Shown piece after piece: positions 1-64,000 of a stretch of DNA of 64,000 bases; the stretch's first letter is position 1, and every line of letters begins with the position of its first letter. The notes beneath the pieces are model-generated. The model searched no databases. It saw only the letters and a program-made list of their open reading frames with translations, and was not told the DNA's origin. This stretch comes from Bryobacterales bacterium F-183 (GTDB lineage Bacteria > Acidobacteriota > Terriglobia > Bryobacterales > Bryobacteraceae), in the NCBI GenBank assembly GCA_016865505.2, contig AP025252.1, positions 3,968,001 through 4,032,000 on the forward strand, written 5' to 3'. Position numbers and translations under genes: made by a program.

Positions 1-196
1 GCGCTTCGATGCCGCTGCCGCGATCGACGACCTTGAGAGCCGCCTCCCGTTGGAGTTCGCGATCGAAAACGACGTAGACTGCGCCCATGCCTCCGCGGCC
101 GGCCTCGCGAATGAGTTCGTAGCGGGTGCCGGTGAGGTCCGGAAGGTCCGCGACGGACTTGAGATGGGCGAGTACACGGTCGTTCAAGTAGCTCAT
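1..196 (-). CDS. Serine/threonine protein kinase, N-terminal part (cut by window edge)
   Basis: Only the first 65 codons are inside the window. The reverse-strand translation begins MSYLNDRVLAHLK and contains a glycine-rich nucleotide loop (GRGGMGAVY, about residues 34-42) followed by the AALKVV motif, whose Lys should bind ATP phosphates. This matches the N-lobe of Hanks-type (PknB-like) kinases. The ATG overlaps the TGA stop of the upstream sigma factor gene (ATGA, 193-196), so the two are probably translationally coupled. In acidobacteria such pairs usually form signalling units in which the kinase acts on or with the sigma factor; that role is inference. The C-terminal sensor region lies outside the window. 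Confidence 0.85.
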   Translation of the reverse strand, partial: MSYLNDRVLAHLKSVADLPDLTGTRYELIREAGRGGMGAVYVVFDRELQREAALKVVDRGSGIEA

Positions 197-867
197 GAGA
201 GGAGGTACTCGGCTTCGCGACGGAGTTCGGAATCGCTGGAGGTGATGCCGGAGAGGCGGGCGAGGAGGCAGCGTTTGAGTTCGCGGCGTGCGGCCGAGAG
301 ATGGTTGGTGACGGTGGTGACGGGGATGTTGAGTTCGCGGGCGATGTCGTCGTAGGTGGGCCGTTGGTTGACGTCCGGCGCGAGGTCGTAGCGTTCGAAG
401 ACGGCGAGGCGCGTCGGGTTGGTGTTCTGCCGGCGGAGGTCCGAGATGGCGAGTGAAAACATGTGGCGCTGCCATTCGCGATGGAAGATGTCTTCGGCGG
501 AGTCCGCCGTGTCGGCGATCTCGTGTTCGGCTTCCGCAAAGTTGAAATTTCCACCGCGCTTGAGGCGTGTCGCGGCTTTGCGATGGTTTTGGATGTAGCC
601 GTCGATGCAGGTTCGCAGGTAGGTGCGGAAGGCGGCTTTTGAGGGGTCGTACTTGCCGATGAGGCCGCGTTCGACGACGGAGGTAAAAAAGCCCTGGGCG
701 AGGTCCTCCGCGTCGTCGATGTTCGCGTTCCACTTGAGGCGGATGTACTTGTAGGCGGGCTTCCAGTAGGCTTCGGCGATGGATTCGGCGGCTTGTTGGC
801 GGAGTTCGAGGATGTCGCTTTGGGCGGCTTCTAGGATGGAGCGCCGGGTGGAGGGGAAGTTCGCCAA
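193..867 (-). CDS. ECF-like sigma-70 family RNA polymerase sigma factor
   Basis: About 224 residues. The middle carries a sigma region 2 pattern (DAEDLAQGFFTSVVERGLI, then FRTYLRTCIDGYIQNHRKAA) that would bind core polymerase and the -10 element. The C-terminal part has a region 4 helix-turn-helix (YDDIARELNIPVTTVTNHLS) for -35 recognition. The frame stays open upstream to about 1155, but that stretch runs antisense to a TA pair and looks non-coding, so I chose the TTG at 867 (MANFPSTRR...). No strong Shine-Dalgarno supports this start. The stop overlaps the kinase start as ATGA. No anti-sigma factor is visible; control may come from the coupled kinase (inference). Confidence 0.8.
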   Translation of the reverse strand: MANFPSTRRSILEAAQSDILELRQQAAESIAEAYWKPAYKYIRLKWNANIDDAEDLAQGFFTSVVERGLIGKYDPSKAAFRTYLRTCIDGYIQNHRKAATRLKRGGNFNFAEAEHEIADTADSAEDIFHREWQRHMFSLAISDLRRQNTNPTRLAVFERYDLAPDVNQRPTYDDIARELNIPVTTVTNHLSAARRELKRCLLARLSGITSSDSELRREAEYLLS

Positions 868-902
868 TGCAGAAATTAGTTTACTCTGTGGAAAGCAATA
901 CG

Positions 903-1112
903 ATGACCAGCCGGAACGCTCTTCATGAACTTGTCGACTCACTGCCGGAGGCGGAGATCGCCACCGCGGAGCGCTTTTTGACGATCCTGTCAAAAGAGCC
1001 AATTGGTCCTGAGTTTGCAGACTCGATCCGGCGCGGTCTTGCGCAAGCGGACGCGGGCGACACAGTCGTGTGTCGAGACTATTCTGAAATGATCGACAAG
1101 TTGCTCGGTTGA
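903..1112 (+). CDS. Antitoxin-like small protein, partner of RelE-type toxin
   Basis: 69 residues starting MTSRNALHELVDSLPEAEI; helical and acidic, with no recognisable DNA-binding motif that I can name with certainty. Its stop lies 7 bp before the start of a RelE/ParE-family toxin, the usual order of a type II toxin-antitoxin pair. I therefore infer that it neutralises that toxin and may repress the operon. An in-frame ATG at 867 would add 12 residues, but that start sits on the divergent sigma start; the ATG at 903 has a purine-rich GGAAAG upstream. Confidence 0.6.
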   Translation: MTSRNALHELVDSLPEAEIATAERFLTILSKEPIGPEFADSIRRGLAQADAGDTVVCRDYSEMIDKLLG

Positions 1113-1119
1113 CGCGAAA

Positions 1120-1365
1120 TTGCGATTTCCGTTTACCGCCGAGGCACGAACCCAACTACGGGCGATTGACCGTCCTGTGGCATTGCGCATACTGGAGAAC
1201 ATCGCTCGGTTCGGCGAATCGGGCGTTGGCGACGTGTCACCTCTGCACGGGGAGTGGCAAGGATGCTTTCGCCTACGCTGCGGGGACCATCGCGTCATAT
1301 TTCGTCGCATCGACGATGGAATCGAGATCATCGCTGTAGGGCACCGCTCCGAGATCTACAAGTAG
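1120..1365 (+). CDS. RelE/ParE-family type II toxin
   Basis: 81 residues from a TTG start. The sequence shows the compact RelE/ParE fold signature: an N-terminal helix pair (FTAEARTQLRAIDRPVA), then GEWQGCFRLRCGDHRVIFRR and a C-terminal strand ending VGHRSEIYK. The Arg-rich strands and the terminal His-Arg-x-x-x-Tyr-Lys match the catalytic face of ribosome-dependent mRNA interferases of the RelE superfamily. Whether it cleaves mRNA or poisons gyrase (ParE) cannot be settled here. It follows its presumed antitoxin by 7 bp. A different frame (1109-1339) also opens here but does not resemble a protein family. Confidence 0.75.
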   Translation: MRFPFTAEARTQLRAIDRPVALRILENIARFGESGVGDVSPLHGEWQGCFRLRCGDHRVIFRRIDDGIEIIAVGHRSEIYK

Positions 1366-1405
1366 CGCCGCCGCCCGCGGGGGCAACAGTGATAGGCTCT
1401 ATCGC

Positions 1406-2446
1406 ATGAATCGTCGAGCTTTCCTCACTGCCGCGACTGCTGCGGGTACTGCTTTGGCTGCTGCTTCCTCTTCCACCAAGGTTCTGAAGAATATGGGGTC
1501 CGCGGGGCCAGGCTTGCGGGCTCGGATTCAGGCGGAGGGGAAGGCTTGGGACATTGTTGAGTACTGCCATGGGAAAGGGCTTGGGGCTGCTCATACGTCG
1601 TTGCCCGCCGATTTGAATCCTGCGGGAGTGGCGAAGATCCGGCAGCAGATCAACAAGTACGATATGCGGTTGACGGTGGGGCTGCGGACGCCTCGTACGG
1701 AGGCGGATATGCCGAAGTATGAAGCTGCGGTGAAGGCTGCGTCCGAGATGGATGGGCGTGTGGTTTGTGTACATGATTCGTTCAGCGGGCGGCGGTATGA
1801 GCAGTTCAAGAATGCCGCGGAGTATCACACGTTCTTCAATGCCTGTAAGAAGGGCGTGCAGATGGCGGAGCCGATTCTGCGGAAGTACAAAATGCCGCTG
1901 GCGATTGAGAATCACAAGGGGTGGCGGTCCGGTGAGTTGGCCGAGTGGGTGAAGGCCACGGGTAGCGAATACATTGGGGTTTGCCTCGATTTGGTGAACA
2001 ATGTGTCGCTGATTGAGACGCCGCAGCAGACGATTGATACGCTCGCGCCGTACACGATTTTTGTGAGCTTCAAGGACATCGGCGTGGACTTTTATGACGA
2101 AGGGATTTTGCTGTCTGAGGTCCCGTTCGGCGATGGGTATTTGGATCTGGCGGGGATTGTGGCGCGGTTCCAGAAGAAGAATCCGGCGATGCTGTTTCAA
2201 CTGGAGATGCTGACGCGTGATCCGTTGAAGGTGCCTGTGTTTACCGAGCAGTACTGGAAGGTGTACGACGAGAAAAGCCCTGTCGCATCGCGGGATTTGG
2301 CGATGCTGGTGGATTGGGTGAGGAAGAGTCCCCCGAAGCGCCCGCTGCCGCGCACTTCGGGGTTGAGTCCTGAGGGTGTACTGGCGCTAGAGGATGAATG
2401 CAATCAGCGTTCGATCGACTATGCGCGGGCGTACCTGCCACTGTAG
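1406..2446 (+). CDS. Exported sugar phosphate isomerase/epimerase-like TIM-barrel protein
   Basis: 346 residues. It begins MNRRAFLTAATAAG, a twin-arginine-like leader followed by an Ala-rich hydrophobic stretch, so export to the periplasm is likely. The mature part resembles the xylose isomerase-like TIM barrel family: metal-ligand-type motifs include IENHKGW, VCLDLVNN and FQLEML. The exact substrate is unknown; relatives isomerise or epimerise ketoses and inositols. It belongs to a group of exported sugar-metabolism proteins here (with 2452-3477, 3504-4505 and 4863-5516). A small inverted repeat GATAG-GCT-CTATC (1391-1403) sits 2 bp before the ATG and could be a control site. Confidence 0.8.
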   Translation: MNRRAFLTAATAAGTALAAASSSTKVLKNMGSAGPGLRARIQAEGKAWDIVEYCHGKGLGAAHTSLPADLNPAGVAKIRQQINKYDMRLTVGLRTPRTEADMPKYEAAVKAASEMDGRVVCVHDSFSGRRYEQFKNAAEYHTFFNACKKGVQMAEPILRKYKMPLAIENHKGWRSGELAEWVKATGSEYIGVCLDLVNNVSLIETPQQTIDTLAPYTIFVSFKDIGVDFYDEGILLSEVPFGDGYLDLAGIVARFQKKNPAMLFQLEMLTRDPLKVPVFTEQYWKVYDEKSPVASRDLAMLVDWVRKSPPKRPLPRTSGLSPEGVLALEDECNQRSIDYARAYLPL

Positions 2447-2451
2447 GTTTT

Positions 2452-3477
2452 TTAGCAGATGTGCGCGCCCATGGTTTGGACGTGGATCGCGTAGAGGGAT
2501 TGGCTGGCGGTCATAAAAAGGCGGTTGCGGCGGGGGCCACCGAAGCAGACGTTGGAGCAGTTCTCAGGCAGGCGAATCACGCCGATGCGTTCGCCAGACG
2601 GCGCGATGATCTGCACGCCGGGTCTGGCACCGCCCCAGACGTTGCCGTCGACGTCGCAACGGATGCCGTCGAAACCTGAGGGTGCGCCGGTGCCGGGTAC
2701 GTCCAGCTTGATGAAGAGCTTGCCTGCGGTGAGTTTGTTATCGGCGACTTCCCAGACTTTCGTTTCGCGCGCGCCGGTGTCGGCAACGTAGAGGCGCTTG
2801 TAATCCGGCGAGAAACAGAGGCCGTTGGGCGCGACCACTTCGTCGGTGACCTTGGTAATCTGCAGGGTCTTCGGGTCGATGCGGTAGACCGCTTCCTTTA
2901 CTTCTTTGGGTGCCTGATAGCCCTCGTAATTGCCGTTGATGCCGTACGGGGGATCGGTGAACCAGATGCCACCGTCGGGATGTACGACAACGTCGTTCGG
3001 GGAGTTGAGGCGCTTGCCTTCGAACTTGTCGGCAAGGACGGTGATGGTGCCGTTGATCTCGTAACGTACGATGCGGCGGCCGCCGTGTTCACAGGAGATT
3101 TGCCGCCCTTCGTAATCGAACGTGTTGCCGTTGCTGTAGCCCGCGGGGTTGCGGAAGGTGGTGACGCGGCTGTCGTCCTCAATCCAACGTAGCTGGGTGT
3201 TGGCGGGGATGTCGCTCCAGACGAGGAATTTGCCGGCACCGTTCCAGGCGGGTCCTTCTGCCCATGAGGTTCCGACATAGAGGCGCTTCATAGCCGTGTT
3301 GCCGATCATGTAGCGACGGAACTTGGGGTCGAGCGCGATGACGTCGGGGTCAGGGTACTGGACGGGGTTGGTGTTGGTCCAGTCGCGCGGGGTGGGGACT
3401 GGGGAGACCGGGGGAGGCGCGCTGGTCTGGGCGGTGGCTGCTACGGCGGCGAGGCCAATGAAGCTGCGGCGGTTCAT
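2452..3477 (-). CDS. SMP-30/gluconolactonase-family lactonase, exported
   Basis: 341 residues. The start MNRRSFIGLAAVAATAQ is an RR-containing signal peptide. The mature part is a six-bladed beta-propeller of the SMP-30/gluconolactonase/LRE family. Recognisable elements are SWAEGPAW (metal-binding Glu), NSPNDVVVHPDG (metal-binding Asn), WFTDPPYG and APNGLCFSPD. These enzymes open sugar lactones using one divalent metal. The gene is divergent from 3504, with only 26 bp between starts and a palindromic TGTATACA in the gap, so the two are probably expressed together. It likely acts in periplasmic oxidation of sugars. Confidence 0.88.
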   Translation of the reverse strand: MNRRSFIGLAAVAATAQTSAPPPVSPVPTPRDWTNTNPVQYPDPDVIALDPKFRRYMIGNTAMKRLYVGTSWAEGPAWNGAGKFLVWSDIPANTQLRWIEDDSRVTTFRNPAGYSNGNTFDYEGRQISCEHGGRRIVRYEINGTITVLADKFEGKRLNSPNDVVVHPDGGIWFTDPPYGINGNYEGYQAPKEVKEAVYRIDPKTLQITKVTDEVVAPNGLCFSPDYKRLYVADTGARETKVWEVADNKLTAGKLFIKLDVPGTGAPSGFDGIRCDVDGNVWGGARPGVQIIAPSGERIGVIRLPENCSNVCFGGPRRNRLFMTASQSLYAIHVQTMGAHIC

Positions 3478-3485
3478 AGGAGTTA

Positions 3486-3493
3486 TGTATACA
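3486..3493. promoter_or_regulatory. Shared palindromic -10-like element between divergent genes
   Basis: TGTATACA is a perfect palindrome, so each strand reads TATACA, close to the sigma-70 -10 consensus. It lies 8 nt from the minus-strand ATG (3477) and 10 nt from the plus-strand ATG (3504). One element could drive both divergent genes with very short leaders. No clear -35 hexamer is visible on either side. Functional assignment is inference. Confidence 0.45.
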
Positions 3494-3503
3494 CTAGTTT
3501 GCT

Positions 3504-4505
3504 ATGAATCGCCGTCATTTCCTGGCTGTCTCTTCGTCTGCTGCTGTATTGGGTTATGCTGCGCCTGCTTTGAGCAAGCGCGAGCGGATGATGCGCTGGC
3601 TGCATGGCGAGACGTCGCCGAATTACCGGCCTGCGGCGTTCTTTCTGCATTTTGCACCTGAGTATAAGGCAGGGTCTGCGGCGGCGCAGAAGCATCTGGA
3701 GTTTTATCGCCATACGGACATGGACTTTGTGAAGGTCCAGTTCGAGCAAACGTACACGCGGCAGGAGTTTTTGCAGAAGCCGTCGGACTGGGCGAAGTTG
3801 AAGCTGGCGAAGCTCGATTTTTATGAGCCGCTGCTGCAGACGGTACGCGAGTTGGTGAAGGCGGAGAAGAAGAAGTCACTGATTGTGATGACGCTGTATT
3901 CGCCGTTTATGTGTGCGGGGCACGTGGCGAGTACGCCGTTGTTGCTGCAGCATCTGCAGGAAGATCCTGAGGCGGTGAAGAAGGGCATGGACATCCTGAC
4001 CGAGAGCCAGATGCTGTTTGTCCGGGCCTGTATTCGCGAGGGGATCGATGGGTTTTATATGTCGACGCAGGGATCGGAGGCGAAGCGGTTACCGGATCCT
4101 GCTCTGTTTGCGAAGTACGTGAAGCCGTACGATCTGGTGGCGATGAAGGAAGCGGCGACGAAGTGTCCGTTCAACATCCTGCATGTGTGCGACTATCATG
4201 CGCCGTACGCGAACTACGACGTCGTCGCGGATTATCCGGGGCAAGTGGTGAACTGCAACACGCAGTTGACGGGCGGTGAGATGGCGGTGCCGGAGATTGC
4301 CAAGGTGTTCCGGAAGCCGTTCATGGGCGGACTGGACCGTCACGCGATTCTTGCGAAGGGTACGCCGGCGGAGGTGGAAGCGGAGATCCGGCGTGTGGTT
4401 CGCAATGCGCCGCAGCAGATGATTTTGGGGGCGGATTGTACGGTGGATGCGAATACGCCTTGGGATCGCCTGAAGCACGCGATCGCCGTGGCGCACTCGC
4501 TATGA
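3504..4505 (+). CDS. Uroporphyrinogen decarboxylase (URO-D)-like protein, exported
   Basis: 333 residues; starts [23 protein letters not shown], a Tat/Sec-type leader. The mature part has the URO-D TIM-barrel pattern shared with cobamide methyltransferases such as MtaA/Cmu[10 protein letters not shown] near the N-terminus, an [16 protein letters not shown] segment and a terminal [12 protein letters not shown] region. True HemE is cytoplasmic and has different substrate arginines, so haem synthesis is unlikely. The leader and the neighbouring lactonase suggest a role in an exported catabolic route, but the substrate is unknown. Its 3' end overlaps the convergent DUF2200 gene by 6 bp. Confidence 0.72.
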
Positions 4506-4859
4506 TCTGAGGATCTTTTCCATCGCCTTGCCCTTGACGAGTTCGTCGATGAGCTTGTCGAGGTAGCGGATTTTCTGCATGAGCGGGTGCTCGATGTCCT
4601 CTATGCGGTGGCCGCAGATGACGCCGGTGATCTTGGAGGCGTTGGGGTTGAGGCTCGGGGCTTGGGCAAAGAAGGCTTCGAAACTGACTTTGCCGGCGAT
4701 CTGCTTGTCGAGGGTCGACTGGTCGTAGCCGGTGAGCCATTGGATGATGGTGTCGACTTCCTGCTTGGTGCGTCCCTTCTTTTCGGCTTTGGCGATGTAG
4801 TGCGGGTAGACGCCGGCGAAGGACATCTTGAATACTCGTTCGTTGTTCTTGTCAGTCAT
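4500..4859 (-). CDS. DUF2200 domain protein
   Basis: 119 residues starting [32 protein letters not shown]. The pattern V-F-x-M-S-F-x-x-V-Y-P-x-Y-x-x-K-A-E-x-K-G-R, then IIQWLTGYD and [32 protein letters not shown]-like C-terminus, is that of the DUF2200 family, of unknown function. The length matches the family. Cytoplasmic by sequence, with no leader. It starts 3 bp downstream of the end of the DUF1080 gene and may be cotranscribed with it. Confidence 0.85.
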
Positions 4860-4862
4860 TTT

Positions 4863-5516
4863 CTACGGTAGTTCGCGGACGGTAATGTTGCGGTAGCGGT
4901 GGTAGCCACCGGGCTTCCAGCGCGAGTTCGCGGCTTGCGGGTTGCTGCGGTGGGCCTGCAGGGCGATCATGCCCTCGGTGGCGCCTCCGGGGAGATGGTT
5001 GGCGGTGTCGGTCCAGTCGACGATTTGGGTGCCGTTCAGCCACACCTGGATGTGCGGCTTGGTGTCGCCTTCAATGCGGGCGCGGATGTGGTTCCAGTCG
5101 TCCTTCTTCCACCATGTCATGTACTTTTCCGCTTTGGAGTTGTCGGGCTTGACGTCTTGCAGGCGTTCGCCGTAGATGCCTCCGACGATGCCGCCTTCGA
5201 GGTAGTCCAGGAGCACCTGGTAGGCTTCGCCTTTTTCGGTGGAGCGGAGGAAGAGGCCGCCGTCGCAGCCCCAGTCGGGCTTGACGTCGAGACTGATTTC
5301 GAAGTTCTTGTACTTCTTGTTGGTGAGGAGGATGCCCCCGTTGCCGGGAGGGTCCTGGGTGACGGAGAGGACACCGTTTTCGACTTTCCAGGCTTTGGTG
5401 TCGCCGTGGTGGTTGACCTCGCTGATGTGCCAGCCGGTGGTGTCGCGGCCGTTGAAGATGGTTTCCTGCGAGACGGGGAGCAGGAAGAGGGCAAGTGAGG
5501 CGATGGGTAGCGGCAT
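4863..5516 (-). CDS. DUF1080 (3-keto-disaccharide hydrolase-like) secreted protein
   Basis: 217 residues from the ATG at 5516; the open frame extends further upstream but that part covers the MazEF control region. A short signal peptide (MPLPIASLALFLLPVSQ) precedes the DUF1080 concanavalin-like beta-sandwich: LFNGRDTTGW-type opening (IFNGRDTTGWHIS), the GGILLTNKKYKNFE strand, GCDGGLFLRSTEKG and the terminal NPAANS-like HRSNPQAANSRW then YRNITVRELP. Members of this family include 3-keto-glycoside hydrolases and many unassigned secreted proteins in acidobacteria and planctomycetes. Probably part of the exported sugar-catabolism set. Confidence 0.85.
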   Translation of the reverse strand: MPLPIASLALFLLPVSQETIFNGRDTTGWHISEVNHHGDTKAWKVENGVLSVTQDPPGNGGILLTNKKYKNFEISLDVKPDWGCDGGLFLRSTEKGEAYQVLLDYLEGGIVGGIYGERLQDVKPDNSKAEKYMTWWKKDDWNHIRARIEGDTKPHIQVWLNGTQIVDWTDTANHLPGGATEGMIALQAHRSNPQAANSRWKPGGYHRYRNITVRELP

Positions 5517-5562
5517 GGCTTCTTTAGCCGAGTATATAAGCTTATTTTGCAAGATGTGGACG

Positions 5563-5581
5563 GTATAACTCGGGTTATACT
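5563..5581 (+). promoter_or_regulatory. Operator-like palindrome with embedded TATACT, upstream of mazE-like gene
   Basis: GTATAAC-TCGG-GTTATAC is a perfect 7-bp inverted repeat with a 4-bp spacer (5563-5580). Its right arm overlaps a -10-like TATACT (5576-5581) that ends 6 nt before the ATG at 5588. A repressor on the palindrome would block the promoter, as expected for autoregulation by a ribbon-helix-helix/MazE antitoxin. The mRNA would be nearly leaderless. No convincing -35 box is seen; TTGCAA at 5547-5552 is 23 nt away, too far. Confidence 0.6.
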
Positions 5582-5587
5582 GGACGC

Positions 5588-5824
5588 ATGAAGACCGCTG
5601 TGTCGATGCCAGATGAGCTTTTTGAACGGGCTGAGGTTGAGGCACGCCGTCTTCGGGTGTCCAGGAGCGAGTTGTACGCGATCGCGATCGAGGAGTTTTT
5701 GAAAGCGCGGCGCGATAGCGCCGTTACAGAGCGATTGAATGAAGTGTATTCGCGCACTCCCGCCAAGGTGGAACGGGCGCTAGAGCGTGCGCAGTTCAAG
5801 ACGCTCGATAAGGATGTCTGGTAG
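5588..5824 (+). CDS. mazE: MazE-like antitoxin (ribbon-helix-helix type)
   Basis: 78 residues. The N-terminus MKTAVSMPDELFERAEVEA followed by RRLRVSRSELYAIAIEEFL is a typical ribbon-helix-helix: a beta-strand for DNA contact, then two helices that dimerise. The C-terminal half (ERLNEVYSRTPAKVERALE) would wrap the toxin. The downstream mazF-like gene overlaps by one base (TAGTG), as in coupled TA pairs. It probably binds the palindrome at 5563-5580 to repress its own operon (inference). Confidence 0.85.
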   Translation: MKTAVSMPDELFERAEVEARRLRVSRSELYAIAIEEFLKARRDSAVTERLNEVYSRTPAKVERALERAQFKTLDKDVW

Positions 5825-6162
5825 TGCAGCGTGGCGAGATCTGGTGGGCGGAATTGCCGGAGCCTCGGCGGTCTGAGCCTGGTTACCGGCGTCCTGTGCT
5901 TGTGGTGCAGGCGGACGCGTTCAATCTGAGCCGGATTCAAACCGTGATTGTTGCGGTGATTACGAGCAATCTGGAGCTTGCTGATGCGCCCGGGAATGTA
6001 CGGTTACCTTCGAAGGTCGTGGGGTTGGCACGGGACTCTGTGGTGAATGTGTCGCAGATCCTGACGTTGGATCGGAGCTACCTGACCGAGCACGCTGGTA
6101 CGCTGCCGCCGCGCTTGCAGCGGGCGGTGGATGAGGGGTTGCGGCTGGTGTTGCAAGTCTAA
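5824..6162 (+). CDS. mazF: MazF/PemK-family endoribonuclease toxin
   Basis: 112 residues from a GTG that shares its G with the antitoxin TAG stop. The protein starts QRGEIWWAELPEP and has GYRRPVLVVQADAFN, then VNVSQILTLDRSYL, the standard MazF/PemK signatures for the SH3-like fold; the Arg of the GYRRPV loop and the Ser/Thr of the VSQILTLD strand are near the RNA-cleaving site in known members. It cleaves mRNA when the antitoxin is lost. Full length for the family, with no sign of decay. It overlaps by 4 bp the convergent Nudix gene. Confidence 0.92.
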   Translation: MQRGEIWWAELPEPRRSEPGYRRPVLVVQADAFNLSRIQTVIVAVITSNLELADAPGNVRLPSKVVGLARDSVVNVSQILTLDRSYLTEHAGTLPPRLQRAVDEGLRLVLQV

Positions 6163-6668
6163 GACTTGCCCGGCATCTCAATGCCCAGCAGGTCGCAGAG
6201 GACGCGGTAGGTGAAGCCCCAGAGGGGTGTCCCTTTCAGGTCCAGGGCGGGGAACATGGTTGGGTTAGCGAAGCCTGGGATGCGCTGCCATTTGTGACGG
6301 CTGCGGTCCGCGAGGAGGGCTACCGGGATCCAGACGTAGTCGTCGGCTTCGGCGGCGTTTAGGTTGGCTTCCACTTGTTCCATCACTTCGAAGAGGTACG
6401 GGGCTACCTCGATGATGTTGCCTGCGCTTCTTCCGGCGTGAGATGGGGGGAGTTCTCGGGTGAGTTGGGTGCGGTCCAGGAGGATGCCGCACTCTTCGTT
6501 GAGTTCGCGGAGGGCCGTGGTCACGAGGTCGGGGTCGCTAACGTCGCGGCGGCCTCCGGGGAATGACCAGTGGCCGGACCAAGGGTCTGCGGGGTTGGTG
6601 GCGCGGCGGATGAGCAGGATGGATTCTACGGGGTGTTTTGCCAGCAAGACCGCGACCGCAGCTTCCAT
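6159..6668 (-). CDS. NUDIX hydrolase, CoA-diphosphatase (NudL)-like
   Basis: 169 residues from the ATG at 6668; a longer upstream frame overlaps the divergent methyltransferase and looks non-coding. The motif GHWSFPGGRRD then TALRELNEECGI is a Nudix box of the CoA pyrophosphatase kind: the box has the FPGG lead-in, an Asp where the first box Glu usually stands and one extra residue before RE, as in NudL/NUDT7-8. The upstream LLIRRATNP segment fits too. Expected reaction: hydrolysis of CoA or a related nucleotide diphosphate. The identification to subfamily is by motif only. Confidence 0.8.
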   Translation of the reverse strand: MEAAVAVLLAKHPVESILLIRRATNPADPWSGHWSFPGGRRDVSDPDLVTTALRELNEECGILLDRTQLTRELPPSHAGRSAGNIIEVAPYLFEVMEQVEANLNAAEADDYVWIPVALLADRSRHKWQRIPGFANPTMFPALDLKGTPLWGFTYRVLCDLLGIEMPGKS

Positions 6669-6693
6669 CGTTGATTCGATGGTAACTTGAACG

Positions 6694-7362
6694 TTGGCCT
6701 TATTCGACCGCCTTAGCTCCCGCTTCAGACAGCGCCGGATGCGGCAGTTTCTGGAGGTCTGCAGGCCCGGCCGGGATACGCGCATTTTGGATGTCGGTGG
6801 GAATCCGCAGATCTGGAAGTTGCTGCCCCAAAGCGAGCGTCCGCAAGTGGTGTATCTGAACCTGCCTCGCGCGTTTGAGCCTGGGGTCGATGATCCCAAT
6901 TCCTTAGTGTTTGGCGATGGGCTGCACTTGCCGTTTGCCGACCAATCCTTTGACCTGGTGTTCAGCAATTCGGTGATTGAGCATGTGGGGAGTGCGGCGA
7001 ATCAGCAGCGGTTTGCGGATGAGGTCCGGCGGGTGGGGAAGCGGTATTGGGTGCAGACTCCCAATCACGGATTTCCTGTCGAGCAGCATTTGCTGACGCC
7101 GTTTTTGCACTGGCTGCCGGTGGGACTGCGTCGCGCGGTGGCTACGCGGTTTACGGTGTGGCAATGGATCGCGCGGCCGTCCGCGGAGAGCAAGCGGTTT
7201 TATGTCGAGCACTTTTTGAACGACATAAGGCTGCTGACACGCGCGGAGATGTGCGATCTCTTTCCCGAGGCGCAGATCCTGCGGGAGCGGGCGTTTGGGT
7301 TTACGAAATCGTGGACGGCGTTTACTTCGGGAGACGGCGCTTCCGGAGTTCGTCCAAAGTAA
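6694..7362 (+). CDS. Class I SAM-dependent methyltransferase (type 11-like)
   Basis: 222 residues from a TTG start. Motif I is ILDVGGNPQIW (about residues 31-41), followed by an acidic strand-2/3 region and LPFADQSFDLVFSNSVIEHVG, the typical motif of the Methyltransf_11 fold with the post-motif VIEH. The C-terminal half contains a Trp/Pro-rich region (QTPNHGFPVEQHLLTPFLHWLP) common in methyltransferases of surface polysaccharide clusters. Substrate unknown. Its last 41 bp overlap the convergent ABC permease gene. Confidence 0.8.
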   Translation: MALFDRLSSRFRQRRMRQFLEVCRPGRDTRILDVGGNPQIWKLLPQSERPQVVYLNLPRAFEPGVDDPNSLVFGDGLHLPFADQSFDLVFSNSVIEHVGSAANQQRFADEVRRVGKRYWVQTPNHGFPVEQHLLTPFLHWLPVGLRRAVATRFTVWQWIARPSAESKRFYVEHFLNDIRLLTRAEMCDLFPEAQILRERAFGFTKSWTAFTSGDGASGVRPK

Positions 7363-8245
7363 CGGCAACGATGATGGCTAAGCCGATGAGCGTCTGCTGC
7401 AGGTAGGGGTTGATGCCGAGCAGATCGCTGCCGTTGGAGAGCAGGCCCATGATGAAGGCACCGATCAACGTGCCAAGAACCGTGCCTTCACCTCCGCGGA
7501 GGCTGCCTCCACCGATGACGACTGCGGCGATGGCTTGGAGTTCGTAGCCCTGGCCTGCGGTGGGCTGGCCGGTCATCAGACGTGAGGCTTCGATCATAGC
7601 GGCGAGGCCAGTGAGCAGGCCTGCGATGGCGTAGACGAAGGTCAAGTGGAAGGACACGGGTACACCGGCGTAGTAGGCGGCGTCCGGGTTGGAGCCGATG
7701 GCGAAGGCGTAGCGGCCGAGCTTGGTGTATTCGAGTACGAAGTGCATGGCCACGGCGCAGACTACGAGGATCCAGAGTACGAGTGGAAGGCCGAGCAAAG
7801 TTCCGGTGGCGAGGAAACTGAAGCCTTCGGGTACGCCGGAAGCGGGGAGGCCGTTGGAGATCGTCAGGGTCATGCCGCGGATGACGCCGAGCATACCGAG
7901 GGTGACGATGAACGGGTTGATCTTGAGGCGAGTGATGAGGAAGCCGTTGATGAGCCCGCAGGTGGTGCCGACGGTGAGGCCGATCAGGATCGCCATGGGG
8001 ATCGAATAGCCTGCTTCCATGGCCTTGGCGCCGAGGAAGCCGGAGAGGGCGAGGATGGCGCCGACCGAAAGATCAATGCCCGAGGTGACGATGATGAGGG
8101 TCATGCCGAGGGCGATGATGTTGATGACGGCGGTTTGACGGACGACCGTGGACAGGTTGAGATGGGTCAGGAAGTTGGGGGTCGCGATGGAGAGCGACAC
8201 GAATAGCGTGATGAGCGTCAGAAACGGAAGCAGGCGCTGCAACAT
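7322..8245 (-). CDS. Sugar ABC transporter permease (RbsC/BPD_transp_2 family)
   Basis: 307 residues from the ATG at 8245, about nine predicted membrane segments. Family signatures: GMTLIIVTSGIDLSVGAILALSGF, INPFIVTLGMLGVIRGM, GRYAFAIGSNPDAAYYAGV (the EAA-like loop contacting the ATPase) and AIAAVVIGGGSLRGGEGT. These belong to ribose/galactose/xylose-type importers. It starts 7 bp after the end of the ATPase gene. No periplasmic binding protein adjoins; a candidate is at 39683-40651. Confidence 0.9.
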   Translation of the reverse strand: MLQRLLPFLTLITLFVSLSIATPNFLTHLNLSTVVRQTAVINIIALGMTLIIVTSGIDLSVGAILALSGFLGAKAMEAGYSIPMAILIGLTVGTTCGLINGFLITRLKINPFIVTLGMLGVIRGMTLTISNGLPASGVPEGFSFLATGTLLGLPLVLWILVVCAVAMHFVLEYTKLGRYAFAIGSNPDAAYYAGVPVSFHLTFVYAIAGLLTGLAAMIEASRLMTGQPTAGQGYELQAIAAVVIGGGSLRGGEGTVLGTLIGAFIMGLLSNGSDLLGINPYLQQTLIGLAIIVAVTLDELRKRRLPK

Positions 8246-8252
8246 GATTGAT

Positions 8253-9767
8253 TTACTGAATGGTCCCTTCGTCTTCGCCCGGCATGCGCCCGGATTCTGT
8301 TTCAAATACGGCCAAACGCATAATGTCTTCCTGGCTGGCGCCGCCTGGCAATTCGCCGCTGATGCGGCCTTGGCGCATGACGACGATACGGTCTGCGACT
8401 TGCTGGATTTCGGGAAGTTCCGAACTCACCATGAGGATGGCTGCGCCGTTGCGGGCGAGTTCGTCCATCACCTGGAAGACTTCCACTTTTGCTCCGACGT
8501 CGATGCCTCGCGTCGGTTCATCGAATAAAAATACTTTGGCACCGGTGGCGAGCCACTTAGAGATGACGACCTTTTGCTGGTTGCCGCCGCTGAGGCGTCC
8601 GGCGAGTTGGGTGGGCGCGTTCATCTTGATGCGCAGCTTTTCCTGGTAGCCGGAGGTCATGGTCTTTTCGCGCTTGAGGTCGAGGGTGCCGTAACTGCTG
8701 ATGGAGTCCAGGTTCGCCATGGTGACGTTGCAGGCGATGGAAAGCTGGGTAGCCAGGCCGGTCTTTTGACGGTCCTCGGTGATGAGGGCGACGCCGGACT
8801 GTACGGCTTCCCGAGGTTCGCTGGCTTTGACGGGTTGGCCGCAGACGGCGATGGAGCCGGAATCACGCTGGTCGACACCGAAGATGGCGCGGCAAAGTTC
8901 AGTACGGCCTGCGCCGACGAGGCCTGCCATACCGACGATTTCTCCAGCGCGTACGGTGAGGTTGATGTTCTGCAGCAGGGGCTTGCGGCAGAGGTTTTCG
9001 ATGACGAGGAGCGGTTCGCCGGGGGGCACCGGGGTGCGCGAGTACAGCGCGGCGACCTCGCGGCCGACCATGTGGCGGATGAGACCCTGGGTGTCGAGTT
9101 CGGCGAGCGGGCTGGAGTGTACGGTGGCGCCGTCGCGCAGGACGGTGACGTGGTCGCCGACGGTGCGGAGTTCTTCGAGACGGTGGGTGATATAGATGAC
9201 GCCCATGCCACGGTCGCGGAGGTTCTTGACGATGCGGAAGACTTCGCGCGTTTCGGATTCGGAAAGCGAGGATGTCGGTTCGTCGAAGATGAGGAGGCTG
9301 GAGCCCAGGGATACGGCGCGGCAGATTTCCACCATCTGCTTGCCGGCCGGGGAGAGCTTGCTGACGAGCCAGTCCGCCTGGAGCGGAAAGCGCTGATCTT
9401 CAATCAGTTTGCGGGCGTTGTCGAGCATCTGGCGGCGGGAGACAAAGGGTCCGCTGCCGGTACGGCCAAGGTAGATGTTTTCGGCGACGGTGAGGTGCGG
9501 GAAAAGGAGCGATTCCTGGTGGACCATCGCGATGCCGGCCGATGCTGCCTGGGCGGGATTGGCGAACTGTACGGGCTGGCCGTTCCAACGGATTTCGCCG
9601 CCATCGGGCTGGTACATGCCGGCGACGATCTTCATGAGGGTCGACTTGCCGGCGCCGTTTTCGCCCATGAGGAGGTGAACCTCGCCGGGTTTGACGGAGA
9701 GGTTGCCGCTGCGGAGGGCGGTTACACCACCGAAGGTTTTGCGTATGTCTTTGAGTTCGAGCAACAC
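8253..9767 (-). CDS. Sugar ABC transporter ATP-binding protein, two NBDs (RbsA/MglA family)
   Basis: 504 residues with two tandem nucleotide-binding domains. First NBD: Walker A GENGAGKS (about 35-42), signature LSPAGKQMVEI, Walker B LLIFDEPTS. Second NBD: degenerate Walker A GLVGAGRTE, signature LSGGNQQKVV, Walker B VFLFDEPTRGIDVGAK. This organisation is that of carbohydrate importers of the CUT2 class (RbsA, MglA, XylG). It powers the permease encoded just downstream. Substrate cannot be assigned without the binding protein. Confidence 0.93.
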   Translation of the reverse strand: MLLELKDIRKTFGGVTALRSGNLSVKPGEVHLLMGENGAGKSTLMKIVAGMYQPDGGEIRWNGQPVQFANPAQAASAGIAMVHQESLLFPHLTVAENIYLGRTGSGPFVSRRQMLDNARKLIEDQRFPLQADWLVSKLSPAGKQMVEICRAVSLGSSLLIFDEPTSSLSESETREVFRIVKNLRDRGMGVIYITHRLEELRTVGDHVTVLRDGATVHSSPLAELDTQGLIRHMVGREVAALYSRTPVPPGEPLLVIENLCRKPLLQNINLTVRAGEIVGMAGLVGAGRTELCRAIFGVDQRDSGSIAVCGQPVKASEPREAVQSGVALITEDRQKTGLATQLSIACNVTMANLDSISSYGTLDLKREKTMTSGYQEKLRIKMNAPTQLAGRLSGGNQQKVVISKWLATGAKVFLFDEPTRGIDVGAKVEVFQVMDELARNGAAILMVSSELPEIQQVADRIVVMRQGRISGELPGGASQEDIMRLAVFETESGRMPGEDEGTIQ

Positions 9768-9812
9768 GGCGAACTCCTTAGAATATCGCAGATGATGGGT
9801 ATACTTGGTCGT

Positions 9813-10394
9813 GTGAGGGTACTAGTCTATCTTGCAGTTGCGTCGACCCTCCTGGCGGCGAACGATGCGGCGTCTTGTCAGAGAAAATTTGACGAGATCA
9901 AGAATGATCGGGCCAAGCCAGGGTCGGTGTATACCTTCACGCCCGCGGAGATTAACGCTTGGTCACGTTGGAAGTTGCCGCAGGAGATCCCACAAGGGAT
10001 GCGGGAGCCGAGTGTCCAGTTTGGGAACAACTCGGGGACCGGGCGGGCGCTGATTGACTTGCTGAAGATGCAGCATGCCAAGGGGGCGAAGCCAAACTGG
10101 CTCATCGAGAAGCTGATTGAGGGCGAGCGTCCGATGGCGATTGGGGTGGCGATCCAATCGGGCGGCGGGTACGCGACGGTGAAGTTGCTGAGCGTGGAGA
10201 TTTCCGGGGTACGGGCGTCGGGCGGGGTACTGGATTTTCTGATCCGGACGTTTTTTCGTCCGCTGTATCCGGAGGCCCATATCGATGAAAAATTCGAAAT
10301 GGGCAACAACGTGGAACGGCTGGAGATTTATCCGGATCGTGCGTTGGTTTATCTGAAGAAGACCTTTGGCCCAGCCCAGCGCGCGCAAAAGTAG
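9813..10394 (+). CDS. Exported protein of unknown function
   Basis: 193 residues from GTG 9813 (MRVLVYLAVASTLLAAND..., a clear signal peptide). An ATG at 9792 would add seven residues, but a -10-like TATACT (9800-9805) lies between the two, which favours the GTG and a leaderless mRNA. The mature protein has SVYTFTPAEINAW, then a beta-rich C-terminal half with LKMQHAKGAKPNWL and LEIYPDRALVYLKK. I do not recognise a family. The amphipathic beta-strand pattern suggests a lipid- or surface-binding periplasmic protein, which is only a guess. Divergent from the sugar ABC operon. Confidence 0.65.
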   Translation: MRVLVYLAVASTLLAANDAASCQRKFDEIKNDRAKPGSVYTFTPAEINAWSRWKLPQEIPQGMREPSVQFGNNSGTGRALIDLLKMQHAKGAKPNWLIEKLIEGERPMAIGVAIQSGGGYATVKLLSVEISGVRASGGVLDFLIRTFFRPLYPEAHIDEKFEMGNNVERLEIYPDRALVYLKKTFGPAQRAQK

Positions 10395-10452
10395 ACGAAT
10401 CCGGCGGTTCGTTTTTCTTGCGAAAAACGTCTAACCTGGAATCGTACTCACC

Positions 10453-13400
10453 ATGAATAAGAGTTTTTGGCTTTTTCTGGCGGCGACCGCTGCCCTGCTA
10501 GCCGACGGACGTACCCTGTTCCGTTCTCCCACTGTCAGCAAGACACATATCGTTTTTGTGTATGCGGATGATCTTTGGATTGTGCCGCGTGCGGGAGGTG
10601 AAGCTGCACGGCTGACCTCCGGATCGGGCATTGAGACCAACCCGATCTTTTCGCCGGACGGCCAGACGATTGCCTTTACCGGGGAGTACGACGGGAACGT
10701 CGATGTGTACACGGTTCCTGCGACAGGCGGTGTCCCAAAGCGGTTGACGTTCCATCCGGCGAGCGACATCGCGGATGCGTGGACTCCGGACGGCAAGCAG
10801 ATTCTGTTCCGCAATAGCGGTAGCTGGGTGGATTACAAGCCGCGGCTGTTCACGGTGGATTTGAAGGGCGGGTTCCCGACGCCGGTGCCGCTTCCGATTG
10901 CGCTTTCGGGTTCGTACTCGCCGGATGGCAAGCAGTTGGCGTACATGCCGTACGAGCGGGCCGATGATGCGTGGAAGCGGTATCGCGGTGGACGGGCGAC
11001 GACGATTTGGATTGCGAACCTGGCGGATTCGAATGTGAGCGCGGTGCCGCGTACGACGTCGAACGATCACACGCCGATGTGGATTGGGAATCAGGTTTAC
11101 TTCCTGTCCGATCGCAATGGGCCGTACACGTTGTTTTCCTTCGATCCCGCGTCGAAGAAGGTGACCCAGTTACTCGAGGCCAAGGGCCTGGACATTAAGT
11201 CGGCTCGCGGCGATGGATCGGCGATTGCGTATGAGCAGTTTGGTTCGATTTACCTGTACGACTTGAAGTCCAAGAAAGCCGCGCCCGTGAACATTACGTT
11301 GAACGGTGATCTGGCGGGGGTACGGCCGCGGATTGAGAAGACCGGGCAGCGGATCGCGTCGGGTAACATTTCGCCGACGGGGGCTCGCGCGGTGGTGGAG
11401 GCTCGCGGCGATATCTATACGATTCCGGCGGAGAAGGGCGATGTCCGGAATCTGACGAATACGTCGGGGGTGGCGGATCGGAGTCCCGCATGGTCGCCGG
11501 ATGGACGCTGGATCGCGTACTTTTCGGACGAGAGCGGCGAGTATCAGCTTCATATGCGCGACCAGACGGGTCGCGGCGAGGTGAAGAAGTTCAAGCTGGA
11601 AGACAAGCCGACGTTTTATTACGACATTTCCTGGGCGCCGGATTCGAAGAAGCTGGCGTACGTGGATAAGAAGAATACTGCCTGGTACATGGACATCGAG
11701 AGTGGCAAGGCGACGCGAATCGATTCGAGCACGTACGATGGCGGGCGTTATTCGATCCGGCCGCGGTGGTCTCCGGATAGCAAGTGGATCGCGTACAACA
11801 AGGATCTGCGGAACCACTTGAGCGCGGTGTTTGTGTACTCGCTGGCGGATGGGAAGTCGACGCAGATTACGGACGGGATGAGCGAGGCGAGCGATGCCGT
11901 GTTTGATCGCAACGGGAAGTATTTGTACTTCCTGTCGTCGACGGATGCGGGACCTTCGCGTACGGGCTTGGATATGACGAGCACGAATCGCCCGGTGTCG
12001 AGCAATATCTATGTGGCGGTGCTGTCGAAGACTGAGCCCTCACCTTTGGCGCCGGAGAGCGATGAGGAGAAGGTGGCACCTGCTGCCTCAGACGAGAAGA
12101 AGCCGGAAGAGAAGAAGCCTGAGGGTCCGAAGACGGTTGAGGTGAAGATTGACTTTGACGGGATCGGACAGCGGATACTGCCGCTGCCTTTGCCTGCGCG
12201 GAACTATTCGGACTTGAGTGCGGGCAAGACGGGGATTCTGTTTTATGTCGAACGTCCGGTGATTCCGGCTGCGGCGACGAGTCCTTTGGCGACGCTGTAC
12301 AAGTTTGATTTGTCGAAGCGGAAGGCCGATGTGTTCCTGGCTGGATCGGGCGGCTATGAAGTGTCGGCCAATGGCGAGAAGATCCTGCTGTCGCACGGGC
12401 AGGGGCGCTGGTCGATTCAGGGTACGGCACAGCCGGCGAAACCTGCCGAGGGCATGCTGAAGCTGGATCAAATGGAAGCGCTGGTGGATCCGAAGGCCGA
12501 GTGGGCGCAGATGTTCAAGGAAGTGTGGCGCATTGAGCGCGACTTCTTCTACGACCCGAAATACCACGGGCTGGACTTGCAGGCGGCAGCGGAGAAGTAC
12601 GGACTGTATTTGTCGAGCGTGGCGAGCCGCAACGATTTGAATTATCTGTTCCGCGAGATGCTGGGCGAGTTGTCGGTGGGCCACTTGTTTGTGAGTGGCG
12701 GGGACAATCCGAATCAGCCGAAGCGGATCGGCGGCGGTCTGCTGGGTGCCGATTATGCGGTCGAAAACGGGCGATACAAGTTCGCGCGGGTTTACGAGGG
12801 CGACAACTGGACGGCGAATACGCGTGCGCCGCTGACGCAGCCTGGCGTTGGTGTGAAAGCGGGCGAGTATCTGCTGAAGGTGAACGGCGTGGATCTTCGG
12901 GATAGCGACAACATTTACGCGCGGTTTGAGTCGACGGCGGGCAAGGCTGTGTTGCTGACGGTGGGTCCGAATGCGGACGGGTCGGGGTCGCGTGATGTGA
13001 CGGTGACGCCGTTAGGTGACGAGGTCCCGCTGCGGCAACTGGCTTGGATGGAAGATAACCGGAAGCGGGTGTCGGAGGCGAGCGGCGGAAAGTTGGCGTA
13101 CATGCACTTGCCGGATACGGCTGGTGGCGGATACCGCAACTTCAACCGCTATTACTTTTCGCAGACCGATAAACAGGGCGTGGTGATTGACGAGCGGTTC
13201 AATCATGGCGGCCAGGCAGCGGATTACATCATCGATCATCTGCGGCGTCCGGTGTGGAATTACTGGGCATCGCGCGAGGGTGAGGTTTATACGACGCCGG
13301 GGATGCTGATTAATGGTCCTAAGGTGATGTTGGCGAATGAATACTCGGGGTCCGGCGGCGATTTGTTGCCGTGGTTGTTTAAGCGCGCGAAGCTGGGTCC

Positions 13401-13737
13401 TGTGGTGGGTAAGCGGACGTGGGGCGGTTTGGTTGGCATCGGCGGGTACCCGACGCTGATCGATGGTGGGTCGGTGACGGCGCCGCACTTTGCGTTCTTC
13501 ACGCCTGAGGGTAAGTGGGAAGTGGAGAACCAGGGTACGCCGGTGGATGTTGAGGTGGAGTTGGATCCGAAGGCTTGGCGCGAGGGAAAGGATACGCAGT
13601 TGGAGCGTGCGATAGCGATCGCGATGCAGGAGCTGCAGAAGAATCCTCCGGTGACGATGCCGAAGCGTCCGGAGTATCCGAATTATCACCAGACGAAGGG
13701 TCCTGGGGCTGGGGGTACGACGGCTGGGGCTCAGTAG
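10453..13737 (+). CDS. Tricorn-type S41 peptidase, secreted
   Basis: 1094 residues with a signal peptide (MNKSFWLFLAATAALLA). An N-terminal beta-propeller (about 25-330) with repeated SPDGxxIAF/SPDGKQ motifs is followed by a second propeller (SPAWSPDGRWIAYFSDE), a low-complexity Glu/Lys/Pro linker (about 535-560), a helical cap, a PDZ domain (about 790-860) and a C-terminal S41 core. The nucleophile Ser lies in EYSGSGGD (963-970) and a conserved His in ELSVGHLFV. Such peptidases degrade oligopeptides; the leader places this one outside the cytoplasm. A rho-independent terminator follows at 13749. Confidence 0.9.
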   Translation: MNKSFWLFLAATAALLADGRTLFRSPTVSKTHIVFVYADDLWIVPRAGGEAARLTSGSGIETNPIFSPDGQTIAFTGEYDGNVDVYTVPATGGVPKRLTFHPASDIADAWTPDGKQILFRNSGSWVDYKPRLFTVDLKGGFPTPVPLPIALSGSYSPDGKQLAYMPYERADDAWKRYRGGRATTIWIANLADSNVSAVPRTTSNDHTPMWIGNQVYFLSDRNGPYTLFSFDPASKKVTQLLEAKGLDIKSARGDGSAIAYEQFGSIYLYDLKSKKAAPVNITLNGDLAGVRPRIEKTGQRIASGNISPTGARAVVEARGDIYTIPAEKGDVRNLTNTSGVADRSPAWSPDGRWIAYFSDESGEYQLHMRDQTGRGEVKKFKLEDKPTFYYDISWAPDSKKLAYVDKKNTAWYMDIESGKATRIDSSTYDGGRYSIRPRWSPDSKWIAYNKDLRNHLSAVFVYSLADGKSTQITDGMSEASDAVFDRNGKYLYFLSSTDAGPSRTGLDMTSTNRPVSSNIYVAVLSKTEPSPLAPESDEEKVAPAASDEKKPEEKKPEGPKTVEVKIDFDGIGQRILPLPLPARNYSDLSAGKTGILFYVERPVIPAAATSPLATLYKFDLSKRKADVFLAGSGGYEVSANGEKILLSHGQGRWSIQGTAQPAKPAEGMLKLDQMEALVDPKAEWAQMFKEVWRIERDFFYDPKYHGLDLQAAAEKYGLYLSSVASRNDLNYLFREMLGELSVGHLFVSGGDNPNQPKRIGGGLLGADYAVENGRYKFARVYEGDNWTANTRAPLTQPGVGVKAGEYLLKVNGVDLRDSDNIYARFESTAGKAVLLTVGPNADGSGSRDVTVTPLGDEVPLRQLAWMEDNRKRVSEASGGKLAYMHLPDTAGGGYRNFNRYYFSQTDKQGVVIDERFNHGGQAADYIIDHLRRPVWNYWASREGEVYTTPGMLINGPKVMLANEYSGSGGDLLPWLFKRAKLGPVVGKRTWGGLVGIGGYPTLIDGGSVTAPHFAFFTPEGKWEVENQGTPVDVEVELDPKAWREGKDTQLERAIAIAMQELQKNPPVTMPKRPEYPNYHQTKGPGAGGTTAGAQ

Positions 13738-13748
13738 TTAGAGAAGCG

Positions 13749-13777
13749 GGCGGTCCTGAAGAGGGGCCGCCTTTTTT
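13749..13777 (+). terminator. Rho-independent terminator after tricorn peptidase
   Basis: An 8-bp stem (GGCGGTCC at 13749-13756 with GGGCCGCC at 13764-13771; one G-U pair) with a 7-nt loop is followed directly by TTTTTT (13772-13777). It sits 12 bp after the stop of the tricorn gene and isolates it from the TA remnant downstream. Confidence 0.85.
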
Positions 13778-13801
13778 GCTTACGTTAGGCTAGGAATAGA
13801 G

Positions 13802-14023
13802 ATGGCACAGAACATTCAGATTCGCGAAGAGAGCGAAGAAGAATTGCTCCGGCGATTGCCGGCGGGTACTGTCATCCAACCTCCCTTTAGACTCCAGGAA
13901 CTCCAGGAGTGGCGTGATGCCTTCCGCGCAGAGATAGATGATGCGGAGTGGGAGCTTTTTGGGGAAGCAATTCACGAAGCTCGACGGGCCGACTGCCAGC
14001 CTCGAGATTTGCTTCGCGACTAA
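13802..14023 (+). CDS. Small antitoxin-like protein next to a truncated VapC
   Basis: 73 residues: MAQNIQIREESEEELLRRLPAG then a charged helical C-terminus (DDAEWELFGEAIHEARRADC). I do not recognise the family by itself. It is followed 3 bp later by the first 16 codons of a PIN-domain toxin, so the likeliest reading is the antitoxin of a decayed VapBC pair. The antitoxin frame is intact although the toxin is gone. An upstream GAATAGAG may serve as a weak ribosome site. Confidence 0.5.
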   Translation: MAQNIQIREESEEELLRRLPAGTVIQPPFRLQELQEWRDAFRAEIDDAEWELFGEAIHEARRADCQPRDLLRD

Positions 14024-14026
14024 CTT

Positions 14027-14077
14027 ATGGTGTTAGTCGACACCGAAGTTGCATCCTTTCTCTTTCGCGCCGATTAG
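14027..14077 (+). pseudogene. vapC: VapC (PIN-domain) toxin remnant, first 16 codons only
   Basis: The frame reads MVLVDTEVASFLFRAD and stops at TAG (14075-14077). This is the conserved N-terminal strand of FitB/VapC-like PIN nucleases, in which the Asp of VDT is the first metal ligand. Nothing resembling the rest of a PIN domain follows in any plus-strand frame before the convergent gene at 14101. The toxin has therefore probably been lost by deletion, leaving the antitoxin-like gene. Confidence 0.6.
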
Positions 14078-14100
14078 TGCTCACTGCGCCAAGTCGCTAG

Positions 14101-15342
14101 CTACCAGTTCGTGAGTGAGCCGTCGGGGCGGCGGAGCATTGGGGTTAACGAGTAGGCCTCGCGGTAGTCTCCGATCTGCTGGAGCTTGGAGGTGTCTACT
14201 TCGACTCCTAAACCTGGGCGGTCGTTGGGCCAGAGCTTTCCGTTCTTCAGATCGTAGTGGGACTTCAGGTAGGGCCAGGGACGTGTGCCTCCCATCACCA
14301 TTTCCATCAGCGCCGGGCCGGAGAATACGGCGCAGCAGTGGACCATTGCCGCTTCTGAGATTGGGCCGGTGAAGTGCGGTACGAGGCCGCAGTAGTGGGT
14401 TTCGCAGATAGCCGCAATCTTCTGGAACTCGGTGATGCCTCCTACGTTGGGGACGGTCGCTCGGGCGTAGTCGATGAGGTGGTTTTGGATCAGTTCATTC
14501 CATTCCCACTTGGGGCCGAATTGTTCTCCTACGGCGATGGGCACCTTTACTTGGCCGCGGAGGACTTTGTAGACTGCGGGGTTTTCGCTGCGGACCAGGT
14601 CCTCGACGAAGTAGGGCTTTAAGGGCTCGATGCGGTTGGCGAGGTCGACGGCGTCCGGCATGTCGAGTTCGGTGTGGAAGTCGATGCACCAGCCTCCGTC
14701 GCGGCCGACGCCTTCGCGGACCTGCTGGCAGAGTTCGTGGACGCGCTTGACGTTCTCGAAACGGTCCATGATGGGGCCGCGCTGGTCCGTTGAAATACGG
14801 TAGGCGCGGAAACCGGCGTCGACGCAGGCTTTGGCTACTTCTTTGGGCGTGCCTTGGGCGGGGTAGCCGGTGGAGTAGCATTCGACGTAGTCGCGCGATT
14901 GGCCGCCTAGCAGTTGATACACCGGGACGCCGAGGGCTTTGCCTTTGAGGTCCCAGAGGGCGACGTCGAGGGCGCCTAAGGCGTGTACTTTTTCGCGGCC
15001 GGCGGGGTAGAAGTAGGCGCGGTACATGGCCTGCCAGAGACGGTCCGTACGGAAGGGGTCCTCGCCGATCAAGAGACCGGCGCATTGTTCCATGGTGTTG
15101 TCGGAGCCGCCTTCGCCTACGCCGAACAGGCCGGAGTCCGTTTCGACGATGACGACGTTGGTGCTTTGGTTGAACAGAGGCTGGCGCGTATTGGGGCGTC
15201 CGGCAGCGTCGGTGGGCGTCTTGTAATAGCGGATGCGGGTGATCTTGGTTTTGGGGAGACCGGCGGCGTCCGCACGGTCGGCCAGGGTTCCTAGCGCTGC
15301 GCCTCCAGCGGCGATGGCCTTGAAAAATGCTCTGCGGTTCAT
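14101..15342 (-). CDS. Mandelate racemase/muconate lactonizing enzyme family dehydratase, exported
   Basis: 413 residues; leader MNRRAFFKAIAAGGAALG (Tat-like). Enolase-superfamily protein: metal ligands appear as Asp221 in CIDFHTE, Glu247 in YFVEDLV and Glu273 in IAVGEQF, and the DFH motif with the later GLVPHFTGPISEAA resembles sugar-acid dehydratases of the D-galactonate/mannonate group. Expected reaction is Mg2+-dependent dehydration of an aldonate to a 2-keto-3-deoxy acid, which would suit the KDPG-type aldolase at 50281-50934. The exact substrate is open. A TAGAAT -10-like hexamer lies about 15 nt upstream of the start. Confidence 0.85.
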   Translation of the reverse strand: MNRRAFFKAIAAGGAALGTLADRADAAGLPKTKITRIRYYKTPTDAAGRPNTRQPLFNQSTNVVIVETDSGLFGVGEGGSDNTMEQCAGLLIGEDPFRTDRLWQAMYRAYFYPAGREKVHALGALDVALWDLKGKALGVPVYQLLGGQSRDYVECYSTGYPAQGTPKEVAKACVDAGFRAYRISTDQRGPIMDRFENVKRVHELCQQVREGVGRDGGWCIDFHTELDMPDAVDLANRIEPLKPYFVEDLVRSENPAVYKVLRGQVKVPIAVGEQFGPKWEWNELIQNHLIDYARATVPNVGGITEFQKIAAICETHYCGLVPHFTGPISEAAMVHCCAVFSGPALMEMVMGGTRPWPYLKSHYDLKNGKLWPNDRPGLGVEVDTSKLQQIGDYREAYSLTPMLRRPDGSLTNW

Positions 15343-15428
15343 GATGATGGCGTTGCCATTCTATCAACCGGGCGTGTCCGCTCATGGGTGAAATGAGGCC
15401 GTTGGTGAGGTTGTTGTGCAGGTAGGGA

Positions 15429-17663
15429 ATGACGGGCGAATACTCTTGTCCCGTGGCATTTTCCGTACTTGCTGTCCTGCCGTTGCTGTTGCAAGAGCCG
15501 ACTCAAACGATTGAACCTGTCAAGACGACGGTGACCGTTACTGGTACCCGGAGTCCGATGGAGATTGATAAATCTCCGGTGTCGACATCGCTGGTGACGC
15601 GGGAGGAGTTGGAGTCCCGGAACATCCGGCAGATTGACCAGGCGCTGGCGTTGATTGAAGGCGTGAACAGTTTGCGTACGAAGGGTCCTGGGGATGGGGA
15701 TTTTGGACTCGGATTGCGCGGGTTTGCGGGTCGCGGCGGGCAGTCCCGCACGTTGATTCTGGTGGACGGGCAGCCGGTGAACAACAGCTATATCGGCAAT
15801 GTGAACTGGTCTGCGTTTGCGGTGAGTGAGATGGAGCGAGTGGAAGTAGCGCGCGGGCCTTTCTCGTCGTTGTACGGCGGCAATGCAATGGGCGGCGTGG
15901 TCAATATGATTACGCGACCGGTGGACAAGCGGCACTTTGAAGTGTTCGGCCAGTTGGGGAATCGCGATACGACGAATTACTCGATTCGTGCCACGGACCG
16001 GTTCTTCGACAAGCTGGGGCTGAGCGTCGGGTACACGCGGTTTCAGACCGGTGGGTATTCGCCGCAAGAGGTACTGCGTGCGGCGGCCACGGGGACTACG
16101 GGTACGTTTGTGACGGGTGTGACGCGGTGGCTGACGCCGACGGGCGGCACGACGTATCAGGTGGGGCGCAGGGGGGATAACTGGTTTGCGCAAGAGGCTT
16201 GGCGGTTCCGCGGGGAGTATACGTTTTCCCCGAAGGTGTTTGCGAGCTTGCAGTACATCCGGCAAGGGCGGATGGAGGGCTGGGATGCGTACACGACCTC
16301 GCTGCGCGATACGGCCGGGAATCCGATTGATAACGGCGCGGTGCTGTTCAACGACGGTGGTGTCACGCGGCGTTTGACGGTGACGCCGGCGAACTTTATT
16401 GGTACGCCGACGGGTGCGTTGCAGAACATCCTGCAGGGGCAGGTGCTGGCGACGTTGAGTACGCGGTGGAATATGCGCGTGGCTGCGGGCGTGATGCGAA
16501 GTCCGGGGGACTGGTACGTGACGCCGGGTGCGAATGCGACGCTTCGCGATGGGACGGGGTCCTACGTTAACCAGACGAATCAGGGCGTGTACGGCAACAT
16601 TCAAACGACGTGGCAGGGGAGCGGGCAGGCGCTGGTGTTTGGTACGGAGACGCGGCATGACCGGGCGCGGATTGCGGGGCAGACGGTGCCGAATTACGCG
16701 ATTCGCGATAACGGCGCGCCGTACGATACACAGGCTCGGGGCAAGGCGATCAACCAGGCCGGATACGCGCAGTATCAACGGACGTTTGGCGAGCGGATGA
16801 ACATTGTTGCCGGTGGACGGTATGACTATTGGCGGACGTACGAGGGTGCGAATCAGACGGGGCTGACGAGTCCGCTGGTGCCGTATCCGAATCGCGAGAC
16901 GAATTCGTTTACGGGTAAGGTGGCGGGGACGTACACGCTGCCGGGGAACTGGCTGGTGCGCGGGAGTGTCGGTAACGCGTTCCGCAATCCGAGTGTGTAC
17001 GAACTGTATCGCGACCTGGTGTTGTCGGGGATTCTGTTCCTGGCCAATCCGCAGGTGCAGCCGGAGAAGCTGTTTGCGGTGGAGGCGGGGGTGCAGAAGC
17101 AGTTTGCGCGCGGGCACAGGTTCGAAGCGTCGCTCTTTCAGAACAACGTGACGGACTTGATTTACCGTACGACGGACTTTGTGGCGGACCCGACGGGGAA
17201 TCTGCGGCGGCTGACGAATGCCGGGCAGGGAAGGACGCGAGGGGCCGAGGTCGCGCTGCGGCAGCAGGTGCTGAGCTGGTTGCAGTTCCGGCAGACGTAC
17301 ACGTATACGCAGTCTGTGATTACGCGGAACGATGCGTTGCCGGCCACGATCGGGCGGCGGTTGCCGTACGTGCCGCTGCATACGGTGACGTATTTGGCAA
17401 CGGCTGCGCGGAACAAATGGTCTGCTACGTGGGCCGGCCGGTATGTGACGAATGTCTTTACCAACGATGTGAATTCCGATGTCGTGCGCGCGGTGCCGGG
17501 CAGCTACAACCTGTTCTTTGAGATGGACGCGACGGTGACGTATCAGGCGACGCGGCGGATTTCGTTTGTCGCCAATGCGGACAATCTGCTGGGGCGGCGG
17601 TATTACATGTTCTCGCTGACGCCGGGGCGTAGCGTGTTCGGCGGTGTCCGGTTCCGGATGTAA
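15429..17663 (+). CDS. TonB-dependent outer-membrane receptor (BtuB/haem-receptor-like)
   Basis: 744 residues. A hydrophobic leader is followed by a TonB-box-like EPVKTTVTVTGTR, a plug domain (SPVSTSLVTREELESR, LRGFAGRGG, LILVDGQPVNN, VEVARGPFSSLYGGNAMGGVVN) and a beta-barrel of about 22 strands ending GRSVFGGVRFRM. It has no N-terminal carboxypeptidase-like domain, unlike the big acidobacterial SusC-like receptors. The substrate is probably a metallo-tetrapyrrole, since the next gene 5 bp downstream is a CobN-family chelatase. GTG 15453, 8 nt after AATACT (15439-15444), is an alternative start. No cobalamin riboswitch fits in the 86-bp upstream gap. Confidence 0.92.
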   Translation: MTGEYSCPVAFSVLAVLPLLLQEPTQTIEPVKTTVTVTGTRSPMEIDKSPVSTSLVTREELESRNIRQIDQALALIEGVNSLRTKGPGDGDFGLGLRGFAGRGGQSRTLILVDGQPVNNSYIGNVNWSAFAVSEMERVEVARGPFSSLYGGNAMGGVVNMITRPVDKRHFEVFGQLGNRDTTNYSIRATDRFFDKLGLSVGYTRFQTGGYSPQEVLRAAATGTTGTFVTGVTRWLTPTGGTTYQVGRRGDNWFAQEAWRFRGEYTFSPKVFASLQYIRQGRMEGWDAYTTSLRDTAGNPIDNGAVLFNDGGVTRRLTVTPANFIGTPTGALQNILQGQVLATLSTRWNMRVAAGVMRSPGDWYVTPGANATLRDGTGSYVNQTNQGVYGNIQTTWQGSGQALVFGTETRHDRARIAGQTVPNYAIRDNGAPYDTQARGKAINQAGYAQYQRTFGERMNIVAGGRYDYWRTYEGANQTGLTSPLVPYPNRETNSFTGKVAGTYTLPGNWLVRGSVGNAFRNPSVYELYRDLVLSGILFLANPQVQPEKLFAVEAGVQKQFARGHRFEASLFQNNVTDLIYRTTDFVADPTGNLRRLTNAGQGRTRGAEVALRQQVLSWLQFRQTYTYTQSVITRNDALPATIGRRLPYVPLHTVTYLATAARNKWSATWAGRYVTNVFTNDVNSDVVRAVPGSYNLFFEMDATVTYQATRRISFVANADNLLGRRYYMFSLTPGRSVFGGVRFRM

Positions 17664-17668
17664 TTGCC

Positions 17669-20600
17669 ATGCGAACCCTGCCTTTGCTGGTTCTGGCGTG
17701 CGTGAGTGCGAGCTTTGCCGCCGATGTTCCGAATGCCGTATTTGTGATGCGGAACTCGCAGGTGGCTCCTGCTGCGATGCGGCAGTTTCGCGCGGAGCTA
17801 AAGGGGCCTTGCGACTGCGAGATCGTCAACGAGAATGTGTCTGCCGAGCGACTGGCGAAGGCGAGGGTCCTGTTTTTGGAGCATCCGTCGCCGCAGTTTC
17901 TGGACCGGATGCGCGATGTGTTGGTGCCGCTGGCAAAGCGCGGGTCCGTGAAGGTGGTGACGGACGTCGCGGAGACGGTGCAGCGGGCGTGGGATATGGA
18001 TCTGCCAGCGGGGATCGCGCGGCGGATGATGCCGTACTGGCAGGGCGGCGGGCAGGCCAACATGGTGGGCTTCTTTCAGGTGGCGTATCAGGAGGCGGGC
18101 GGTACCCAGCAGTTGGCGATCGCAAAGCCGGTGGAGCAGCCGCGGTTGGGTGTGTATCATCCGAAGGCGCCGCAGACGTACGGCAGCTTGTCGAGCTATC
18201 TGGCGTGGTACCGGAAGGCGAATCCGAGTCTTCAAAAGCTTGCGGTGGTAACGTTCTTTCCCACGCAATTGCATAAGGCGGACATGGCGCATATCGATGC
18301 GCTGTTGTTGGCCTTAGAGAAGCAGGGGCTGGCTGCGGCCGGGGTGTTTGGGTGGCCGCACAATACGACGGAGGCGATATACGACGCGCCGATTTCGGTG
18401 ATGTTGAGTACGACGCTGGGGTTGTCGAGGCCGGAAGATGCGGTACTGCTGGAGAAGCAGAACGTGCATGTGATCGGGTTGATGACGACTCGCGATACCA
18501 ACGAGCAATGGGCGAGTTCTGAGCGCGGTGTGACGCCGGAGCGCGTGTCGACATCGTTGTCCGAGCCCGAACGCAATGGCGCTACCGATCCGATTTTGTT
18601 TGCGACTACCGAGACCAACGCCGATGGCATGAGCGTCACGATGCCGATTGGCGAGCGCGTGGAGATGGCCGCAAAGCGGGCTCGCCGCTGGGTGGTGCTG
18701 CGCGATAAACCGAATCATGAAAAGCGGCTGGCGATGCTGTACTACAACAATCCGCCGGGCAAAGGGAACATTGGGGCGAGCTATTTGAACATCGCGCCGA
18801 GCTTGCGGAATGTACTGGAGACGTTGCGGCAGGAAGGGTATTTGGTTGGGAACAGCCTGCCGTCTGCAGATCAGATTCTCGATCAGTTGGAGAAGACCGG
18901 GCGGAACATCGAAACCTGGGCGCCGGGTGAGTTGGACAAGATGCTGTCCCAAGGCGGGGTGACGCTGCTGCCGATGGCGACGTATAGGCAATGGTTCCGG
19001 GAGTTGCCGGAGCGGTTCCGGCGGGACATCAATGCGCGATGGGGCGAGCCGGAGAAAGCGTCCCTGATGACGTGGTCTGCGCCGGATGGGCGGAAGTTCT
19101 TTGTGATTCCGGGGATCCGCCTGGGGAACGTGTTCCTGGGGCCGCAGCTATTGCGGTCTTCGTTTGCGGAGTACACGAACGTGCAGCATAGCGGTACGCT
19201 GCCGCCGCATCACGGGTACGTCGCGTCGTATCTGTACTACCGGCATCAGTTGCAGGCGGATGCGGTGCTGCATATGGGACGGCACGGGACTTTGGAGTGG
19301 CTGCCGGGGAAGAATGCGGGTCAGGCTGGGTGGGATGCGTCGGAGGCTATTCTGGGTGATCTGCCGAACTTGTATTACTACATCATGGACGGCGATGGCG
19401 AGGCGATACAGGCGCGGCGGAGGTCCGCGGCGGTGGACCTTTCGCACCTGACGCCGATGTTGGTGCGTACGGGGAAGGAAGCGCGGTTTGCGGCGTTAGA
19501 AGAAGCGGTGTCGCGCTGGAAGGATAGCGAGGAGACGTCGCCGTTGTTGGCCGCGGAGTACAAGAAGACGGTAGTGCAGGAGGCGGCGAAGCTGGGGATC
19601 GATAAGCAACTGGGCGGGGAGATCACGGCGGATCGCATCGAGGAGTTTTTGGAGGCGACCGAGGATGCGCCGATTCCGTTGGGGCTGCCGACGCTGGGTG
19701 TCGCGCCATCGGAGGACCGTCAGGTAGCGGCGGCGCAGACGTTCTTTGAGTCCGCATTTCAGCCGCAGGAGATGAAGCATCTCAATCCGGTATGGGTACG
19801 CGAGGTGTTTGACGGGAAGATCCCGCAGGTGCCGGCGGATAGCCCGGTGCGCGAGAAGATTTTGAAGAATATTGACGAGCTCCAAGGGTGGCTTGGCCGC
19901 CTGCGTGAGTCGCCGCAGCGCGAACTATTGGCGATGGTGCGCGTGCTGCGCGGCGAATACCTGCCAAGTGGGATCGTGGGGGATCCGCTTGGTGTTCCCG
20001 GCGCTTTGCCTTCTGGCCGGAATCTGCATCAGGGTGACCCGGCGCGGCTTCCGACCAAGGCGGCGTGGGAAGTCGGGAAGAGGTTAGCGAAGCAGTTGCT
20101 GGAGCGTCATAAGGCGAAGAACGGGCGTTATCCGGAGCGGATTTCGATGGTGCTGTGGCAGGGTGAGACGGGCCGGCATCAGGGCGCGATGGAAGCGCAG
20201 GCGATGTACCTGATGGGGGTGGAGCCCGAGTGGAACGCGCGCGGCGCGATTGACCGGTTGAAGCTGATCCCGGAGGGGCAATTGGGCGGGCGTCCGCGCG
20301 TGAATGTGCTGTTCACGGTGAGCGGGCTGTACCGCGATGGGCTGGCGGACAAAATCATTATGCTGGACCGGGCGTCGCGTCTGGCAGCGTCGGCTGGCGA
20401 CAATCCGATTCGGCGGCAGACTCGGGAGATCCAGAAGGAACTGATGTCGAAAGGCATGTCGCAAGAGGAAGCCGAGGAGATGGCTGGGGCGCGCGTGTTT
20501 ACGACAGCGCCGGGTGCGTACGGCTTTGGGCTATCGCAGTTTGTGGAGCAGAGCCGGGATAAAGACGAGCCGGAGACGATGGCGCAGCTGTACCTGTCGA

Positions 20601-21577
20601 AGATGAACTTCGCGTACACGGAGAAGAGCTGGGGCAAGAGTACGCCGAAGCTGCTGGATCAGCAGTTGCGGGGGAACGAGACGATTCTGCATAGCCGGTC
20701 TTCGAATCTGTACGGCGCGGTGGACAACGACGATGTGTACCAGTGGATGGGCGGATTGCGCGTTGCGTCCGAATCGGTGGGGGCGAAGCCAGAGTTGCTG
20801 ATCAACAATATGCGGCGGCCGGGGCAGGAGAAGCTGCAGGATGCGCGGGGCTTTATTGCGACGGAATTGAATGCTCGGAACTGGAATCCACGGTGGATTG
20901 CCGAGATGCAGAAGGAAGGGTATTCGGGTGGGCGGCTGATGGCGCGTACGATGGAGAACCTGTACGGCTGGCAGGCGACTGCGCCGGAGGCTTTGGCGCC
21001 GGAAGTTTGGAAGAAGATGTACGACGTGTATGTCGCCGATGAGTACAAGCTGGGGATCCGGGAGTTCTTGCGGAAGTCGAATCCGGCGGCGATGCAGAAT
21101 ATGGTGGCGCGTCTGCTGGAGATCGACCGGCAGGGTGTGTACCGGTTTGCGGCGGAAGATAAGGCCGCGCTGCTTCGCGAGTACGTCAAGACGGTGTCGC
21201 AGACGGGGCTGGCGTGTTCGGCCAATATCTGCGGGAACCGGCGGTTGCAGGAGAACATTACGCGAGAGGTCACGCAGACCTTGGGAGCGAAAGCCGGGCA
21301 GGAACTTCGGGCGGAGTTACAGCAGGCGTGGAAGAAGCCTTCGCCTGTCGCCTCGGCGTCAGCCTCGGCGGGACCTTCGAGCAAGCAGTGGAAGATGCCT
21401 CCGCCGATGAAGATCGTGCGGGCGGCAGAGTTGGTACGGCGGGTGGTACGCGAGAATCCGCTGGCGGTGTTGGGCGTAGCGTCTGCGACGGTGGGCCTGG
21501 GTGTGGTGCTCGGGCTGCTGCGGCGGCGACGCCGGATGGGTTGGGCGGCGCTGGAACTGGCGGAATCCGCTCGATAA
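17669..21577 (+). CDS. Exported, membrane-anchored CobN/BchH/HmuS-like tetrapyrrole chelatase (or dechelatase)
   Basis: 1302 residues. CobN motifs are present in order: NPPGKGNIGASYLN (about 355), HMGRHGTLEWLPGK (535-548), GRNLHQGDPARLPTKAAWE (about 785), LWQGETGRHQGAMEAQA (828-844), VNVLFTVSGLYRDGLADK and RVFTTAPGAYGFGLSQF. Unlike aerobic cobaltochelatase CobN, it has a cleavable-type signal peptide (MRTLPLLVLACVSASFA) and a C-terminal membrane helix (about 1262-1285) followed by RRRRR, so it should sit in the periplasm, anchored to the inner membrane. CobS/CobT partners are absent. CobN-like proteins paired with TonB receptors occur in Bacteroidota haem loci (HmuS), where metal removal from porphyrin has been proposed; that role here is inference. 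Insertion of metal is the alternative. Confidence 0.85.
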   Translation: MRTLPLLVLACVSASFAADVPNAVFVMRNSQVAPAAMRQFRAELKGPCDCEIVNENVSAERLAKARVLFLEHPSPQFLDRMRDVLVPLAKRGSVKVVTDVAETVQRAWDMDLPAGIARRMMPYWQGGGQANMVGFFQVAYQEAGGTQQLAIAKPVEQPRLGVYHPKAPQTYGSLSSYLAWYRKANPSLQKLAVVTFFPTQLHKADMAHIDALLLALEKQGLAAAGVFGWPHNTTEAIYDAPISVMLSTTLGLSRPEDAVLLEKQNVHVIGLMTTRDTNEQWASSERGVTPERVSTSLSEPERNGATDPILFATTETNADGMSVTMPIGERVEMAAKRARRWVVLRDKPNHEKRLAMLYYNNPPGKGNIGASYLNIAPSLRNVLETLRQEGYLVGNSLPSADQILDQLEKTGRNIETWAPGELDKMLSQGGVTLLPMATYRQWFRELPERFRRDINARWGEPEKASLMTWSAPDGRKFFVIPGIRLGNVFLGPQLLRSSFAEYTNVQHSGTLPPHHGYVASYLYYRHQLQADAVLHMGRHGTLEWLPGKNAGQAGWDASEAILGDLPNLYYYIMDGDGEAIQARRRSAAVDLSHLTPMLVRTGKEARFAALEEAVSRWKDSEETSPLLAAEYKKTVVQEAAKLGIDKQLGGEITADRIEEFLEATEDAPIPLGLPTLGVAPSEDRQVAAAQTFFESAFQPQEMKHLNPVWVREVFDGKIPQVPADSPVREKILKNIDELQGWLGRLRESPQRELLAMVRVLRGEYLPSGIVGDPLGVPGALPSGRNLHQGDPARLPTKAAWEVGKRLAKQLLERHKAKNGRYPERISMVLWQGETGRHQGAMEAQAMYLMGVEPEWNARGAIDRLKLIPEGQLGGRPRVNVLFTVSGLYRDGLADKIIMLDRASRLAASAGDNPIRRQTREIQKELMSKGMSQEEAEEMAGARVFTTAPGAYGFGLSQFVEQSRDKDEPETMAQLYLSKMNFAYTEKSWGKSTPKLLDQQLRGNETILHSRSSNLYGAVDNDDVYQWMGGLRVASESVGAKPELLINNMRRPGQEKLQDARGFIATELNARNWNPRWIAEMQKEGYSGGRLMARTMENLYGWQATAPEALAPEVWKKMYDVYVADEYKLGIREFLRKSNPAAMQNMVARLLEIDRQGVYRFAAEDKAALLREYVKTVSQTGLACSANICGNRRLQENITREVTQTLGAKAGQELRAELQQAWKKPSPVASASASAGPSSKQWKMPPPMKIVRAAELVRRVVRENPLAVLGVASATVGLGVVLGLLRRRRRMGWAALELAESAR

Positions 21578-21622
21578 AGGTACGTGGAGCGATTCTGGCA
21601 CGCCGATTGCAGGTACCTTTGC

Positions 21623-21760
21623 ATGGCTCAGCCAGATCGCCCCAACTTCACATTACCGGCCCGAATTTTCTTCGGTGCGATTGCTTTGTTGATGATTTAT
21701 TTGTTGCTTCGTTTCTTTAGTTTCTTGCCCGGCGGTTTCTTGCCCGGCACTGCCTATTGA
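21623..21760 (+). CDS. Small single-span membrane protein, 45 residues
   Basis: An unbroken frame starting ATG at 21623 and ending TGA at 21760. It reads MAQPDRPNFTLPARIFFGAI, a strongly hydrophobic stretch (ALLMIYLLLRFFSFL), then PGGFLPGTAY. One transmembrane helix, probably residues 14-32, with a polar N-terminus. It lies 45 bp downstream of the chelatase gene on the same strand, with a weak AGG before the start, so it may be the third gene of the receptor/chelatase operon, perhaps a small partner subunit. No family recognised. The last 7 bp overlap the convergent DUF3224 gene. Confidence 0.55.
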   Translation: MAQPDRPNFTLPARIFFGAIALLMIYLLLRFFSFLPGGFLPGTAY

Positions 21761-22227
21761 GAGGCGAGTGTGTACTTGAGCGTGTAGAAGTGCTTTTTGC
21801 CTTCCATGCGGATTTCCAGTGTGCCTTCGATTCCTGCCAGTTCTCCGGTTCCGGTGCCTGGCGAGACTTGAACGCGGATTTCCATCATTCCCGGCGCCAT
21901 GATGCCGCTGTGTTGCATGATGAAGCTGCCGGATTTGCCGTCTAATTTGCCTGTGAAGCGTTCCAGGGCGACGTAACCGCCTGCGGGGTTCTTGCCGTCG
22001 CTGGTTGCCATCATAGCGACGTGGCTGGTGCCTTCGAGCGAACCTCGGAACGCCTTTTCAAGCGCTAACCTTACGAATCCATCGCCCGCCCCATCGGAGT
22101 TGTTGCCGGTGGGGGCGGGCGGTAGCATTTTTACGTCAAATTCGCCTGTAGCTGTCTTCATTTGTGCCTGGCTGGTTTGGGACATCGCGAGGGCGAGGAT
22201 TGGCACTGCGATGATCGTTCTGAACAT
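21754..22227 (-). CDS. DUF3224 domain protein, exported
   Basis: 157 residues from the ATG at 22227 (signal peptide MFRTIIAVPILALAMSQTSQA). The body has the DUF3224 pattern: TGEFDVKMLPP, LEKAFRGSLEGTSHVAMM, GGYVALERFTGKLDGKSGSFIMQHSG and GTGTGELAGIEGTLEIR. The family forms a small lipocalin-like beta-barrel with no assigned reaction. Domain length is normal. Usually cytoplasmic in other bacteria; the leader here suggests a periplasmic version. Confidence 0.85.
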   Translation of the reverse strand: MFRTIIAVPILALAMSQTSQAQMKTATGEFDVKMLPPAPTGNNSDGAGDGFVRLALEKAFRGSLEGTSHVAMMATSDGKNPAGGYVALERFTGKLDGKSGSFIMQHSGIMAPGMMEIRVQVSPGTGTGELAGIEGTLEIRMEGKKHFYTLKYTLASQ

Positions 22228-22256
22228 TCTGCTCTTACAGTAACGAAAACTCCCGC

Positions 22257-23789
22257 TTAGGTTTCGTCTGTCGATTTGAGCGCCGGTACCCGCATGTCTG
22301 GACGTAGCGCGGGTCGGCGCTTGTGCCAATCAGTGGCGGCTTCATACGCTGCGGCGAGGGCAAGGACTTTGGCTTCTGAGAAGCGGGGTCCGGCGATCAT
22401 GAGTCCCACGGGGAGGCCGGCGGAGGTGAAGCCGCAGGGTACGGAGATGGCGGGGATGCCATAGATGTTGAACTGGCCGGTGTTTTCGAGTTCGGGGCGG
22501 CGGATCTTGTCGCTTTCCTCGCGCTGGATGGCGTTGTCGATGGTGCGCGGGGTGCGGCGCCGGGTGGGGAGGACGACGAGGTCGACGTCTGTGAACGAGT
22601 CGTCGATGGTGCGGCGCAGGAGGTCGAGCTTCCAGCGGGATTGGATGTAGGCGGCCGCTTTCGCGTTGGGTCCGTTGGCGAGATTGCGGCGGGTAGGGAT
22701 CTGGTAGCGGGCGGCGCTTTTGGCGTAGAACTCTTCGTGGTAGGCGTAGCTTTCGCCGGCGAGGCCGATGTCGCGAGTGGACGGGAGGTTCACCTCTTTG
22801 CTGCTTTGGGTGAGTTTGCCGATGGTGGCTACGGCGGCTTCTACGGCTGTGGCGACGTCCGGGTCCAGAAGGTCGAAGAACGGAGCGCGGGGTACGCCGA
22901 TGCGGAGGGCTTTGACGTTCTGCTGGCACATGCCGGCGGCGTAGTCCTCTTTGGCGTGTTCGACGCTGGCGATGTCCAGACGGTCGTAGCCGGCCAGGGC
23001 GTTGAGCATCAGGGCGGCGTCTTCTACAGTGCGGGTGAGCGGGCCGCAGTGGTCGAGCGAGTAGGTGAGCGGGATGATGCCGCGGATGGAGACGAGGCCG
23101 TAGGTGGGCTTGAGGCCTACGACACTGCAGAAGGAGGCCGGGGTACGGATGGAGCCTCCGGTGTCGGTGCCGAGGGTACCGAAGCACATGCCTGCGGATA
23201 CGGCGGCGGCAGAGCCACCCGAAGATCCGCCGGAGTTACGTTCGAGCGCCCAGGGGTTGCGGACGGGGCCGTAGTAGCTGGTGGCCGAGGTGCCGCCCAT
23301 GGCGAACTCGTGGAGGTTGAGCTTGCCGATTATGATGGCACCGGCGGCGAGGAGGCGGCGGGTGACTTCTGCGTCTTCTGCGGGGACGCGCTCATCGAAG
23401 ACGGCGCTGGCTGCGGTGGTACGGGTGCCCGCGGTGTCGATGTTGTCTTTGAGTCCAATGGGGACGCCGTGGAGAGGGCTGCGGAGGCGGCCGGCTTTCT
23501 GTTCGGCGTCGAGAATTCGCGCCTGTTCGCGGGCCTTTGTTTCCATGACGGTGATGAAGGCGTTGAGCTTGGGATTGTAGGTCCTGATGCGGGCGAGGCA
23601 GGCTTCTGTGAGCTGGGTGGGCGTCACGCTGCCGGCGCGGATACGGCGCGAGGCTTCGGCGAGGGTGAGCAGGGCGAGGTCCTCTGCGGCCGGGGTCTGG
23701 GCGTAGGCTGTAGCTGCGGCAACTGCGCCGAGGGAAACGGTAGTGAAATGACGGCGGCTGAGCTTGGCGGAATGAGTGTTGTTTGGCAT
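22257..23789 (-). CDS. Amidase-signature family hydrolase, exported
   Basis: 510 residues with a Tat-like leader (LSRRHFTTVSLGAVAAATAYA). The Ser-cisSer-Lys triad is visible: Lys114 in GLKDNIDTAG, the Ser of the NSGGSSGGSAAA loop (about 189) and nucleophile Ser213 in GTDTGGSIRTPAS. It hydrolyses a carboxylic amide; relatives include GatA, aryl-amidases and aspartyl/glutamyl amidases, but no GatB/GatC neighbours exist and export excludes tRNA amidation. Full length for the family. Confidence 0.9.
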   Translation of the reverse strand: MPNNTHSAKLSRRHFTTVSLGAVAAATAYAQTPAAEDLALLTLAEASRRIRAGSVTPTQLTEACLARIRTYNPKLNAFITVMETKAREQARILDAEQKAGRLRSPLHGVPIGLKDNIDTAGTRTTAASAVFDERVPAEDAEVTRRLLAAGAIIIGKLNLHEFAMGGTSATSYYGPVRNPWALERNSGGSSGGSAAAVSAGMCFGTLGTDTGGSIRTPASFCSVVGLKPTYGLVSIRGIIPLTYSLDHCGPLTRTVEDAALMLNALAGYDRLDIASVEHAKEDYAAGMCQQNVKALRIGVPRAPFFDLLDPDVATAVEAAVATIGKLTQSSKEVNLPSTRDIGLAGESYAYHEEFYAKSAARYQIPTRRNLANGPNAKAAAYIQSRWKLDLLRRTIDDSFTDVDLVVLPTRRRTPRTIDNAIQREESDKIRRPELENTGQFNIYGIPAISVPCGFTSAGLPVGLMIAGPRFSEAKVLALAAAYEAATDWHKRRPALRPDMRVPALKSTDET

Positions 23790-23932
23790 GAGGCGGACGC
23801 TTTCGCTTCAGGCTTCGCGGGCTGAGGTGCTCAAAAGTGTAACAAGTCCTGTAACAGCGAGGTGCTGTGTGCGCTCAACAGGTGGCGGGCCTAAAGGGTG
23901 CGCGCGAAACCGAAACGGGAGATATACGGCAA

Positions 23933-24427
23933 ATGGCGATGAATACGGTGGAAGACCTGCTGACAGAGGAGATCAAAGATCTGTACTCGGCAGAAAAACA
24001 ATTGACCAAAGCGATTCCAAAAATGGCGAAGGGTGCGTCCGATGCCTCTTTGAAGGAAGCGCTGCAGGCGCATTTGGAAGAGACCAAGAATCAGGTGACG
24101 CGGTTGGAAGAAGCAGCCACGATTCTGGGGATCAAACCTTCGGGCAAGAAGTGTATGGGCATGGAAGGCGTAGTGAGCGAAGGCGCCGAGGTGCTGGAAG
24201 AAGACGGCGAGGATCAGACGCTGGATCTGGCCATCATTGGTGCGGCGAGCCGCGTCGAACACTATGAGATGGCCGGGTACATGACGGCGATCAGCCTAGC
24301 CGAACAGTTGGGCCATAGCGACGTGGTCAAACTGCTGCAGGCGTCACTGCGGGAAGAGGAGAATGCCGAGAAGTTGTTGCGGAAGCTTGCTGGCCAGATG
24401 TTGCCGGAAGCGGCTGCAGCGGCTTAG
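23933..24427 (+). CDS. DUF892 ferritin-like protein (YciE/YciF type)
   Basis: 164 residues starting MAMNTVEDLLTEEIKDLYSAEKQ. The pattern of DUF892 is clear: DLYSAEKQLTKAIPKMA, LEETKNQVTRLEEAATILG, GKKCMGMEGVVSEG, AASRVEHYEMAGYMTAISLAEQLG and a terminal EEENAEKLLRKLA. Four-helix-bundle with Glu/His candidates for a di-metal site. Family members are linked to osmotic and oxidative stress. A GGGAG sequence 11 nt before ATG 23933 supports this start over the ATG two codons later and over the upstream start at 23867. Confidence 0.9.
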   Translation: MAMNTVEDLLTEEIKDLYSAEKQLTKAIPKMAKGASDASLKEALQAHLEETKNQVTRLEEAATILGIKPSGKKCMGMEGVVSEGAEVLEEDGEDQTLDLAIIGAASRVEHYEMAGYMTAISLAEQLGHSDVVKLLQASLREEENAEKLLRKLAGQMLPEAAAAA

Positions 24428-25320
24428 GGCTTCAACAGAGCGAGGATCGCCTCGCGGACTTTGGGCCAGGCTTTGGTTGTAGAAGCGGCGATCTCAAAAT
24501 GTCCGGCGGCGGGAATGATGACGAGCTTTGCGTCATCGCCCGCCGCTTTTGCTTTGGCGATGTAGGCTTGGGCGATGGGGCGGGGAACGAAGTCTTCCTG
24601 GTCGCCAAGGATGATGGTCTGCTTGACGCCTAGAGGGAGGCGTTCGACGGGCGAGGCTGCGATGCCGTTGGCCTTGACGATAGCGGGGTCGCCACCGAGC
24701 ATCTGATGGATGACGGGTCCGTCGCAGGCTTGCTCGTAGGCCTTGGTGTGTTCGCGAAGGTCGGGGAGTCCGGCGAGGTTGACGATGCCGACGGGCTTGA
24801 TCGGAGATGGGGCGGATAAGGGTCCTGCGGCGGGGAGTTTGGCGCGTGAGGCAGACCAGTTGGCGAGGTGTCCGCCGGCGGAGTGCCCGATGACGATGAC
24901 CTTCGAGAGGTCCAGACGGTAGCGCGAGGCGAGGGTACGCAGGTGGTCGATGGCGAGGCCGATGTCCTGGTAGGTGCCGGGCCAGCCACCACCGGGTTGG
25001 CCGAGTGCGCGGTACTCGATGTTCCAGGTGGCGATGCCGTCGCGGCGGAGGGCTTCGCCTAATTGTGATAGCTCGTTCAGGTTGGCGAACTTGGCTTGGA
25101 AGCAGCCGCCGTGGATGAGGACGGCGACAGGGTGAGGCCCTGGTTTGTTGGTTGGGACGCGGATGTCGCCGATGTGGGTTTTGGTGGGGCCGTACTGGAG
25201 GCGGGCGTCTGCTTTGGCGGCGGGGATCGCCTGGAACTCCGGCGGGGTCATGAGTTTCTGGCCGTGGATGGTGACGGTGAGGCAGAGGGCGAGGGTGGTG
25301 GCAGCGCGGAGCAGCATCAT
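24424..25320 (-). CDS. Alpha/beta hydrolase (esterase/lipase), secreted
   Basis: 298 residues with a signal peptide (MMLLRAATTLALCLTVTIHG). The alpha/beta-hydrolase elements are an oxyanion motif LIHGGCF, the nucleophile elbow GHSAGG (Ser147), an acidic residue near GDQEDFVP and His in PAAGHFEI. It resembles the hormone-sensitive-lipase/BD-FAE group acting on small esters such as acetylated sugars. Its 3' end overlaps the DUF892 gene by 4 bp. Confidence 0.88.
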   Translation of the reverse strand: MMLLRAATTLALCLTVTIHGQKLMTPPEFQAIPAAKADARLQYGPTKTHIGDIRVPTNKPGPHPVAVLIHGGCFQAKFANLNELSQLGEALRRDGIATWNIEYRALGQPGGGWPGTYQDIGLAIDHLRTLASRYRLDLSKVIVIGHSAGGHLANWSASRAKLPAAGPLSAPSPIKPVGIVNLAGLPDLREHTKAYEQACDGPVIHQMLGGDPAIVKANGIAASPVERLPLGVKQTIILGDQEDFVPRPIAQAYIAKAKAAGDDAKLVIIPAAGHFEIAASTTKAWPKVREAILALLKP

Positions 25321-25373
25321 CGAGTTTGAGTTTAGCTCTGTGGCGGGGTTGTGAGGGTGCCGATAGTGGGGGT

Positions 25374-26054
25374 ATGTACGCCGACTTCCACTTGGACAAA
25401 GCTGAGGCTCATCGTGTGGCGCAGATGGAGTTGGGGTGGCCGTTGTTGCGCGGATGTCCCAGTATGTTTGCGAAAGAGGCGGTGCGGTACCTGGATTCGT
25501 TGTCGAGTGCGCAACAGGCGGAGTTGATTCGCGAGTTTGGGGCGTTTGACCGGGATATATTGGCCAAGCCTCCGGCGACTTTGGATGAGGAACGGGTACG
25601 GCTGATGCAGGGTTATCCGGCGTTTGCGGCGTACCGGGAGATTGTGCAGGGCCCGCCGCGGGCGTCGGATCCGGCGAATCTGCCGATCAAGGTCCGGCAG
25701 GGGATGGGGCATGATGTGTCGCCTGTGCGGCCGGCCAAGCTGCGGAAGCTGATTGCGAAGAGGTTGACGGAGGCGTTTGGTGCGACCGAGCGGAAGGTTG
25801 ATACAGGGATGACGCAGTACCGGTCAGACGAGTTTGTGATCAATTTTATGTGGGCGTCCAGCGGGTCGCAAATGATGAAGCAGTTTGATTACTCGCATCA
25901 GGTACGGCGGCCGGAGGGAGGCATGACCCGTCCGCTTTCCTACGGAGGGGTCATGCGAGTGGCCGGGCGTTGGGATGGGATTTCAGAGTCGAGCGTCGAG
26001 CAGGATGTCGAGCATCTGGTGCGTGTGATTGACGCTTGCCGTCAGTTGGTGTGA
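25374..26054 (+). CDS. Conserved-looking protein of unknown function, full-length copy ('orfX')
   Basis: 226 residues from ATG 25374, preceded by GTGGGGGT. It begins MYADFHLDKAEAHRVAQM and ends EHLVRVIDACRQLV; no leader or membrane span. I recognise no family. The codon pattern matches neighbours. Its 3' third (from about 25772) is present again at 26996-27283 and, shortened, at 28257-28496, each time fused to the 3' end of a tRNA-Arg gene. Only this copy has its N-terminus. Its stop overlaps a convergent PEP-CTERM gene by 13 bp. It is probably the ancestral copy from which the downstream fragments arose. Confidence 0.65.
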   Translation: MYADFHLDKAEAHRVAQMELGWPLLRGCPSMFAKEAVRYLDSLSSAQQAELIREFGAFDRDILAKPPATLDEERVRLMQGYPAFAAYREIVQGPPRASDPANLPIKVRQGMGHDVSPVRPAKLRKLIAKRLTEAFGATERKVDTGMTQYRSDEFVINFMWASSGSQMMKQFDYSHQVRRPEGGMTRPLSYGGVMRVAGRWDGISESSVEQDVEHLVRVIDACRQLV

Positions 26055-26863
26055 GTACGCCGAATGCGGCCAAGAGTTGCCGCTGCAAGTAGGCCGACGC
26101 TCAGCAAAGCCGTCTGAACTGGCTCGGGGACGGCGGAGGTCGCGTTGGGGACGAACTCGATGGCTTTCATAAAGACGGTTCCCGTTGGACCAACCAGCGT
26201 GGTTTGCCCGGTCGCGAGGTCGAGCGTATAGAGATTTTGGTTCTGAGTGCTGGAGACGTAGACGGTTCCCGCCTCACCGAAGGCCAGTCCCTGTAGCCCG
26301 GCCCGTGTGATGCCTTTTTCCGTAAACTGCCCAGTGGAAGTGTTGAACGTCCCATACCTACCTGTGAAGAAATCGACGCCCCATAACTCGCCCGTGGCGT
26401 CGAAATCCAAAGCGGTTATAAGTCCCACGTTGTGCGCGCCGATCTCGGTGACGACGCCAGTTGCCTGATTCAGCGAAAACAGGAAATTGCCGTTGTTGGT
26501 GAGGAAAAGCGCACCGTCAGAAGGGCGTGACGCTAGCGCTTGCCAGCCCACGCTCCCGATGGCGGAGACAAAAGTGGGAACGCCGGTCGCAAGGTCGAGG
26601 GTAAACAAGTCGCCGCCATCCAGGTCGAGTACGAGCATTGTGGAGCCGTTCCAAGCGAGGCCTCCTGGGGCGGTGAGTCCACTTAGAGCGGTGGAACCAA
26701 TTTCAGTGGCCGCCCCGGTGGTGGGGTTCAACCGGTAGAGTTTGTCTCGGACGGCATCCACCCCGTAGAGGTCCGCCTTCATGACTTGCTGCATGAGGCA
26801 AAACGCGGCGCTCGCCTGTAGCGCGAGGCGTGCGACTCGTCCGAGTCGTAATGAAGTGTACAA
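26042..26863 (-). CDS. PEP-CTERM sorted beta-propeller protein, copy 1 (divergent)
   Basis: 273 residues. A signal-like N-terminus (ALQASAAFCLMQQVMKA) precedes repeated propeller blades such as LYRLNPTTGAATEIGS, LFTLDLATGVPTFVS and LYTLDLATGQTTLVG. The C-terminus has AVPEPVQTALLSVGLLAAATLGRIRR: the Pro-Glu-Pro motif, a hydrophobic helix and basic tail of a PEP-CTERM sorting signal cut by exosortase. It should be surface-exposed or released. The TTG start is chosen because a perfect AGGAGG lies 4 nt upstream. It is related to but clearly diverged from the two copies downstream. Confidence 0.82.
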   Translation of the reverse strand: MYTSLRLGRVARLALQASAAFCLMQQVMKADLYGVDAVRDKLYRLNPTTGAATEIGSTALSGLTAPGGLAWNGSTMLVLDLDGGDLFTLDLATGVPTFVSAIGSVGWQALASRPSDGALFLTNNGNFLFSLNQATGVVTEIGAHNVGLITALDFDATGELWGVDFFTGRYGTFNTSTGQFTEKGITRAGLQGLAFGEAGTVYVSSTQNQNLYTLDLATGQTTLVGPTGTVFMKAIEFVPNATSAVPEPVQTALLSVGLLAAATLGRIRRTHTN

Positions 26864-26867
26864 GATT

Positions 26868-26891
26868 CCTCCTGGAGGCGTGAGTACGCCT
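26868..26891 (-). promoter_or_regulatory. Strong ribosome-binding site and adjoining hairpin before PEP-CTERM copy 1
   Basis: On the minus strand AGGAGG (26868-26873) stands 4 nt before the TTG at 26863 and decides that start. Just upstream is a perfect 6-bp inverted repeat, AGGCGT-ACTC-ACGCCT on the minus strand (plus-strand 26876-26891). A leader hairpin this close could modulate ribosome access; function is inference. Confidence 0.5.
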
Positions 26892-26961
26892 AGTTCTGAA
26901 GGCGAGGAAGCCTGTCGTACACTTGCATTAAGTATTTATAACTGAGGTGTCGAGGGAGGAA

Positions 26962-26995
26962 TGGTGCGCCCGGAAAGATTCGAACTTCCGACCTT
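26962..26995 (-). pseudogene. tRNA-Arg 3' fragment, copy 1 (34 nt)
   Basis: The plus-strand text at these positions is identical to the first 34 nt of the intact tRNA-Arg locus (29421-29454), i.e. the CCA end, acceptor 3' strand, T-arm and part of the variable region. It then departs into orfX-derived sequence. It lacks anticodon and D-arm and cannot be a functional tRNA. Confidence 0.9.
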
Positions 26996-27283
26996 GTTGC
27001 AGCGTTTGGTGCGACCGAGCGGAAGATCGACGCGGGCATGACGCAGTACCGGTCGGATGACTTTGTGATCAACTTTTTGTGGGCGTCCAGCGGGTCACAG
27101 ATGATGAAGCAGTTTGATTACTCGCATCAGGTACGGAGGCCGGAGGGGGGCATGACCCGTCCGCTTTCCTACGGAGGGGTCATGCGAGTGGCCGGGCGTT
27201 GGGATGGGATTTCAGAGTCCAGCGTCGAGCAGGATGTCGAGCATCTGGTGCGTGTGATTGACGCTTGCCGTCAGTTGGTGTGA
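26996..27283 (+). pseudogene. 5'-truncated copy of orfX (C-terminal ~90 codons)
   Basis: From GCGTTTGGTGCGACCGAGCG onward the DNA is nearly the same as the 3' part of 25374-26054, including its stop and its 13-bp overlap with a convergent PEP-CTERM gene. An 81-codon frame from ATG 27038 is open, so a peptide could be made, but the N-terminal two thirds of the parent protein are missing. Most simply a duplication fragment carried with the PEP-CTERM gene. Confidence 0.8.
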
Positions 27284-28092
27284 GCGGCGGAGCGGCGGCG
27301 GAGACCTAAGCTTGCGGCTGCGACGATTGCGGAACCAAGCAACACGACTTCGTGCGGTTCTGGTACGTTGACAGGCGCTGCTTGGGTATCAAATTCGAGT
27401 CCCTTGACAAAGGGCAAACCCAAGCTGCCGACCAGGGTGGTGACGCCCGTACTTACGTCCAAGGTGTAGAGCTTGTGTTCGCTCGTCTCCGAAATGTATG
27501 CCAGGCCCGATGGAGCGAATGCAAGCCCTTGCACACGCGCTACGGTGGACCCCACTGAGGTGAATTGTCCTGTTGAGAGATCTACGGTCCCATAGTTGCC
27601 AGAGACAAAGTCGACGCCCCACAGGCGGCCTTGCGCATCGAAGTCCAGAGCGGTGAGACTAAAACCGACATTCGTAGTTCCGATGAACGTCGCGACGCCG
27701 TTTGCTTTATTGATTGAGTAGAAGTTTCTGGTCTGATCTTGAGCGAAGAGAGCACCGTCGGATGGGCGGGCCGCAAGCGCTTGCCAGCCGAATATACCGG
27801 ATGTCCCAACCAGGCTTGGTGCACCGGTCACCAGATCCAAAGTGTACAATGCGCCGGTCTGCAAGTCGATGGTGTACATGTTGGAGCCATCAAATGCAAG
27901 AGCAGCGGGAGTGCCGATGGGACTGGTGGAGCCCACCAACGTTACCGTGGCGTCGGTGGTGTTGACTTTGTAGAGTTGGTCCAAGGCCGAGTCAATGGCG
28001 AATAGGTCAGCCTTGACTGCCGGTTGCAGTAGGCAAGCCACAGCGATGGTCTGCAGGAGGCGGCGAGAGTGCCGCCCGAAGTGTTCGTACAT
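27271..28092 (-). CDS. PEP-CTERM sorted beta-propeller protein, copy 2
   Basis: 273 residues starting MYEHFGRHSRRLLQTIAVACLLQPAVKA (export signal). Blades include LYKVNTTDATVTLVGS, LYTLDLVTGAPSLVG, FYSINKANGVATFIG and LYTLDVSTGVTTLVG. The C-terminus NVPEPHEVVLLGSAIVAAASLGLRRR is a PEP-CTERM signal. It differs from copy 3 mainly in three short loop segments while other stretches are identical at DNA level. Unlike copy 1 it has a few extra residues (SAAHTN) after the basic tail. Likely surface or extracellular; ligand unknown. Confidence 0.85.
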   Translation of the reverse strand: MYEHFGRHSRRLLQTIAVACLLQPAVKADLFAIDSALDQLYKVNTTDATVTLVGSTSPIGTPAALAFDGSNMYTIDLQTGALYTLDLVTGAPSLVGTSGIFGWQALAARPSDGALFAQDQTRNFYSINKANGVATFIGTTNVGFSLTALDFDAQGRLWGVDFVSGNYGTVDLSTGQFTSVGSTVARVQGLAFAPSGLAYISETSEHKLYTLDVSTGVTTLVGSLGLPFVKGLEFDTQAAPVNVPEPHEVVLLGSAIVAAASLGLRRRSAAHTN

Positions 28093-28127
28093 TAGCGTTT
28101 GTTTCTCCGAGAGTTCCAGCGATTCAA

Positions 28128-28149
28128 TGTGTCCGCTCAGCGGATCACA
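28128..28149. promoter_or_regulatory. Inverted repeat upstream of PEP-CTERM copy 2
   Basis: TGTG-T-CCGCT-C-AGCGG-AT-CACA forms a 9-bp imperfect palindrome (arms 28128-28137 and 28139-28149), 36 nt upstream of the ATG at 28092. On the minus strand a TTGAAT follows it directly. The same element precedes copy 3. It may be an operator or a leader hairpin. Confidence 0.45.
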
Positions 28150-28218
28150 CAGGGGCTAGGCTATCACGGAGCGACTGCTCTGGGTTGGAGAGAAAACAAC
28201 GGATGTGGGGGAAAGTAA

Positions 28219-28256
28219 TGGTGCGCCCGGAAAGATTCGAACTTCCGACCTTCTGG
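28219..28256 (-). pseudogene. tRNA-Arg 3' fragment, copy 2 (38 nt)
   Basis: Identical over 38 nt to the intact tRNA-Arg locus from its CCA end, four bases longer than copy 1, then fused to orfX sequence. The roughly 50 bp to its left, including GAGAAAACAACGGA and GGGGGAAAGTAA, also match the sequence left of the intact tRNA, with two or three differences. Confidence 0.9.
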
Positions 28257-28496
28257 CGGCGTTTGGTGCGCCCGGGTGGAAGACTGATGCTGGGATAACG
28301 CCGTATCGGTCAAACAAGTTTGTGATCAGCCTTTATTGGGCGTCTGGCGGGTCGCAGATGATGAAGCAATTCGATCATTCGCATCCGGTAAGGCGGCCGG
28401 AGGGCGGCATGACCCGTCCGCTTTCGTACGGAGGGGTCATGCGGGTGGCCGGGCGCTGTGCGTGTGATTGAGGCTTGCCGTCAAGTTCGTGTTAGC
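28257..28496 (+). pseudogene. Doubly truncated copy of orfX
   Basis: Resembles the 3' third of orfX but is more diverged than the copy at 26996-27283. It carries an internal deletion: the segment that encodes RWDGISESSVEQDVEHLV in the parent is missing and the frame closes at TGA 28469-28471. A frame here opens through the tRNA tail and gives a chimeric peptide, which is not a real gene. Confidence 0.8.
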
Positions 28497-29295
28497 GGCG
28501 GCGTAGACGTAAGCTTGCGGCTGCGACGATTGCGGAACCAAGCAACACGACTTCGTGCGGTTCTGGTACGTTGACAGGCGCTGCTTGGGTATCAAATTCG
28601 AGTCCCTTGACAAAGGGCAAACCCAAGCTGCCGACCAGGGTGGTGACGCCCGTACTTACGTCCAAGGTATAGAGCTTGCCTTCGCCCGTCTCCGAAATGT
28701 ATGCCAGGCCCGATGGAGCGAATGCAAGCCCTTGCACACGCAAAACGGTGGACCCCACTGAGGTGAATTGTCCTGTTGAGAGATTGATGGTCCCATACTC
28801 GCCATTGCCAAATATGACGCCCCACAAGCGGCCTTGTGCATCGAAATCCATAGCGCTGACGAGACTAGGGATACTCGTAACTCCGATGAACGTCGCGACG
28901 CCGTTTGCTTTATTGATTGAGTAGAAGTTTCTGGTCTGATCTTGAGCGAAGAGAGCACCGTCGGATGGGCGGGCCGCAAGCGCTTGCCAGCCGAATATAC
29001 CGGATGTCCCAACCAGGCTTGGTGCACCGGTCACCAGATCCAAAGTGTACAATGCGCCGCCCGCCCCGTCGATGGTGTACATTTTGGAGCCATCAAATGC
29101 AAGAGCAGCGGGAATTTGGGCGGGACTGGTGGAGCCCACCAACGTTACCGTGGCGTTGGTAGTGTTGACTTTGTAGAGTTGGTCCAAGTTGGAGTCAACG
29201 GCGAATAGGTCAGCCTTGACTGCCGGTTGCAGTAGGCAAGCCACAGCGATGGTCTGCAGGAGGCGGCGAGAGTGCCGCCCGAAGTGTTTGTACAT
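28492..29295 (-). CDS. PEP-CTERM sorted beta-propeller protein, copy 3
   Basis: 267 residues, starting MYKHFGRHSRRLLQTIAVAC. Same architecture as copy 2: export signal, propeller blades, and NVPEPHEVVLLGSAIVAAASLRLRRR at the C-terminus. Compared with copy 2 the changes are grouped: DLQTG to GAGGA, TTNVGFSLTALDF to VTSIPSLVSAMDF, and DFVSGNYGTVD to IFGNGEYGTIN. The blade sequence between residues about 95 and 135 is unchanged. Ends at the basic tail without the extra SAAHTN. Confidence 0.85.
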   Translation of the reverse strand: MYKHFGRHSRRLLQTIAVACLLQPAVKADLFAVDSNLDQLYKVNTTNATVTLVGSTSPAQIPAALAFDGSKMYTIDGAGGALYTLDLVTGAPSLVGTSGIFGWQALAARPSDGALFAQDQTRNFYSINKANGVATFIGVTSIPSLVSAMDFDAQGRLWGVIFGNGEYGTINLSTGQFTSVGSTVLRVQGLAFAPSGLAYISETGEGKLYTLDVSTGVTTLVGSLGLPFVKGLEFDTQAAPVNVPEPHEVVLLGSAIVAAASLRLRRR

Positions 29296-29329
29296 TATCG
29301 TTTGTTTCTCCGAGGTTCCAGCGATTCAA

Positions 29330-29351
29330 TGTGTCCGCTCAGCGGATCACA
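29330..29351. promoter_or_regulatory. Inverted repeat upstream of PEP-CTERM copy 3
   Basis: Same imperfect palindrome as at 28128-28149 (TGTG-T-CCGCT-C-AGCGG-AT-CACA), 35 nt before the ATG at 29295. Its conservation across the duplicated units shows only that it was copied with them. Confidence 0.45.
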
Positions 29352-29420
29352 CAGGGGTTAGGCTATCACGGAGCGACTGCTCTGGGATGGAGAGAAAACA
29401 ACGGAAGTGGGGGAAAGTAA

Positions 29421-29497
29421 TGGTGCGCCCGGAAAGATTCGAACTTCCGACCTTCTGGTTCGTAGCCAGACGCTCTATCCAGCTGAGCTACGGGCGC
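29421..29497 (-). tRNA. tRNA-Arg (anticodon ACG), CCA encoded
   Basis: 77 nt on the minus strand. The 7-bp acceptor stem is GCGCCCG/CGGGCGC with discriminator A and an encoded CCA. D-arm AGCTCAGCTGGATAGAGC; anticodon stem CTGG/CCAG enclosing loop CTACGAA gives anticodon ACG (A34 probably edited to inosine, decoding CGU/CGC/CGA). T-arm GGAAG-TTCGAAT-CTTTC. All expected invariant bases are present. Its 3' 34-38 nt recur twice to the left in the tandem array. Confidence 0.97.
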
Positions 29498-29508
29498 ACT
29501 TTAGGGGG

Positions 29509-29529
29509 GCAACCCACGGGGTGGGTTGC
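29509..29529. terminator. Perfect 9-bp hairpin between SDR gene and tRNA-Arg
   Basis: GCAACCCAC-GGG-GTGGGTTGC. On the minus strand it comes 30 bp after the stop of the SDR gene and just before the tRNA 5' end, where a terminator is expected, but it is followed by a C-run and TAAA rather than a U-tract. A factor-assisted terminator or processing hairpin is possible. Confidence 0.45.
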
Positions 29530-29559
29530 TGACTACGAACCCCTAGGATACCGCACTCT

Positions 29560-30309
29560 CTAGGCGGCAGTCCAGCCCCCGTCGATACTAATTACGGCTC
29601 CGTTTACGAATTCTGCTTCCTTCGAAGAGAGGTAGACGGCGAGGTGGGCGATCTCTTCCGGTTTGCCCATGCGGCCGATGGGTTGGCGGGCGTTCAGTTC
29701 GGCGCGGATCTTCTCTTTTTCGTGGCTGTGATACTTCTCGATGTAGCCTTCGACGAAGGGGGTGTCGACGGTGCCGGGGCAGATGCAGTTGACGCGAATC
29801 TGCTGGGGGTAATCGACCGCCAACTGGCGAGTTGCCGCGACGACTGCTCCCTTGGTGGCGCAATAGGCGTAGCGGCGCTTGACTCCGACGAGGCCTGCGA
29901 CCGAACCGATGTTGACGATGGAGCCTTTGGCGGCGATCAACAACGGGAGGGCGGCACGAGTGACCAGGAACAGGCCTTCTACGTTGACACGGAAGAGACG
30001 CTGGAAGTCCGCAAGGCTGGTTTCTTCGCAGTTGCCCACCAGGCCGATGCCGGCGTTGTTCACCAGGATGTCCAAGGTGCCGAGCGCGCCGAAGGCAGCG
30101 TTGACCTGATCCTCATTGGTGATGTCGCACTGGAGGGGCGAGGCGCCGGGGAGTTCGGCAGCGAGCTTTTCCGCCGCCGCGAGGTTCATGTCGAGGATCG
30201 TGACGGAGGCTCCGGCGTTGGTCAGTGCCCTGGTGGTTTGCTCACCGATTCCGCTGGCGCCGCCGGTGACCAGCGCCTTCTTGCCATCTAAACGAAAAGG
30301 AGTCATCAA
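29560..30309 (-). CDS. Short-chain dehydrogenase/reductase (BDH2/2-keto-3-deoxy-L-fuconate dehydrogenase-like)
   Basis: 249 residues, classical SDR: TGGASGIG nucleotide motif (about 16-23), NNAG at about 87-90, IVNIGSVAG with the catalytic Ser, and YAYCATKG with Tyr/Lys. An Asp after the second beta-strand (ILDMN) favours NAD over NADP. The C-terminal CICPGTVDTPFV and ISIDGGWTAA resemble the BDH2/L-fuconate-pathway group. Oxidation of a 3-hydroxy acid or keto-deoxy sugar acid would suit the sugar-acid enzymes in the window, but the substrate is not fixed. Confidence 0.85.
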   Translation of the reverse strand: MMTPFRLDGKKALVTGGASGIGEQTTRALTNAGASVTILDMNLAAAEKLAAELPGASPLQCDITNEDQVNAAFGALGTLDILVNNAGIGLVGNCEETSLADFQRLFRVNVEGLFLVTRAALPLLIAAKGSIVNIGSVAGLVGVKRRYAYCATKGAVVAATRQLAVDYPQQIRVNCICPGTVDTPFVEGYIEKYHSHEKEKIRAELNARQPIGRMGKPEEIAHLAVYLSSKEAEFVNGAVISIDGGWTAA

Positions 30310-30341
30310 GCCGCCATTTTCTCATAGAATGCCTGTTAGTC

Positions 30342-32006
30342 ATGTTTCGTTCTGCCGGTGTGTTTGTTGCCGCTTGTGTGGTGCTGGGTGCCGCTCCCAA
30401 GCAGGCTGATGTTGTGATCTATGGATGTACGTCTGCTGCGATGACAGCGGCGATACAGGCTCGCAAGATGGACAAGTCTGTGGTGGTGGTGTGTCCGGAA
30501 AAGCATCTGGGCGGGCTTACGGCTGGGGGACTGGGTTGGACGGATTCCGGCGATAAGGCTGTGATTGGCGGGTTGTCGCGCGAGTTTTATCATCGCGTGT
30601 GGCGCGAGTACGAAAAACCTTCCGCGTGGAAGTGGCAAAAGCGGGAGGCGTACGGCAACAAGGGGCAGGGGAGTCCGGCGCTGGATACGACGGGGCGTAC
30701 GATGTGGATCTTCGAGCCGCATGTGGCGGAGAAGGTGTACGAACGCTGGATCAAAGAAACGAAGATCAAGGTGGTTCGTAACGCCTGGCTGGATCGGGGT
30801 CCGGGTGGGGTGACCAAGGACGGGCAGAAGATCACGTCGATCCGGATGCTGAACGGCAAGGTGTACGCGGGGAAAATGTTTATCGATGCGACGTACGAGG
30901 GCGATTTGATGGCCGCGGCCGGGGTGAGCTATCACGTGGGTCGCGAGTCGATGGCGCAGTACGGCGAGCAGTGGAATGGCGTGCAGACCGGGGTGCTGCA
31001 TCACCGGCATCACTTTGGGGCGGTGAAGGAGAAGATTTCGCCGTATGTCGTGCCGGGGGATCCGTCGAGCGGGGTGTTGCCGAGGATCAGCACGGAGGAT
31101 CCTGGCAAGTACGGCGAGGCGGACAAGAAAGTGCAGGCGTACTGCTTCCGCATGTGTTTGACGCAGGTTCCGAAGAATCGGGTGCCGTTTGAGAAGCCCG
31201 CGGGGTACGACGCCAAGCAGTACGAACTGTTGCTGCGGGTGTTCAATGCCGGGTGGCGGGAGACGTTTGATAAGTATGACCCGATTCCGAATCTTAAGAC
31301 GGATACAAACAATCACGGACCCTTTAGTACGGACAATATCGGGCGGAATTGGGATTATCCGGAAGCTTCCTACGAGCGTCGTAAGGAGATTTGGGACGAG
31401 CATGTGACCTATCAGAAGGGTCTGCTGTACTTTATGGCGAATGATCCGCGGATGCCGGACGACGTACGGTCGCAGGTGGCGAAGTGGGGGCTGGCGAAGG
31501 ATGAGTTCCGGAAGACGGGGCACTGGCCGCATCAAATGTACATTCGCGAGGCGCGGCGGATGGTGGGTACGTATGTGATGACGGAGAACGAACTGGTGAA
31601 GCGGAGGCCGACGCCGCAATCGATCGGCATGGGGTCCTATGGGATCGATTCGCATAACATCCAGCGGTACATCACGCCGGAGGGGTATGTGCAGAATGAG
31701 GGCGATATCGGCGTGAGTACGAATGGGCCGTATCAGATTGCGTATGGCGCGATTGTGCCGAAGCGCGAGGAAGTGCAGAACCTGCTGGTGCCGGTGTGCG
31801 TGTCGAGTTCGCACATTGCGTACGGGTCGATTCGCATGGAGCCGGTGTTTATGATTCTGGGGCAATCCGCGGCGACCGCAGCGGCGCTGGCAATTGAGGG
31901 CAACGCGGCAGTGCAAGACTTGCCGTACGAAGTGCTGCGGCAGCGATTGCTGGCCGATCAACAGGTGCTGGAGTTCCAGAAGCGGGAGACGAGCGTCAAT
32001 CGCTAG
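30342..32006 (+). CDS. FAD-dependent oxidoreductase (FAD_oxidored, PF12831-like), exported
   Basis: 554 residues. An N-terminal hydrophobic leader (MFRSAGVFVAACVVLGAA) is followed directly by a Rossmann start, ADVVIYGCTSAAMTAAIQARK, and VVCPEKHLGGLTAGGLGWTD for FAD binding. MFIDATYEGDLMAAAGVSY and the C-terminal SSSHIAYGSIRMEPVFMILGQSAATAAALA are typical of this family, common in acidobacteria and planctomycetes for putative secreted sugar or polysaccharide oxidoreductases. In the usual glycine motif GxGxxG the second Gly is replaced (GCTSAA). Substrate unknown. Its end overlaps the next convergent gene by 11 bp. Confidence 0.85.
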   Translation: MFRSAGVFVAACVVLGAAPKQADVVIYGCTSAAMTAAIQARKMDKSVVVVCPEKHLGGLTAGGLGWTDSGDKAVIGGLSREFYHRVWREYEKPSAWKWQKREAYGNKGQGSPALDTTGRTMWIFEPHVAEKVYERWIKETKIKVVRNAWLDRGPGGVTKDGQKITSIRMLNGKVYAGKMFIDATYEGDLMAAAGVSYHVGRESMAQYGEQWNGVQTGVLHHRHHFGAVKEKISPYVVPGDPSSGVLPRISTEDPGKYGEADKKVQAYCFRMCLTQVPKNRVPFEKPAGYDAKQYELLLRVFNAGWRETFDKYDPIPNLKTDTNNHGPFSTDNIGRNWDYPEASYERRKEIWDEHVTYQKGLLYFMANDPRMPDDVRSQVAKWGLAKDEFRKTGHWPHQMYIREARRMVGTYVMTENELVKRRPTPQSIGMGSYGIDSHNIQRYITPEGYVQNEGDIGVSTNGPYQIAYGAIVPKREEVQNLLVPVCVSSSHIAYGSIRMEPVFMILGQSAATAAALAIEGNAAVQDLPYEVLRQRLLADQQVLEFQKRETSVNR

Positions 32007-32391
32007 CGATGCCGTTGGTCCAGCCGGGGGTACGGCGGCGGTTGAGACGAGTGAGTTCGCGATTGAGGGCGCAGACGGTGTCGTTGGCGACCAGCATGCG
32101 GAGTTCGGCCTGGGCGAGTTTGACGACGTCGCCGACAGCGTCGCGGGTGAGTTCGCGAGCCATTTGGGCGGCGGAGACGGCCTGCCATTCGAGGTAGCTT
32201 TCGAGGGAGGTGGAGTCCCGCACCCAGTCCCGGCGCTTGCGGCTTTCTACGCGGTACTCTTCGACGAGTGCATCCGCGATTGCGTGGAGAGCGGGAATGG
32301 TTCGTGCGCGGAGAGTCCGCAGTTCCCGATTGGCGGCGTCACGTTGGCGGCGGGCCGTGGCACGCTTGAGCTCGAGGTCCTCACGTCTCAT
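31996..32391 (-). CDS. Helical protein of unknown function
   Basis: 131 residues starting MRREDLELKRATARRQRDAANREL. Rich in Arg, Glu and Ala with a predicted long helix or coiled coil at the N-terminus; no leader or membrane span and no family that I recognise. Composition agrees with neighbours and the antisense frames do not look coding, so I consider it real. A 149-bp region separates it from the LolA-like gene, in which I see no clear element. Confidence 0.6.
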   Translation of the reverse strand: MRREDLELKRATARRQRDAANRELRTLRARTIPALHAIADALVEEYRVESRKRRDWVRDSTSLESYLEWQAVSAAQMARELTRDAVGDVVKLAQAELRMLVANDTVCALNRELTRLNRRRTPGWTNGIASD

Positions 32392-32540
32392 TGCAGATCC
32401 AGGATTGACCGTAGACTACCTCTAATGGAACAGTACGACGGTTTGGGATTTGCTGGAGAATCGCCTGAGTATCCCCTTAGATACTTGCCTGATGACCTCT
32501 TAGCCCGGCGTACTAGGGTCCGGTGCTGCTAGCCTGAAAT

Positions 32541-33194
32541 TTGAGACTGACGGGATTCTTTCTTGTTTTGTCGGTGATGGGCTGGGCGCAGGCGCAGCCC
32601 GCCGCGAGTGTAGCGCCGCTGCTGAAGTTGATCGAGAATCGATACAACAAAGTAGCGACGCTGCAGATGAACTTTTCCGAGCACTATACGTTTCAGAACC
32701 GGCCGAGGCCGGCGGAGTGGGGCGTGCTGTATCTGAAGAAGCCGGGAAAGATGCGCTGGGCGTATCAGAAGCCGGCGGGGAAGCTGTTTGTGTCCGATTC
32801 AAAGGACCTTTACTACTTCACGCCTTCGGCTAACCGGGTGGAAAAGCTGCGGATTAAGGAAGCGGACGATATGCGGGCGCCGATGGCGTTCCTGCTGGGC
32901 AAGCTGGATTTTGACCGGGACTTTGCGCGGTACACGAGCAAGCCGGATGGTCCGGCTATGTGGATTGCGTGCGAGCCGAAGAATCAGAAGGCGATGTACA
33001 CCGAGGTGGCGTTCAAGGTGCATCCGGACGGGCGCATTGAGCGGTTGCGGATTACCGGGCAGGACCGGTCGATACTGGAGTTCGAGTTCGCGGATGAGAA
33101 GCCGAACCAGAAGTTGGCAGATACGCTGTTTCAGTTTCAGACGCCGCCGGGTGCGGAGTTTGTGGATCTTACCACGCAGCCGGGCAAGAACTAG
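32541..33194 (+). CDS. LolA-like outer-membrane lipoprotein carrier protein
   Basis: 217 residues from a TTG start, with a signal peptide (MRLTGFFLVLSVMGWAQAQ). The mature protein has the LolA pattern: LIENRYNKVATLQMNFSEHY, a GVLYLKKPGKMRWAYQKP strand pair, FVSDSKDLYYFTP, and PMAFLLGKLDF. LolA carries lipoproteins across the periplasm in its half-barrel. It would cooperate with lipoprotein maturation by Lnt (45265-46713). Length is usual. Confidence 0.87.
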   Translation: MRLTGFFLVLSVMGWAQAQPAASVAPLLKLIENRYNKVATLQMNFSEHYTFQNRPRPAEWGVLYLKKPGKMRWAYQKPAGKLFVSDSKDLYYFTPSANRVEKLRIKEADDMRAPMAFLLGKLDFDRDFARYTSKPDGPAMWIACEPKNQKAMYTEVAFKVHPDGRIERLRITGQDRSILEFEFADEKPNQKLADTLFQFQTPPGAEFVDLTTQPGKN

Positions 33195-33554
33195 TTAGCG
33201 CGTCACGCTTTGGGCGAGCATGGCGACGCCGCAAAGGATGAGTCCGACGGCGATGATCTTGTAGCGGGTGAGCGGCTCGTTGAAGAAGAGCTTGGACAGC
33301 GGGAGCGAGAAGACGTAGCCGACCGCGACCATGGGGTAGAGAATGCTCAACTCGCCTTCTTTGATGCCGCGGACGAAGAGCAGCGACGACAGGACGTAAA
33401 CGCCTACGCCTGCGGCAAGGCGCCAATTGGTGAGGATCGAGGCCAAGTTCCGCTCGATGCGGATGGCACCGCCTTTGAGCAAGACGGCTGCAAACGACCC
33501 GATTACCGAAGCCCCAACTACCCACAACATCGAGGAGACAGGTGTGACCGTCAA
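33195..33554 (-). CDS. SMR/EamA-type small transporter subunit 2
   Basis: 119 residues with four predicted membrane helices (VVGASVIGSFAAVLLKGGA, LAAGVGVYVLSSLLFVRGI, LSILYPMVAVGYVFSLPLSKLFF, YKIIAVGLILCGVAMLAQSV). It matches half of an EamA/drug-metabolite transporter, like ArnE/ArnF. The start is a TTG overlapping the TGA of subunit 1 (TTGA), with GGGAG about 6 nt upstream, which supports TTG over the internal ATG at 33530. It probably pairs with subunit 1. Substrate unknown. Confidence 0.78.
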   Translation of the reverse strand: MTVTPVSSMLWVVGASVIGSFAAVLLKGGAIRIERNLASILTNWRLAAGVGVYVLSSLLFVRGIKEGELSILYPMVAVGYVFSLPLSKLFFNEPLTRYKIIAVGLILCGVAMLAQSVTR

Positions 33555-33967
33555 CGGGATCTCCCGAGGATGGCGACACCGATGACGACGGTGGCGATGC
33601 CAGCGATGCGCATGGGCGGCATCTGTTCGTTGAAGATCACGACAGAGAGGATCGCGACCCAGACGTACGTTAGGGCGATGACCGGGTAGAGGATCGAGAG
33701 TTCGCCGTGCCTGAGAGCGAGGATCAACAGTACGGCGCTGATGCCGTACATCGCGTAGCCGGCGAAGAGGTAGGGATTTGTGAAGATTCCCTGGATCGTA
33801 TCGAGGATTCCACCAGACGGGGGCAGGCCTTTGGTCCCGGTTTTCATGAGGATTTGGGCTGCGGCTCCGAAGACTGTGCAAAGGGAAACGAGAAGGAGGC
33901 TACGGGTCCTTTGACTGATGCGGTCGAGGAGCGGGTGGGAAACCAGTTTGGAAGTCGGTGCGTTCAA
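33551..33967 (-). CDS. SMR/EamA-type small transporter subunit 1
   Basis: 138 residues; a polar N-terminus of about 20 residues precedes four membrane helices (LLLVSLCTVFGAAAQILMKTG, LFAGYAMYGISAVLLILALR, ELSILYPVIALTYVWVAILSVVIF, IAGIATVVIGVAILG). The AAQILMKTG and ELSILYPVIALTY motifs occur in the same places in subunit 2 (GELSILYPMVAVGY), showing that the two are paralogues. A four-TM pair is expected to assemble as an antiparallel heterodimer. ArnEF-like pairs flip lipid-linked sugars. Confidence 0.8.
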   Translation of the reverse strand: MNAPTSKLVSHPLLDRISQRTRSLLLVSLCTVFGAAAQILMKTGTKGLPPSGGILDTIQGIFTNPYLFAGYAMYGISAVLLILALRHGELSILYPVIALTYVWVAILSVVIFNEQMPPMRIAGIATVVIGVAILGRSR

Positions 33968-33992
33968 GCTTACCCAACAATGATACCGGGTT

Positions 33993-34796
33993 TTACTGGG
34001 GGGGCTCGGTGGCGGAGGGAGTGGGCTTGGGTTCGGGCGGACGGCATTCTCCGGTGCGGATGGGGAAGCTGGAAATTACGGTCCAGGTGGGGCCGTTCTT
34101 CTGTTCGATGCGGATGGTTTTGGACTTGGAATCTTCGCGGATGCGCCAGCCGCGCTCTTCGGGCGTCAACGGCTTGGTTTTGAGGGCGAGGGGCTTGGCG
34201 CTGTACTGCTTGGGGATCCAGGTGTCGCCGCCGGTCATGGTTTCGAGTAGCTCGTAGCGGTTGCCGTCTTCGGGGCGCTTGGTGCGGTCGAACACCAGCA
34301 ATCCGTTGGACTTGCTGTCGAAGTGGAATTGGGCAATGGTGCCGATGCGGCCTTCGTCAAAGAGGGGACGGTCGCGCCAGGTTTTTCCGCCGTCGGAGGT
34401 GGTGAGCAAGAAGGAGTCGCGGGGGAGGGAACCGATGACGCCGCCGCTCATGAAGCCGTATTGGAAGTCGATGAATTGGATGTGATCGATGGCGGCGCCG
34501 CGGATCCGCTGATGCGGTTCTTTCCAGGTTTGTCCGTTGTCTTCTGAAGAGAGGACGACGGAGTAGAGGGTGTTGCGGTCCGTGTGGAAATTGCCGGCGA
34601 GGAGAAGTCTTACGCCGACGGCTTCGATGGAGGTGATTTCCAGGAAGACGGGGCAGGGTTCGTCCTCGGTGCAACTGAGGCCCAAGGCATCGATGTCTTC
34701 TGCGGTGCACTGGAAGGCTAGCTGCTGCTGCGTTTGCGCCTGGAGCGCGGAGGCGAGGGCCAGAAGAGTGGTTAGCAGCAGTCGGCGGCGATGCAT
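33993..34796 (-). CDS. Secreted BNR/Ycf48-like repeat protein
   Basis: 267 residues with a signal peptide (MHRRRLLLTTLLALASALQAQ). Two Asp-box (BNR) motifs are visible, SSEDNGQTW and TSDGGKTW, with a third degenerate one (TMTGGDTW), typical of sialidase-like or Ycf48-like propellers. The N-terminal CTAEDIDALGLSCTEDEPCP has three Cys that may form a disulfide. No catalytic Arg triad is apparent, so it is probably structural. Function unknown. Confidence 0.7.
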   Translation of the reverse strand: MHRRRLLLTTLLALASALQAQTQQQLAFQCTAEDIDALGLSCTEDEPCPVFLEITSIEAVGVRLLLAGNFHTDRNTLYSVVLSSEDNGQTWKEPHQRIRGAAIDHIQFIDFQYGFMSGGVIGSLPRDSFLLTTSDGGKTWRDRPLFDEGRIGTIAQFHFDSKSNGLLVFDRTKRPEDGNRYELLETMTGGDTWIPKQYSAKPLALKTKPLTPEERGWRIREDSKSKTIRIEQKNGPTWTVISSFPIRTGECRPPEPKPTPSATEPPQ

Positions 34797-34825
34797 ACCT
34801 GTCTCATTGTAGCTACCATGTCTGC

Positions 34826-35356
34826 GTGCCGTTTCCTATTGTTGGACGTCCTACGGCGTCGGAGTATCCCGAATACTTTGGGAGATATGTTGGGCTGGTG
34901 CCCGGAGATGACTTGATCGGAACGCTGGAGGCGCAGACTGCAGCGACTTTGCGTGAGCTGCAGGGAGTGTCGGAAGAGCAGTCGCTCTACCGGTACGCGC
35001 CGGGGAAGTGGAGCTTGCGGGAGAGCTGGCTGCACGTGGTGGATACCGAGCGGATTTTTACGTACCGGATGCTTCGGTTCGCGCGGAAGGATCCGACGGA
35101 TCTGTCGTCGTTTGACCAGGACGTGTTTATTGGTCCTTCGGAGGCGGATTCGCGGAACTGGGCGAGCATCGTGGAGGAGTGGCAGGCGGTTCGCGGGGCG
35201 ACGCTGCAGTTATTCCGGAATCTGCCGGCTGCGGCTTGGGGGAATGCGGGGACTGTTGGGGGGAATACAATGTCCGCCCGCGGAATGGCGTACGCGACGG
35301 CCGGACACGAGTTGCATCATGTCAAACTGCTGCAGGAACGGTATCGGAATCAATAA
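34826..35356 (+). CDS. DinB-family protein (metal-binding four-helix bundle)
   Basis: 176 residues from a GTG start. DinB_2 pattern: APGKWSLRESWLHVVDTERIFTYRMLRFAR and, near the end, GHELHHVKLLQERY. The expected metal triad is His70, His161 and His165. The family holds thiol- or bacillithiol-dependent transferases as well as uncharacterised members. A second DinB protein is at 50955-51428, of different sequence. Confidence 0.88.
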   Translation: MPFPIVGRPTASEYPEYFGRYVGLVPGDDLIGTLEAQTAATLRELQGVSEEQSLYRYAPGKWSLRESWLHVVDTERIFTYRMLRFARKDPTDLSSFDQDVFIGPSEADSRNWASIVEEWQAVRGATLQLFRNLPAAAWGNAGTVGGNTMSARGMAYATAGHELHHVKLLQERYRNQ

Positions 35357-35394
35357 TTTGTAACTTCAAAGGCGGCGGCTGAATCTTAGCTACC

Positions 35395-35913
35395 ATGCGT
35401 AAACTCGCCCTTGCGGCAACTTTACTGATGACAAATATGTTTGCCGCCTCCGTCTACGACTTCGATCTCAACTCCATTGACGGGCAGAAGCTGCCGCTTT
35501 CCTCTTATAAGGGCAAGGTTCTGTTGATCGTCAACGTGGCCAGCAAGTGTGGCTATACGCCGCAGTACACTGGCCTTGAAGCACTCTACAACAAGTACAA
35601 GGGACAGAACTTCGTGATCCTGGGCGTGCCGGCCAACAACTTTGGTGGCCAGGAGCCGGGTACCAACGAAGAGATCAAGACTTTCTGCTCGCGCAACTAC
35701 AACGTGACGTTCCCGCTGGCATCGAAGGTGTCGGTAACGGGTGGCGATCAGACTCCGCTGTTCAAGCACCTGTCGACGGCTGCTGGTGAGCCGAAGTGGA
35801 ACTTTACGAAGTACCTGGTGGGCAAGGATGGCAAGGTGATCGCCAAGTTTGACTCGGGTGTGAAGCCGGAGTCGAAGGAACTGAACGACGCCATCATGGC
35901 GGCGATGAAGTAA
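35395..35913 (+). CDS. Glutathione peroxidase-family peroxidase, exported
   Basis: 172 residues with a signal peptide (MRKLALAATLLMTNMFAA). The peroxidatic Cys52 is in NVASKCGYTPQYTGLE; NNFGGQEPGTNEEI supplies the catalytic Gln and WNFTKYLV the Trp/Asn. Cys rather than selenocysteine, so most likely a thioredoxin-dependent peroxidase reducing hydrogen or lipid peroxides, here outside the cytoplasm. Normal length. A terminator hairpin follows at 35951. Confidence 0.92.
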   Translation: MRKLALAATLLMTNMFAASVYDFDLNSIDGQKLPLSSYKGKVLLIVNVASKCGYTPQYTGLEALYNKYKGQNFVILGVPANNFGGQEPGTNEEIKTFCSRNYNVTFPLASKVSVTGGDQTPLFKHLSTAAGEPKWNFTKYLVGKDGKVIAKFDSGVKPESKELNDAIMAAMK

Positions 35914-35950
35914 AGCGGTTTTTTGCGGAATCAGGGGAGAACGTGTGAAG

Positions 35951-35981
35951 GGGGGCCGGACCCGGCCCCCTTCGCGTTTTT
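35951..35981. terminator. Bidirectional terminator-like hairpin
   Basis: GGGGGCCG-GACC-CGGCCCCC (35951-35970) is a perfect 8-bp GC stem with a four-base loop, followed on the plus strand by TTCGCGTTTTT. It lies between two convergent ends, the peroxidase stop at 35913 and the sugar dehydrogenase stop at 35980, and may serve both; on the minus strand the sequence after the stem (CTTCACACG) has no T-run. Confidence 0.7.
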
Positions 35982-37305
35982 AGAGACGTACGATCTTGTC
36001 GGACTTCATGCCCTTGAGGGCATTGCGAGTGTCGACGATGAGCTTGGCGGAATCCACCAGGGCGCTGTAGTTGAAGTCTGCGTGGTCGGTGATGATGACG
36101 CAGCAGTCGGCATCTTTGGAGGCCGGGATCAGGTCCGTGTGGGTGTAAGTGATGTCGTCGATCTTGATGGACGGGACGTAGGGGTCAGAATAGGTGACCT
36201 TGGCGCCGCGGCGTTCCAGCAAGTGGATGATGTCGAGAGCGGGGGATTCGCGAACGTCGTCGATGTTGCGCTTATAGGCGGTGCCTACGACGTGCACATG
36301 CGAGCCACGGAGCGGCTTGGTGTGGTCGTTGAGGGCGTTTTGGATCTTGTCCACGACGAAGTGCGGCATGCCGCCGTTGATCTGGCCGGCGAGTTCAATG
36401 AAGCGAGCTTCGATGCCAGACTGACGGCTCTTCCACGAAAGATAGTACGGATCGATCGGGATACAGTGGCCGCCGAGGCCGGGGCCGGGGTAGAACGGCA
36501 TGAAGCCGAACGGCTTGGTGGCCGCGGCGTCGATGACTTCCCACACGTTGATGCCCATGCGTTCGCACATCAAGGCCATCTCGTTCACCAGACCGATGTT
36601 GATCATACGGAAGGTGTTTTCGAGCAGCTTGACCATTTCCGCCACCTGCGTGCCGGTGACCGGTACGACGGTTTCGAGGGCCTGCTGATAGAAGATCTTG
36701 CCGACTTCGGTGCAGGCATCGGTGGTGCCGCCGACGACCTTGGGAATGTTGCGCGTCTGGAAGCGGGCGTTGCCGGGGTCGACACGCTCCGGCGAGAAGC
36801 ACAGGAAGAAGTCTTTGCCGCAGACCAAACCCGAGGATTCGAACATCGGGCGGAGAACTTCGTCAGTGGTGCCAGGGTAGGTGGTGGACTCGAGGATCAC
36901 CAATAGCCCTTCATGAAAATACTTGGCGATTTCGCGGGCCGCAGAGTCAATAAAGCTCATGTCCGGGTCTTTGGTTTTCCGGAGCGGGGTGGGGACGCAG
37001 ATGTTGATCGTGTCCAGTTCGCGAATAATGGAGAAGTCGGTGGTGGCGCGGATTTTGCCGCTTTCGACCAGAGGCCGCAGCGTTTCTGTGGGGATGTCCT
37101 GGATGTAGGATACGCCCTTGTTCAACTCGTCCACCTTGGACTGTTGAACGTCGATTCCGATGACTTCAAAGCCAGCGTGGCCGAATTCGACGGCCAGCGG
37201 CAAACCGACGTAGCCGAGCCCGACCACGCCGACCTTGGCCGTCTTGTTCTGAATCTTTTCTTTGAGGCGTTCCGCCGTGGAGATGGCAGTGGTAGTGTTG
37301 CTCAT
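35980..37305 (-). CDS. Nucleotide-sugar dehydrogenase (WbpA/WecC-like UDP-N-acetylhexosamine 6-dehydrogenase)
   Basis: 441 residues. Rossmann start VGVVGLGYVGLPLAVEFG (about 25-42), GIDVQQSKV for NAD ribose, ESTTYPGTTDEV, and the active-site motif PGPGLGGHCIPIDPYYLSW with nucleophile Cys281 and Lys226 in EMVKLLENTFRM. The C-terminal VVGTAYKRNIDDVRESPALDII matches the UDP-binding domain. Reaction: two-step oxidation of a UDP-hexosamine to the uronate, for surface polysaccharide. Its ATG overlaps the stop of the DapF-like gene (ATGA, 37302-37305). Confidence 0.9.
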   Translation of the reverse strand: MSNTTTAISTAERLKEKIQNKTAKVGVVGLGYVGLPLAVEFGHAGFEVIGIDVQQSKVDELNKGVSYIQDIPTETLRPLVESGKIRATTDFSIIRELDTINICVPTPLRKTKDPDMSFIDSAAREIAKYFHEGLLVILESTTYPGTTDEVLRPMFESSGLVCGKDFFLCFSPERVDPGNARFQTRNIPKVVGGTTDACTEVGKIFYQQALETVVPVTGTQVAEMVKLLENTFRMINIGLVNEMALMCERMGINVWEVIDAAATKPFGFMPFYPGPGLGGHCIPIDPYYLSWKSRQSGIEARFIELAGQINGGMPHFVVDKIQNALNDHTKPLRGSHVHVVGTAYKRNIDDVRESPALDIIHLLERRGAKVTYSDPYVPSIKIDDITYTHTDLIPASKDADCCVIITDHADFNYSALVDSAKLIVDTRNALKGMKSDKIVRL

Positions 37306-38123
37306 GCGATTTGGAGTGAGTACTCTCCCCTGCCGATGATTTCGGCCGGGCCAGTGAGATATATATCGTCCGCTTTCCAGCTTAGTTTTAGTGTTCCTGC
37401 AGGTGTTTCCACCGAGACAGGACTACGGACCAACCCTCGGGCTACAGCAGCTGCAGCCGCACCAGTAGATCCAGTACCCGAACTCTGCGTTACACCTACT
37501 CCTCTTTCGAAGAACAGTACATCCAGTGTATCGGACCCGGTGGGGCGTACGAATGAGACATTGGTTCGATTTGGGAAGTACTGATGGCGCTCGATCTCCG
37601 CACCGATGGTTTCCCAATCGTTAGGAAACTGGTCCTCAGGGTTCACGAAGACGACGCATTGGGGGTTACCGACGTTGAGAATCGTGACTGGGCCGACGTC
37701 GCGGCGGAGGGGTAGCGAATGGTGCAGCTGTTCGATGGTCGCTGCTCCCATATTCATTTCGAACAGAAACGTGTTTTCGTCACGGTTTTTCAGTTCCAAA
37801 TGTTTGATTCCAGCGCCGGTTAGGATTTTGACTTGGGGTCCCTTGGCTACTCCTGATTCGATGAGTAGGGCGGCGGCGCAGCGGGTGCCATTGCCGGAAA
37901 TTTCGGAGTCCGAACCGTCGGCGTTGTAGAGGCGGATGGCCCCGTCGTCCAGGTCCGACTTGGAGACGATGAGCCAGCCGTCCGCGCCGATGCCTGTGTT
38001 GCGATGGCAGATGGCGCGGGCCGCCGCGCGCATGTCGATGCGGGTGGACGGGAGGTCGTGCGACCAGGTGAGTAGGAAGTCGTTTTTGGCGCCGTGCGCC
38101 TTCACAAAGGGAATTTGCAGCAA
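37302..38123 (-). CDS. dapF: DapF-fold epimerase homologue, both catalytic Cys replaced by Ser
   Basis: 273 residues, full length for diaminopimelate epimerase. It has FVKAHGAKNDFLL at the start, NADGSDSEISGNGTRCAAA and VGNPQCVVFV, and a C-terminal TQSSGTGSTGAAAAA. In characterised DapF the acid/base residues are Cys just before GNG and Cys just before GTG. Here they are Ser76 and Ser215. Racemisation by thiolates is therefore not possible by the usual route, yet all substrate-binding motifs remain. It may be a serine variant used by this lineage, or a paralogue for another amino acid. It lies 18 bp after nadB and overlaps the next gene by 4 bp. Confidence 0.85.
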   Translation of the reverse strand: MLQIPFVKAHGAKNDFLLTWSHDLPSTRIDMRAAARAICHRNTGIGADGWLIVSKSDLDDGAIRLYNADGSDSEISGNGTRCAAALLIESGVAKGPQVKILTGAGIKHLELKNRDENTFLFEMNMGAATIEQLHHSLPLRRDVGPVTILNVGNPQCVVFVNPEDQFPNDWETIGAEIERHQYFPNRTNVSFVRPTGSDTLDVLFFERGVGVTQSSGTGSTGAAAAAVARGLVRSPVSVETPAGTLKLSWKADDIYLTGPAEIIGRGEYSLQIA

Positions 38124-38141
38124 ACTACTCCAGTGTAGCCG

Positions 38142-39683
38142 CTACACAAAACGTACAGTACCCCGCCGGGTGATGGTCGAGTGCTTTTCGAAGCGGGGAT
38201 CCTTCTGAGGGAAATCCGTACGGTAGTGGCCGCCGCGGCTTTCTTCGCGGGCGAGGGCGCAGGCGGCGATCAACTGGGTGACGGTGTGGATGTTACGGAC
38301 CTCGTAGTCCTGCCGGGAGGGGTCGTCGAGGGTGGCGCATTCCATGGCCGCGAGCTTATCTTTGGCGGCTTGGAGGTCCTTGGCGTTGCGCTGGACACCG
38401 CAGGCGGTCCAGGCGAGGGTGCGGAGTTCGACCTCGGTGGCGTCGGGGAACTTGGCGACCTTTTCGCCGTTGACGCGGGGGGCGGAGGCGGGGCGAACGT
38501 CGCGCATGGCCTTGCCAGTACGGGCGCCGTAGACGATGCCTTCGAGGAGCGAGTTGCTGGCGAGGCGATTGGCACCGTGTACGCCGGTGGCTGCGACTTC
38601 GCCTGCGGCAAAGAGGTTGGGGACCGTGGTGCGGCCGTGGAGGTCCGTGTAGACGCCGCCCATAGAGTAATGCACGGCGGGGTAGACGGGAGCGGACTGG
38701 GTGCGGAGGTCGATGCCGTAGTGCATGCAGGTTTCAAAGATACGGGGGAAACGCTGCGCGATGTCGAGGTCGGTGCGGTGGGTAAGGTCGAGGTAGGCGT
38801 GCTCGGTCCCGGTACGGATGGTTTCGGCCACGATGGAGCGGGAGACGACGTCGCGCGGGGCGAGTTCGCCCATCTCGTGGTAGCGGTCCATGAAGCGTTC
38901 GCCGGCCTGGTTGCGGAGGTACGCGCCTTCGCCACGGAGGGCCTCGCTCAGGAGGAAGCGGGGAGCACCCTGCATATGGAGCGCTGTGGGGTGGAACTGG
39001 ACGAATTCGATGTCGCGAATTTCGGCTCCGGCGCGGAAAGCTGCGGCTACGCCGTCACCCGTGGCGACGTCGGGGTTGGTGGTTTCAAGGTAGACGTGAC
39101 CGAGTCCGCCGGTGGCGAGAAGGACGGCCTTGGCATGGATGGCGAGGCGGAGTCCGGTTTCCTGGTTGAGAACAATGGCTCCTGCGGCGCAACCGTTGTC
39201 GTCGAGCAGGAGGTCCGTCATGCCGGCGAAGCTACGGAACTGGACGTTTGAGAGTGACGCGGCTTTCCAGTACAAGGTACGGGCGATTTCGCGACCGGTG
39301 GAGTCGCCATGGGCGTGGAGGATCCGGTTGCGGGAGTGTGCGCCTTCACGAGTGAAGAGGAGGCGAGTGCCGTCGCGATCGAATTCAGTGCCCCATTCGA
39401 TGAGTTCCTGAATGGCGTGGGGGCCTTCTTCGACGAGGGTGCGTACGGCAGCGACATCGCAGAGGCCGTCGCCGGCGTAGAGGGTGTCCTGCTCGTGGAG
39501 GGAGACTTCGTCGTCGTCGCTGAGGGCTACGGCGATGCCGCCTTGCGCGTACTCCGAGGCCGATTCGCGAAGGCTTTCTTTGGCGACGACGAGTACGTCG
39601 CCTGAGTTGGCAAGTTCAATGGCCGCGCGCAAACCCGCTACGCCCGCTCCGATTACCAGGTAATCCGTATTTATGCTGTCCAC
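38142..39683 (-). CDS. nadB: L-aspartate oxidase
   Basis: 513 residues from a GTG start. FAD-binding DYLVIGAGVAGLRAAIELA, SEYAQGGIAVALSDDDE, then HAHGDSTGREI, VQFHPTALHM, SEALRGEGAYLRN and YSMGGVYTDLHGRT, all NadB/fumarate reductase flavoprotein motifs; the C-terminal helical domain ends RTDFPQKDPRF. It oxidises L-aspartate to iminoaspartate, the first step of NAD synthesis. No nadA or nadC is adjacent. The GTG shares one base with the stop of the binding-protein gene (TAGTG), so the two are coupled. Confidence 0.95.
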   Translation of the reverse strand: MDSINTDYLVIGAGVAGLRAAIELANSGDVLVVAKESLRESASEYAQGGIAVALSDDDEVSLHEQDTLYAGDGLCDVAAVRTLVEEGPHAIQELIEWGTEFDRDGTRLLFTREGAHSRNRILHAHGDSTGREIARTLYWKAASLSNVQFRSFAGMTDLLLDDNGCAAGAIVLNQETGLRLAIHAKAVLLATGGLGHVYLETTNPDVATGDGVAAAFRAGAEIRDIEFVQFHPTALHMQGAPRFLLSEALRGEGAYLRNQAGERFMDRYHEMGELAPRDVVSRSIVAETIRTGTEHAYLDLTHRTDLDIAQRFPRIFETCMHYGIDLRTQSAPVYPAVHYSMGGVYTDLHGRTTVPNLFAAGEVAATGVHGANRLASNSLLEGIVYGARTGKAMRDVRPASAPRVNGEKVAKFPDATEVELRTLAWTACGVQRNAKDLQAAKDKLAAMECATLDDPSRQDYEVRNIHTVTQLIAACALAREESRGGHYRTDFPQKDPRFEKHSTITRRGTVRFV

Positions 39684-40651
39684 TAGTGCGTTACCGGGGT
39701 GTCCAGGTACTGCTTGATGTCTGGAAACAAGAGTTCTTTCGTTTCTGGCTTCTGCAGGTCGGATGCTTTGACGAGCGTGGCGCCGGAGTCTACAGTTGCG
39801 GGCGGAACTTCGCCTCGCAGTTTGGTCAAGACGGCTTTCGTCGCCTCATATCCCATTTTGAACGGATTTTGGACGACGAGTGCGTCGATCCAGCCGTCTT
39901 GCAGATCTTTGACCAGTTTTTCTGTCGCGTCGAAGGCGACCAGTTTGATGTGTTTGGCGTTGCGCTGCTTGAGGGCCTGTACGGCGCCGTCGGAACTGGA
40001 CTCGTTGTCGGCGAAGAAGCCGGCGAGGTCTTTGTGCGCGGTCATGAGGTTTTCGGCTCCGGCAAGCGCGCGGGCGCGGTCCGCCATGCCGAACTGCATA
40101 CCGACCATTTGCATGCCGGGGTACTTGGCGATTTCGTCTATGAAGCCCTGTTCGCGTTCCATGGTGGAGCCGCTGCCGGGCATAAAGCCGATGACGGCGA
40201 CTTTGCCTTTGCCGCCGAGGACCTCATAGAGGCGGCGGGCCGCCATACGGCCACCTTCGCGATTGTCTGTGGCGACGTAGCTGACGCGCTTGTCGCTGTC
40301 GATGGCGGAATCGAAGATGGACACGGGGATGGACATCATCGCGGCGCGCTCTACGGGTTTGACCAGCGCTTTGCGATCGATGGGGGCCAGCACAAGGGCT
40401 GACACCTGCTTGTTGATCATCGCGTCCACAATCTCTATCTGACGGGAGGAGTCCGTTTCGAGCGCGGGGGCATTCCAATCAATTTCCGCACCAAACTCCC
40501 TTGCTGCTTTGATGCTTCCCGCGTGCACAGTTTGCCAATAAATGTGATTGGTGCCTTTGGGTACGACACCGATCTTGACCTTCTGCTCACGGTTGCAGGC
40601 CGGGAGGGAGATCAATACAGCAGCAAGAGAAAGAACGACTGTCCAGCGCAT
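39683..40651 (-). CDS. Sugar ABC transporter substrate-binding lipoprotein (RbsB-like)
   Basis: 322 residues from the ATG at 40651; a lipobox (AVLISLPAC, Cys about 19) ends the signal peptide, so the mature protein is lipid-anchored. Peripla_BP_4/LacI-like: KIGVVPKGTNHIYWQTVHAGS, DAMINKQVSALVLAPIDRKAL, SIFDSAIDSDKRVSYVATDNREGG and ALVVQNPFKMGYEA. It binds a sugar for a CUT2-type importer. No ATPase or permease is adjacent, but an RbsA/RbsC-type pair without a binding protein lies at 7322-9767; a functional link is inference. First gene of a run with nadB, the DapF homologue and the dehydrogenase. Confidence 0.88.
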   Translation of the reverse strand: MRWTVVLSLAAVLISLPACNREQKVKIGVVPKGTNHIYWQTVHAGSIKAAREFGAEIDWNAPALETDSSRQIEIVDAMINKQVSALVLAPIDRKALVKPVERAAMMSIPVSIFDSAIDSDKRVSYVATDNREGGRMAARRLYEVLGGKGKVAVIGFMPGSGSTMEREQGFIDEIAKYPGMQMVGMQFGMADRARALAGAENLMTAHKDLAGFFADNESSSDGAVQALKQRNAKHIKLVAFDATEKLVKDLQDGWIDALVVQNPFKMGYEATKAVLTKLRGEVPPATVDSGATLVKASDLQKPETKELLFPDIKQYLDTPVTH

Positions 40652-40667
40652 GGTAGACACTGATAGT

Positions 40668-40985
40668 ATGCCATTCGTGAAGGCCGCGTCCGCGGCTGCT
40701 TTGCCTCCCGGGTCCATGGTGCAGGCGAAGTTTGATGACGATTTGTATGTGATCTGTAATGTAGACGGGGAGTTGCACGCGATGGATGGGCGCTGTCCGC
40801 ATGCGGGAGGTCCGCTGGCGGAGGGTGCGCTGCATGGTCACGTGGTGAGCTGTCCCTGGCATATGTGGGAATTCGACTGCCGTACGGGTGAGACGGACTT
40901 CAATCCGCGATTCAACCTGAAGACCTTTCCGGTGAAGGTGGAAGGCGGCGACATTCTGATCGATATTTCTGATCCCGGTGCCTGA
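40668..40985 (+). CDS. Rieske-type [2Fe-2S] ferredoxin
   Basis: 105 residues from the ATG at 40668. The cluster ligands are CPH (Cys43, His45) and CPWH (Cys62, His65) within GRCPHAGGPL and VSCPWHMWEFD. Small soluble Rieske proteins of this kind, similar to NirD or dioxygenase ferredoxins, pass single electrons to oxygenases or reductases. No oxygenase is next to it. Only 16 bp separate its start from the divergent lipoprotein gene. The 3' end overlaps mutM by 8 bp. Confidence 0.88.
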   Translation: MPFVKAASAAALPPGSMVQAKFDDDLYVICNVDGELHAMDGRCPHAGGPLAEGALHGHVVSCPWHMWEFDCRTGETDFNPRFNLKTFPVKVEGGDILIDISDPGA

Positions 40986-41775
40986 ACTTCCGGAAGTTGA
41001 GAATGTGGTGCGTACGATTGCGCCGTACCTGATGGGGCGGACGATTGTGCGGGCGGAGTTCGGGTCGCCTTGGGTGACGCCTGGGGATCGCGAGTTGCTG
41101 GCGCGGCAGGTGATGTCGCGCAGGGTTACCGGGGTCCGGCGGCATGGGAAGTTTATTCTGGTGGACTTGGATCAGGGAAGCTTGACGATCCATTTGGGGA
41201 TGACCGGAAAGCTGCTGGCCGGGGCTGCGCGCACGCCGTATACGCATGGGTTTTTTGAGCTGGATGGCGATGCGGTGGTGGTGTACGACGATGTACGGCA
41301 GTTTGGGAGCATCGAGTATTCCGCGGGCGTGAATCCAAGGGTGGCGGCGCTGGGTCCGGATGCGTTGACGGTGACGGCTGAGGAGTTTGTCTCGAAGTTG
41401 CGATCGCGGACGACTCGGCTGAAGCCGTTGTTGCTGAATCAGGCGTTTGTCGCGGGGTTGGGCAATATCTATGTGGATGAGGTGCTGTTCCGGGCGAAGC
41501 TACATCCGCTGCAGATCGCGTCGCGAGTTCGGATGGAGCGGGCGCGGGAGTTGCATGGACTGATGCAGAGGGTGCTGCAGGAGTCCATTGCTGCCGGTGG
41601 GTCGTCCATTTCCGACTATGTGGATGGCGAGGGGCGGAAGGGGGCGTTCCAGGAGCGGCACCGGGTGTACGGGCGGGAAGGTAAGCCTTGTCCCGACTGT
41701 ACGGCGGCGATTGTGCGGACGGTGGTCGCACAGCGGGGTACGCATTTGTGTCCGGCGTGCCAGCGGCGGCGTTAG
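40978..41775 (+). CDS. mutM: Formamidopyrimidine-DNA glycosylase
   Basis: 265 residues from a GTG inside the end of the Rieske gene. The catalytic N-terminus PELPEVENVVRTIAP is present (Pro as Schiff-base nucleophile once Met is removed, Glu next). Further motifs are HLGMTGKLL, LLNQAFVAGLGNIYVDEVLF and the zinc finger CPDC...CPAC near the C-terminus with VVAQRGTH. It removes oxidised purines such as 8-oxoG. Complete; the coupling to a Rieske ferredoxin gene is unusual but may be only positional. Confidence 0.95.
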   Translation: MPELPEVENVVRTIAPYLMGRTIVRAEFGSPWVTPGDRELLARQVMSRRVTGVRRHGKFILVDLDQGSLTIHLGMTGKLLAGAARTPYTHGFFELDGDAVVVYDDVRQFGSIEYSAGVNPRVAALGPDALTVTAEEFVSKLRSRTTRLKPLLLNQAFVAGLGNIYVDEVLFRAKLHPLQIASRVRMERARELHGLMQRVLQESIAAGGSSISDYVDGEGRKGAFQERHRVYGREGKPCPDCTAAIVRTVVAQRGTHLCPACQRRR

Positions 41776-42587
41776 GCCAGCAGGTCTGCGTAGCGGACGA
41801 GTTTGACCTGGTGATGGTCGAGGGCTTGACGAACTTGCGGGTCGACGAGGGCGGCTAGTTCCTCGGCGCGGCTTTCTTTGAGGCGCGTCTTTTGGCTGCG
41901 GAGTTCGTCCGTGCAATAGCCGGGGTGGCACATGAACTCGGTGGAGCCTTCCGGGAGATTGGCGATGAGTTCCACGACATCCGATGCCGTGTAGGTTCCG
42001 GTGATTGCGAAGCCTGCGAAAAAGTCTGTACTCTTGCAGCCGTGCTTTTGGAGGGAGTGTTCGAACTTGCCTCGTACGATCTGAAATGACTTGCTGACCA
42101 GTTGCTTGGACACCGGGACTTTGCCGGGGCGCATGGGGAAGTCAAACGGGCGGCGTACGAAGGGGATCTTGTACTCTTCGCTGAGCTTGGCGACCGCGTG
42201 CAGTACGGCCGGGAAGAGATGCGTGTGCTTGTGGGTGTCCAGGTGAAGAGGTTTGAGGCCTGCGCCGAGGATCTTCTTGATTTGCAGCTTCATTTCCAGG
42301 TACGGATTGAGCTTGCGCATCACGATGGCTTTGATGAGCGCGGGTACGTTGTCGGGAAATGGTTCGTCGGAGACCAGGGAGTGGCCGCCGACGAGTACGA
42401 GATGGCAGCCGACGTCGAGCGTTGGCGTGGTGTGCGCGAGGCCTACGGCATCGTTGAAGGCTTCGCCATTGGCCATCAACGTGGTGGCGGTGAGAATGCC
42501 CTTGCGATGCGCCTCGATGATGCCAGCGTTGACGTCGCGCGTGAAGCCGAAGTCGTCTGCGTTTACGGTTAGGAGCTTAGAACTCAA
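41772..42587 (-). CDS. hpnK: ChbG/HpnK-family (YdjC-like) deacetylase
   Basis: 271 residues. NADDFG at the N-terminus provides metal-binding Asp; GCHLVLVGGHSLV and LDTHKHTHLFPAV supply the His residues of the YdjC/ChbG polysaccharide deacetylase fold. HpnK is the hopanoid-associated branch, and the C-terminal FMCHPGYCTDELR segment matches this family. HpnK removes an acetyl group from a hopanoid sugar precursor in proposed schemes. Its ATG overlaps the stop of mlaD (42584-42587), tying it to lipid transport. It overlaps mutM by 4 bp. Confidence 0.8.
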   Translation of the reverse strand: MSSKLLTVNADDFGFTRDVNAGIIEAHRKGILTATTLMANGEAFNDAVGLAHTTPTLDVGCHLVLVGGHSLVSDEPFPDNVPALIKAIVMRKLNPYLEMKLQIKKILGAGLKPLHLDTHKHTHLFPAVLHAVAKLSEEYKIPFVRRPFDFPMRPGKVPVSKQLVSKSFQIVRGKFEHSLQKHGCKSTDFFAGFAITGTYTASDVVELIANLPEGSTEFMCHPGYCTDELRSQKTRLKESRAEELAALVDPQVRQALDHHQVKLVRYADLLA

Positions 42588-43657
42588 AACAGCTTCAACT
42601 GGATGCGAAGGAATTTCTTGGGGTTGGCGCGGAAGTCCTTCATGAGGCCCTGCATTTCGCGCGTGGCTCCGTTGAGGTTGTCGTACATCTGGGGGTTGAC
42701 CAGAAGCTGACCCAAGGTGCCTTGACCTTGGTTGAGACGGTCCAGCATCAGGTCCAGACGGGCGATGGTGGAGACCACTTTGTCGTGCATTTCGGGGCTC
42801 TTGAGGAGCTTGCCGGCGGAGCCTTCGCCGCGTTCGATGCCGGCGAGGATGGTGCGGACGTCCTTGATGGCGCCGCGCATGTCTTCATACAGCGCAGGGT
42901 CCTTGAGGAGCTTGCCGGCTGTGCCTTGGCCTTCCTGCAGGCCGACGAGCAGGGTGTCGACTTTGGCGAGGGAGCCGCGTACATCGCCGTAGAGCTTTTC
43001 GTCCTTGAGGAGTTTGCCGACGGTGCCTTCGCCACGGTTGATCGCTTTGGTGAGGCCGTCGACCTCGTTTACGACTGAGAGGAGCTTGTTGTAGATCTCT
43101 TCGTCGACGAGGAGCTTACCAATCGAGCCTTTGCCCACTTCGACCTGGCCGACGATGCCGTCGACCTTCTTGAGTATGCCCTGCAAGGAGCCGAGCAGCG
43201 AGTAGCCCTGTTGTACGACTTCATCGAACTCGCGAGTGTCGAGGCTGGCGATTTCTGCGCCTGCTTTGACGGTTTGCGGCGAGCGGCCTTTTTTGATGTT
43301 GATGTACTTGGTGCCGAGGAGATTTTCCGCTCCGAGTGCCGCTACGGAATCGACAGGGATGGAGGGGAACCACTTTTCGCCGACCTTGAGATCGATGCGG
43401 ACGACGCGGCGCGGTTCGTTGGAGCCGGAGAGCGTGATCTTTTCGACCTTGCCGACGAGGATGCCGTTGAGGCGTACGGCGCTGCCTTCTGTGAGCGCCG
43501 CCGAATCGTCGAGATACGTGACGATGGAGCTTTTGTCTTCAAACAGCGTGGTTTGGCCCGTGATCAGGAAGATCAAAACCGCCAGCAGCACCATTGCCAC
43601 CAACGCTGTGATGCCCACCTTCAGGCTTGCCCAGGAACCCTTATTCTGTAGAGCCAT
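42584..43657 (-). CDS. mlaD: MlaD-type MCE-domain lipid transport protein with 34-residue repeats
   Basis: 357 residues, an N-terminal membrane anchor (VGITALVAMVLLAVLIFLITG, about 14-34), then one MCE domain (SIVTYLDDSAALTEGSAVRLNGILVGKV..., about 44-125). The C-terminal half has five helical repeats with exact 34-residue spacing: GKGS at 175, GEGT 209, GQGT 243, GEGS 277, GQGT 311, each followed by xGKLLxxxxxY. MlaD forms a hexameric ring that holds lipid in the periplasm; the long repeat tail could form a needle or a coil. Partners mlaF and mlaE lie upstream; mlaB and mlaC are not seen. Confidence 0.9.
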   Translation of the reverse strand: MALQNKGSWASLKVGITALVAMVLLAVLIFLITGQTTLFEDKSSIVTYLDDSAALTEGSAVRLNGILVGKVEKITLSGSNEPRRVVRIDLKVGEKWFPSIPVDSVAALGAENLLGTKYINIKKGRSPQTVKAGAEIASLDTREFDEVVQQGYSLLGSLQGILKKVDGIVGQVEVGKGSIGKLLVDEEIYNKLLSVVNEVDGLTKAINRGEGTVGKLLKDEKLYGDVRGSLAKVDTLLVGLQEGQGTAGKLLKDPALYEDMRGAIKDVRTILAGIERGEGSAGKLLKSPEMHDKVVSTIARLDLMLDRLNQGQGTLGQLLVNPQMYDNLNGATREMQGLMKDFRANPKKFLRIQLKLF

Positions 43658-43670
43658 CGACCTCTAGATC

Positions 43671-44483
43671 CTATCGTCGCACGAACTTTCGGACATACGC
43701 CTCGGGCGAAGCCTCCAGTTCGGTTTGCGTTCCTTCGAAAATGAGCCGTCCTTCCCGCATCACCATGAAGACGACACCGGGACGGCCGGGGTCGGGGATG
43801 AGTTTGCCTTCGTGACCGTCGGTGCGAAAGCCGGCCATGATCTGGCCGTCCTGATAGCGGTGCGTGACGACCATGCTGGATGTGTTGCGGATGTCGCGCT
43901 CTTTGACCAGCAGCGCCATGATTGTGTTCGCGGTAATGGGGTCGAGACCGGCGGTCGGCGAATCGTAGAGCACGAGGGGCGGTTCGGTCACGGTGGCGCG
44001 GGCGATACCGACGCGGCGGCGCATACCGCCCGAGAGTTCGCTGGGGAACTTTTCGACGGTGTGGCCGAGTTCGACGAATTCGAGTGCGCGGAGTACTTTG
44101 TCTTCGATCGCCTGAAGCTCTGTGTTGTTGAGCGTCTTCTGCGCGCGGCTGAGGAGCGGGTAGGCGACGTTCTCTTCGACGGTCTGCGAGTCAAACAGGG
44201 CGCCTTCCTGGAAGAGCATGCCGACTCGCTGGCGGACTTCGAACAGAGCTTTTTCCTTGAGGTCCGTGATGTCGGTTCCGAACAGGTGGACGCGGCCGGA
44301 GTCTGGACGGATGAGGCCTAGCGCGGTTTTGAGCAGTACGGTTTTGCCGGCGCCCGCTTCTCCGAGTACGATGCGGCTTTCGCCAGCGGCGAGTACGAAA
44401 CTGACGCGGTCTACGACGGGTTGTTCGTCGAACCGGACGGTGACGTTATCGAAGCGCAACACCTCATGTGGAGAGGACGGCAT
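43671..44483 (-). CDS. mlaF: MlaF-type ABC ATPase of lipid transporter
   Basis: 270 residues. Walker A GEAGAGKTV (about 38-46), Q-loop MLFQEGALFDSQTV, signature LSGGMRRRVGIARA, Walker B LVLYDSPTAGLDP. In Walker B the catalytic Glu is Ser (DSPT) rather than Glu, as occurs in some MlaF sequences, where DEPxxGLDP is more common; this deserves a check. It drives transfer of phospholipid through MlaE/MlaD. Cytoplasmic. Confidence 0.9.
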   Translation of the reverse strand: MPSSPHEVLRFDNVTVRFDEQPVVDRVSFVLAAGESRIVLGEAGAGKTVLLKTALGLIRPDSGRVHLFGTDITDLKEKALFEVRQRVGMLFQEGALFDSQTVEENVAYPLLSRAQKTLNNTELQAIEDKVLRALEFVELGHTVEKFPSELSGGMRRRVGIARATVTEPPLVLYDSPTAGLDPITANTIMALLVKERDIRNTSSMVVTHRYQDGQIMAGFRTDGHEGKLIPDPGRPGVVFMVMREGRLIFEGTQTELEASPEAYVRKFVRR

Positions 44484-44492
44484 CGTGGGTGT

Positions 44493-45260
44493 CTACCAGG
44501 CGGGCATGCTGACGAAGATGCGGGTGATGATGAGGTCGATGACGAAGACCCAGACGGAGGCGGTAACGACGGCTTCTGTGGTGGCGCGGCCGACGCCCTG
44601 GGTGCCGCCGGTGGTGCGGAGGCCTTCAAAGCAGCCTACGAGAGCGACGATGATGCCGAAGATGAAGGGCTTGGTGAGGCCTTGTACGACGTCCTGGAAG
44701 TCCAGGGCGCGATAGGCGGTGGTCCAGTATTGGTCGGAGGTGGTGAGCTTGAGGACCACGCAGGCCATGAGGTAGCCGCCGAACAGGCCGATGAAGTCCG
44801 AGAGGATTGTGAGGAGCGGCAGCATCGTCGAGGTCGCGATGAGGCGCGGGGTGACGAGCTTTTGGATCGGATCGGTGCCCAAGGCGCGCATGGCGTCGAT
44901 TTGTTCGGTGACCTTCATGGAGCCGAGTTCGGAGGCGATGCCCGAGGCGTTGCGGCCGGAGACGAGGAGCGCGGTGAGCACGGGACCGAGTTCGCGTACG
45001 AGGGTGATGGACACGATTTGCCCCACCTGGCCGCTGGCGCCGTACTGCGAGAGTGCTTTGGACATTTGCAGGGCCATGACGGCGCCGCTGAAGAAACCTG
45101 TCAACAAGACAATCGGGAGCGAGCCTACGCCAATGACGTCGGCCTGAATGGCGATGTCGTCAAAGTAGTGCGGCTTGCGGACGATGTTGCGGAACGCTTT
45201 GCCGGCCAGGACGACGAAATCCTGCAGCGATTGTATGGGCCTCTTTAGAAAGTCCAGCAA
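44493..45260 (-). CDS. mlaE: MlaE-type permease of lipid transporter
   Basis: 255 residues with about five membrane helices. MlaE/YrbE motifs: GSLPIVLLTGFFSGAVMALQ, VRELGPVLTALLVSGRNASGIASELGSMKVTEQIDAM, ALGTDPI, VTPRLIA, and the terminal TTEAVVTASVWVFVIDLII. This is the inner-membrane part of the MCE transporter. It begins 4 bp after lnt and 9 bp before mlaF. Confidence 0.93.
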   Translation of the reverse strand: MLDFLKRPIQSLQDFVVLAGKAFRNIVRKPHYFDDIAIQADVIGVGSLPIVLLTGFFSGAVMALQMSKALSQYGASGQVGQIVSITLVRELGPVLTALLVSGRNASGIASELGSMKVTEQIDAMRALGTDPIQKLVTPRLIATSTMLPLLTILSDFIGLFGGYLMACVVLKLTTSDQYWTTAYRALDFQDVVQGLTKPFIFGIIVALVGCFEGLRTTGGTQGVGRATTEAVVTASVWVFVIDLIITRIFVSMPAW

Positions 45261-45264
45261 GCGT

Positions 45265-46713
45265 TCATTGGCCTCGTTGGGTGTTCGATTTCTTCATTGT
45301 AACGGCAGCGGCCGCGATGAGGGCTGCGGCAAGACAGGTCCAGGCGAACCAGTCGCCGTACTGCGCGTAGAAGGTGACGTCGCTGCGGAGGCCGTAGCGC
45401 ATGGGCTTCGATTGATGGGCGTATTCCGGCTGCGTGTCGGTGACGCGGCCGAGAGGATCGATGACGGCGGTGATGCCGTTATTGGTGGCGCGGATGATCC
45501 AGCGGCGATTTTCCACGGCTCGCATACGGACGAGAGAAAGGTGTTGTTCGCGTGCTTTGCTGGGGCCGAAGTAGCCGTCGTTGGAGATGTTGGCGAAGAC
45601 TTGTGCGCCGTCGCGCGAGTACTGGCGGACGAATTCGGGGAAGGCCGATTCGTAGCAGATGAAGACGCCGAGCTTGGCGTTATCGATGGGGAAGACGCCG
45701 ATCTTGTCGCCGGGCGCGAAATCGCCGGCCTCCTGCGTGATGCGGTTGACCCAGGCGAAGGCGGAGGGGACGAATTCGCCGAAGGGTACGAGATTCATCT
45801 TGTTATAGCGACCGGTTTCGACGCCGTCGCGATTGAGGAGGATCGCGGTGTTGTAGGGGGCGCCGGACGGAGCGCGGGTGACGGTACCGAATAAGAAGTT
45901 GCGGCGGAACGGGCGAGCGAGGTTGATGGCGAGGTCGCGAAAGGCGGGGTCGGCATCGAAGTACATGGGGCCCGGCATCTCGGGCCAGATGAGGAGTGGG
46001 GCTTGCGTTGGGTCGCTGGTCGAGATCGCGGTGAGGCCCTTGAGCTTTTGGTCGAGGAGTTCGCGGGTCCATTCGCTGGCCTGCGGCATGGTGGGCTGTA
46101 CGACGAGGGCGGTTTGGTTTGGCGCTGCGGGCTGAGAAGGCAGCACCAGGATCGGCCACATGAAGGCTGCGGCGACGTAGGCGTACTTGCGGCTGGCGAT
46201 GGCGGCTGCTGCGAGGGCGAACAGGAACGAGAGGCCGTAGACGCCGACGAGCGCGGGTACGCCGAGGAGCCATCCGGCATCGATGCCTGCGTTGCCGAGA
46301 GCGAGCCAGGCGAAGCCGAAGGTGCCGTGGGTACGCTCGATGCCGGTCCAAAGGGCGGCGATGGCAGGGGCGTACCACCAGCGAAGTTTGTTGAACAGCC
46401 CTGCGAGTATGGCGAATAGCGCCATGTGGAGCGACTTCAGGAAGGAGAACAGGAGGAAGGAGATCCAGGCGAGCCAGACGGGGAGTCCGCCATGTACGGC
46501 GAGCACGTGCTGGATCCAGAGGCAGACGACGAACCAGTAGGGGATGCCTGCGATGAGCCCGAGTAGCGCACGCTTGCGCCAACTGACCTGGTCGCGAACG
46601 GCGAGGAGGAGAGGCAGGATCGCAAAGGGCGCAAGCCAGCCGAAGCTCCAGCGCGGGGCGATCAGGATCAGCAGTAGCGCAGTGCTAGCGGCAAGCAGTA
46701 GTTGCTTGATCAT
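45265..46713 (-). CDS. lnt: Apolipoprotein N-acyltransferase
   Basis: 482 residues: six to seven N-terminal membrane helices, then a nitrilase-like catalytic domain with Glu245 (LIWPEM), Lys305 (RYNKMNLVPFGEF) and Cys353 (GVFICYESAFPE). The enzyme adds the third acyl chain to lipoproteins from phospholipid. A C-terminal helix (WFAWTCLAAALIAAAAV) completes the topology. The start overlaps the end of lipA by 29 bp. With LolA (32541) it provides lipoprotein maturation. Confidence 0.93.
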   Translation of the reverse strand: MIKQLLLAASTALLLILIAPRWSFGWLAPFAILPLLLAVRDQVSWRKRALLGLIAGIPYWFVVCLWIQHVLAVHGGLPVWLAWISFLLFSFLKSLHMALFAILAGLFNKLRWWYAPAIAALWTGIERTHGTFGFAWLALGNAGIDAGWLLGVPALVGVYGLSFLFALAAAAIASRKYAYVAAAFMWPILVLPSQPAAPNQTALVVQPTMPQASEWTRELLDQKLKGLTAISTSDPTQAPLLIWPEMPGPMYFDADPAFRDLAINLARPFRRNFLFGTVTRAPSGAPYNTAILLNRDGVETGRYNKMNLVPFGEFVPSAFAWVNRITQEAGDFAPGDKIGVFPIDNAKLGVFICYESAFPEFVRQYSRDGAQVFANISNDGYFGPSKAREQHLSLVRMRAVENRRWIIRATNNGITAVIDPLGRVTDTQPEYAHQSKPMRYGLRSDVTFYAQYGDWFAWTCLAAALIAAAAVTMKKSNTQRGQ

Positions 46714-47596
46714 TGACGATGTCGGCCATGTAGGAACTGCGGACGAAGGGTCCGCTGAAGACTGCTTTGAAGCCGATGGAGAGGCCGAAGTCCCGATAGG
46801 CGTCGAACTGTTGTGGCGTTACGTATTCGTGTACTCTGCGATTGCGGCGGGTGGGCTGCAGGTACTGCCCTAGGGTCGCCACGTCGGTGGAGTGGGCGTG
46901 GAGGTCGCGCAGGAGTTGTTCGATTTCCTGGGGGGATTCGCCGAGGCCGACCATGGCGCCTGACTTGGTGAGTACATCGGGGCGGTAGCTCTTGGCGAAG
47001 CGGAGGACGTCGAGCGACTGCTGATAGTCGGCCTGGGGGCGCACCCAGCGGTAGAGGCGCGGGACCGTTTCCATGTTGTGATTGAAGACGTGGGGTCCGG
47101 CATCGAGGACGCGGGCGACAGCGTCCATGTTGCCGCAGAAGTCCGGGGTTAGGACTTCGACGCGGGCGTCCGGCAGGGCTTTGCGTACTTCGACTACGGT
47201 TTGTGCGAAGTGGTGCGAGCCTCCGTCGTCGAGATCGTCACGATTGACGCTGGTGATGACGACGTAGCGGAGGTTCATGTCGCGGGCCATGCGGGCGACG
47301 TGCGCGGGTTCGTTGGGGTCCAGGGTGAACTCGCGCTTCTCCGGCGAGCCTTTGGGAACGGAGCAGAAGGTACAGCCGCGGGTGCAGACGTTGCCGAGAA
47401 TCATGAAGGTCGCGGCGCCGCGGTGGAAGCATTCGTGGATGTTGGGGCAGCGCGCCGATTCGCACACTGTGTGGAGGTTGAGGCGGCGCAGATCGCGTTT
47501 GAGTTCGGTTACCGATTCGAAGTGCGTGGTGGACTTGGCGCGCAACCACTCGGGTAGGCGCGGCCGTGCCGGTTCAATTTGAACGAGGGGATCCAA
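46685..47596 (-). CDS. lipA: Lipoyl synthase
   Basis: 303 residues. The auxiliary cluster motif has Cys45, Cys50 and Cys56 (VCESARCPNIHECF) and the radical SAM motif Cys71, Cys75, Cys78 (VCTRGCTFC). The RSSY end (VRSSYMAD) provides the Ser ligand for the auxiliary cluster. It inserts sulfur at C6 and C8 of octanoyl groups on lipoyl domains. No lipB is visible. The 29-bp overlap with lnt suggests translational coupling. Confidence 0.96.
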   Translation of the reverse strand: MDPLVQIEPARPRLPEWLRAKSTTHFESVTELKRDLRRLNLHTVCESARCPNIHECFHRGAATFMILGNVCTRGCTFCSVPKGSPEKREFTLDPNEPAHVARMARDMNLRYVVITSVNRDDLDDGGSHHFAQTVVEVRKALPDARVEVLTPDFCGNMDAVARVLDAGPHVFNHNMETVPRLYRWVRPQADYQQSLDVLRFAKSYRPDVLTKSGAMVGLGESPQEIEQLLRDLHAHSTDVATLGQYLQPTRRNRRVHEYVTPQQFDAYRDFGLSIGFKAVFSGPFVRSSYMADIVNDQATTACR

Positions 47597-47616
47597 ACCG
47601 CTATTGTGGCAGCAAA

Positions 47617-48276
47617 CTAGAGCTTGCGGAGAATGGACTGTTTGCCCTTGAAGCCTGCCGCGTCAAGTTTCTGCTTCATGTCGGTGGCGGCCGCACCGGG
47701 GGTGACCGGACCGACGAGGATACGGGTGAGGCCGGGCTTGTTGGGTACGACCTCGGTGGTGGCGGCAAAGCCCTTCTTACGCATGACTTCGACGACGAGA
47801 GCAGCCTGGTCAGCCGGTAGCGCCTGGACTTGCAGGTAATGCGCGCCGCGCTGGATGGGTCCGGAGGCGGCGGCCGCTGGGGCCGGGGTCGCTTCGACGG
47901 GCTTGGCCTTTTCTTTGGCGACTTCCTTTACCGGTTCGGGCTGTTTCGGCTTTTCCTTCTCCTTGACCGGCTCGGGTTCGGGGGTCGAGGTGACGGGATT
48001 GGGCTTGGTGTCGCTCGTCGTGGGCTTGGTTTCCGTCGCGGTCGGGATCTGCGAGGGCGGAGGCGCCGCGGGCGAATCGACGATGATCGGGTTCGGGTTG
48101 GGTTGTTCTGCGGTCTTGCGGTTGTTGGCTTCGAGCGGGGGCGGGGAGCTGTTGCGGCCCACGATGTAGCCCATCGTGAAAAACACGCACAACAAAATCA
48201 CCACAATAAAAAAGACACTGAGCAGCTGTTTGTTGCCCAGTACCAGTTCGAATTCGCCGGTTTCGCTTTTAGACAT
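47617..48276 (-). CDS. SPOR-domain membrane protein
   Basis: 219 residues from the ATG at 48276 (MSKSETGEFELVLGNK). One membrane helix (LLSVFFIVVILLCVFFTMGYIVG, about 17-39), a Pro/Lys/Glu-rich linker of about 90 residues (KEKEKPKQPEPVKEVAKE), and a C-terminal SPOR domain (HYLQVQALPADQAALVVEVMRKKGF ... LTRILVGPVT). SPOR domains bind denuded peptidoglycan at the division septum; the protein likely acts in cell division or wall turnover. Confidence 0.87.
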   Translation of the reverse strand: MSKSETGEFELVLGNKQLLSVFFIVVILLCVFFTMGYIVGRNSSPPPLEANNRKTAEQPNPNPIIVDSPAAPPPSQIPTATETKPTTSDTKPNPVTSTPEPEPVKEKEKPKQPEPVKEVAKEKAKPVEATPAPAAAASGPIQRGAHYLQVQALPADQAALVVEVMRKKGFAATTEVVPNKPGLTRILVGPVTPGAAATDMKQKLDAAGFKGKQSILRKL

Positions 48277-48321
48277 CAGGACCCTGTATGCAATTCTAGA
48301 ACACAAATCACACGATATGTT

Positions 48322-48759
48322 CTACCGGGGGGTGACGGTGAGCAGGTTTTGCGTCTTCCGCCGGACGATAATTTCTTTACCGGCGGGGATGGCTACGTCG
48401 CTGGTGGCATTGAAGTCTTGATTGCGAACACGCACGCTGCCGGTGTTTTCATGCACGCTGGTGAGCGTGATGCCGAGTTCGCCGATGTAGGAATCGTCGC
48501 CGGCAAACTGCTTATTTTTATCCGCGCGGACCGCTGTGAAAATTAGGAATATCAGAACAACGGCTGTTGGTATTCCAATGCAGAGGGTCCAGCTTTGCCA
48601 GAAGTGGAAGCCTGTGGTGATGGCGTGATAGAGGCCTACGGTTGCGAGGAGGCCTCCGAGTGCTCCGGGCCAGATCCAGCCTGGGGCGCAGAACTCGTAC
48701 ACCACGCCGATGAGTCCAAGCGCGATGACTAGTAGTAACAGTGGCGCGCTAAGGGTCAT
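48322..48759 (-). CDS. NfeD-family membrane protein
   Basis: 145 residues: three helices (LLLLVIALGLIGVVYEFCAPGWIWPG, LGGLLATVGLYHAI, WTLCIGIPTAVVLIFLIFTAV), then a small OB-fold beta-barrel (IGELGITLTSVHENTGSVRVRNQDFNATSD). This is the short NfeD form, usually partnered with stomatin-like proteins or a serine protease, neither of which is seen here. May take part in membrane quality control. It overlaps the upstream SDR gene by 4 bp. Confidence 0.83.
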   Translation of the reverse strand: MTLSAPLLLLVIALGLIGVVYEFCAPGWIWPGALGGLLATVGLYHAITTGFHFWQSWTLCIGIPTAVVLIFLIFTAVRADKNKQFAGDDSYIGELGITLTSVHENTGSVRVRNQDFNATSDVAIPAGKEIIVRRKTQNLLTVTPR

Positions 48760-49496
48760 TTGGGGGGCATGCGGAGGGCACCGTCGAGGCGGATGACTTC
48801 TCCGTTGAGCATGTCGTTCTCAATGATGTGGCGTACCAGTGCAGCAAACTCTGCCGGGTCGCCGAGGCGCGACGGGTTGGGTACGACAGCGGCCATGGTT
48901 TGCTTTACTTCGACGGGAAGTGAGGCCATCATGGGCGTGTCGAAGAGGCCGGGGGCTACGGTCATGACGCGGATGCCTACTTTGGCGAGTTCACGGGCGA
49001 GAGGGAGCGTCATGCTGACAATGCCGCCTTTTGAGGCTGAGTAGGCGGCTTGTCCGATCTGGCCGTCGAACGCGGCAATGGAGGCGGTGTTGATGACGAC
49101 TCCACCTTCACCGCTTTTGGCCATAACGGCGGAAGCGAGGCGGATGCAGTTGTAGGTACCGACGAGATTGACGCGAATGACACGGTCAAAGTCATGAAGA
49201 GGGGCCGCGGAGTTGTCGCGTGACACGGCTCGTTGGGATAGCACGATGCCGGCGCAGTTGATGAGAATACGAGCCTGGCCGGCAGAGAAGGCGAAGACGT
49301 TTTCCATCTGTGCTGCGTCCGCAACGTCGGCGCGAATGTACGTGCAGCCTGTTTCTTCAGCGATTGCCGCTCCTGCTTCGTCGTTGAGGTCAACGGCGAT
49401 GACACGGCCTCCGGCAGCGGTGATCATGCGGGTACAAGCTCCGCCGAGGCCTGAGGCTCCGCCTGTAACGACTGCTAGTTTGCCTTGGATGTTCAT
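48756..49496 (-). CDS. SDR oxidoreductase (3-hydroxyacyl-CoA dehydrogenase type II/HSD10-like)
   Basis: 246 residues. Nucleotide motif TGGASGLG (about 11-18), Asp after strand 2 (VIAVDLND, NAD-preferring), INCAGI, catalytic region VINTASIAAFDGQIGQAAYSASKGG. The end MTVAPGLFDTPMMASLP and IRLDGALRM fits the HSD17B10 group that oxidises 3-hydroxyacyl-CoA. A different substrate is possible. Coupled by 4-bp overlaps to both neighbours. Confidence 0.85.
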   Translation of the reverse strand: MNIQGKLAVVTGGASGLGGACTRMITAAGGRVIAVDLNDEAGAAIAEETGCTYIRADVADAAQMENVFAFSAGQARILINCAGIVLSQRAVSRDNSAAPLHDFDRVIRVNLVGTYNCIRLASAVMAKSGEGGVVINTASIAAFDGQIGQAAYSASKGGIVSMTLPLARELAKVGIRVMTVAPGLFDTPMMASLPVEVKQTMAAVVPNPSRLGDPAEFAALVRHIIENDMLNGEVIRLDGALRMPPK

Positions 49497-50284
49497 GGAT
49501 TGACTGGTTCCACTAGTTCAATTGCGATTTTGTCGGGACCTTCAATGGTTGCGGCGCGGAGGGTCCTGCTGCCGCGGAAGGCGTGCGGCTTTTTTAGCAC
49601 CGTTGGTTTCTTGTCTTTGAGCAGGGTGTCCAGATCTTGCACTCGGAAGCCGATCTCGCCGATCGCGCGGCCGCGATTCGAGACATATTTGCGGTCGGCG
49701 GGGTAAATGATGACGTTGATGCCGGTGTTGGTGAAGGATGCCGCTGGGCCGACCTGAAAGCCCTCGTAGAAGCGTTTTTCGCGCGAGGGCTCACGACGAG
49801 GTGTGGGCATGCCCAGGTTATTGGTGTACCAGGTCCAGGCGGAGATCGGGTCCGCGCTGAAGAGGTGCAGGTGGCCGAAGCGATGGTGTCTTGCTGTGTT
49901 GAGTTCGATTAGTTCGCCATTGGGTCCAGCTACGTAGGCGTAGTAGAAGCCGGGGGTGTTGGCGAGCTTTGAGATGTCGGTGATTGGGGTATCGAATCGG
50001 GTGCCGAGAGCGAGTTGGCGTTTGTATTCGGCGGGCATATCTTCCGCACCCCAGCCGATGTGCCAGATGGCGGATTCGACCTTGGAAGGCGGAGCCTTTT
50101 TGACGCGATTGAGGAAGATCCAGACGTCTTGCGCCTGAATGGCCGGTTCGCGCCCTTCAAACAGAGCGCGGCGGCATTCGAAGCGGCTGGTGTAGAACTG
50201 GATCGCCGCTTCGGGATCGGTGACGTTCAAAGTGACGTGATGGATGTCAGCGAACGTGAAGGCGGCGATCCAGACGGCAATCAT
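49493..50284 (-). CDS. Two-domain VOC (glyoxalase/dioxygenase fold) protein, probably exported
   Basis: 263 residues. A short hydrophobic start (MIAVWIAAFTFADI) may be a leader but is brief. First VOC module: IHHVTLNVTDPEAAIQFYTSRFECRR; second: FGHLHLFSADPISAWTWYTNNLGM. His of HHVTLNV, Glu of GELIELNT, His of GHLHLF and a Glu in IAIELVEP could bind metal. Relatives catalyse glyoxalase, epimerase or extradiol reactions. Substrate unknown. Confidence 0.75.
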   Translation of the reverse strand: MIAVWIAAFTFADIHHVTLNVTDPEAAIQFYTSRFECRRALFEGREPAIQAQDVWIFLNRVKKAPPSKVESAIWHIGWGAEDMPAEYKRQLALGTRFDTPITDISKLANTPGFYYAYVAGPNGELIELNTARHHRFGHLHLFSADPISAWTWYTNNLGMPTPRREPSREKRFYEGFQVGPAASFTNTGINVIIYPADRKYVSNRGRAIGEIGFRVQDLDTLLKDKKPTVLKKPHAFRGSRTLRAATIEGPDKIAIELVEPVNP

Positions 50285-50934
50285 GCGCGTGCTTTTTTGA
50301 TGACTTCGAGGTACTGCTTGGCGCGTTCGACGAAGACTTCGTACTTGCCTTCTTTGATGGTCTGCGCGTCGATCAACTCACTGCCGACGGCCACGGCGGA
50401 GGCGCCGGCCTTGAGGAAGTCTGCGGCGGTTTCGAGGTTGACGCCGCCGGTGGGGATCATGTCGATCTGCGGGAGCGGTCCTTTGAGAGCCTTGATGTAC
50501 TTGGCGCCGCCCATGGCACTGGCGGGGAAGATCTTGACGGCGTCGGCACCGGCTTCCCAGGCGTTGACCACTTCGGTGGGGGTGAGCGCGCCGGGGAAGA
50601 TGGGCTTTGAATAGCGGCGGGAAAGCGCGATCGTCGCGGGGTTGAGATTGGGTGTGACGATGAACTGTGAGCCGGCCAGGATGCAGATGCGGCAGGTTTC
50701 GGGGTCGAGCACGGTGCCTGCGCCGAGGAGCATCTTGTCGCCGAACTTGTCGGCGAGTTTTTCCAGCGCTTGTACAGCGCCGGGTACGGTCATGGTGATT
50801 TCTGCGGAGCGGATGCCGCCCTCATAGACGGCTTCAATCGCACGGATGGCGCTTTCGGCGCTGGAGGTACGAATGATGGGGACGACACCCACTTCGATCA
50901 GGGAATTGAGGATTGCGTTCTTCGTCTGCTGCAT
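50281..50934 (-). CDS. eda: KDPG/KHG aldolase
   Basis: 217 residues. Catalytic Glu45 (SAEITMTVPG) and Schiff-base Lys134 (GADAVKIFPASAMGG) are present, as are GAGTVLD and IPTGGVN for phosphate binding. It splits 2-keto-3-deoxy-6-phosphogluconate, or a related keto-deoxy sugar acid, into pyruvate and an aldehyde. It would act downstream of the sugar-acid dehydratase at 14101-15342 if the product enters the cell (inference). Overlaps the VOC gene by 4 bp. Confidence 0.93.
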   Translation of the reverse strand: MQQTKNAILNSLIEVGVVPIIRTSSAESAIRAIEAVYEGGIRSAEITMTVPGAVQALEKLADKFGDKMLLGAGTVLDPETCRICILAGSQFIVTPNLNPATIALSRRYSKPIFPGALTPTEVVNAWEAGADAVKIFPASAMGGAKYIKALKGPLPQIDMIPTGGVNLETAADFLKAGASAVAVGSELIDAQTIKEGKYEVFVERAKQYLEVIKKARA

Positions 50935-50954
50935 GAATCCTCAATGCTATCAAG

Positions 50955-51428
50955 TTAGGCGTAGGGCATTGGCGGGGTTTTGCTGTTCAGCCGGGCGTAG
51001 ATGGTGAGGGCTCCGCGGTGGTGGGCGGTGTGGTCGGTCATACCGCTCACGATCGAGAAACGCGGTGCGCCGCCCATGATTGGGCCATCGGGCAAAGGGC
51101 TGGCCAGTTCTTCGTCGGATTTCGATCCCAAAATCGCTTTGGCATTGGCGATCGATTTGGCGAACCATTCCCGCGCGACGGCGAGAGAGGTGACCCCTTC
51201 AATGAGCTTGGCGTGGGCTTCAAAGTCCATGTCGAAGCCTTCTGGACGGAACGCGCCTTCGACAAACCAATCGATGGTTTGCGCGGCATGCGCCACCTGC
51301 TGGGCGGCTGTCATCACGCCGGGAGCAGGGGAGAAGTTGGACATCTCTTCCGTCAACTCTTTGGTAGAGGTGTTGAAGAAACGCTCGATGTTGTCGAGTT
51401 CGAGTGTGGCAACCAGTGCGAAGTGCAT
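50955..51428 (-). CDS. DinB-family protein
   Basis: 157 residues from the ATG at 51428; the frame upstream of this belongs to antisense of the TPR gene end. The DinB bundle has His47 (QVAHAAQTIDWF), His133 and His137 (MTDHTAHHRGALTIYARL) as expected metal ligands. Function unknown; relatives include thiol-dependent hydrolases/transferases. Starts 7 bp after the TPR gene. Confidence 0.87.
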   Translation of the reverse strand: MHFALVATLELDNIERFFNTSTKELTEEMSNFSPAPGVMTAAQQVAHAAQTIDWFVEGAFRPEGFDMDFEAHAKLIEGVTSLAVAREWFAKSIANAKAILGSKSDEELASPLPDGPIMGGAPRFSIVSGMTDHTAHHRGALTIYARLNSKTPPMPYA

Positions 51429-51435
51429 AAAAGTG

Positions 51436-53070
51436 TTAGTTTCCTCCTGCCGCTGCTGCGCTTGTGGCGACTGCGCCGCCGTGGAGTTGCTGCAGTCCTT
51501 CTTCCGCTTTCGCGTACGCAGGGAACTGTTCCAGCGCCGCTTGGTAGGCCTTGACGGCCCTGTCGCGCATGCTGCGCTTGGCGGCGAACTGGGCGAGCGG
51601 AATGGCAACGGGACGAGGATAGTAAGGCGGTTCCGAGTAGACCATGGCGCGTTCTTTGGTCATGGCTTTGTCGAAGAGCGTGAGGGCGCGCTTGGTACGT
51701 CCTTGAGCGGCGGCGACGTGGGCGTCGAGTTCGATGCGGGCGGTTTGGAGCTCTTCGCTAGGGGCGCGCTTGACCTTGTCGTTGAATTCCTTCATGGCCG
51801 CGTCCATGAGTTTCGCTTCGGCTGCGGCAGACTTGGCGTCACCTTTGGCGGCGAAGGCCAGGCCGCGGGCCCAATGGGTCCAGATCTGTTCGCGGGGCTT
51901 GCCGTAGGCGGGCAGGGTCTTGCCTTCGAGGATCTGATCCCAACGTTCGCCTTGGACGAGGGCGCGGAGCATAGCGAACCAGCCTTGGCGGTAGACGTTG
52001 AAGAAACCGTCGATTTGCTGGGCTTCGCGAGGATTTTCGGTGAAAGTCAGCAGGTGTTTGGCCTGTTTGATGGCCTTGTCGTACTGGCCGGAGAAGGCGA
52101 GGGACGTCGCGAGGTAGTGTACGTTGTGGCCGTGGTGGCCGCGGCCGTAGAGCTTGTCGGCCTTGATCCAGCCGAGTTCGTTTTCGGCGGCATCGCTGAA
52201 GGATTTGGCGGCATCGGCCCAGCGCCCGGTCTGCGAGTAGATATGGCCGGGCATGTGGAGGGCGTGCGGAATGTTGGGGACAAGTTCGGCGTAGCGCTCG
52301 CAACTGTGCCAGGCATCCTTGGCGAAGGTGGAGCCTTCAAAGCCGTGGATGACGTAATGGTGTACGCCGGGGTGATCGGGAGCCTCGACCATGAGTTCGC
52401 GCAGGAGCTTTACGGCGTCCATGGTGCCGGGGCGCGGTTCGTGATTGGGGAGCGTGAAGCCTCGCATGGTGTGGAGCGCGAGGTAGGTCTTGGCTTCCAC
52501 TTCGTTGGGATGCGCTTTGACGATAGCCTGCAGGCCAGCGATGTAAGCATCGTCGGGATCGATGCCGCGCGCGGGGTTACGGCGACCGTTGATGGAGGCG
52601 ATGTAAAGCTTTTCGATGTCTGTCGCTTTGCCTGCGACTTGCGCGAGGCGCTCGGCTTTCTCTGCCGCTTCAATGGCGCGCTTGGCGACGACGCGAGGGT
52701 CGCGATTGGGGCCGAAGACTTTGTTGCCGGTATCGATTTGGAAGCGGGGGCGGTAGTCACCAGCGGCGACCATCGCGACGCCCCACCACGGCATCGGCGC
52801 TTCGGGGTCCAGCTGTGCTGCTTGCAGGAAGCTGCGTTCCGCTTCGACGGCCCAGAAGGAGTGCATCTGGTTGACGCCCTGGTCGAAGAACCTTTGCGCC
52901 TCGGGGTTGGAGGTGGTGATGGCGAAGTGGACGTTCCCTTGGCCCGGCAGAAGCTGGGCCGGCAAGGACGGCGCGGTGCCGGAGGGCGGCGGCGCGCAGG
53001 CGTCCGCCTTGACCTGTGCCTGGAGGATTGCGGAACCGATACACAGACCGAAAACGGCAAGAGTACGCAT
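51436..53070 (-). CDS. Secreted TPR-repeat protein
   Basis: 544 residues from the ATG at 53070, with a signal peptide (MRTLAVFGLCIGSAILQAQ). TPR-like helix pairs occur throughout: FFDQGVNQMHSFWAVEAERSFLQAAQLDPEAP, VKAHPNEVEAKTYLALHTM, HHNVHYLATSLAFSGQYDKAIKQAKHLL, and AVKAYQAALEQFPAYAKAEEG at the end. The conserved MHSFWAVEAERSF and HHYVIHGFE, and HALHMPGHIYSQTGRW, have many His and Trp and recur in acidobacterial and proteobacterial homologues of unknown role. It lies 10 bp after the CusF-SCO fusion, so a metal-related function is possible but speculative. Confidence 0.8.
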   Translation of the reverse strand: MRTLAVFGLCIGSAILQAQVKADACAPPPSGTAPSLPAQLLPGQGNVHFAITTSNPEAQRFFDQGVNQMHSFWAVEAERSFLQAAQLDPEAPMPWWGVAMVAAGDYRPRFQIDTGNKVFGPNRDPRVVAKRAIEAAEKAERLAQVAGKATDIEKLYIASINGRRNPARGIDPDDAYIAGLQAIVKAHPNEVEAKTYLALHTMRGFTLPNHEPRPGTMDAVKLLRELMVEAPDHPGVHHYVIHGFEGSTFAKDAWHSCERYAELVPNIPHALHMPGHIYSQTGRWADAAKSFSDAAENELGWIKADKLYGRGHHGHNVHYLATSLAFSGQYDKAIKQAKHLLTFTENPREAQQIDGFFNVYRQGWFAMLRALVQGERWDQILEGKTLPAYGKPREQIWTHWARGLAFAAKGDAKSAAAEAKLMDAAMKEFNDKVKRAPSEELQTARIELDAHVAAAQGRTKRALTLFDKAMTKERAMVYSEPPYYPRPVAIPLAQFAAKRSMRDRAVKAYQAALEQFPAYAKAEEGLQQLHGGAVATSAAAAGGN

Positions 53071-53080
53071 CGTGTCGAGT

Positions 53081-53866
53081 TTAACGCAAATGTTTTTCGA
53101 CGAGATCTCGTAGCTGTTCGGGTCGGTAGGACAAGCCAGTGACGACCGCGCGTAGCTTGCGGTCAGGGTCAATAATGGCGGTGGCCGACGTGTGGGTAAT
53201 GGCGCCTTCTTCCGGCCAGAAGACGATGCCGAAGTGTTCGGCGACTTTCTGTATCGATCGTTCGTCGCCGGTGAGGAAGCGCCAGTGCTTGCCGTCGGCC
53301 CGCCAGCGATTGGCGTAGTTGTTGAGGACGGGGACAGTGTCATAGGTGGGGTCCAGGGTGATGGTGAGGATCTGCAGGCGGTCTCCGAATCTGCGGTGGA
53401 GGTACGCGGAGTTGGCGGCGAGGCGCGGGCAGACTTCCGGGAGCGGGCATCGCGTGTAGATGAAGCTGATGAGGGTTGGTTTGCGAATGTCCGAGAGGCG
53501 GACGGTTTGGCCGGTGTGGTCTGTGAGTTGGAAGTCCGGCACGAGGTCGCCGATGCGGAGAGCGTTGGTGGCTTTGGGCATCACGAAGTCGGTTGTGGGT
53601 GCCGCGAGGTCGAGCAGTTGGATGCCGGTGGCTTGAGAGCTGCCGGTGCGGAAGTCAAAGGTAATGCGGGAGCCGGGACGTAGAGTGTCCAACTGCGAGG
53701 CTGGACGAACATGGAATGGCATCACCATAGCGGGCATCACGCCGGGGATCTCGCGGTGGGATACGAGCATGACGCCTTGGGCGCGGTCGACTTCGAGCAC
53801 TAGTGCTTCGACGCGATGTTTTTGCGGCGCGAAGAAGGCGAGTAGTGCAACCCACAACAGACTCAT
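53081..53866 (-). CDS. CusF-like/SCO1 fusion: copper chaperone and thiol-disulfide protein
   Basis: 261 residues. After a leader (MSLLWVALLAFFAPQ) comes a CusF-type beta-barrel (about 18-85) with His37, Met47 and Met49 in SHREIPGVMPAMVMPF. Then a thioredoxin-fold SCO domain (from about 103): FIYTRCPLPEVCPRLA and ITHTSATAIID. The Cys pair (140 and 146) has five residues between rather than the usual three; His224 is the third ligand. It probably delivers copper to a cytochrome oxidase or keeps its thiols reduced. No oxidase is in the window. Confidence 0.88.
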   Translation of the reverse strand: MSLLWVALLAFFAPQKHRVEALVLEVDRAQGVMLVSHREIPGVMPAMVMPFHVRPASQLDTLRPGSRITFDFRTGSSQATGIQLLDLAAPTTDFVMPKATNALRIGDLVPDFQLTDHTGQTVRLSDIRKPTLISFIYTRCPLPEVCPRLAANSAYLHRRFGDRLQILTITLDPTYDTVPVLNNYANRWRADGKHWRFLTGDERSIQKVAEHFGIVFWPEEGAITHTSATAIIDPDRKLRAVVTGLSYRPEQLRDLVEKHLR

Positions 53867-54867
53867 GGTTCCACTACAGGATTAGCAGGCAGGTTGGGGG
53901 GATTGTAGCCCTGCCGGGCGAAGACGCTCGAATGGATTCGCGAACCCGGTGGGATACTGCGGCGCTGCTTGCGATAGAAAACGAACTCGCGCTTGCGAGT
54001 TGCTGCATTCCAACGGCGGAGGGGAAGCCATTCGAGGACGTTCCAGAAGCCTGTCAAGGACTCATGCAGCGTGCCGTTGGGGTCGCCTGGCGGGAGTTCT
54101 GCCTCGTTCACGAGCAGCCCGTGCTCCGCGGCCTCGCGCGCCATCCATTGCAGAGCGATGTTGGAGAGACTTGGGTCGGTGTAGCCGCCGCCGACGTCGG
54201 AGTGGACGCCGGGGAACCATACTTCTTTGCGGTCCTGCCCGGGAACGTCCCCAAAGAGATTGGTGCGAAACTTGGCGCGAACTTCGTCGATGGCGACTGC
54301 GTGACGGACGACTTCGATGCTTGGGTTATGGCGCGTGGAGGGGAAGGACTCGGGAAAGAGGCCGACTGACGCTACGGTGTCCCAAGCGCCCAAGAAGGCG
54401 ATCTTGCAGGGACGCGAGAAGGTAGAGCGGAAGCGGCCAATGGTGTCGCGATTGAACTCGTCCCGATAGGCTTTGTAGGCGTAGTCGACGAGGGGTTCGT
54501 TGCCACGCCCCAGCAAGCCGCAGCGATGCACCATGCCCGCCACCGCGCGAGCCGTGTAGGCGCCGCGGCTGAAGCCGAAGAGGTACACGCGGTCGCCTGG
54601 TTGGTAGGTGTTCATCAGGTAGCGGTAGGCGTTCTTGATGTCGTTGGTGACGCCGTAGCCGAAGCCAAGACCGCGGACCTTGCGAATGAAGGTGCGCAGG
54701 CCGCTGTGGAGTTCGGGTACGGGCACGGTGCCGACGCCGGGGTTGTAAAAGACGGTTTGCCGCATCTCATCGCGCACGAGGGCGTGGCAGAGCTTAACGA
54801 CGTTGGAACTCCGGTCGGCCAGTTCGTTGCCTGTGCCATCGCAACACAGGACGATGTTGCGGGACAT
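53863..54867 (-). CDS. DUF2235 alpha/beta-hydrolase (Tle1-like lipase domain)
   Basis: 334 residues starting MSRNIVLCCDGTGNELAD. DUF2235 motifs: CDGTGN, VFYNPGVGT, nucleophile elbow YLFGFSRGAYTAR (Ser100), FLGAWDTVASVG (Asp163) and VWFPGVHSDVGGGY (His222, Asp224). Many DUF2235 proteins are type VI secreted phospholipases (Tle1), but no VgrG, PAAR or immunity gene is seen, so a housekeeping lipase is likelier. It has 1-nt and 4-nt overlaps with its neighbours, so it is a true operon member. No signal peptide. Confidence 0.87.
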   Translation of the reverse strand: MSRNIVLCCDGTGNELADRSSNVVKLCHALVRDEMRQTVFYNPGVGTVPVPELHSGLRTFIRKVRGLGFGYGVTNDIKNAYRYLMNTYQPGDRVYLFGFSRGAYTARAVAGMVHRCGLLGRGNEPLVDYAYKAYRDEFNRDTIGRFRSTFSRPCKIAFLGAWDTVASVGLFPESFPSTRHNPSIEVVRHAVAIDEVRAKFRTNLFGDVPGQDRKEVWFPGVHSDVGGGYTDPSLSNIALQWMAREAAEHGLLVNEAELPPGDPNGTLHESLTGFWNVLEWLPLRRWNAATRKREFVFYRKQRRSIPPGSRIHSSVFARQGYNPPNLPANPVVEP

Positions 54868-56735
54868 TACTGGGCCAGCCCGTTGATGTAGTTGCGATCG
54901 AAATAGTACAAGAATCCGTCCTCCGCGCCTATCAGCAAGTCGAGCTTACCGTCGCCGTTCCAATCGGCGGCGTTGGGAGTGGGATTGTGTCCGGCAAGTT
55001 TTGCCTTTACAACAGTTCCGCGCAGTTCCATCACGGGTTTTTCATGTGAACCGGTGTTTTCATACCAGACGGGGCCTTCGTCAGAGTCGGTGAGGAGGTC
55101 GAGCTTGCCGTCGTTGTTCCAGTCAACGAGTTCGATCTTGCGGCGTCCGCTGGCACCGGCGCGGCCTCGTGAGAGATACAGGAAGCGGCCGTTGGAGCCG
55201 AGGAAGAAGCGTTGGGGTTCGCCGAGGCAGAGTTTTGTTCCGCATTTTTGTCGTGGGAAGAGTGCGAGGTAGCCCTGGTGGTTGAGCATCACGATGTCGG
55301 GAAGGCCGTCGCGATTCCAATCGACGACCTTAGGTGTGGTGCGCCATTGGGTGACGAGTTGCTTGGGCTTCGGTTCCCACCACACCCAGTCTGGCTTGGG
55401 TGGCCGTTGCGAGGTCCATTCGACCTCGACGTCGCGCAGGGGTTCGAGGTTGAGGCGATCGCCCTTGATGCCGCGGTACCAGACGACGTGGCCCCAGATG
55501 TCGTTGACCACGACGTCGAGGGTGCCGTCCATGTCCCAGTCGGCGACGGAAGGGTTCGAGTAGCCCCACTTTTCTTCGGCGGGACCTTGCACGGAGCCGT
55601 TGGGTCCTGCGGTGCGGCGGATGGGCTTGCCGTTGGCGTTGAGGTAGCCGCGATCGCGGAAGACGGCCTTTTGCTTGGTGCCGATGTTTTCGATCCAGTG
55701 GAGGTAGCCGCCGGAGTTGCCTGCAATGATGTCGAGGTCGCCGTCCGAGTCCCAGTCGATGGCTACCGGGCGGATGAGCGATGCGCTTTTGACGAAGGGG
55801 TCCTTCTGTTGGAAGTACTTGGGTTCGGCCCATTTGGGCTGCTGGCCGTGAGGCGCGAGGTTTTCGAGGAAGGTAATGTTGCCGCCTTCCTCACCGATTA
55901 CCAGCGAGGGGCGACCGTCGCCATGCCAGTCCACTACGCGGGGCTGGATCATGCAAAGGTCGGGGCGGTGCGGGATCTCGATGGGTGTTTGCAGCGCTTC
56001 GCTTTTGCGAAGGTGCATGCGGTCGATGAAGGTGCCGGTGAAGAGGTCGAGCACGCCGCGCTTGAACCAATCGAAGGCTTGTGGGATGGGGGAGCCGTAG
56101 GTGTCGATGCCGGGGAGTTGGACGGGTTTTTCGTAGATCGGCACGTCGTTGGTGCCGGTGTTCTTGAAGAAGTAGACGTAGCCGTGGAGGGGTCCGCGGA
56201 GCCAGCGGCCTTGCGCGTCGAATGCGTCGTCCCAGCCGTAGTCGCGCCAGTCTGAGATGCCGTTGAGGACGTCGATCTTGCCGTCGCGATCCCAATCGAC
56301 GGGGAAGTAGAAGTCGTCGCGGCCGACGTGATAGTCACGCGGGAGGGTTACGGTGACGGGCTTCGAAAGGCGGTTGGTACGGACGTCGCTGAAGTAGCCG
56401 CCGCGGTAGACGAGGTCGATTTTGCTGTCGCCATTGAAGTCGGCGGCGGTCATGTCGTTGACGGCGGGACCCCAACGTTCGGCTTTGGCGAAGAGCGGCT
56501 TTTGCTTTGTGCCGATGTTGTGGAAGTAGTAGACGCCGTTGTAAGGCCGGTCGGGCGAGGAGACGATGAGGTCCGGCGCGCCATCGTTGTCGTAGTCGAC
56601 GACAGCGGTGTGCGCATAGAGTCCTACGGCGAGCCTGCCGATGACGCCGTCGACGCCGAAGGTAACGCGCTCACCGTTGCCGGGCATGGCGTCGCTGGAG
56701 ATGGTGAGCATCGCTGCGAGGGCTGCTACGAACAT
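54867..56735 (-). CDS. Secreted FG-GAP/VCBS-repeat protein
   Basis: 622 residues with a leader (MFVAALAAMLTISSDA). At least eight FG-GAP/VCBS-like repeats of the kind VVDYDNDGAPDLIV, AADFNGDSKIDLVY, PVDWDRDGKIDVLN, AIDWDSDGDLDIIAG, VADWDMDGTLDVVV, VVDWNRDGLPDIVM, LVDWNNDGKLDLLTD and AADWNGDGKLDLLIG. The DxDxDG loops bind calcium and the fold is an integrin-type propeller. Probably an extracellular binding protein. The stop overlaps the DUF2235 start by one base (TAATG). Confidence 0.88.
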   Translation of the reverse strand: MFVAALAAMLTISSDAMPGNGERVTFGVDGVIGRLAVGLYAHTAVVDYDNDGAPDLIVSSPDRPYNGVYYFHNIGTKQKPLFAKAERWGPAVNDMTAADFNGDSKIDLVYRGGYFSDVRTNRLSKPVTVTLPRDYHVGRDDFYFPVDWDRDGKIDVLNGISDWRDYGWDDAFDAQGRWLRGPLHGYVYFFKNTGTNDVPIYEKPVQLPGIDTYGSPIPQAFDWFKRGVLDLFTGTFIDRMHLRKSEALQTPIEIPHRPDLCMIQPRVVDWHGDGRPSLVIGEEGGNITFLENLAPHGQQPKWAEPKYFQQKDPFVKSASLIRPVAIDWDSDGDLDIIAGNSGGYLHWIENIGTKQKAVFRDRGYLNANGKPIRRTAGPNGSVQGPAEEKWGYSNPSVADWDMDGTLDVVVNDIWGHVVWYRGIKGDRLNLEPLRDVEVEWTSQRPPKPDWVWWEPKPKQLVTQWRTTPKVVDWNRDGLPDIVMLNHQGYLALFPRQKCGTKLCLGEPQRFFLGSNGRFLYLSRGRAGASGRRKIELVDWNNDGKLDLLTDSDEGPVWYENTGSHEKPVMELRGTVVKAKLAGHNPTPNAADWNGDGKLDLLIGAEDGFLYYFDRNYINGLAQ

Positions 56736-56754
56736 GGATTTCAGCGTACATCGG

Positions 56755-56760
56755 TATCCT
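56755..56760 (+). promoter_or_regulatory. -10-like hexamer upstream of moeA
   Basis: TATCCT ends 5 nt before the TTG start codon of moeA, so transcription would begin at or beside the start codon. The divergent FG-GAP gene starts at 56735, leaving only 30 bp for both promoters. No -35 hexamer is obvious. Confidence 0.4.
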
Positions 56761-56765
56761 GGTTC

Positions 56766-57956
56766 TTGGCCATTTCATTTGAGCAAGCCCGATCGATTAT
56801 CGTGCGCGAGGCGGCGACGCTGGGTACGCCTGCGGTTGAGGTGGTGCCGTTGCTGGAGGCGGCGGGACGGGTACTGGCAGAGACGATTGCCGCGGATCGC
56901 GACTATCCGCCTACGCCTCGCAGCATGCGCGATGGGTTTGCTGTGCGTGCTGGTGACGTGCCGGGTGTCCTGCGTGTGATCGGAGAGGTTCGTGCGGGGG
57001 AGCAGTGGAATGGGCCTTCGCTAGAGGCGGGGCAGGCGATTGAGATCATGACGGGTGCGCCGGTTCCAGATGGCGCCGATGCCGTGATCATGGTGGAGCA
57101 TGTAACTCGCGATGGCGAGCGGATTCGGACCGAGGTACAGGCGAAGAACGGCGAGAACATCAATCCGACGGGCAAAGAAGCGGCACAAGGTACGGCGCTG
57201 GCGCACCCTGGACGACGGTTGAACTTTGCCGATGTCGCGTTGCTGGCGGCAGTGGGGCGTACGGACGTGCGTGTGTACCGCAGGCCCACAGTGGCGATTC
57301 TGGCCACAGGCGATGAGGTGGTTCCGGTGGATGTTGCGCGGCCGGAAGCGTATCAGGTACGGAATTCGAACTCATACTCGGTAGCGGTGCAGGTGGCTCG
57401 CGCTGGTGGGTTGCCGCAGATTCTGCCGGTGGCGCCGGATCGTTACGATGAGACTCGCGCACTGATGGAACAAGGCTTGCAGTACGACATGCTGTTGCTG
57501 TCAGGCGGCGTGTCGGCAGGCAAGTACGACATTGTCGAGAAGGTTCTGGCGGATCTGGGGGCCGAATTCTTTTTTGACCGGGTGAAGATACAGCCTGGTG
57601 CGCCGCTGGTGTTTGGCAAGGTTGCCGGCAAGTACTTTTTTGGGCTGCCTGGGAATCCTGCGTCGACGATGGTGACGTTTGCGGTGCTGGCGCGGGTGCT
57701 GCTGGATGGGTTGGCGGGGATCGCGGATTCGCAGTTGCCGATCGCCTGGGCGAAGTTGACGAGGCCGTTCCGGCATAAGGCCGGGTTGCGGCGCTTTCTT
57801 CCGGCGCGGCTTGCGGAGGGCGGGATGCTGACGCCTGTGGCTTGGGCAGGATCGAGCGATGTGTCCGCACTGGCGAGGGCGAACGCGTTTCTGATTGCGG
57901 ATCCGGACAAGCCGGAGTACGCCGAAGGAGATTGGATACAGGTGCTTCCTGAATGA
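56766..57956 (+). CDS. moeA: Molybdopterin molybdenumtransferase
   Basis: 396 residues from TTG 56766; the frame is open further upstream but there runs antisense to the FG-GAP gene. MoeA motifs: [15 protein letters not shown] (substrate site), [68 protein letters not shown] and [10 protein letters not shown]. It inserts molybdate into MPT-AMP. Coupled to moaC by an ATGA overlap. No molybdoenzyme is in the window. Confidence 0.94.
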
Positions 57957-58420
57957 ACAAGAAGCTGTCGCACTATGACGACGCGGGGCGGGCCGCGATG
58001 GTGGATGTGAGCGCGAAGCACGACACGAAGCGTACGGCGCGGGCGCATGCGTTTGTGCGGCTGTCGCCAGAGGTGCTGACGGCGCTGCCGAATAATCCCA
58101 AGGGTGATCCGCTGGAGACGGCGCGGATTGCCGGGATCATGGCGGCGAAGCGTACGGCGGAACTGATTCCGATGTGTCATCCGCTGCCGCTGTCGCATGT
58201 GGATGTAGAGGCGGTTGTGGAGCAGGAAGGCATCCGCATCATTACAACGGCGTCGACGGTGGCGGGTACAGGGGTGGAGATGGAAGCGCTGACCGCCGCA
58301 ACGGTGGCCGCATTGACGGTTTATGACATGACGAAGGCGCTGGACAAGAGGATCGAGATCCAAGATGTGTATCTTTTGTCCAAAACGGGCGGCAAGAGTG
58401 GCGACTTTACGCGAAACTAG
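57953..58420 (+). CDS. moaC: Cyclic pyranopterin monophosphate synthase
   Basis: 155 residues. Active-site parts are [13 protein letters not shown] (His76), [26 protein letters not shown] (Glu111, Asp125, Lys128) and [12 protein letters not shown]. MoaC completes the first step of molybdenum cofactor synthesis started by MoaA. Complete and normal length. The start overlaps the end of moeA; the TAG stop is 26 bp before the next ATG. Confidence 0.96.
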
Positions 58421-58446
58421 TGTTTAGGAACACGCATCGTATTAGT

Positions 58447-59511
58447 ATGAGACGCAAAATCCTTTCCGTCCTCGTCTGTCTGCCGCTTGTGGCGCAGGAA
58501 ATGGACTTGCCGACGTTTCGTTCGACGGTCAAGTACATTTCGGTACCGGTGACTGTGCTGAATAAGGACGGTGGGTACGTGAGCGGGCTGGAGGCCCGGG
58601 ATTTTCGTTTGATGGACAACGGGCGAGTGCAGCCTATTGACCAGGATCTGGCGACGCATCCGATTTCATTGGTGATTGCGGTGCAGGCCAACGCCGGCGT
58701 GGAGGGCATGCTGCCGAAGATCAACAAGATCGGGTCGCTGCTCGATTCTTTGGTGGTTGGCGAGACCGGCGAGGCTGCGATTTTGAAGTTCGATCATCGC
58801 ATTGAGCTGTTGCAGGACTTTACCAACGACAGCACGAAGATCACACAGGCGGTGCAGAAGATCAAGCCGGGCAGCAACACGGCGCGCTTGAACGATACGA
58901 TTCTCGAGGGCATCCGCATGTTGCGGAACAAGCCTGCGGGACGCCGCCGGGTGATTCTGTTGATCGCCGAGTCTCGGGATCGAGGGTCTGAGAGCAAGAG
59001 CCGCGAGGTTCTGGTAGAGGCGCAGTTTAAGGACGTGATCATCTATACGGTGAACATTTCGCGCTTCATGTCGACCTGGACGCGCAAGAATCCCGACACG
59101 CCGCGGCCACCGGCGATTCCTGCGGCTGCCACTCACGGGCTTGCCGGGGGATCGATGAATCCGAATATGCAGATGCAGAATTCGGGGTACGCGAATGGGA
59201 ATCTGTTGCTGGGCTTTGCGGAAGCGTTCCGGCAGGCGAAGAGCATCTTCTTTGACAATCCTGCGGAAGCGTATACGAAGTGGACTGGCGGGCGAGAGTA
59301 CTCATTTGCGACCGAGGGTGCTCTGGAACGGGCGATTTCGGACCTTGGGAATGAGCTACACAGCCAGTATCTGTTGAGCTATCGCGTGCCTGAGAATACC
59401 GAAGGCGGCTATCACGAGATTGAAGTGAAGGTGATGCGGCCGGATCTGGAAGTACGGGCGCGGCCGGGGTACTGGATTGCGGGTCCTGCGCCGGACCGGC
59501 CTAAGAAATAA
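58447..59511 (+). CDS. VWA-domain protein of the acidobacterial VWFA-related type, secreted
   Basis: 354 residues from ATG 58447 (signal peptide MRRKILSVLVCLPLVA). A GTG at 58420 sharing the moaC stop base would add nine residues. The body begins FRSTVKYISVPVTVLNKDGGYVSGLEARDFRLMDNG, an opening typical of acidobacterial VWFA-related proteins. The VWA fold follows (SLVIAVQANAGV, where the MIDAS DxSxS is degenerate as VQANA) with GRRRVILLIAESRDRGSES. Metal binding is therefore doubtful. Ends in a beta-rich LEVRARPGYWIA. Function unknown; probably adhesion or scaffolding. Confidence 0.82.
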   Translation: MRRKILSVLVCLPLVAQEMDLPTFRSTVKYISVPVTVLNKDGGYVSGLEARDFRLMDNGRVQPIDQDLATHPISLVIAVQANAGVEGMLPKINKIGSLLDSLVVGETGEAAILKFDHRIELLQDFTNDSTKITQAVQKIKPGSNTARLNDTILEGIRMLRNKPAGRRRVILLIAESRDRGSESKSREVLVEAQFKDVIIYTVNISRFMSTWTRKNPDTPRPPAIPAAATHGLAGGSMNPNMQMQNSGYANGNLLLGFAEAFRQAKSIFFDNPAEAYTKWTGGREYSFATEGALERAISDLGNELHSQYLLSYRVPENTEGGYHEIEVKVMRPDLEVRARPGYWIAGPAPDRPKK

Positions 59512-60013
59512 GCACGCCGCCAGCGGCGCGGAACTCGGCATAAAACTGGTCACGAGCGATGTCCGTCAGATGGCGGATGGCGTTTGTGGCCAGTTCTACT
59601 TTTGCGCCGGTCTTGAGGAGGCCGAGCGCGGCGTGGCGTACGCAGACTTCGGTAACGACGCCGTAGACGACGAACTTTTCTGCAGCGAGTTCGCGCAGGA
59701 GCGAATGGATGGCGGGGTTCAGGAAGGCGTCCGTGGTGACCTTTTCGAAAATGATCTGGTTCGCGCAGAGGGTTTCAGCCGGCTTGCGCTGACCGAGGGT
59801 GCCGGCAATGCAGTGCGGGGGCCAAGTAGCGAACTCGATATCGTTCTCAGGGTGGGCATCCATGGTGGAGACGAGCGGAATGCCGTTTTTGCTTGCGAAG
59901 TGGTTGAGGCGTGCGACTTCGGCGATGACGTGTTCGGCGCCCGGGACGTAGAGTGCGCCGCCGGGACTGATGAAGTCGAGTTGGGTGTCGACGTCCCAAT
60001 ACACGGTCCGCAT
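59501..60013 (-). CDS. pncA: Nicotinamidase
   Basis: 170 residues. Isochorismatase-fold with catalytic Asp9 (DTQLDF), Lys91 (IFEKVTTDAF) and Cys124 (GVVTEVCVRHAA); metal site Asp52/His54 in MDAHPENDIEFATWPPHC. Hydrolyses nicotinamide to nicotinate for NAD salvage. It follows pncB with a one-base overlap (TAATG), which supports the assignment over other isochorismatase-like hydrolases. The 3' end overlaps the VWA gene by 11 bp. Confidence 0.9.
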   Translation of the reverse strand: MRTVYWDVDTQLDFISPGGALYVPGAEHVIAEVARLNHFASKNGIPLVSTMDAHPENDIEFATWPPHCIAGTLGQRKPAETLCANQIIFEKVTTDAFLNPAIHSLLRELAAEKFVVYGVVTEVCVRHAALGLLKTGAKVELATNAIRHLTDIARDQFYAEFRAAGGVLIS

Positions 60014-61350
60014 TAGCGTTGTCCTCTGGCGGCTTTGACGTCTTCGAAGGCGGCGAGGAGTTCGCGGCTGTACTTGACCTGCCAGACGGCCTCGCGCTCG
60101 AAGACGGTACGGCAGGGAGCAGGAAGGGCGCGGATCGCGGCGGCGGCGTAGTCACGCGCTTCGGCGGCGCTGGGGAGCGGTTCTACCAGGTTGCCGTTGA
60201 GTACGACAGGGCGGAGAAGTGCCTCTTGCGCGTCGTTGAAGCATTCGTGGGCGAGGCCTACGAGGTCATGGTCTGGGTAGCGGAAGACCTGTTTCGCTCC
60301 GGGAAGCGTGGCTTTGCCGCCACTGAACTTGGCGGTCATGCGGACTTTACCGGCGGATTCGAGTTCCACCATTTTGTAGACCGCGCCGAGAGTGGGCGAG
60401 TCAGATGAGGTCGAGAGATCGGTGCCGACGCCGAAGGCATCGATGGGTACGCCACCGGCCACGAGTTCGAGGATCTTGTATTCGTTGAGTTCGCCGCTGG
60501 CCATGATGCGGGCGTTGACGTAGCCTGCTTTATCGAGCATTTGGCGTACGGCGGGGGCGAGCTCTGTGAGGTTGCCCGAATCGAGACGGACGCCGGACAT
60601 CGGGCCGCCGAGCGCGATGGCTTTGCGCGCGCCTTCGAGGGTGTCGTAGCTATCGATGAGGTACGTGGTGTTCTCGCCGAGTAGCTTTTGCTGGGCGCGG
60701 AAGGCTTCTGTTTCGGATTCAAAGGAGAGCACCCAGGAGTGGGCTCCCGTGCCGAAGACGGGGATGCCGTAGCGGTAGCCGGCTTCGACGTTGGAGGTTC
60801 CGGCACAGCCTCCGATGTAGGCGGCGCGCGCTGCGAGTACGCCTGCTTCCGGGGAATGGGCGCGGCGGCTGCCGAATTCGAAACACGCTCGTCCTGCAGC
60901 GGCTTCTGCGACGCGGGCCGCTTTGGTGGCGATCATCGACTGGAAGGCGACGGTAGCGAGCAGGTACGTTTCAGGGATCTGCGCTTCGATGAGTGGGGCG
61001 TGAACAGTGAGGAACGGTTCGCCAGCGAAAACCGGTGTGCCTTCGCGGACGGAGAAGACGTCGCCAGTGAAGCGGAACTCGCGCAGCATTTCGAAGAAGC
61101 CGGGATCGACGTGGGAGAAGACGGGGAGCGCTCGAAGATAGTCGATCTCGTTGCCGTCGAACCGGAGGTTGAGTAGATACTCGACGGCTTGCTGTAGACC
61201 GCAAGCCACCACAAAGTGACGGTACTTGGGTAGCTTGCGGAAGAACAGCTCAAAGGTCGCGGTTTCGTGCTGCTTGCCGGTGGCAAGATAGCCGGCGGCC
61301 ATCGTCAATTGGTAAAGATCGGTGACCAGCCCGAGATTGGTTTGACGCAA
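60013..61350 (-). CDS. pncB: Nicotinate phosphoribosyltransferase
   Basis: 445 residues. NAPRTase motifs: LVTDLYQLTMAAGYL, FFRKLPKYRHFVVACGL, FEFGSRRAHSPEAG (substrate and active-site His), GTGAHSWVLSF, VRLDSGNL, MASGELNEYKI and FGVGTDLSTSSDSP. It joins nicotinate to PRPP using ATP. Forms the salvage pair with pncA and ends in the same operon; the de novo gene nadB is 21 kb away. Confidence 0.95.
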   Translation of the reverse strand: MRQTNLGLVTDLYQLTMAAGYLATGKQHETATFELFFRKLPKYRHFVVACGLQQAVEYLLNLRFDGNEIDYLRALPVFSHVDPGFFEMLREFRFTGDVFSVREGTPVFAGEPFLTVHAPLIEAQIPETYLLATVAFQSMIATKAARVAEAAAGRACFEFGSRRAHSPEAGVLAARAAYIGGCAGTSNVEAGYRYGIPVFGTGAHSWVLSFESETEAFRAQQKLLGENTTYLIDSYDTLEGARKAIALGGPMSGVRLDSGNLTELAPAVRQMLDKAGYVNARIMASGELNEYKILELVAGGVPIDAFGVGTDLSTSSDSPTLGAVYKMVELESAGKVRMTAKFSGGKATLPGAKQVFRYPDHDLVGLAHECFNDAQEALLRPVVLNGNLVEPLPSAAEARDYAAAAIRALPAPCRTVFEREAVWQVKYSRELLAAFEDVKAARGQR

Positions 61351-61355
61351 GCGAG

Positions 61356-62666
61356 TTATTTCTTTCCGTCTTCCGTTGCGGGTTGGATGGCGTCCAGGAT
61401 CTTTTCGAGTTCCGGAAGCGCGTCGGGGCCGAGGTCGTAGCGGAAGGGTTCGTTACCTTTGGCGGCGAGCGCCCCGGCAAACTTGACCGTCTCTACCGTC
61501 TTGCCGTCGTTGGTGACCACCGTGATCTCAAGCGTTGGCGTCGCGGTGGACGGTGCCGTGAAGCGGGCGGCCATCAACTGGCGCATCTTGTCGATGAGGG
61601 CCTGTACGGTTTCCGGCTTCATCTTCTTGCCGTTCAGGAACCACTGTTCGTTGTTCTTGCCGTAGGACTTGATGGAGCCTGCGCGCTTGACGTCGATCTT
61701 GGAAGGTTCGCTGAAGCCGAATTCGAAGATACGGCGGCTCTTGTACTGTTCCGCGCTCTTTTCCAGAACTGCTGCTACGTCCGCTGTCACTTTTGCCGTG
61801 CCTTCAATCGAGTTGCTGCGGGCGTAGAAGACGTCGCCCTGCTTGCGGATTTCCAACTGTTCGGCGCCTTTGGCCGATGTGAGCAGCGCTTTGCCTACCG
61901 GGGTGGCGGAGGCGAACGCCGCGTCGGTCTTGGCCTGTTCTTCGTCGGTGACGGTGGGGTCGACTTTGATCTCCAGCAACTTACCGGCCGCTTCGTCCAC
62001 GACTGCGTTGTCGGTACGGAACTGTTCCGGCTTGACGATTTGCCATTCCTTGCTGGCATTCTTGCCGAACTCGACGGTGGCGCCTTTGGCCGTGAACTCG
62101 AGTTTGGTGAGTTCGTCAGCGGAGAGAGAGAGCAGGCGCTTGTCGCGGAGGTCTTTCCAGGTGCGATCGAGGGTGGCGCGGTTGAAGGTGCCGAGGGTGT
62201 AGAGCTTGCTATCGCCAGCCATGCGGACGTACATCGATCCGCCGGCGGGCTGTTCGTCGCCGATTTGCAGGGTTTGGGTCTTGCCGTCCTTCTTCGAGAT
62301 CACCAGTTCGAGGGCTGGGGTTTCGAGTCCGTAGGTTTTCCAGTCCTTGTTGTTGGCATCGACCAGGGAGTCCGATGTCAGGTTGCCGAGCAGGGTAAGC
62401 AGCGGCGTGATGGCATCGGTGTCGGCGCGCATCTCTTTGGGCGACGTAAGCGCCCAAGTCACGTTGCCGGTACGCTTGATGATGGTAGGAGGTTGGCCAG
62501 GACGGCGGAACTCAATCTGCGTCACCTGGGAATCGGGGATTTCCGCGATCTTGGGAGGCGCGTCCGCCGCCGGTTTGCCTTCCTTTGCTTGTTCGTTCGT
62601 ATACGTCCAATAGGCTGCGCCGCCGGCAACGACGAGCAGCCCGACTGCTACCAACAGACCTTTCAT
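61356..62666 (-). CDS. DUF4340 protein, membrane-anchored
   Basis: 436 residues from ATG 62666, with an N-terminal helix (MKGLLVAVGLLVVAGGAAYWTY). The body repeats the DUF4340 pattern: VTQIEFRRPGQPPTIIKR, WALTSPKEMRADTDAITPLLTLLGNL, YGLETPALELVISKKDGKTQTLQIG. It faces the periplasm and is usually encoded with GldG-type ABC accessory proteins, as here (ATGA overlap, 62663-62666). Exact role unknown. Confidence 0.87.
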   Translation of the reverse strand: MKGLLVAVGLLVVAGGAAYWTYTNEQAKEGKPAADAPPKIAEIPDSQVTQIEFRRPGQPPTIIKRTGNVTWALTSPKEMRADTDAITPLLTLLGNLTSDSLVDANNKDWKTYGLETPALELVISKKDGKTQTLQIGDEQPAGGSMYVRMAGDSKLYTLGTFNRATLDRTWKDLRDKRLLSLSADELTKLEFTAKGATVEFGKNASKEWQIVKPEQFRTDNAVVDEAAGKLLEIKVDPTVTDEEQAKTDAAFASATPVGKALLTSAKGAEQLEIRKQGDVFYARSNSIEGTAKVTADVAAVLEKSAEQYKSRRIFEFGFSEPSKIDVKRAGSIKSYGKNNEQWFLNGKKMKPETVQALIDKMRQLMAARFTAPSTATPTLEITVVTNDGKTVETVKFAGALAAKGNEPFRYDLGPDALPELEKILDAIQPATEDGKK

Positions 62667-64000
62667 CGCCGCTTCCACCAAACACTAACGCCGAACGCCA
62701 CTACGGTGAGCGGAAGGATGATGAGCGTGAACCAAACGAGGAGGTTCATCTGGCTGCGCGTCACCTGGATGCGCCGGTCTTCCGGATCCTTGGGCCGGAT
62801 GGAGATCAAGTCTTCGTCGGCGGCAAGCCAGTTGAGGGCGTTGCCGAAGAAGTCGCGATTGCCGCCGAAGTTGATATAGCCGTTCATGGCGAAGGTGGAG
62901 GTACCGATGACCACGAAGCGGCCATTGTTGTTTTCCTTGCCTGTCTTGAAGGTGCCCGCGACGCCGAGGACGAAGGGACCTTTCTTGTCCTTGTCCTGAT
63001 CGATGCGGACCTCGCCCTTGATGGCATTGACGTTCTTAGCGTACGCATTGGCGGCGGAGCTGAAGAGCTTTTCGACGGTGGCTTGGCCGGTGGGGCTCTT
63101 TACTTCCAGCGGACGGGCCAGCGGCATGGCAAGGGCGGTCTCTTTGAGGTCCCGCACGATGGGGTGCGGATCGTAGGCAGTCACCAGCGGGATTTCCGGC
63201 CCCATGCGGAAGAAGCGGCCTGCGCCTGAGGTGTCGAGGACGAGTTCGTCGGTGGAGGATACGCCCCAGCTGTTGAGGACCTTCCAGAGTTCGGGGTTGG
63301 GCGCAATGTCGTTGCTCAGGCCTTGGAGCGGAGGGTCGACGAGGAAGAGCGCTTTGCCGCCTTTTTCGACGTAGATCTTGATGGCGTTGGCGAGAGCCTC
63401 CGGATAGTCGCGACGGGGTCCGCCGACGACGAGTACGGTGCAATCGGCAGGGATGTCGCTGGTTTCGAGAAGGGAGATGGCGCGGGACTTGTAGTTGCTC
63501 TTTTCCGCGACTTCTTTGCCGGCGGACAGGCCGCTGGAACCGGTTTCGTCGGGCGAGTGTTCGCCGAGGCCGGTGGCGAAGCAGACGTTGCGAACGCCTT
63601 CTTTGAGCACGCGGATAAAGGCGCCGGTGATTTCTTCTTCCGTCACGCTCTTGGCTTCATCACGTTTGAGACCGGATTCCACGACGGTGGCCGGGACTGT
63701 GCGTACGCCTGCTGCGCGAACGGTGAGCGGGTCTTTGTCGACGTCGACAAACTTGACCTTGACCTTGTTCGAGAGGTTCTCGTAGCGGCTCAAAAGGTCG
63801 CGCGCGGCCTGGAAGCCACGGCTCTTGTCGTAGTAGCTGATGGTGACGTCGCCCTTGAGGTTCTTGACGATTTTTTCGGTCTGTTCCGACAGCGAGTAGC
63901 GCTTGTTGGTGGTGGAGTCGTAGCTGACGTTTGCCTTGTTGGCGATGTAGTTGACCAATACGAGGATCGCGACGACGACCGCGATGTACACGGTGGCGTA
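62663..64000 (-). CDS. GldG-family ABC transporter accessory protein (5' end outside window)
   Basis: At least 445 residues, open at the right edge. After a membrane helix (VYIAVVVAILVLVNYIANK) it has YDSTTNKRYSLSEQTEKIVKNLKGDVTISYYD, a GldG_N thioredoxin-like part, then FATGLGEHSP, ALFLVDPPLQGL and a C-terminal helix (LLVWFTLIILPLTVVAFGVSVWW). GldG proteins work with an ABC ATPase and permease in gliding, Nos-like or export systems; those genes are expected to the right of this window. Coupled to the DUF4340 gene by ATGA. Confidence 0.88.
   Translation of the reverse strand, partial: YATVYIAVVVAILVLVNYIANKANVSYDSTTNKRYSLSEQTEKIVKNLKGDVTISYYDKSRGFQAARDLLSRYENLSNKVKVKFVDVDKDPLTVRAAGVRTVPATVVESGLKRDEAKSVTEEEITGAFIRVLKEGVRNVCFATGLGEHSPDETGSSGLSAGKEVAEKSNYKSRAISLLETSDIPADCTVLVVGGPRRDYPEALANAIKIYVEKGGKALFLVDPPLQGLSNDIAPNPELWKVLNSWGVSSTDELVLDTSGAGRFFRMGPEIPLVTAYDPHPIVRDLKETALAMPLARPLEVKSPTGQATVEKLFSSAANAYAKNVNAIKGEVRIDQDKDKKGPFVLGVAGTFKTGKENNNGRFVVIGTSTFAMNGYINFGGNRDFFGNALNWLAADEDLISIRPKDPEDRRIQVTRSQMNLLVWFTLIILPLTVVAFGVSVWWKRR

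Follow-up and report, generated by a model that had tools for sequence, protein, structure and literature searches.

The window, which is the whole stretch of 64,000 nucleotides analysed from the soil bacterium Bryobacterales bacterium F-183, carries a TonB-dependent receptor gene and, directly behind it, a gene for a large homologue of the class I chelatases, the enzymes that insert metals into vitamin B12 and chlorophyll. The features of the locus are as follows.

15429..17663, + strand: TonB-dependent receptor, 744 aa (Pfam Plug and TonB_dep_Rec_b-barrel)
17669..21577, + strand: class I chelatase homologue (CobN/ChlH/HmuS superfamily), 1302 aa, predicted to be exported and membrane-anchored (PF02514, PDB match, tree)
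17669..17722, + strand: signal-peptide-like segment, residues 1-18 (hydropathy peak 2.41; cleavage site judged by eye)
19283..19285, + strand: His539, the equivalent of HmuS His538, kept in 52/52 rows of the alignment
20696..20743, + strand: domain V motif R1010-Q1025 (RSSNLYGAVDNDDVYQ), combining an HmuS-like RxSNxxGA with a CobN-like DNDDxxQ
21215..21232, + strand: Cys pair C1183-x4-C1188; CxxxxC is present in 31/38 exported rows and 0/14 cytoplasmic rows
21461..21535, + strand: C-terminal hydrophobic helix 1265-1281 and RRRRR tail 1285-1289 (Kyte-Doolittle 2.29 over the helix)
21623..21760, + strand: hydrophobic ORF of 45 residues (translation)

The receptor stop codon and the chelatase start are 5 bp apart, and the succession of a receptor, this gap and a 1302-residue CobN-family protein given in the earlier note was confirmed by the ORFs and the PF02514 match. 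Among the matches listed, the receptor scored under the cut-off for all 25 NCBIfam models (27 matched), the top one being TIGR01785 (TonB-hemin) with 144.6 bits against a cut-off of 316.85. A receptor of the window type is present in 10/10 loci of group A, the set of related chelatases to which the window belongs, and lies 0-10 bp upstream of the chelatase gene in each, the gap in L005 and L109 depending on the start codon picked. An eleventh group A gene (L113, genome G498) runs off the end of its contig and does not enter the count. Since the receptor is directly upstream in all ten loci, the pairing is not a matter of chance, and this neighbourhood survey upholds the coupling of receptor and chelatase proposed before. 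The 45-residue membrane peptide, listed as a third member, does exist as an ORF but is not conserved, as no relative was found in the ~700 bp that follow the chelatase gene at 12 related loci (nine of group A, three of A2); it was rejected as a component and, on sequence, probably lies outside the conserved system. In agreement with the claim that no cobalamin riboswitch is adjacent, the sole Rfam match in the window at gathering scores was a tRNA. BLAST found neither an ExbB-like gene (HmuU) nor a DUF2149 gene (HmuV) at 9-30 kb of the window, and no corrinoid gene was seen near the locus.

PF02514 covers residues 123-1160 of the chelatase (E 2e-270; 900.6 bits, cut-off 24.5; profile positions 3-1085 of 1090), a full-model match that places it in the class I chelatase superfamily. 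The top PDB match was HmuS (9d26; 2.6e-135). The topology was predicted from hydropathy only, which bore out the signal peptide, C-terminal helix and RRRRR tail described earlier. Across 52 proteins, hydropathy near the C terminus peaks at 1.44 or higher in 38/38 rows that the tree groups as exported and at 0.73 or lower in 14/14 remaining rows; export and anchoring of the chelatase are thus predictions supported by sequence. The same two sets, 38 exported and 14 cytoplasmic CobN/BchH rows, are separated by one branch of the 52-protein tree (SH-aLRT 100), and the window chelatase falls outside CobN, in line with the difference from cytoplasmic CobN that the earlier note supposed. Group A comprises 10 rows (SH-aLRT 100) and nests in a 22-row clade together with the Bryobacter-CbiZ and Cupriavidus proteins (SH-aLRT 100), whereas HmuS belongs to a clade outside this sub-clade. 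The tree is the product of a quick search with SH-aLRT as its only support values; letter composition raised a flag for 27 of its 52 rows, and the branch of L126 was flagged as long. Stretches were taken from 21 of 44 genomes (18 plus G061, G281 and G187), and 20 of the stretches gave 15 tree rows: L110 is a repeat of L005 and L118 of L003, and L113 and L120 (contig-end cuts) and L119 (broken frame) were also dropped. L037 is a repeat of L002; the near-identical L041 and L042 were both retained. Split CobN genes (L051-L054), like several single-piece matches, were kept out of the trees, and L140 out of the analysis; the reference CUP_COBW, translated out of frame, was not used either. For L005 the ORF begins too far upstream, and a start at the GTG at 7998 yields a signal peptide.

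In the alignment, the RSSNxYGA of the chelatase is HmuS-like and its metal-facing DNDDxxQ is CobN-like, with Asp1022 standing where HmuS has His1209. Position 1022 is Asp in 10/10 group A and 11/12 CobN rows and His in 3/3 HmuS and 2/2 BchH rows, and position 1025 is Gln in 10/10 group A and 11/12 CobN rows. This residue code is not absolute: A2 is acidic at 1025 in 4/4 rows, A3 has Glu at 1022 in 3/4, Bryobacter has Ser at 1025, and His is found at 1022 in one B row and one U row. Position 267 is His in 21/22 rows of the window clade, while all 30 rows outside it have Pro, and the residue pattern makes His72 and His267 a possible replacement ligand pair. A functional role of HmuS His538, the counterpart of His539, is described in PMC12583661. 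The AlphaFold model of residues 20-1215 has a pLDDT of 62.1 and a pTM of 0.44 with several cleft segments below 50, too weak a model to judge the cleft by; Foldseek with this model returned HmuS, CobN and ChlH as top matches and added little to the sequence evidence.

The chelatase gene is the sole PF02514 gene found in the genome (98.6% complete), and model searches gave no match for CbiC, CobT (PF02277), CbiZ or DUF2149. PF01078 gave one strong match, in a 528-aa frame read as ComM, and five others of 21-27 bits; no partner of ChlI length was found. A role in corrin-ring synthesis is unlikely because of the single PF02514 gene, the four families without a match and the reading of the strong PF01078 match as ComM. 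Elsewhere than at the pair, the genome encodes a DUF3299-ZrgA-ABC-FtsX set; FeoB is also present. A separate receptor stands behind a cobalamin riboswitch, so that a role of the pair in B12 uptake would be redundant. Operon arrangement, family, residue pattern, predicted topology and the single PF02514 gene can all be read from the sequence itself.

The preferred reading, held tentatively and falling somewhat short of probable, is that the chelatase is a periplasmic de-chelatase or handler of metal-tetrapyrroles of the cobalt/corrinoid type. The two genes would form a compact uptake-and-processing unit, in which the receptor would let a metal-bearing tetrapyrrole, or a metal chelate of similar kind, reach the periplasm. 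The signal peptide would export the chelatase, and the C-terminal helix would hold it in the inner membrane with the positive tail inside. Domains III and V enclose a cleft in which cargo may be bound, its metal then being removed or exchanged without an AAA+ partner; CobN and ChlH/BchH work with such partners. We infer the cargo, the direction of the reaction and the energy or electron source: given the CobN-type metal site (His539 opposite Asp1022, with Gln1025), a compound of cobalt (corrinoid-type) or of some other late divalent metal would be a more likely cargo than haem.

The genomic context of the relatives is consistent with this cobalt/corrinoid reading. A cobalamin riboswitch lies within 10 kb of 5/32 genes against 0.26 expected, a figure from rounded genome sizes, export having been checked for all of these genes but G546:C168, G498:C179 and G406:C82. 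CbiZ adjoins the chelatase gene in L003 and L004, and L122 is flanked by CbiZ and CbiB. The exported gene is followed by CobW and CobN in Cupriavidus L057, and by CobN, a ChlI-type AAA gene and a VWA gene in L058; in group A, L107 has CobC, CobT and BluB at 2-7 kb on the opposite strand. Trichlorobacter has two riboswitches ahead of the chelatase operon, the full set with ExbB, DUF2149 and TonB being under a cobalamin riboswitch. The description of the locus as unlike the usual B12 locus is therefore true for the window but not for several relatives, which lie in B12/corrinoid loci. Several points count against the cobalt/corrinoid reading. A corrinoid link is seen in only 2/10 group A loci (L002 and L107), neither of which has a riboswitch upstream of the receptor, and the window locus itself has neither riboswitch nor corrinoid gene. 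Only one of these five nearby riboswitches has a position from which it could control the chelatase: that of L124, which precedes the chelatase frame by 36 nt on the same strand. The separate riboswitch-linked receptor of the genome also weighs on this side, as do a zinc-type cassette beside two group A loci and the exceptions to the residue code. Removal of cobalt from corrinoids is chemically hard, and we know of no enzyme for it.

A zinc-starvation system is a lesser possibility: zinc bound in a chelate or tetrapyrrole would enter through the receptor and be freed by the exported chelatase, as may hold for P. aeruginosa PA1922-PA1925. The genes PA1922 (receptor), PA1923 (CobN-like), PA1924 and PA1925 (DUF2149) belong to the Zur regulon, and zinc shortage induces them strongly (PMC4542158, PMC9431628, PMC11761036 and PMC8456098). 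DUF3299 is found in 7/10 group A genomes against 1/16 other carriers (Fisher p 0.0013, overstated because the genomes are related), some copies lying outside the cassette, as do 2/3 in the window genome. The DUF3299-ZrgA-ABC-FtsX set of that genome also speaks for this reading. Next to two group A loci are DUF3299-ABC-FtsX genes (zinc-type cassette) similar to the PA4064-PA4066 operon, in which PA4066 is a DUF3299 protein: L111, which also has a cation-efflux and a MerC gene, and L002, which has a FUR-family gene whose product is, however, under every NCBIfam cut-off. No Zur-type operator was found upstream of the window receptor with consensus strings for Fur and Zur. In a palindrome search upstream of the group A receptors, the best of L001 and one L111 stretch beat the best of 60 shuffles; the two differ mutually, no site is common to the group A receptors, and the best of the window is below the shuffle mean. 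AT-rich Fur-like sites occur near the starts of L108, L109, L116 and L117 only, with 2-7 equal or better positions per locus, uncorrected for the number of tries.

Removal of iron from haem in the periplasm by an HmuS-type de-chelatase is unlikely. The top PDB match, the same predicted topology, the common RxSNxxGA, the presence of FeoB and a receptor nearest to haem-receptor models, though under cut-off, speak for it. However, the chelatase is outside the HmuS clade and has no Met-rich domain IV insertion: its aligned segment has 100 aa and 2 Met, against 278 aa and 32 Met in Prevotella HmuS (Aureibacter, 362 aa and 11 Met, and L044, 379 aa and 4 Met, are long with fewer Met than Prevotella HmuS). 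The axial haem ligands Met79 and His254 of HmuS have no equivalents, Met79 aligning with Pro73 and no His standing at 254, and with Asp in place of His1209 the HmuS LSLDHxxEFMGG reads AVDNDDVYQWMGG. From the hmuYRSTUV operon the receptor is present and the ExbB-like and DUF2149 genes were not found, HmuY and HmuT being outside the model searches. HmuS membership was rejected on sequence features and operon, and the close kinship with haem HmuS suggested earlier was not supported. More doubtful still is a periplasmic tetrapyrrole- or corrinoid-binding protein, in which the chelatase fold would deliver cargo with no metal chemistry. No AAA+ partner or reductase was noticed beside the pair (ORF list, by eye), and a btuS1 btuS2 double mutant of B. 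fragilis reportedly still released protoporphyrin; against this, His539, Glu578 and Asp1021 are kept in 10/10 group A rows. An ordinary cytoplasmic cobaltochelatase CobN of B12 synthesis is hardly credible: the matched database families are named CobN or magnesium chelatase, but signal peptide and anchor (hydropathy), the separate clade, scores under the CobN equivalog cut-offs (best 774.9 against 1248 bits) and the failure to find CbiC, CobT (PF02277) or a ChlI-length partner, in searches without own models for the chelatase subunits CobS and CobT, led to its rejection.

A literature search, judged from listings, found no paper in which a TonB receptor is paired with an exported CobN-like protein of an acidobacterium; the sole match for CobN, TonB-dependent receptor and Acidobacteria was PMC8620254. 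One cluster of exported chelatases is now described by operon, residues and context, and the residue at HmuS position 1209, His or Asp, tells most porphyrin-type members from those of CobN type. Soil bacteria are indicated as a place to study periplasmic cobalt, zinc or corrinoid handling and, if the proposal is true, would have an added route for recycling scarce metals or B12. As a speculation that is itself rather improbable, the window clade may be a third functional chelatase class, which in the periplasm would strip corrinoids or related tetrapyrroles of their cobalt (or zinc) or swap it; it would be a de-cobaltase counterpart of HmuS, with the Acidobacteriota form reduced to receptor and enzyme without an ExbB/DUF2149 module.

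CobN-like proteins with export and an anchor have been described before (BtuS/HmuS; P. aeruginosa PA1922-PA1925), and the window system is therefore a variant rather than a new class. HmuS of Bacteroides thetaiotaomicron (PDB 9d26; PMC12583661) is exported, anchored at the inner membrane, a class I chelatase over its length and works beside a TonB receptor; it frees Fe(II) from haem in an NADH-dependent reaction. The window chelatase has the family and the neighbouring receptor in common with it and, by prediction, the export and the anchor; with this precedent, the broad proposal that a chelatase can work outside the cytoplasm is supported. The window chelatase keeps His538 and RxSNxxGA, but has Gln for Glu1212 and Asp for His1209 and belongs to a different clade. 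PA1922-PA1925 of the Zur regulon of Pseudomonas aeruginosa likewise joins a TonB receptor and a CobN-like gene in one operon, and unlike the window pair has the ExbD-annotated PA1924 and the DUF2149 gene PA1925; the likeness is one of operon content. CobN (Mtb 7c6o) and ChlH/BchH (4zhj) have the superfamily and His538 in common with the window chelatase, but are cytoplasmic, without an anchor, and the 14 cytoplasmic rows have no Cys pair. The BtuS family (BtuS1/BtuS2 of B. fragilis), predicted to serve metalloporphyrin salvage in PMC6460266, is described there as predicted membrane-anchored, periplasmic and CobN-like, distinct from CobN and ChlH. The window chelatase is likewise apart from CobN/ChlH in the tree, with a signal peptide and membrane attachment predicted from hydropathy, and is likened to BtuS1 by description. 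The Bryobacter CHEL-CbiZ proteins (L003, L004) and Cupriavidus L057/L058 are 44-47% identical to the window chelatase and share its 22-row clade, DNDD motif and Cys pair; the Bryobacter locus, unlike the window, has ExbB, DUF2149 and CbiZ, and the Cupriavidus gene sits in a B12 biosynthesis locus.

The two genes of the pair lie in the window as follows.

15429-17663, TonB-dependent receptor
17669-21577, chelatase of 1302 residues, starting 5 bp beyond the receptor stop

Residues 123-1160 of the chelatase match the Pfam family PF02514 (CobN-Mg_chel, 2e-270), its N terminus is signal-peptide-like, and a C-terminal hydrophobic stretch is followed by RRRRR; the spacing and both termini are as the earlier note had read them. 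The ORF of the 45-residue peptide which that note added to the set is real, but no relative of it was found in about 700 bp downstream of 12 related chelatase genes. The reported lack of a riboswitch near the pair was borne out, as the entire window gave no riboswitch match. The chelatase is the sole PF02514 gene found in the host genome (6.28 Mb, 98.6% complete), and searches of that genome found no CbiC, CobT/DBI_PRT, CbiZ or DUF2149; the chelatase is therefore unlikely to be a B12-synthesis protein. The best PF01078 match of the genome sits in a 528-aa frame, read as ComM, with five others at 21-27 bits, and FeoB was found. The single cobalamin riboswitch of the genome lies directly upstream of another receptor (locus L056). 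Over 802 residues this receptor shares 46% identity with the one adjoining the Bryobacter chelatase of L004, and it is therefore a candidate for a second B12 uptake route.

Matches at E 1e-20 or better occur in 25 of 297 Acidobacteriota genomes, and matches at 1e-90 or better in 44 of 399 genomes of the window's class. The close type (group A, ~53% identity or more) is present in 10 of these 399, the window's own included. It is represented in the tree by ten rows (window, L001, L002, L005, L038, L107, L108, L109, L111 and L112), L001 being added from another collection and G498 left out with a cut gene. A window-type receptor lies 0-10 bp upstream of the chelatase in all ten loci, the gap in L005 and L109 relying on a later start codon than that of the longest ORF. 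BLAST with Bryobacter sequences found neither ExbB nor DUF2149 in the fetched group A flanks; the first eight other exported loci fetched from Acidobacteriota (L003, L004, L039-L044) all have both. Small exported-looking proteins stand beside the receptor or chelatase at L038 (12464-12757), L111 (5394-5684 and 13149-13502) and L002 (5158-5523); several carry an HxH...CxxC pattern, and the one of L002 and the two of L111 have no Pfam match.

Among 52 proteins placed by maximum likelihood (a quick search with SH-aLRT as the sole support measure, and composition flags on 27 rows), one branch divides 14 cytoplasmic CobN/BchH from 38 exported proteins (100). The rows of HmuS, the exported haem de-chelatase type (Prevotella, Aureibacter, L044), form a single clade (100). 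Group A is monophyletic (100) within a 22-row clade (100) separate from HmuS, which also holds sub-groups A2 and A3, two Bryobacter and two Cupriavidus proteins. An earlier 37-row tree gave the same division, HmuS clade and group A placement. L126 is a long branch placed near HmuS, its position unsure. Genome G206 holds both an HmuS-type (L044 7316-12121) and a DNDD-type exported chelatase (L043 6980-11083).

The most telling internal evidence is that the window chelatase is a mosaic, its porphyrin-side segment HmuS-like and its metal-side segment CobN-like. At the positions which the HmuS paper names (PMC12583661), it keeps His538 (= His539), Glu577, Arg1197, Ser1199, Gly1203 and Asp1208, whereas it has Asp1022 for His1209, Gln1025 for Glu1212, Tyr for Trp1202, Ser for Gln1198 and Gln for Ser1014, and lacks the Met-rich insertion and both haem ligands. 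The distribution at the two metal-side positions (HmuS numbering) is as follows.

Residues at HmuS positions 1209 and 1212 by group (B and U are further exported rows)
1209 His: HmuS 3/3, BchH 2/2, B 1/7, U 1/6
1209 Asp: A 10/10, A2 4/4, A3 1/4, CobN 11/12, Bryobacter 2/2, Cupriavidus 2/2, B 6/7, U 5/6
1209 Glu: A3 3/4
1212 Gln: A 10/10, A3 4/4, Cupriavidus 2/2, CobN 11/12
1212 acidic: A2 4/4

The pattern is looser at 1212 than at 1209. From sequence, the mosaic would suggest a cobalt-type site. Close to the C terminus, 31/38 exported and 0/14 cytoplasmic rows carry a CxxxxC pair, in keeping with a periplasmic location. His267 (window 18467-18469) is His in 21/22 rows of the window's clade and Pro in the other 30, and His72 is His in all ten group A and both Bryobacter rows; the two are possible alternative ligands close to the HmuS haem site.

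Beyond the operon, the predicted topology and the residue pattern, we infer every step of the mechanism: cargo would enter the periplasm driven by the receptor and be captured by the anchored chelatase, its metal would be removed or exchanged in the domain III/V cleft, where His539 would stand opposite Asp1022, and the freed metal would be taken up via inner-membrane carriers. HmuS demonstrates that the chelatase fold can carry out such chemistry without AAA+ partners, purified HmuS with NADH having given 1-2 turnovers (PMC12583661). Data on BtuS, the B. fragilis family (PMC6460266), caution that such proteins are perhaps not always the de-chelatase.

Of 32 chelatase genes from 26 genomes, 5 have a cobalamin riboswitch at a distance of 10 kb or less (0.26 expected), two of the five genomes, G270 and G135, being close kin. 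Only that of L124 is positioned to control the chelatase (same strand, 36 nt upstream); the others are directly 3' of the gene (G061), ~9 kb 3' (G270, G135) or on the opposite strand (G429). CbiZ adjoins the chelatase in Bryobacter L003 and L004, and CbiZ with CbiB is divergent from the receptor-chelatase pair of L122. By eye, both Bryobacter CbiZ proteins (L004 12011-13201, L003 11962-13197) begin with an apparent signal peptide, which may suggest corrinoid remodelling beyond the cytoplasm. Downstream of the exported Cupriavidus genes are CobW and CobN (L057; CobW Pfam-confirmed there only) and CobN, an AAA gene of ChlI type and a VWA gene (L058; ChlI and VWA Pfam-confirmed there only). In group A, L107 has CobC, CobT and BluB at 2-7 kb on the opposite strand, and L002 a riboswitch directly 3' of the chelatase, heading a second receptor-like gene. 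Corrinoid links thus occur in 8 of the 22 clade rows (L002, L003, L004, L057, L058, L107, L122, L124) and in just two of the ten group A rows, the window locus being without one; a background rate exists for the riboswitch count only, and neighbour scan depth is uneven. Trichlorobacter L059 has two riboswitches followed by receptor-DUF2162-ExbB-DUF2149-chelatase-ExbB-ExbD-TonB-receptor; on this T. lovleyi plasmid the cobalamin riboswitches are paired in tandem (3185-3651) ahead of the complete set. On a Runella slithyformis plasmid (L061 6362-10396) an exported chelatase, receptor, ExbB-like gene and DUF2149 lie within a hydrogenase cluster (hypF/hypC/hypD/hypE), hinting at a nickel variant.

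That the pair might instead serve zinc, by analogy with the PA1922-PA1925 system, stays a serious rival because of the P. aeruginosa Zur regulon and the DUF3299 data. According to PMC4542158, the Zur regulon includes PA1922 (receptor), PA1923 (CobN-like), PA1924 and PA1925 (DUF2149), which were up 147-, 122-, 45- and 56-fold in a znuA mutant (2015 transcriptome). Two loci of group A, L002 and L111, border on DUF3299-ABC-FtsX genes similar to the PA4064-PA4066 operon, with a FUR-family gene at L002 and cation-efflux and MerC genes at L111. PA4066 is presumably a DUF3299 protein. The host genome carries DUF3299-ZrgA-ABC-FtsX at C1:2667403-2670429, distant from the window, and two more DUF3299 genes without the cassette. 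DUF3299 is present in 7/10 group A genomes (G000, G344, G373, G061, G281, G521 and G498; negative G459, G510 and G531) versus 1/16 other carriers, with a p of 0.0013 that is inflated by kinship of the genomes.

Exported CobN-like proteins of the BtuS/HmuS type are already known, and the window system is a variant of these. It is unexpected in being pared down to two genes, in combining export with a metal site of CobN type, and in having relatives with corrinoid and zinc neighbourhoods.
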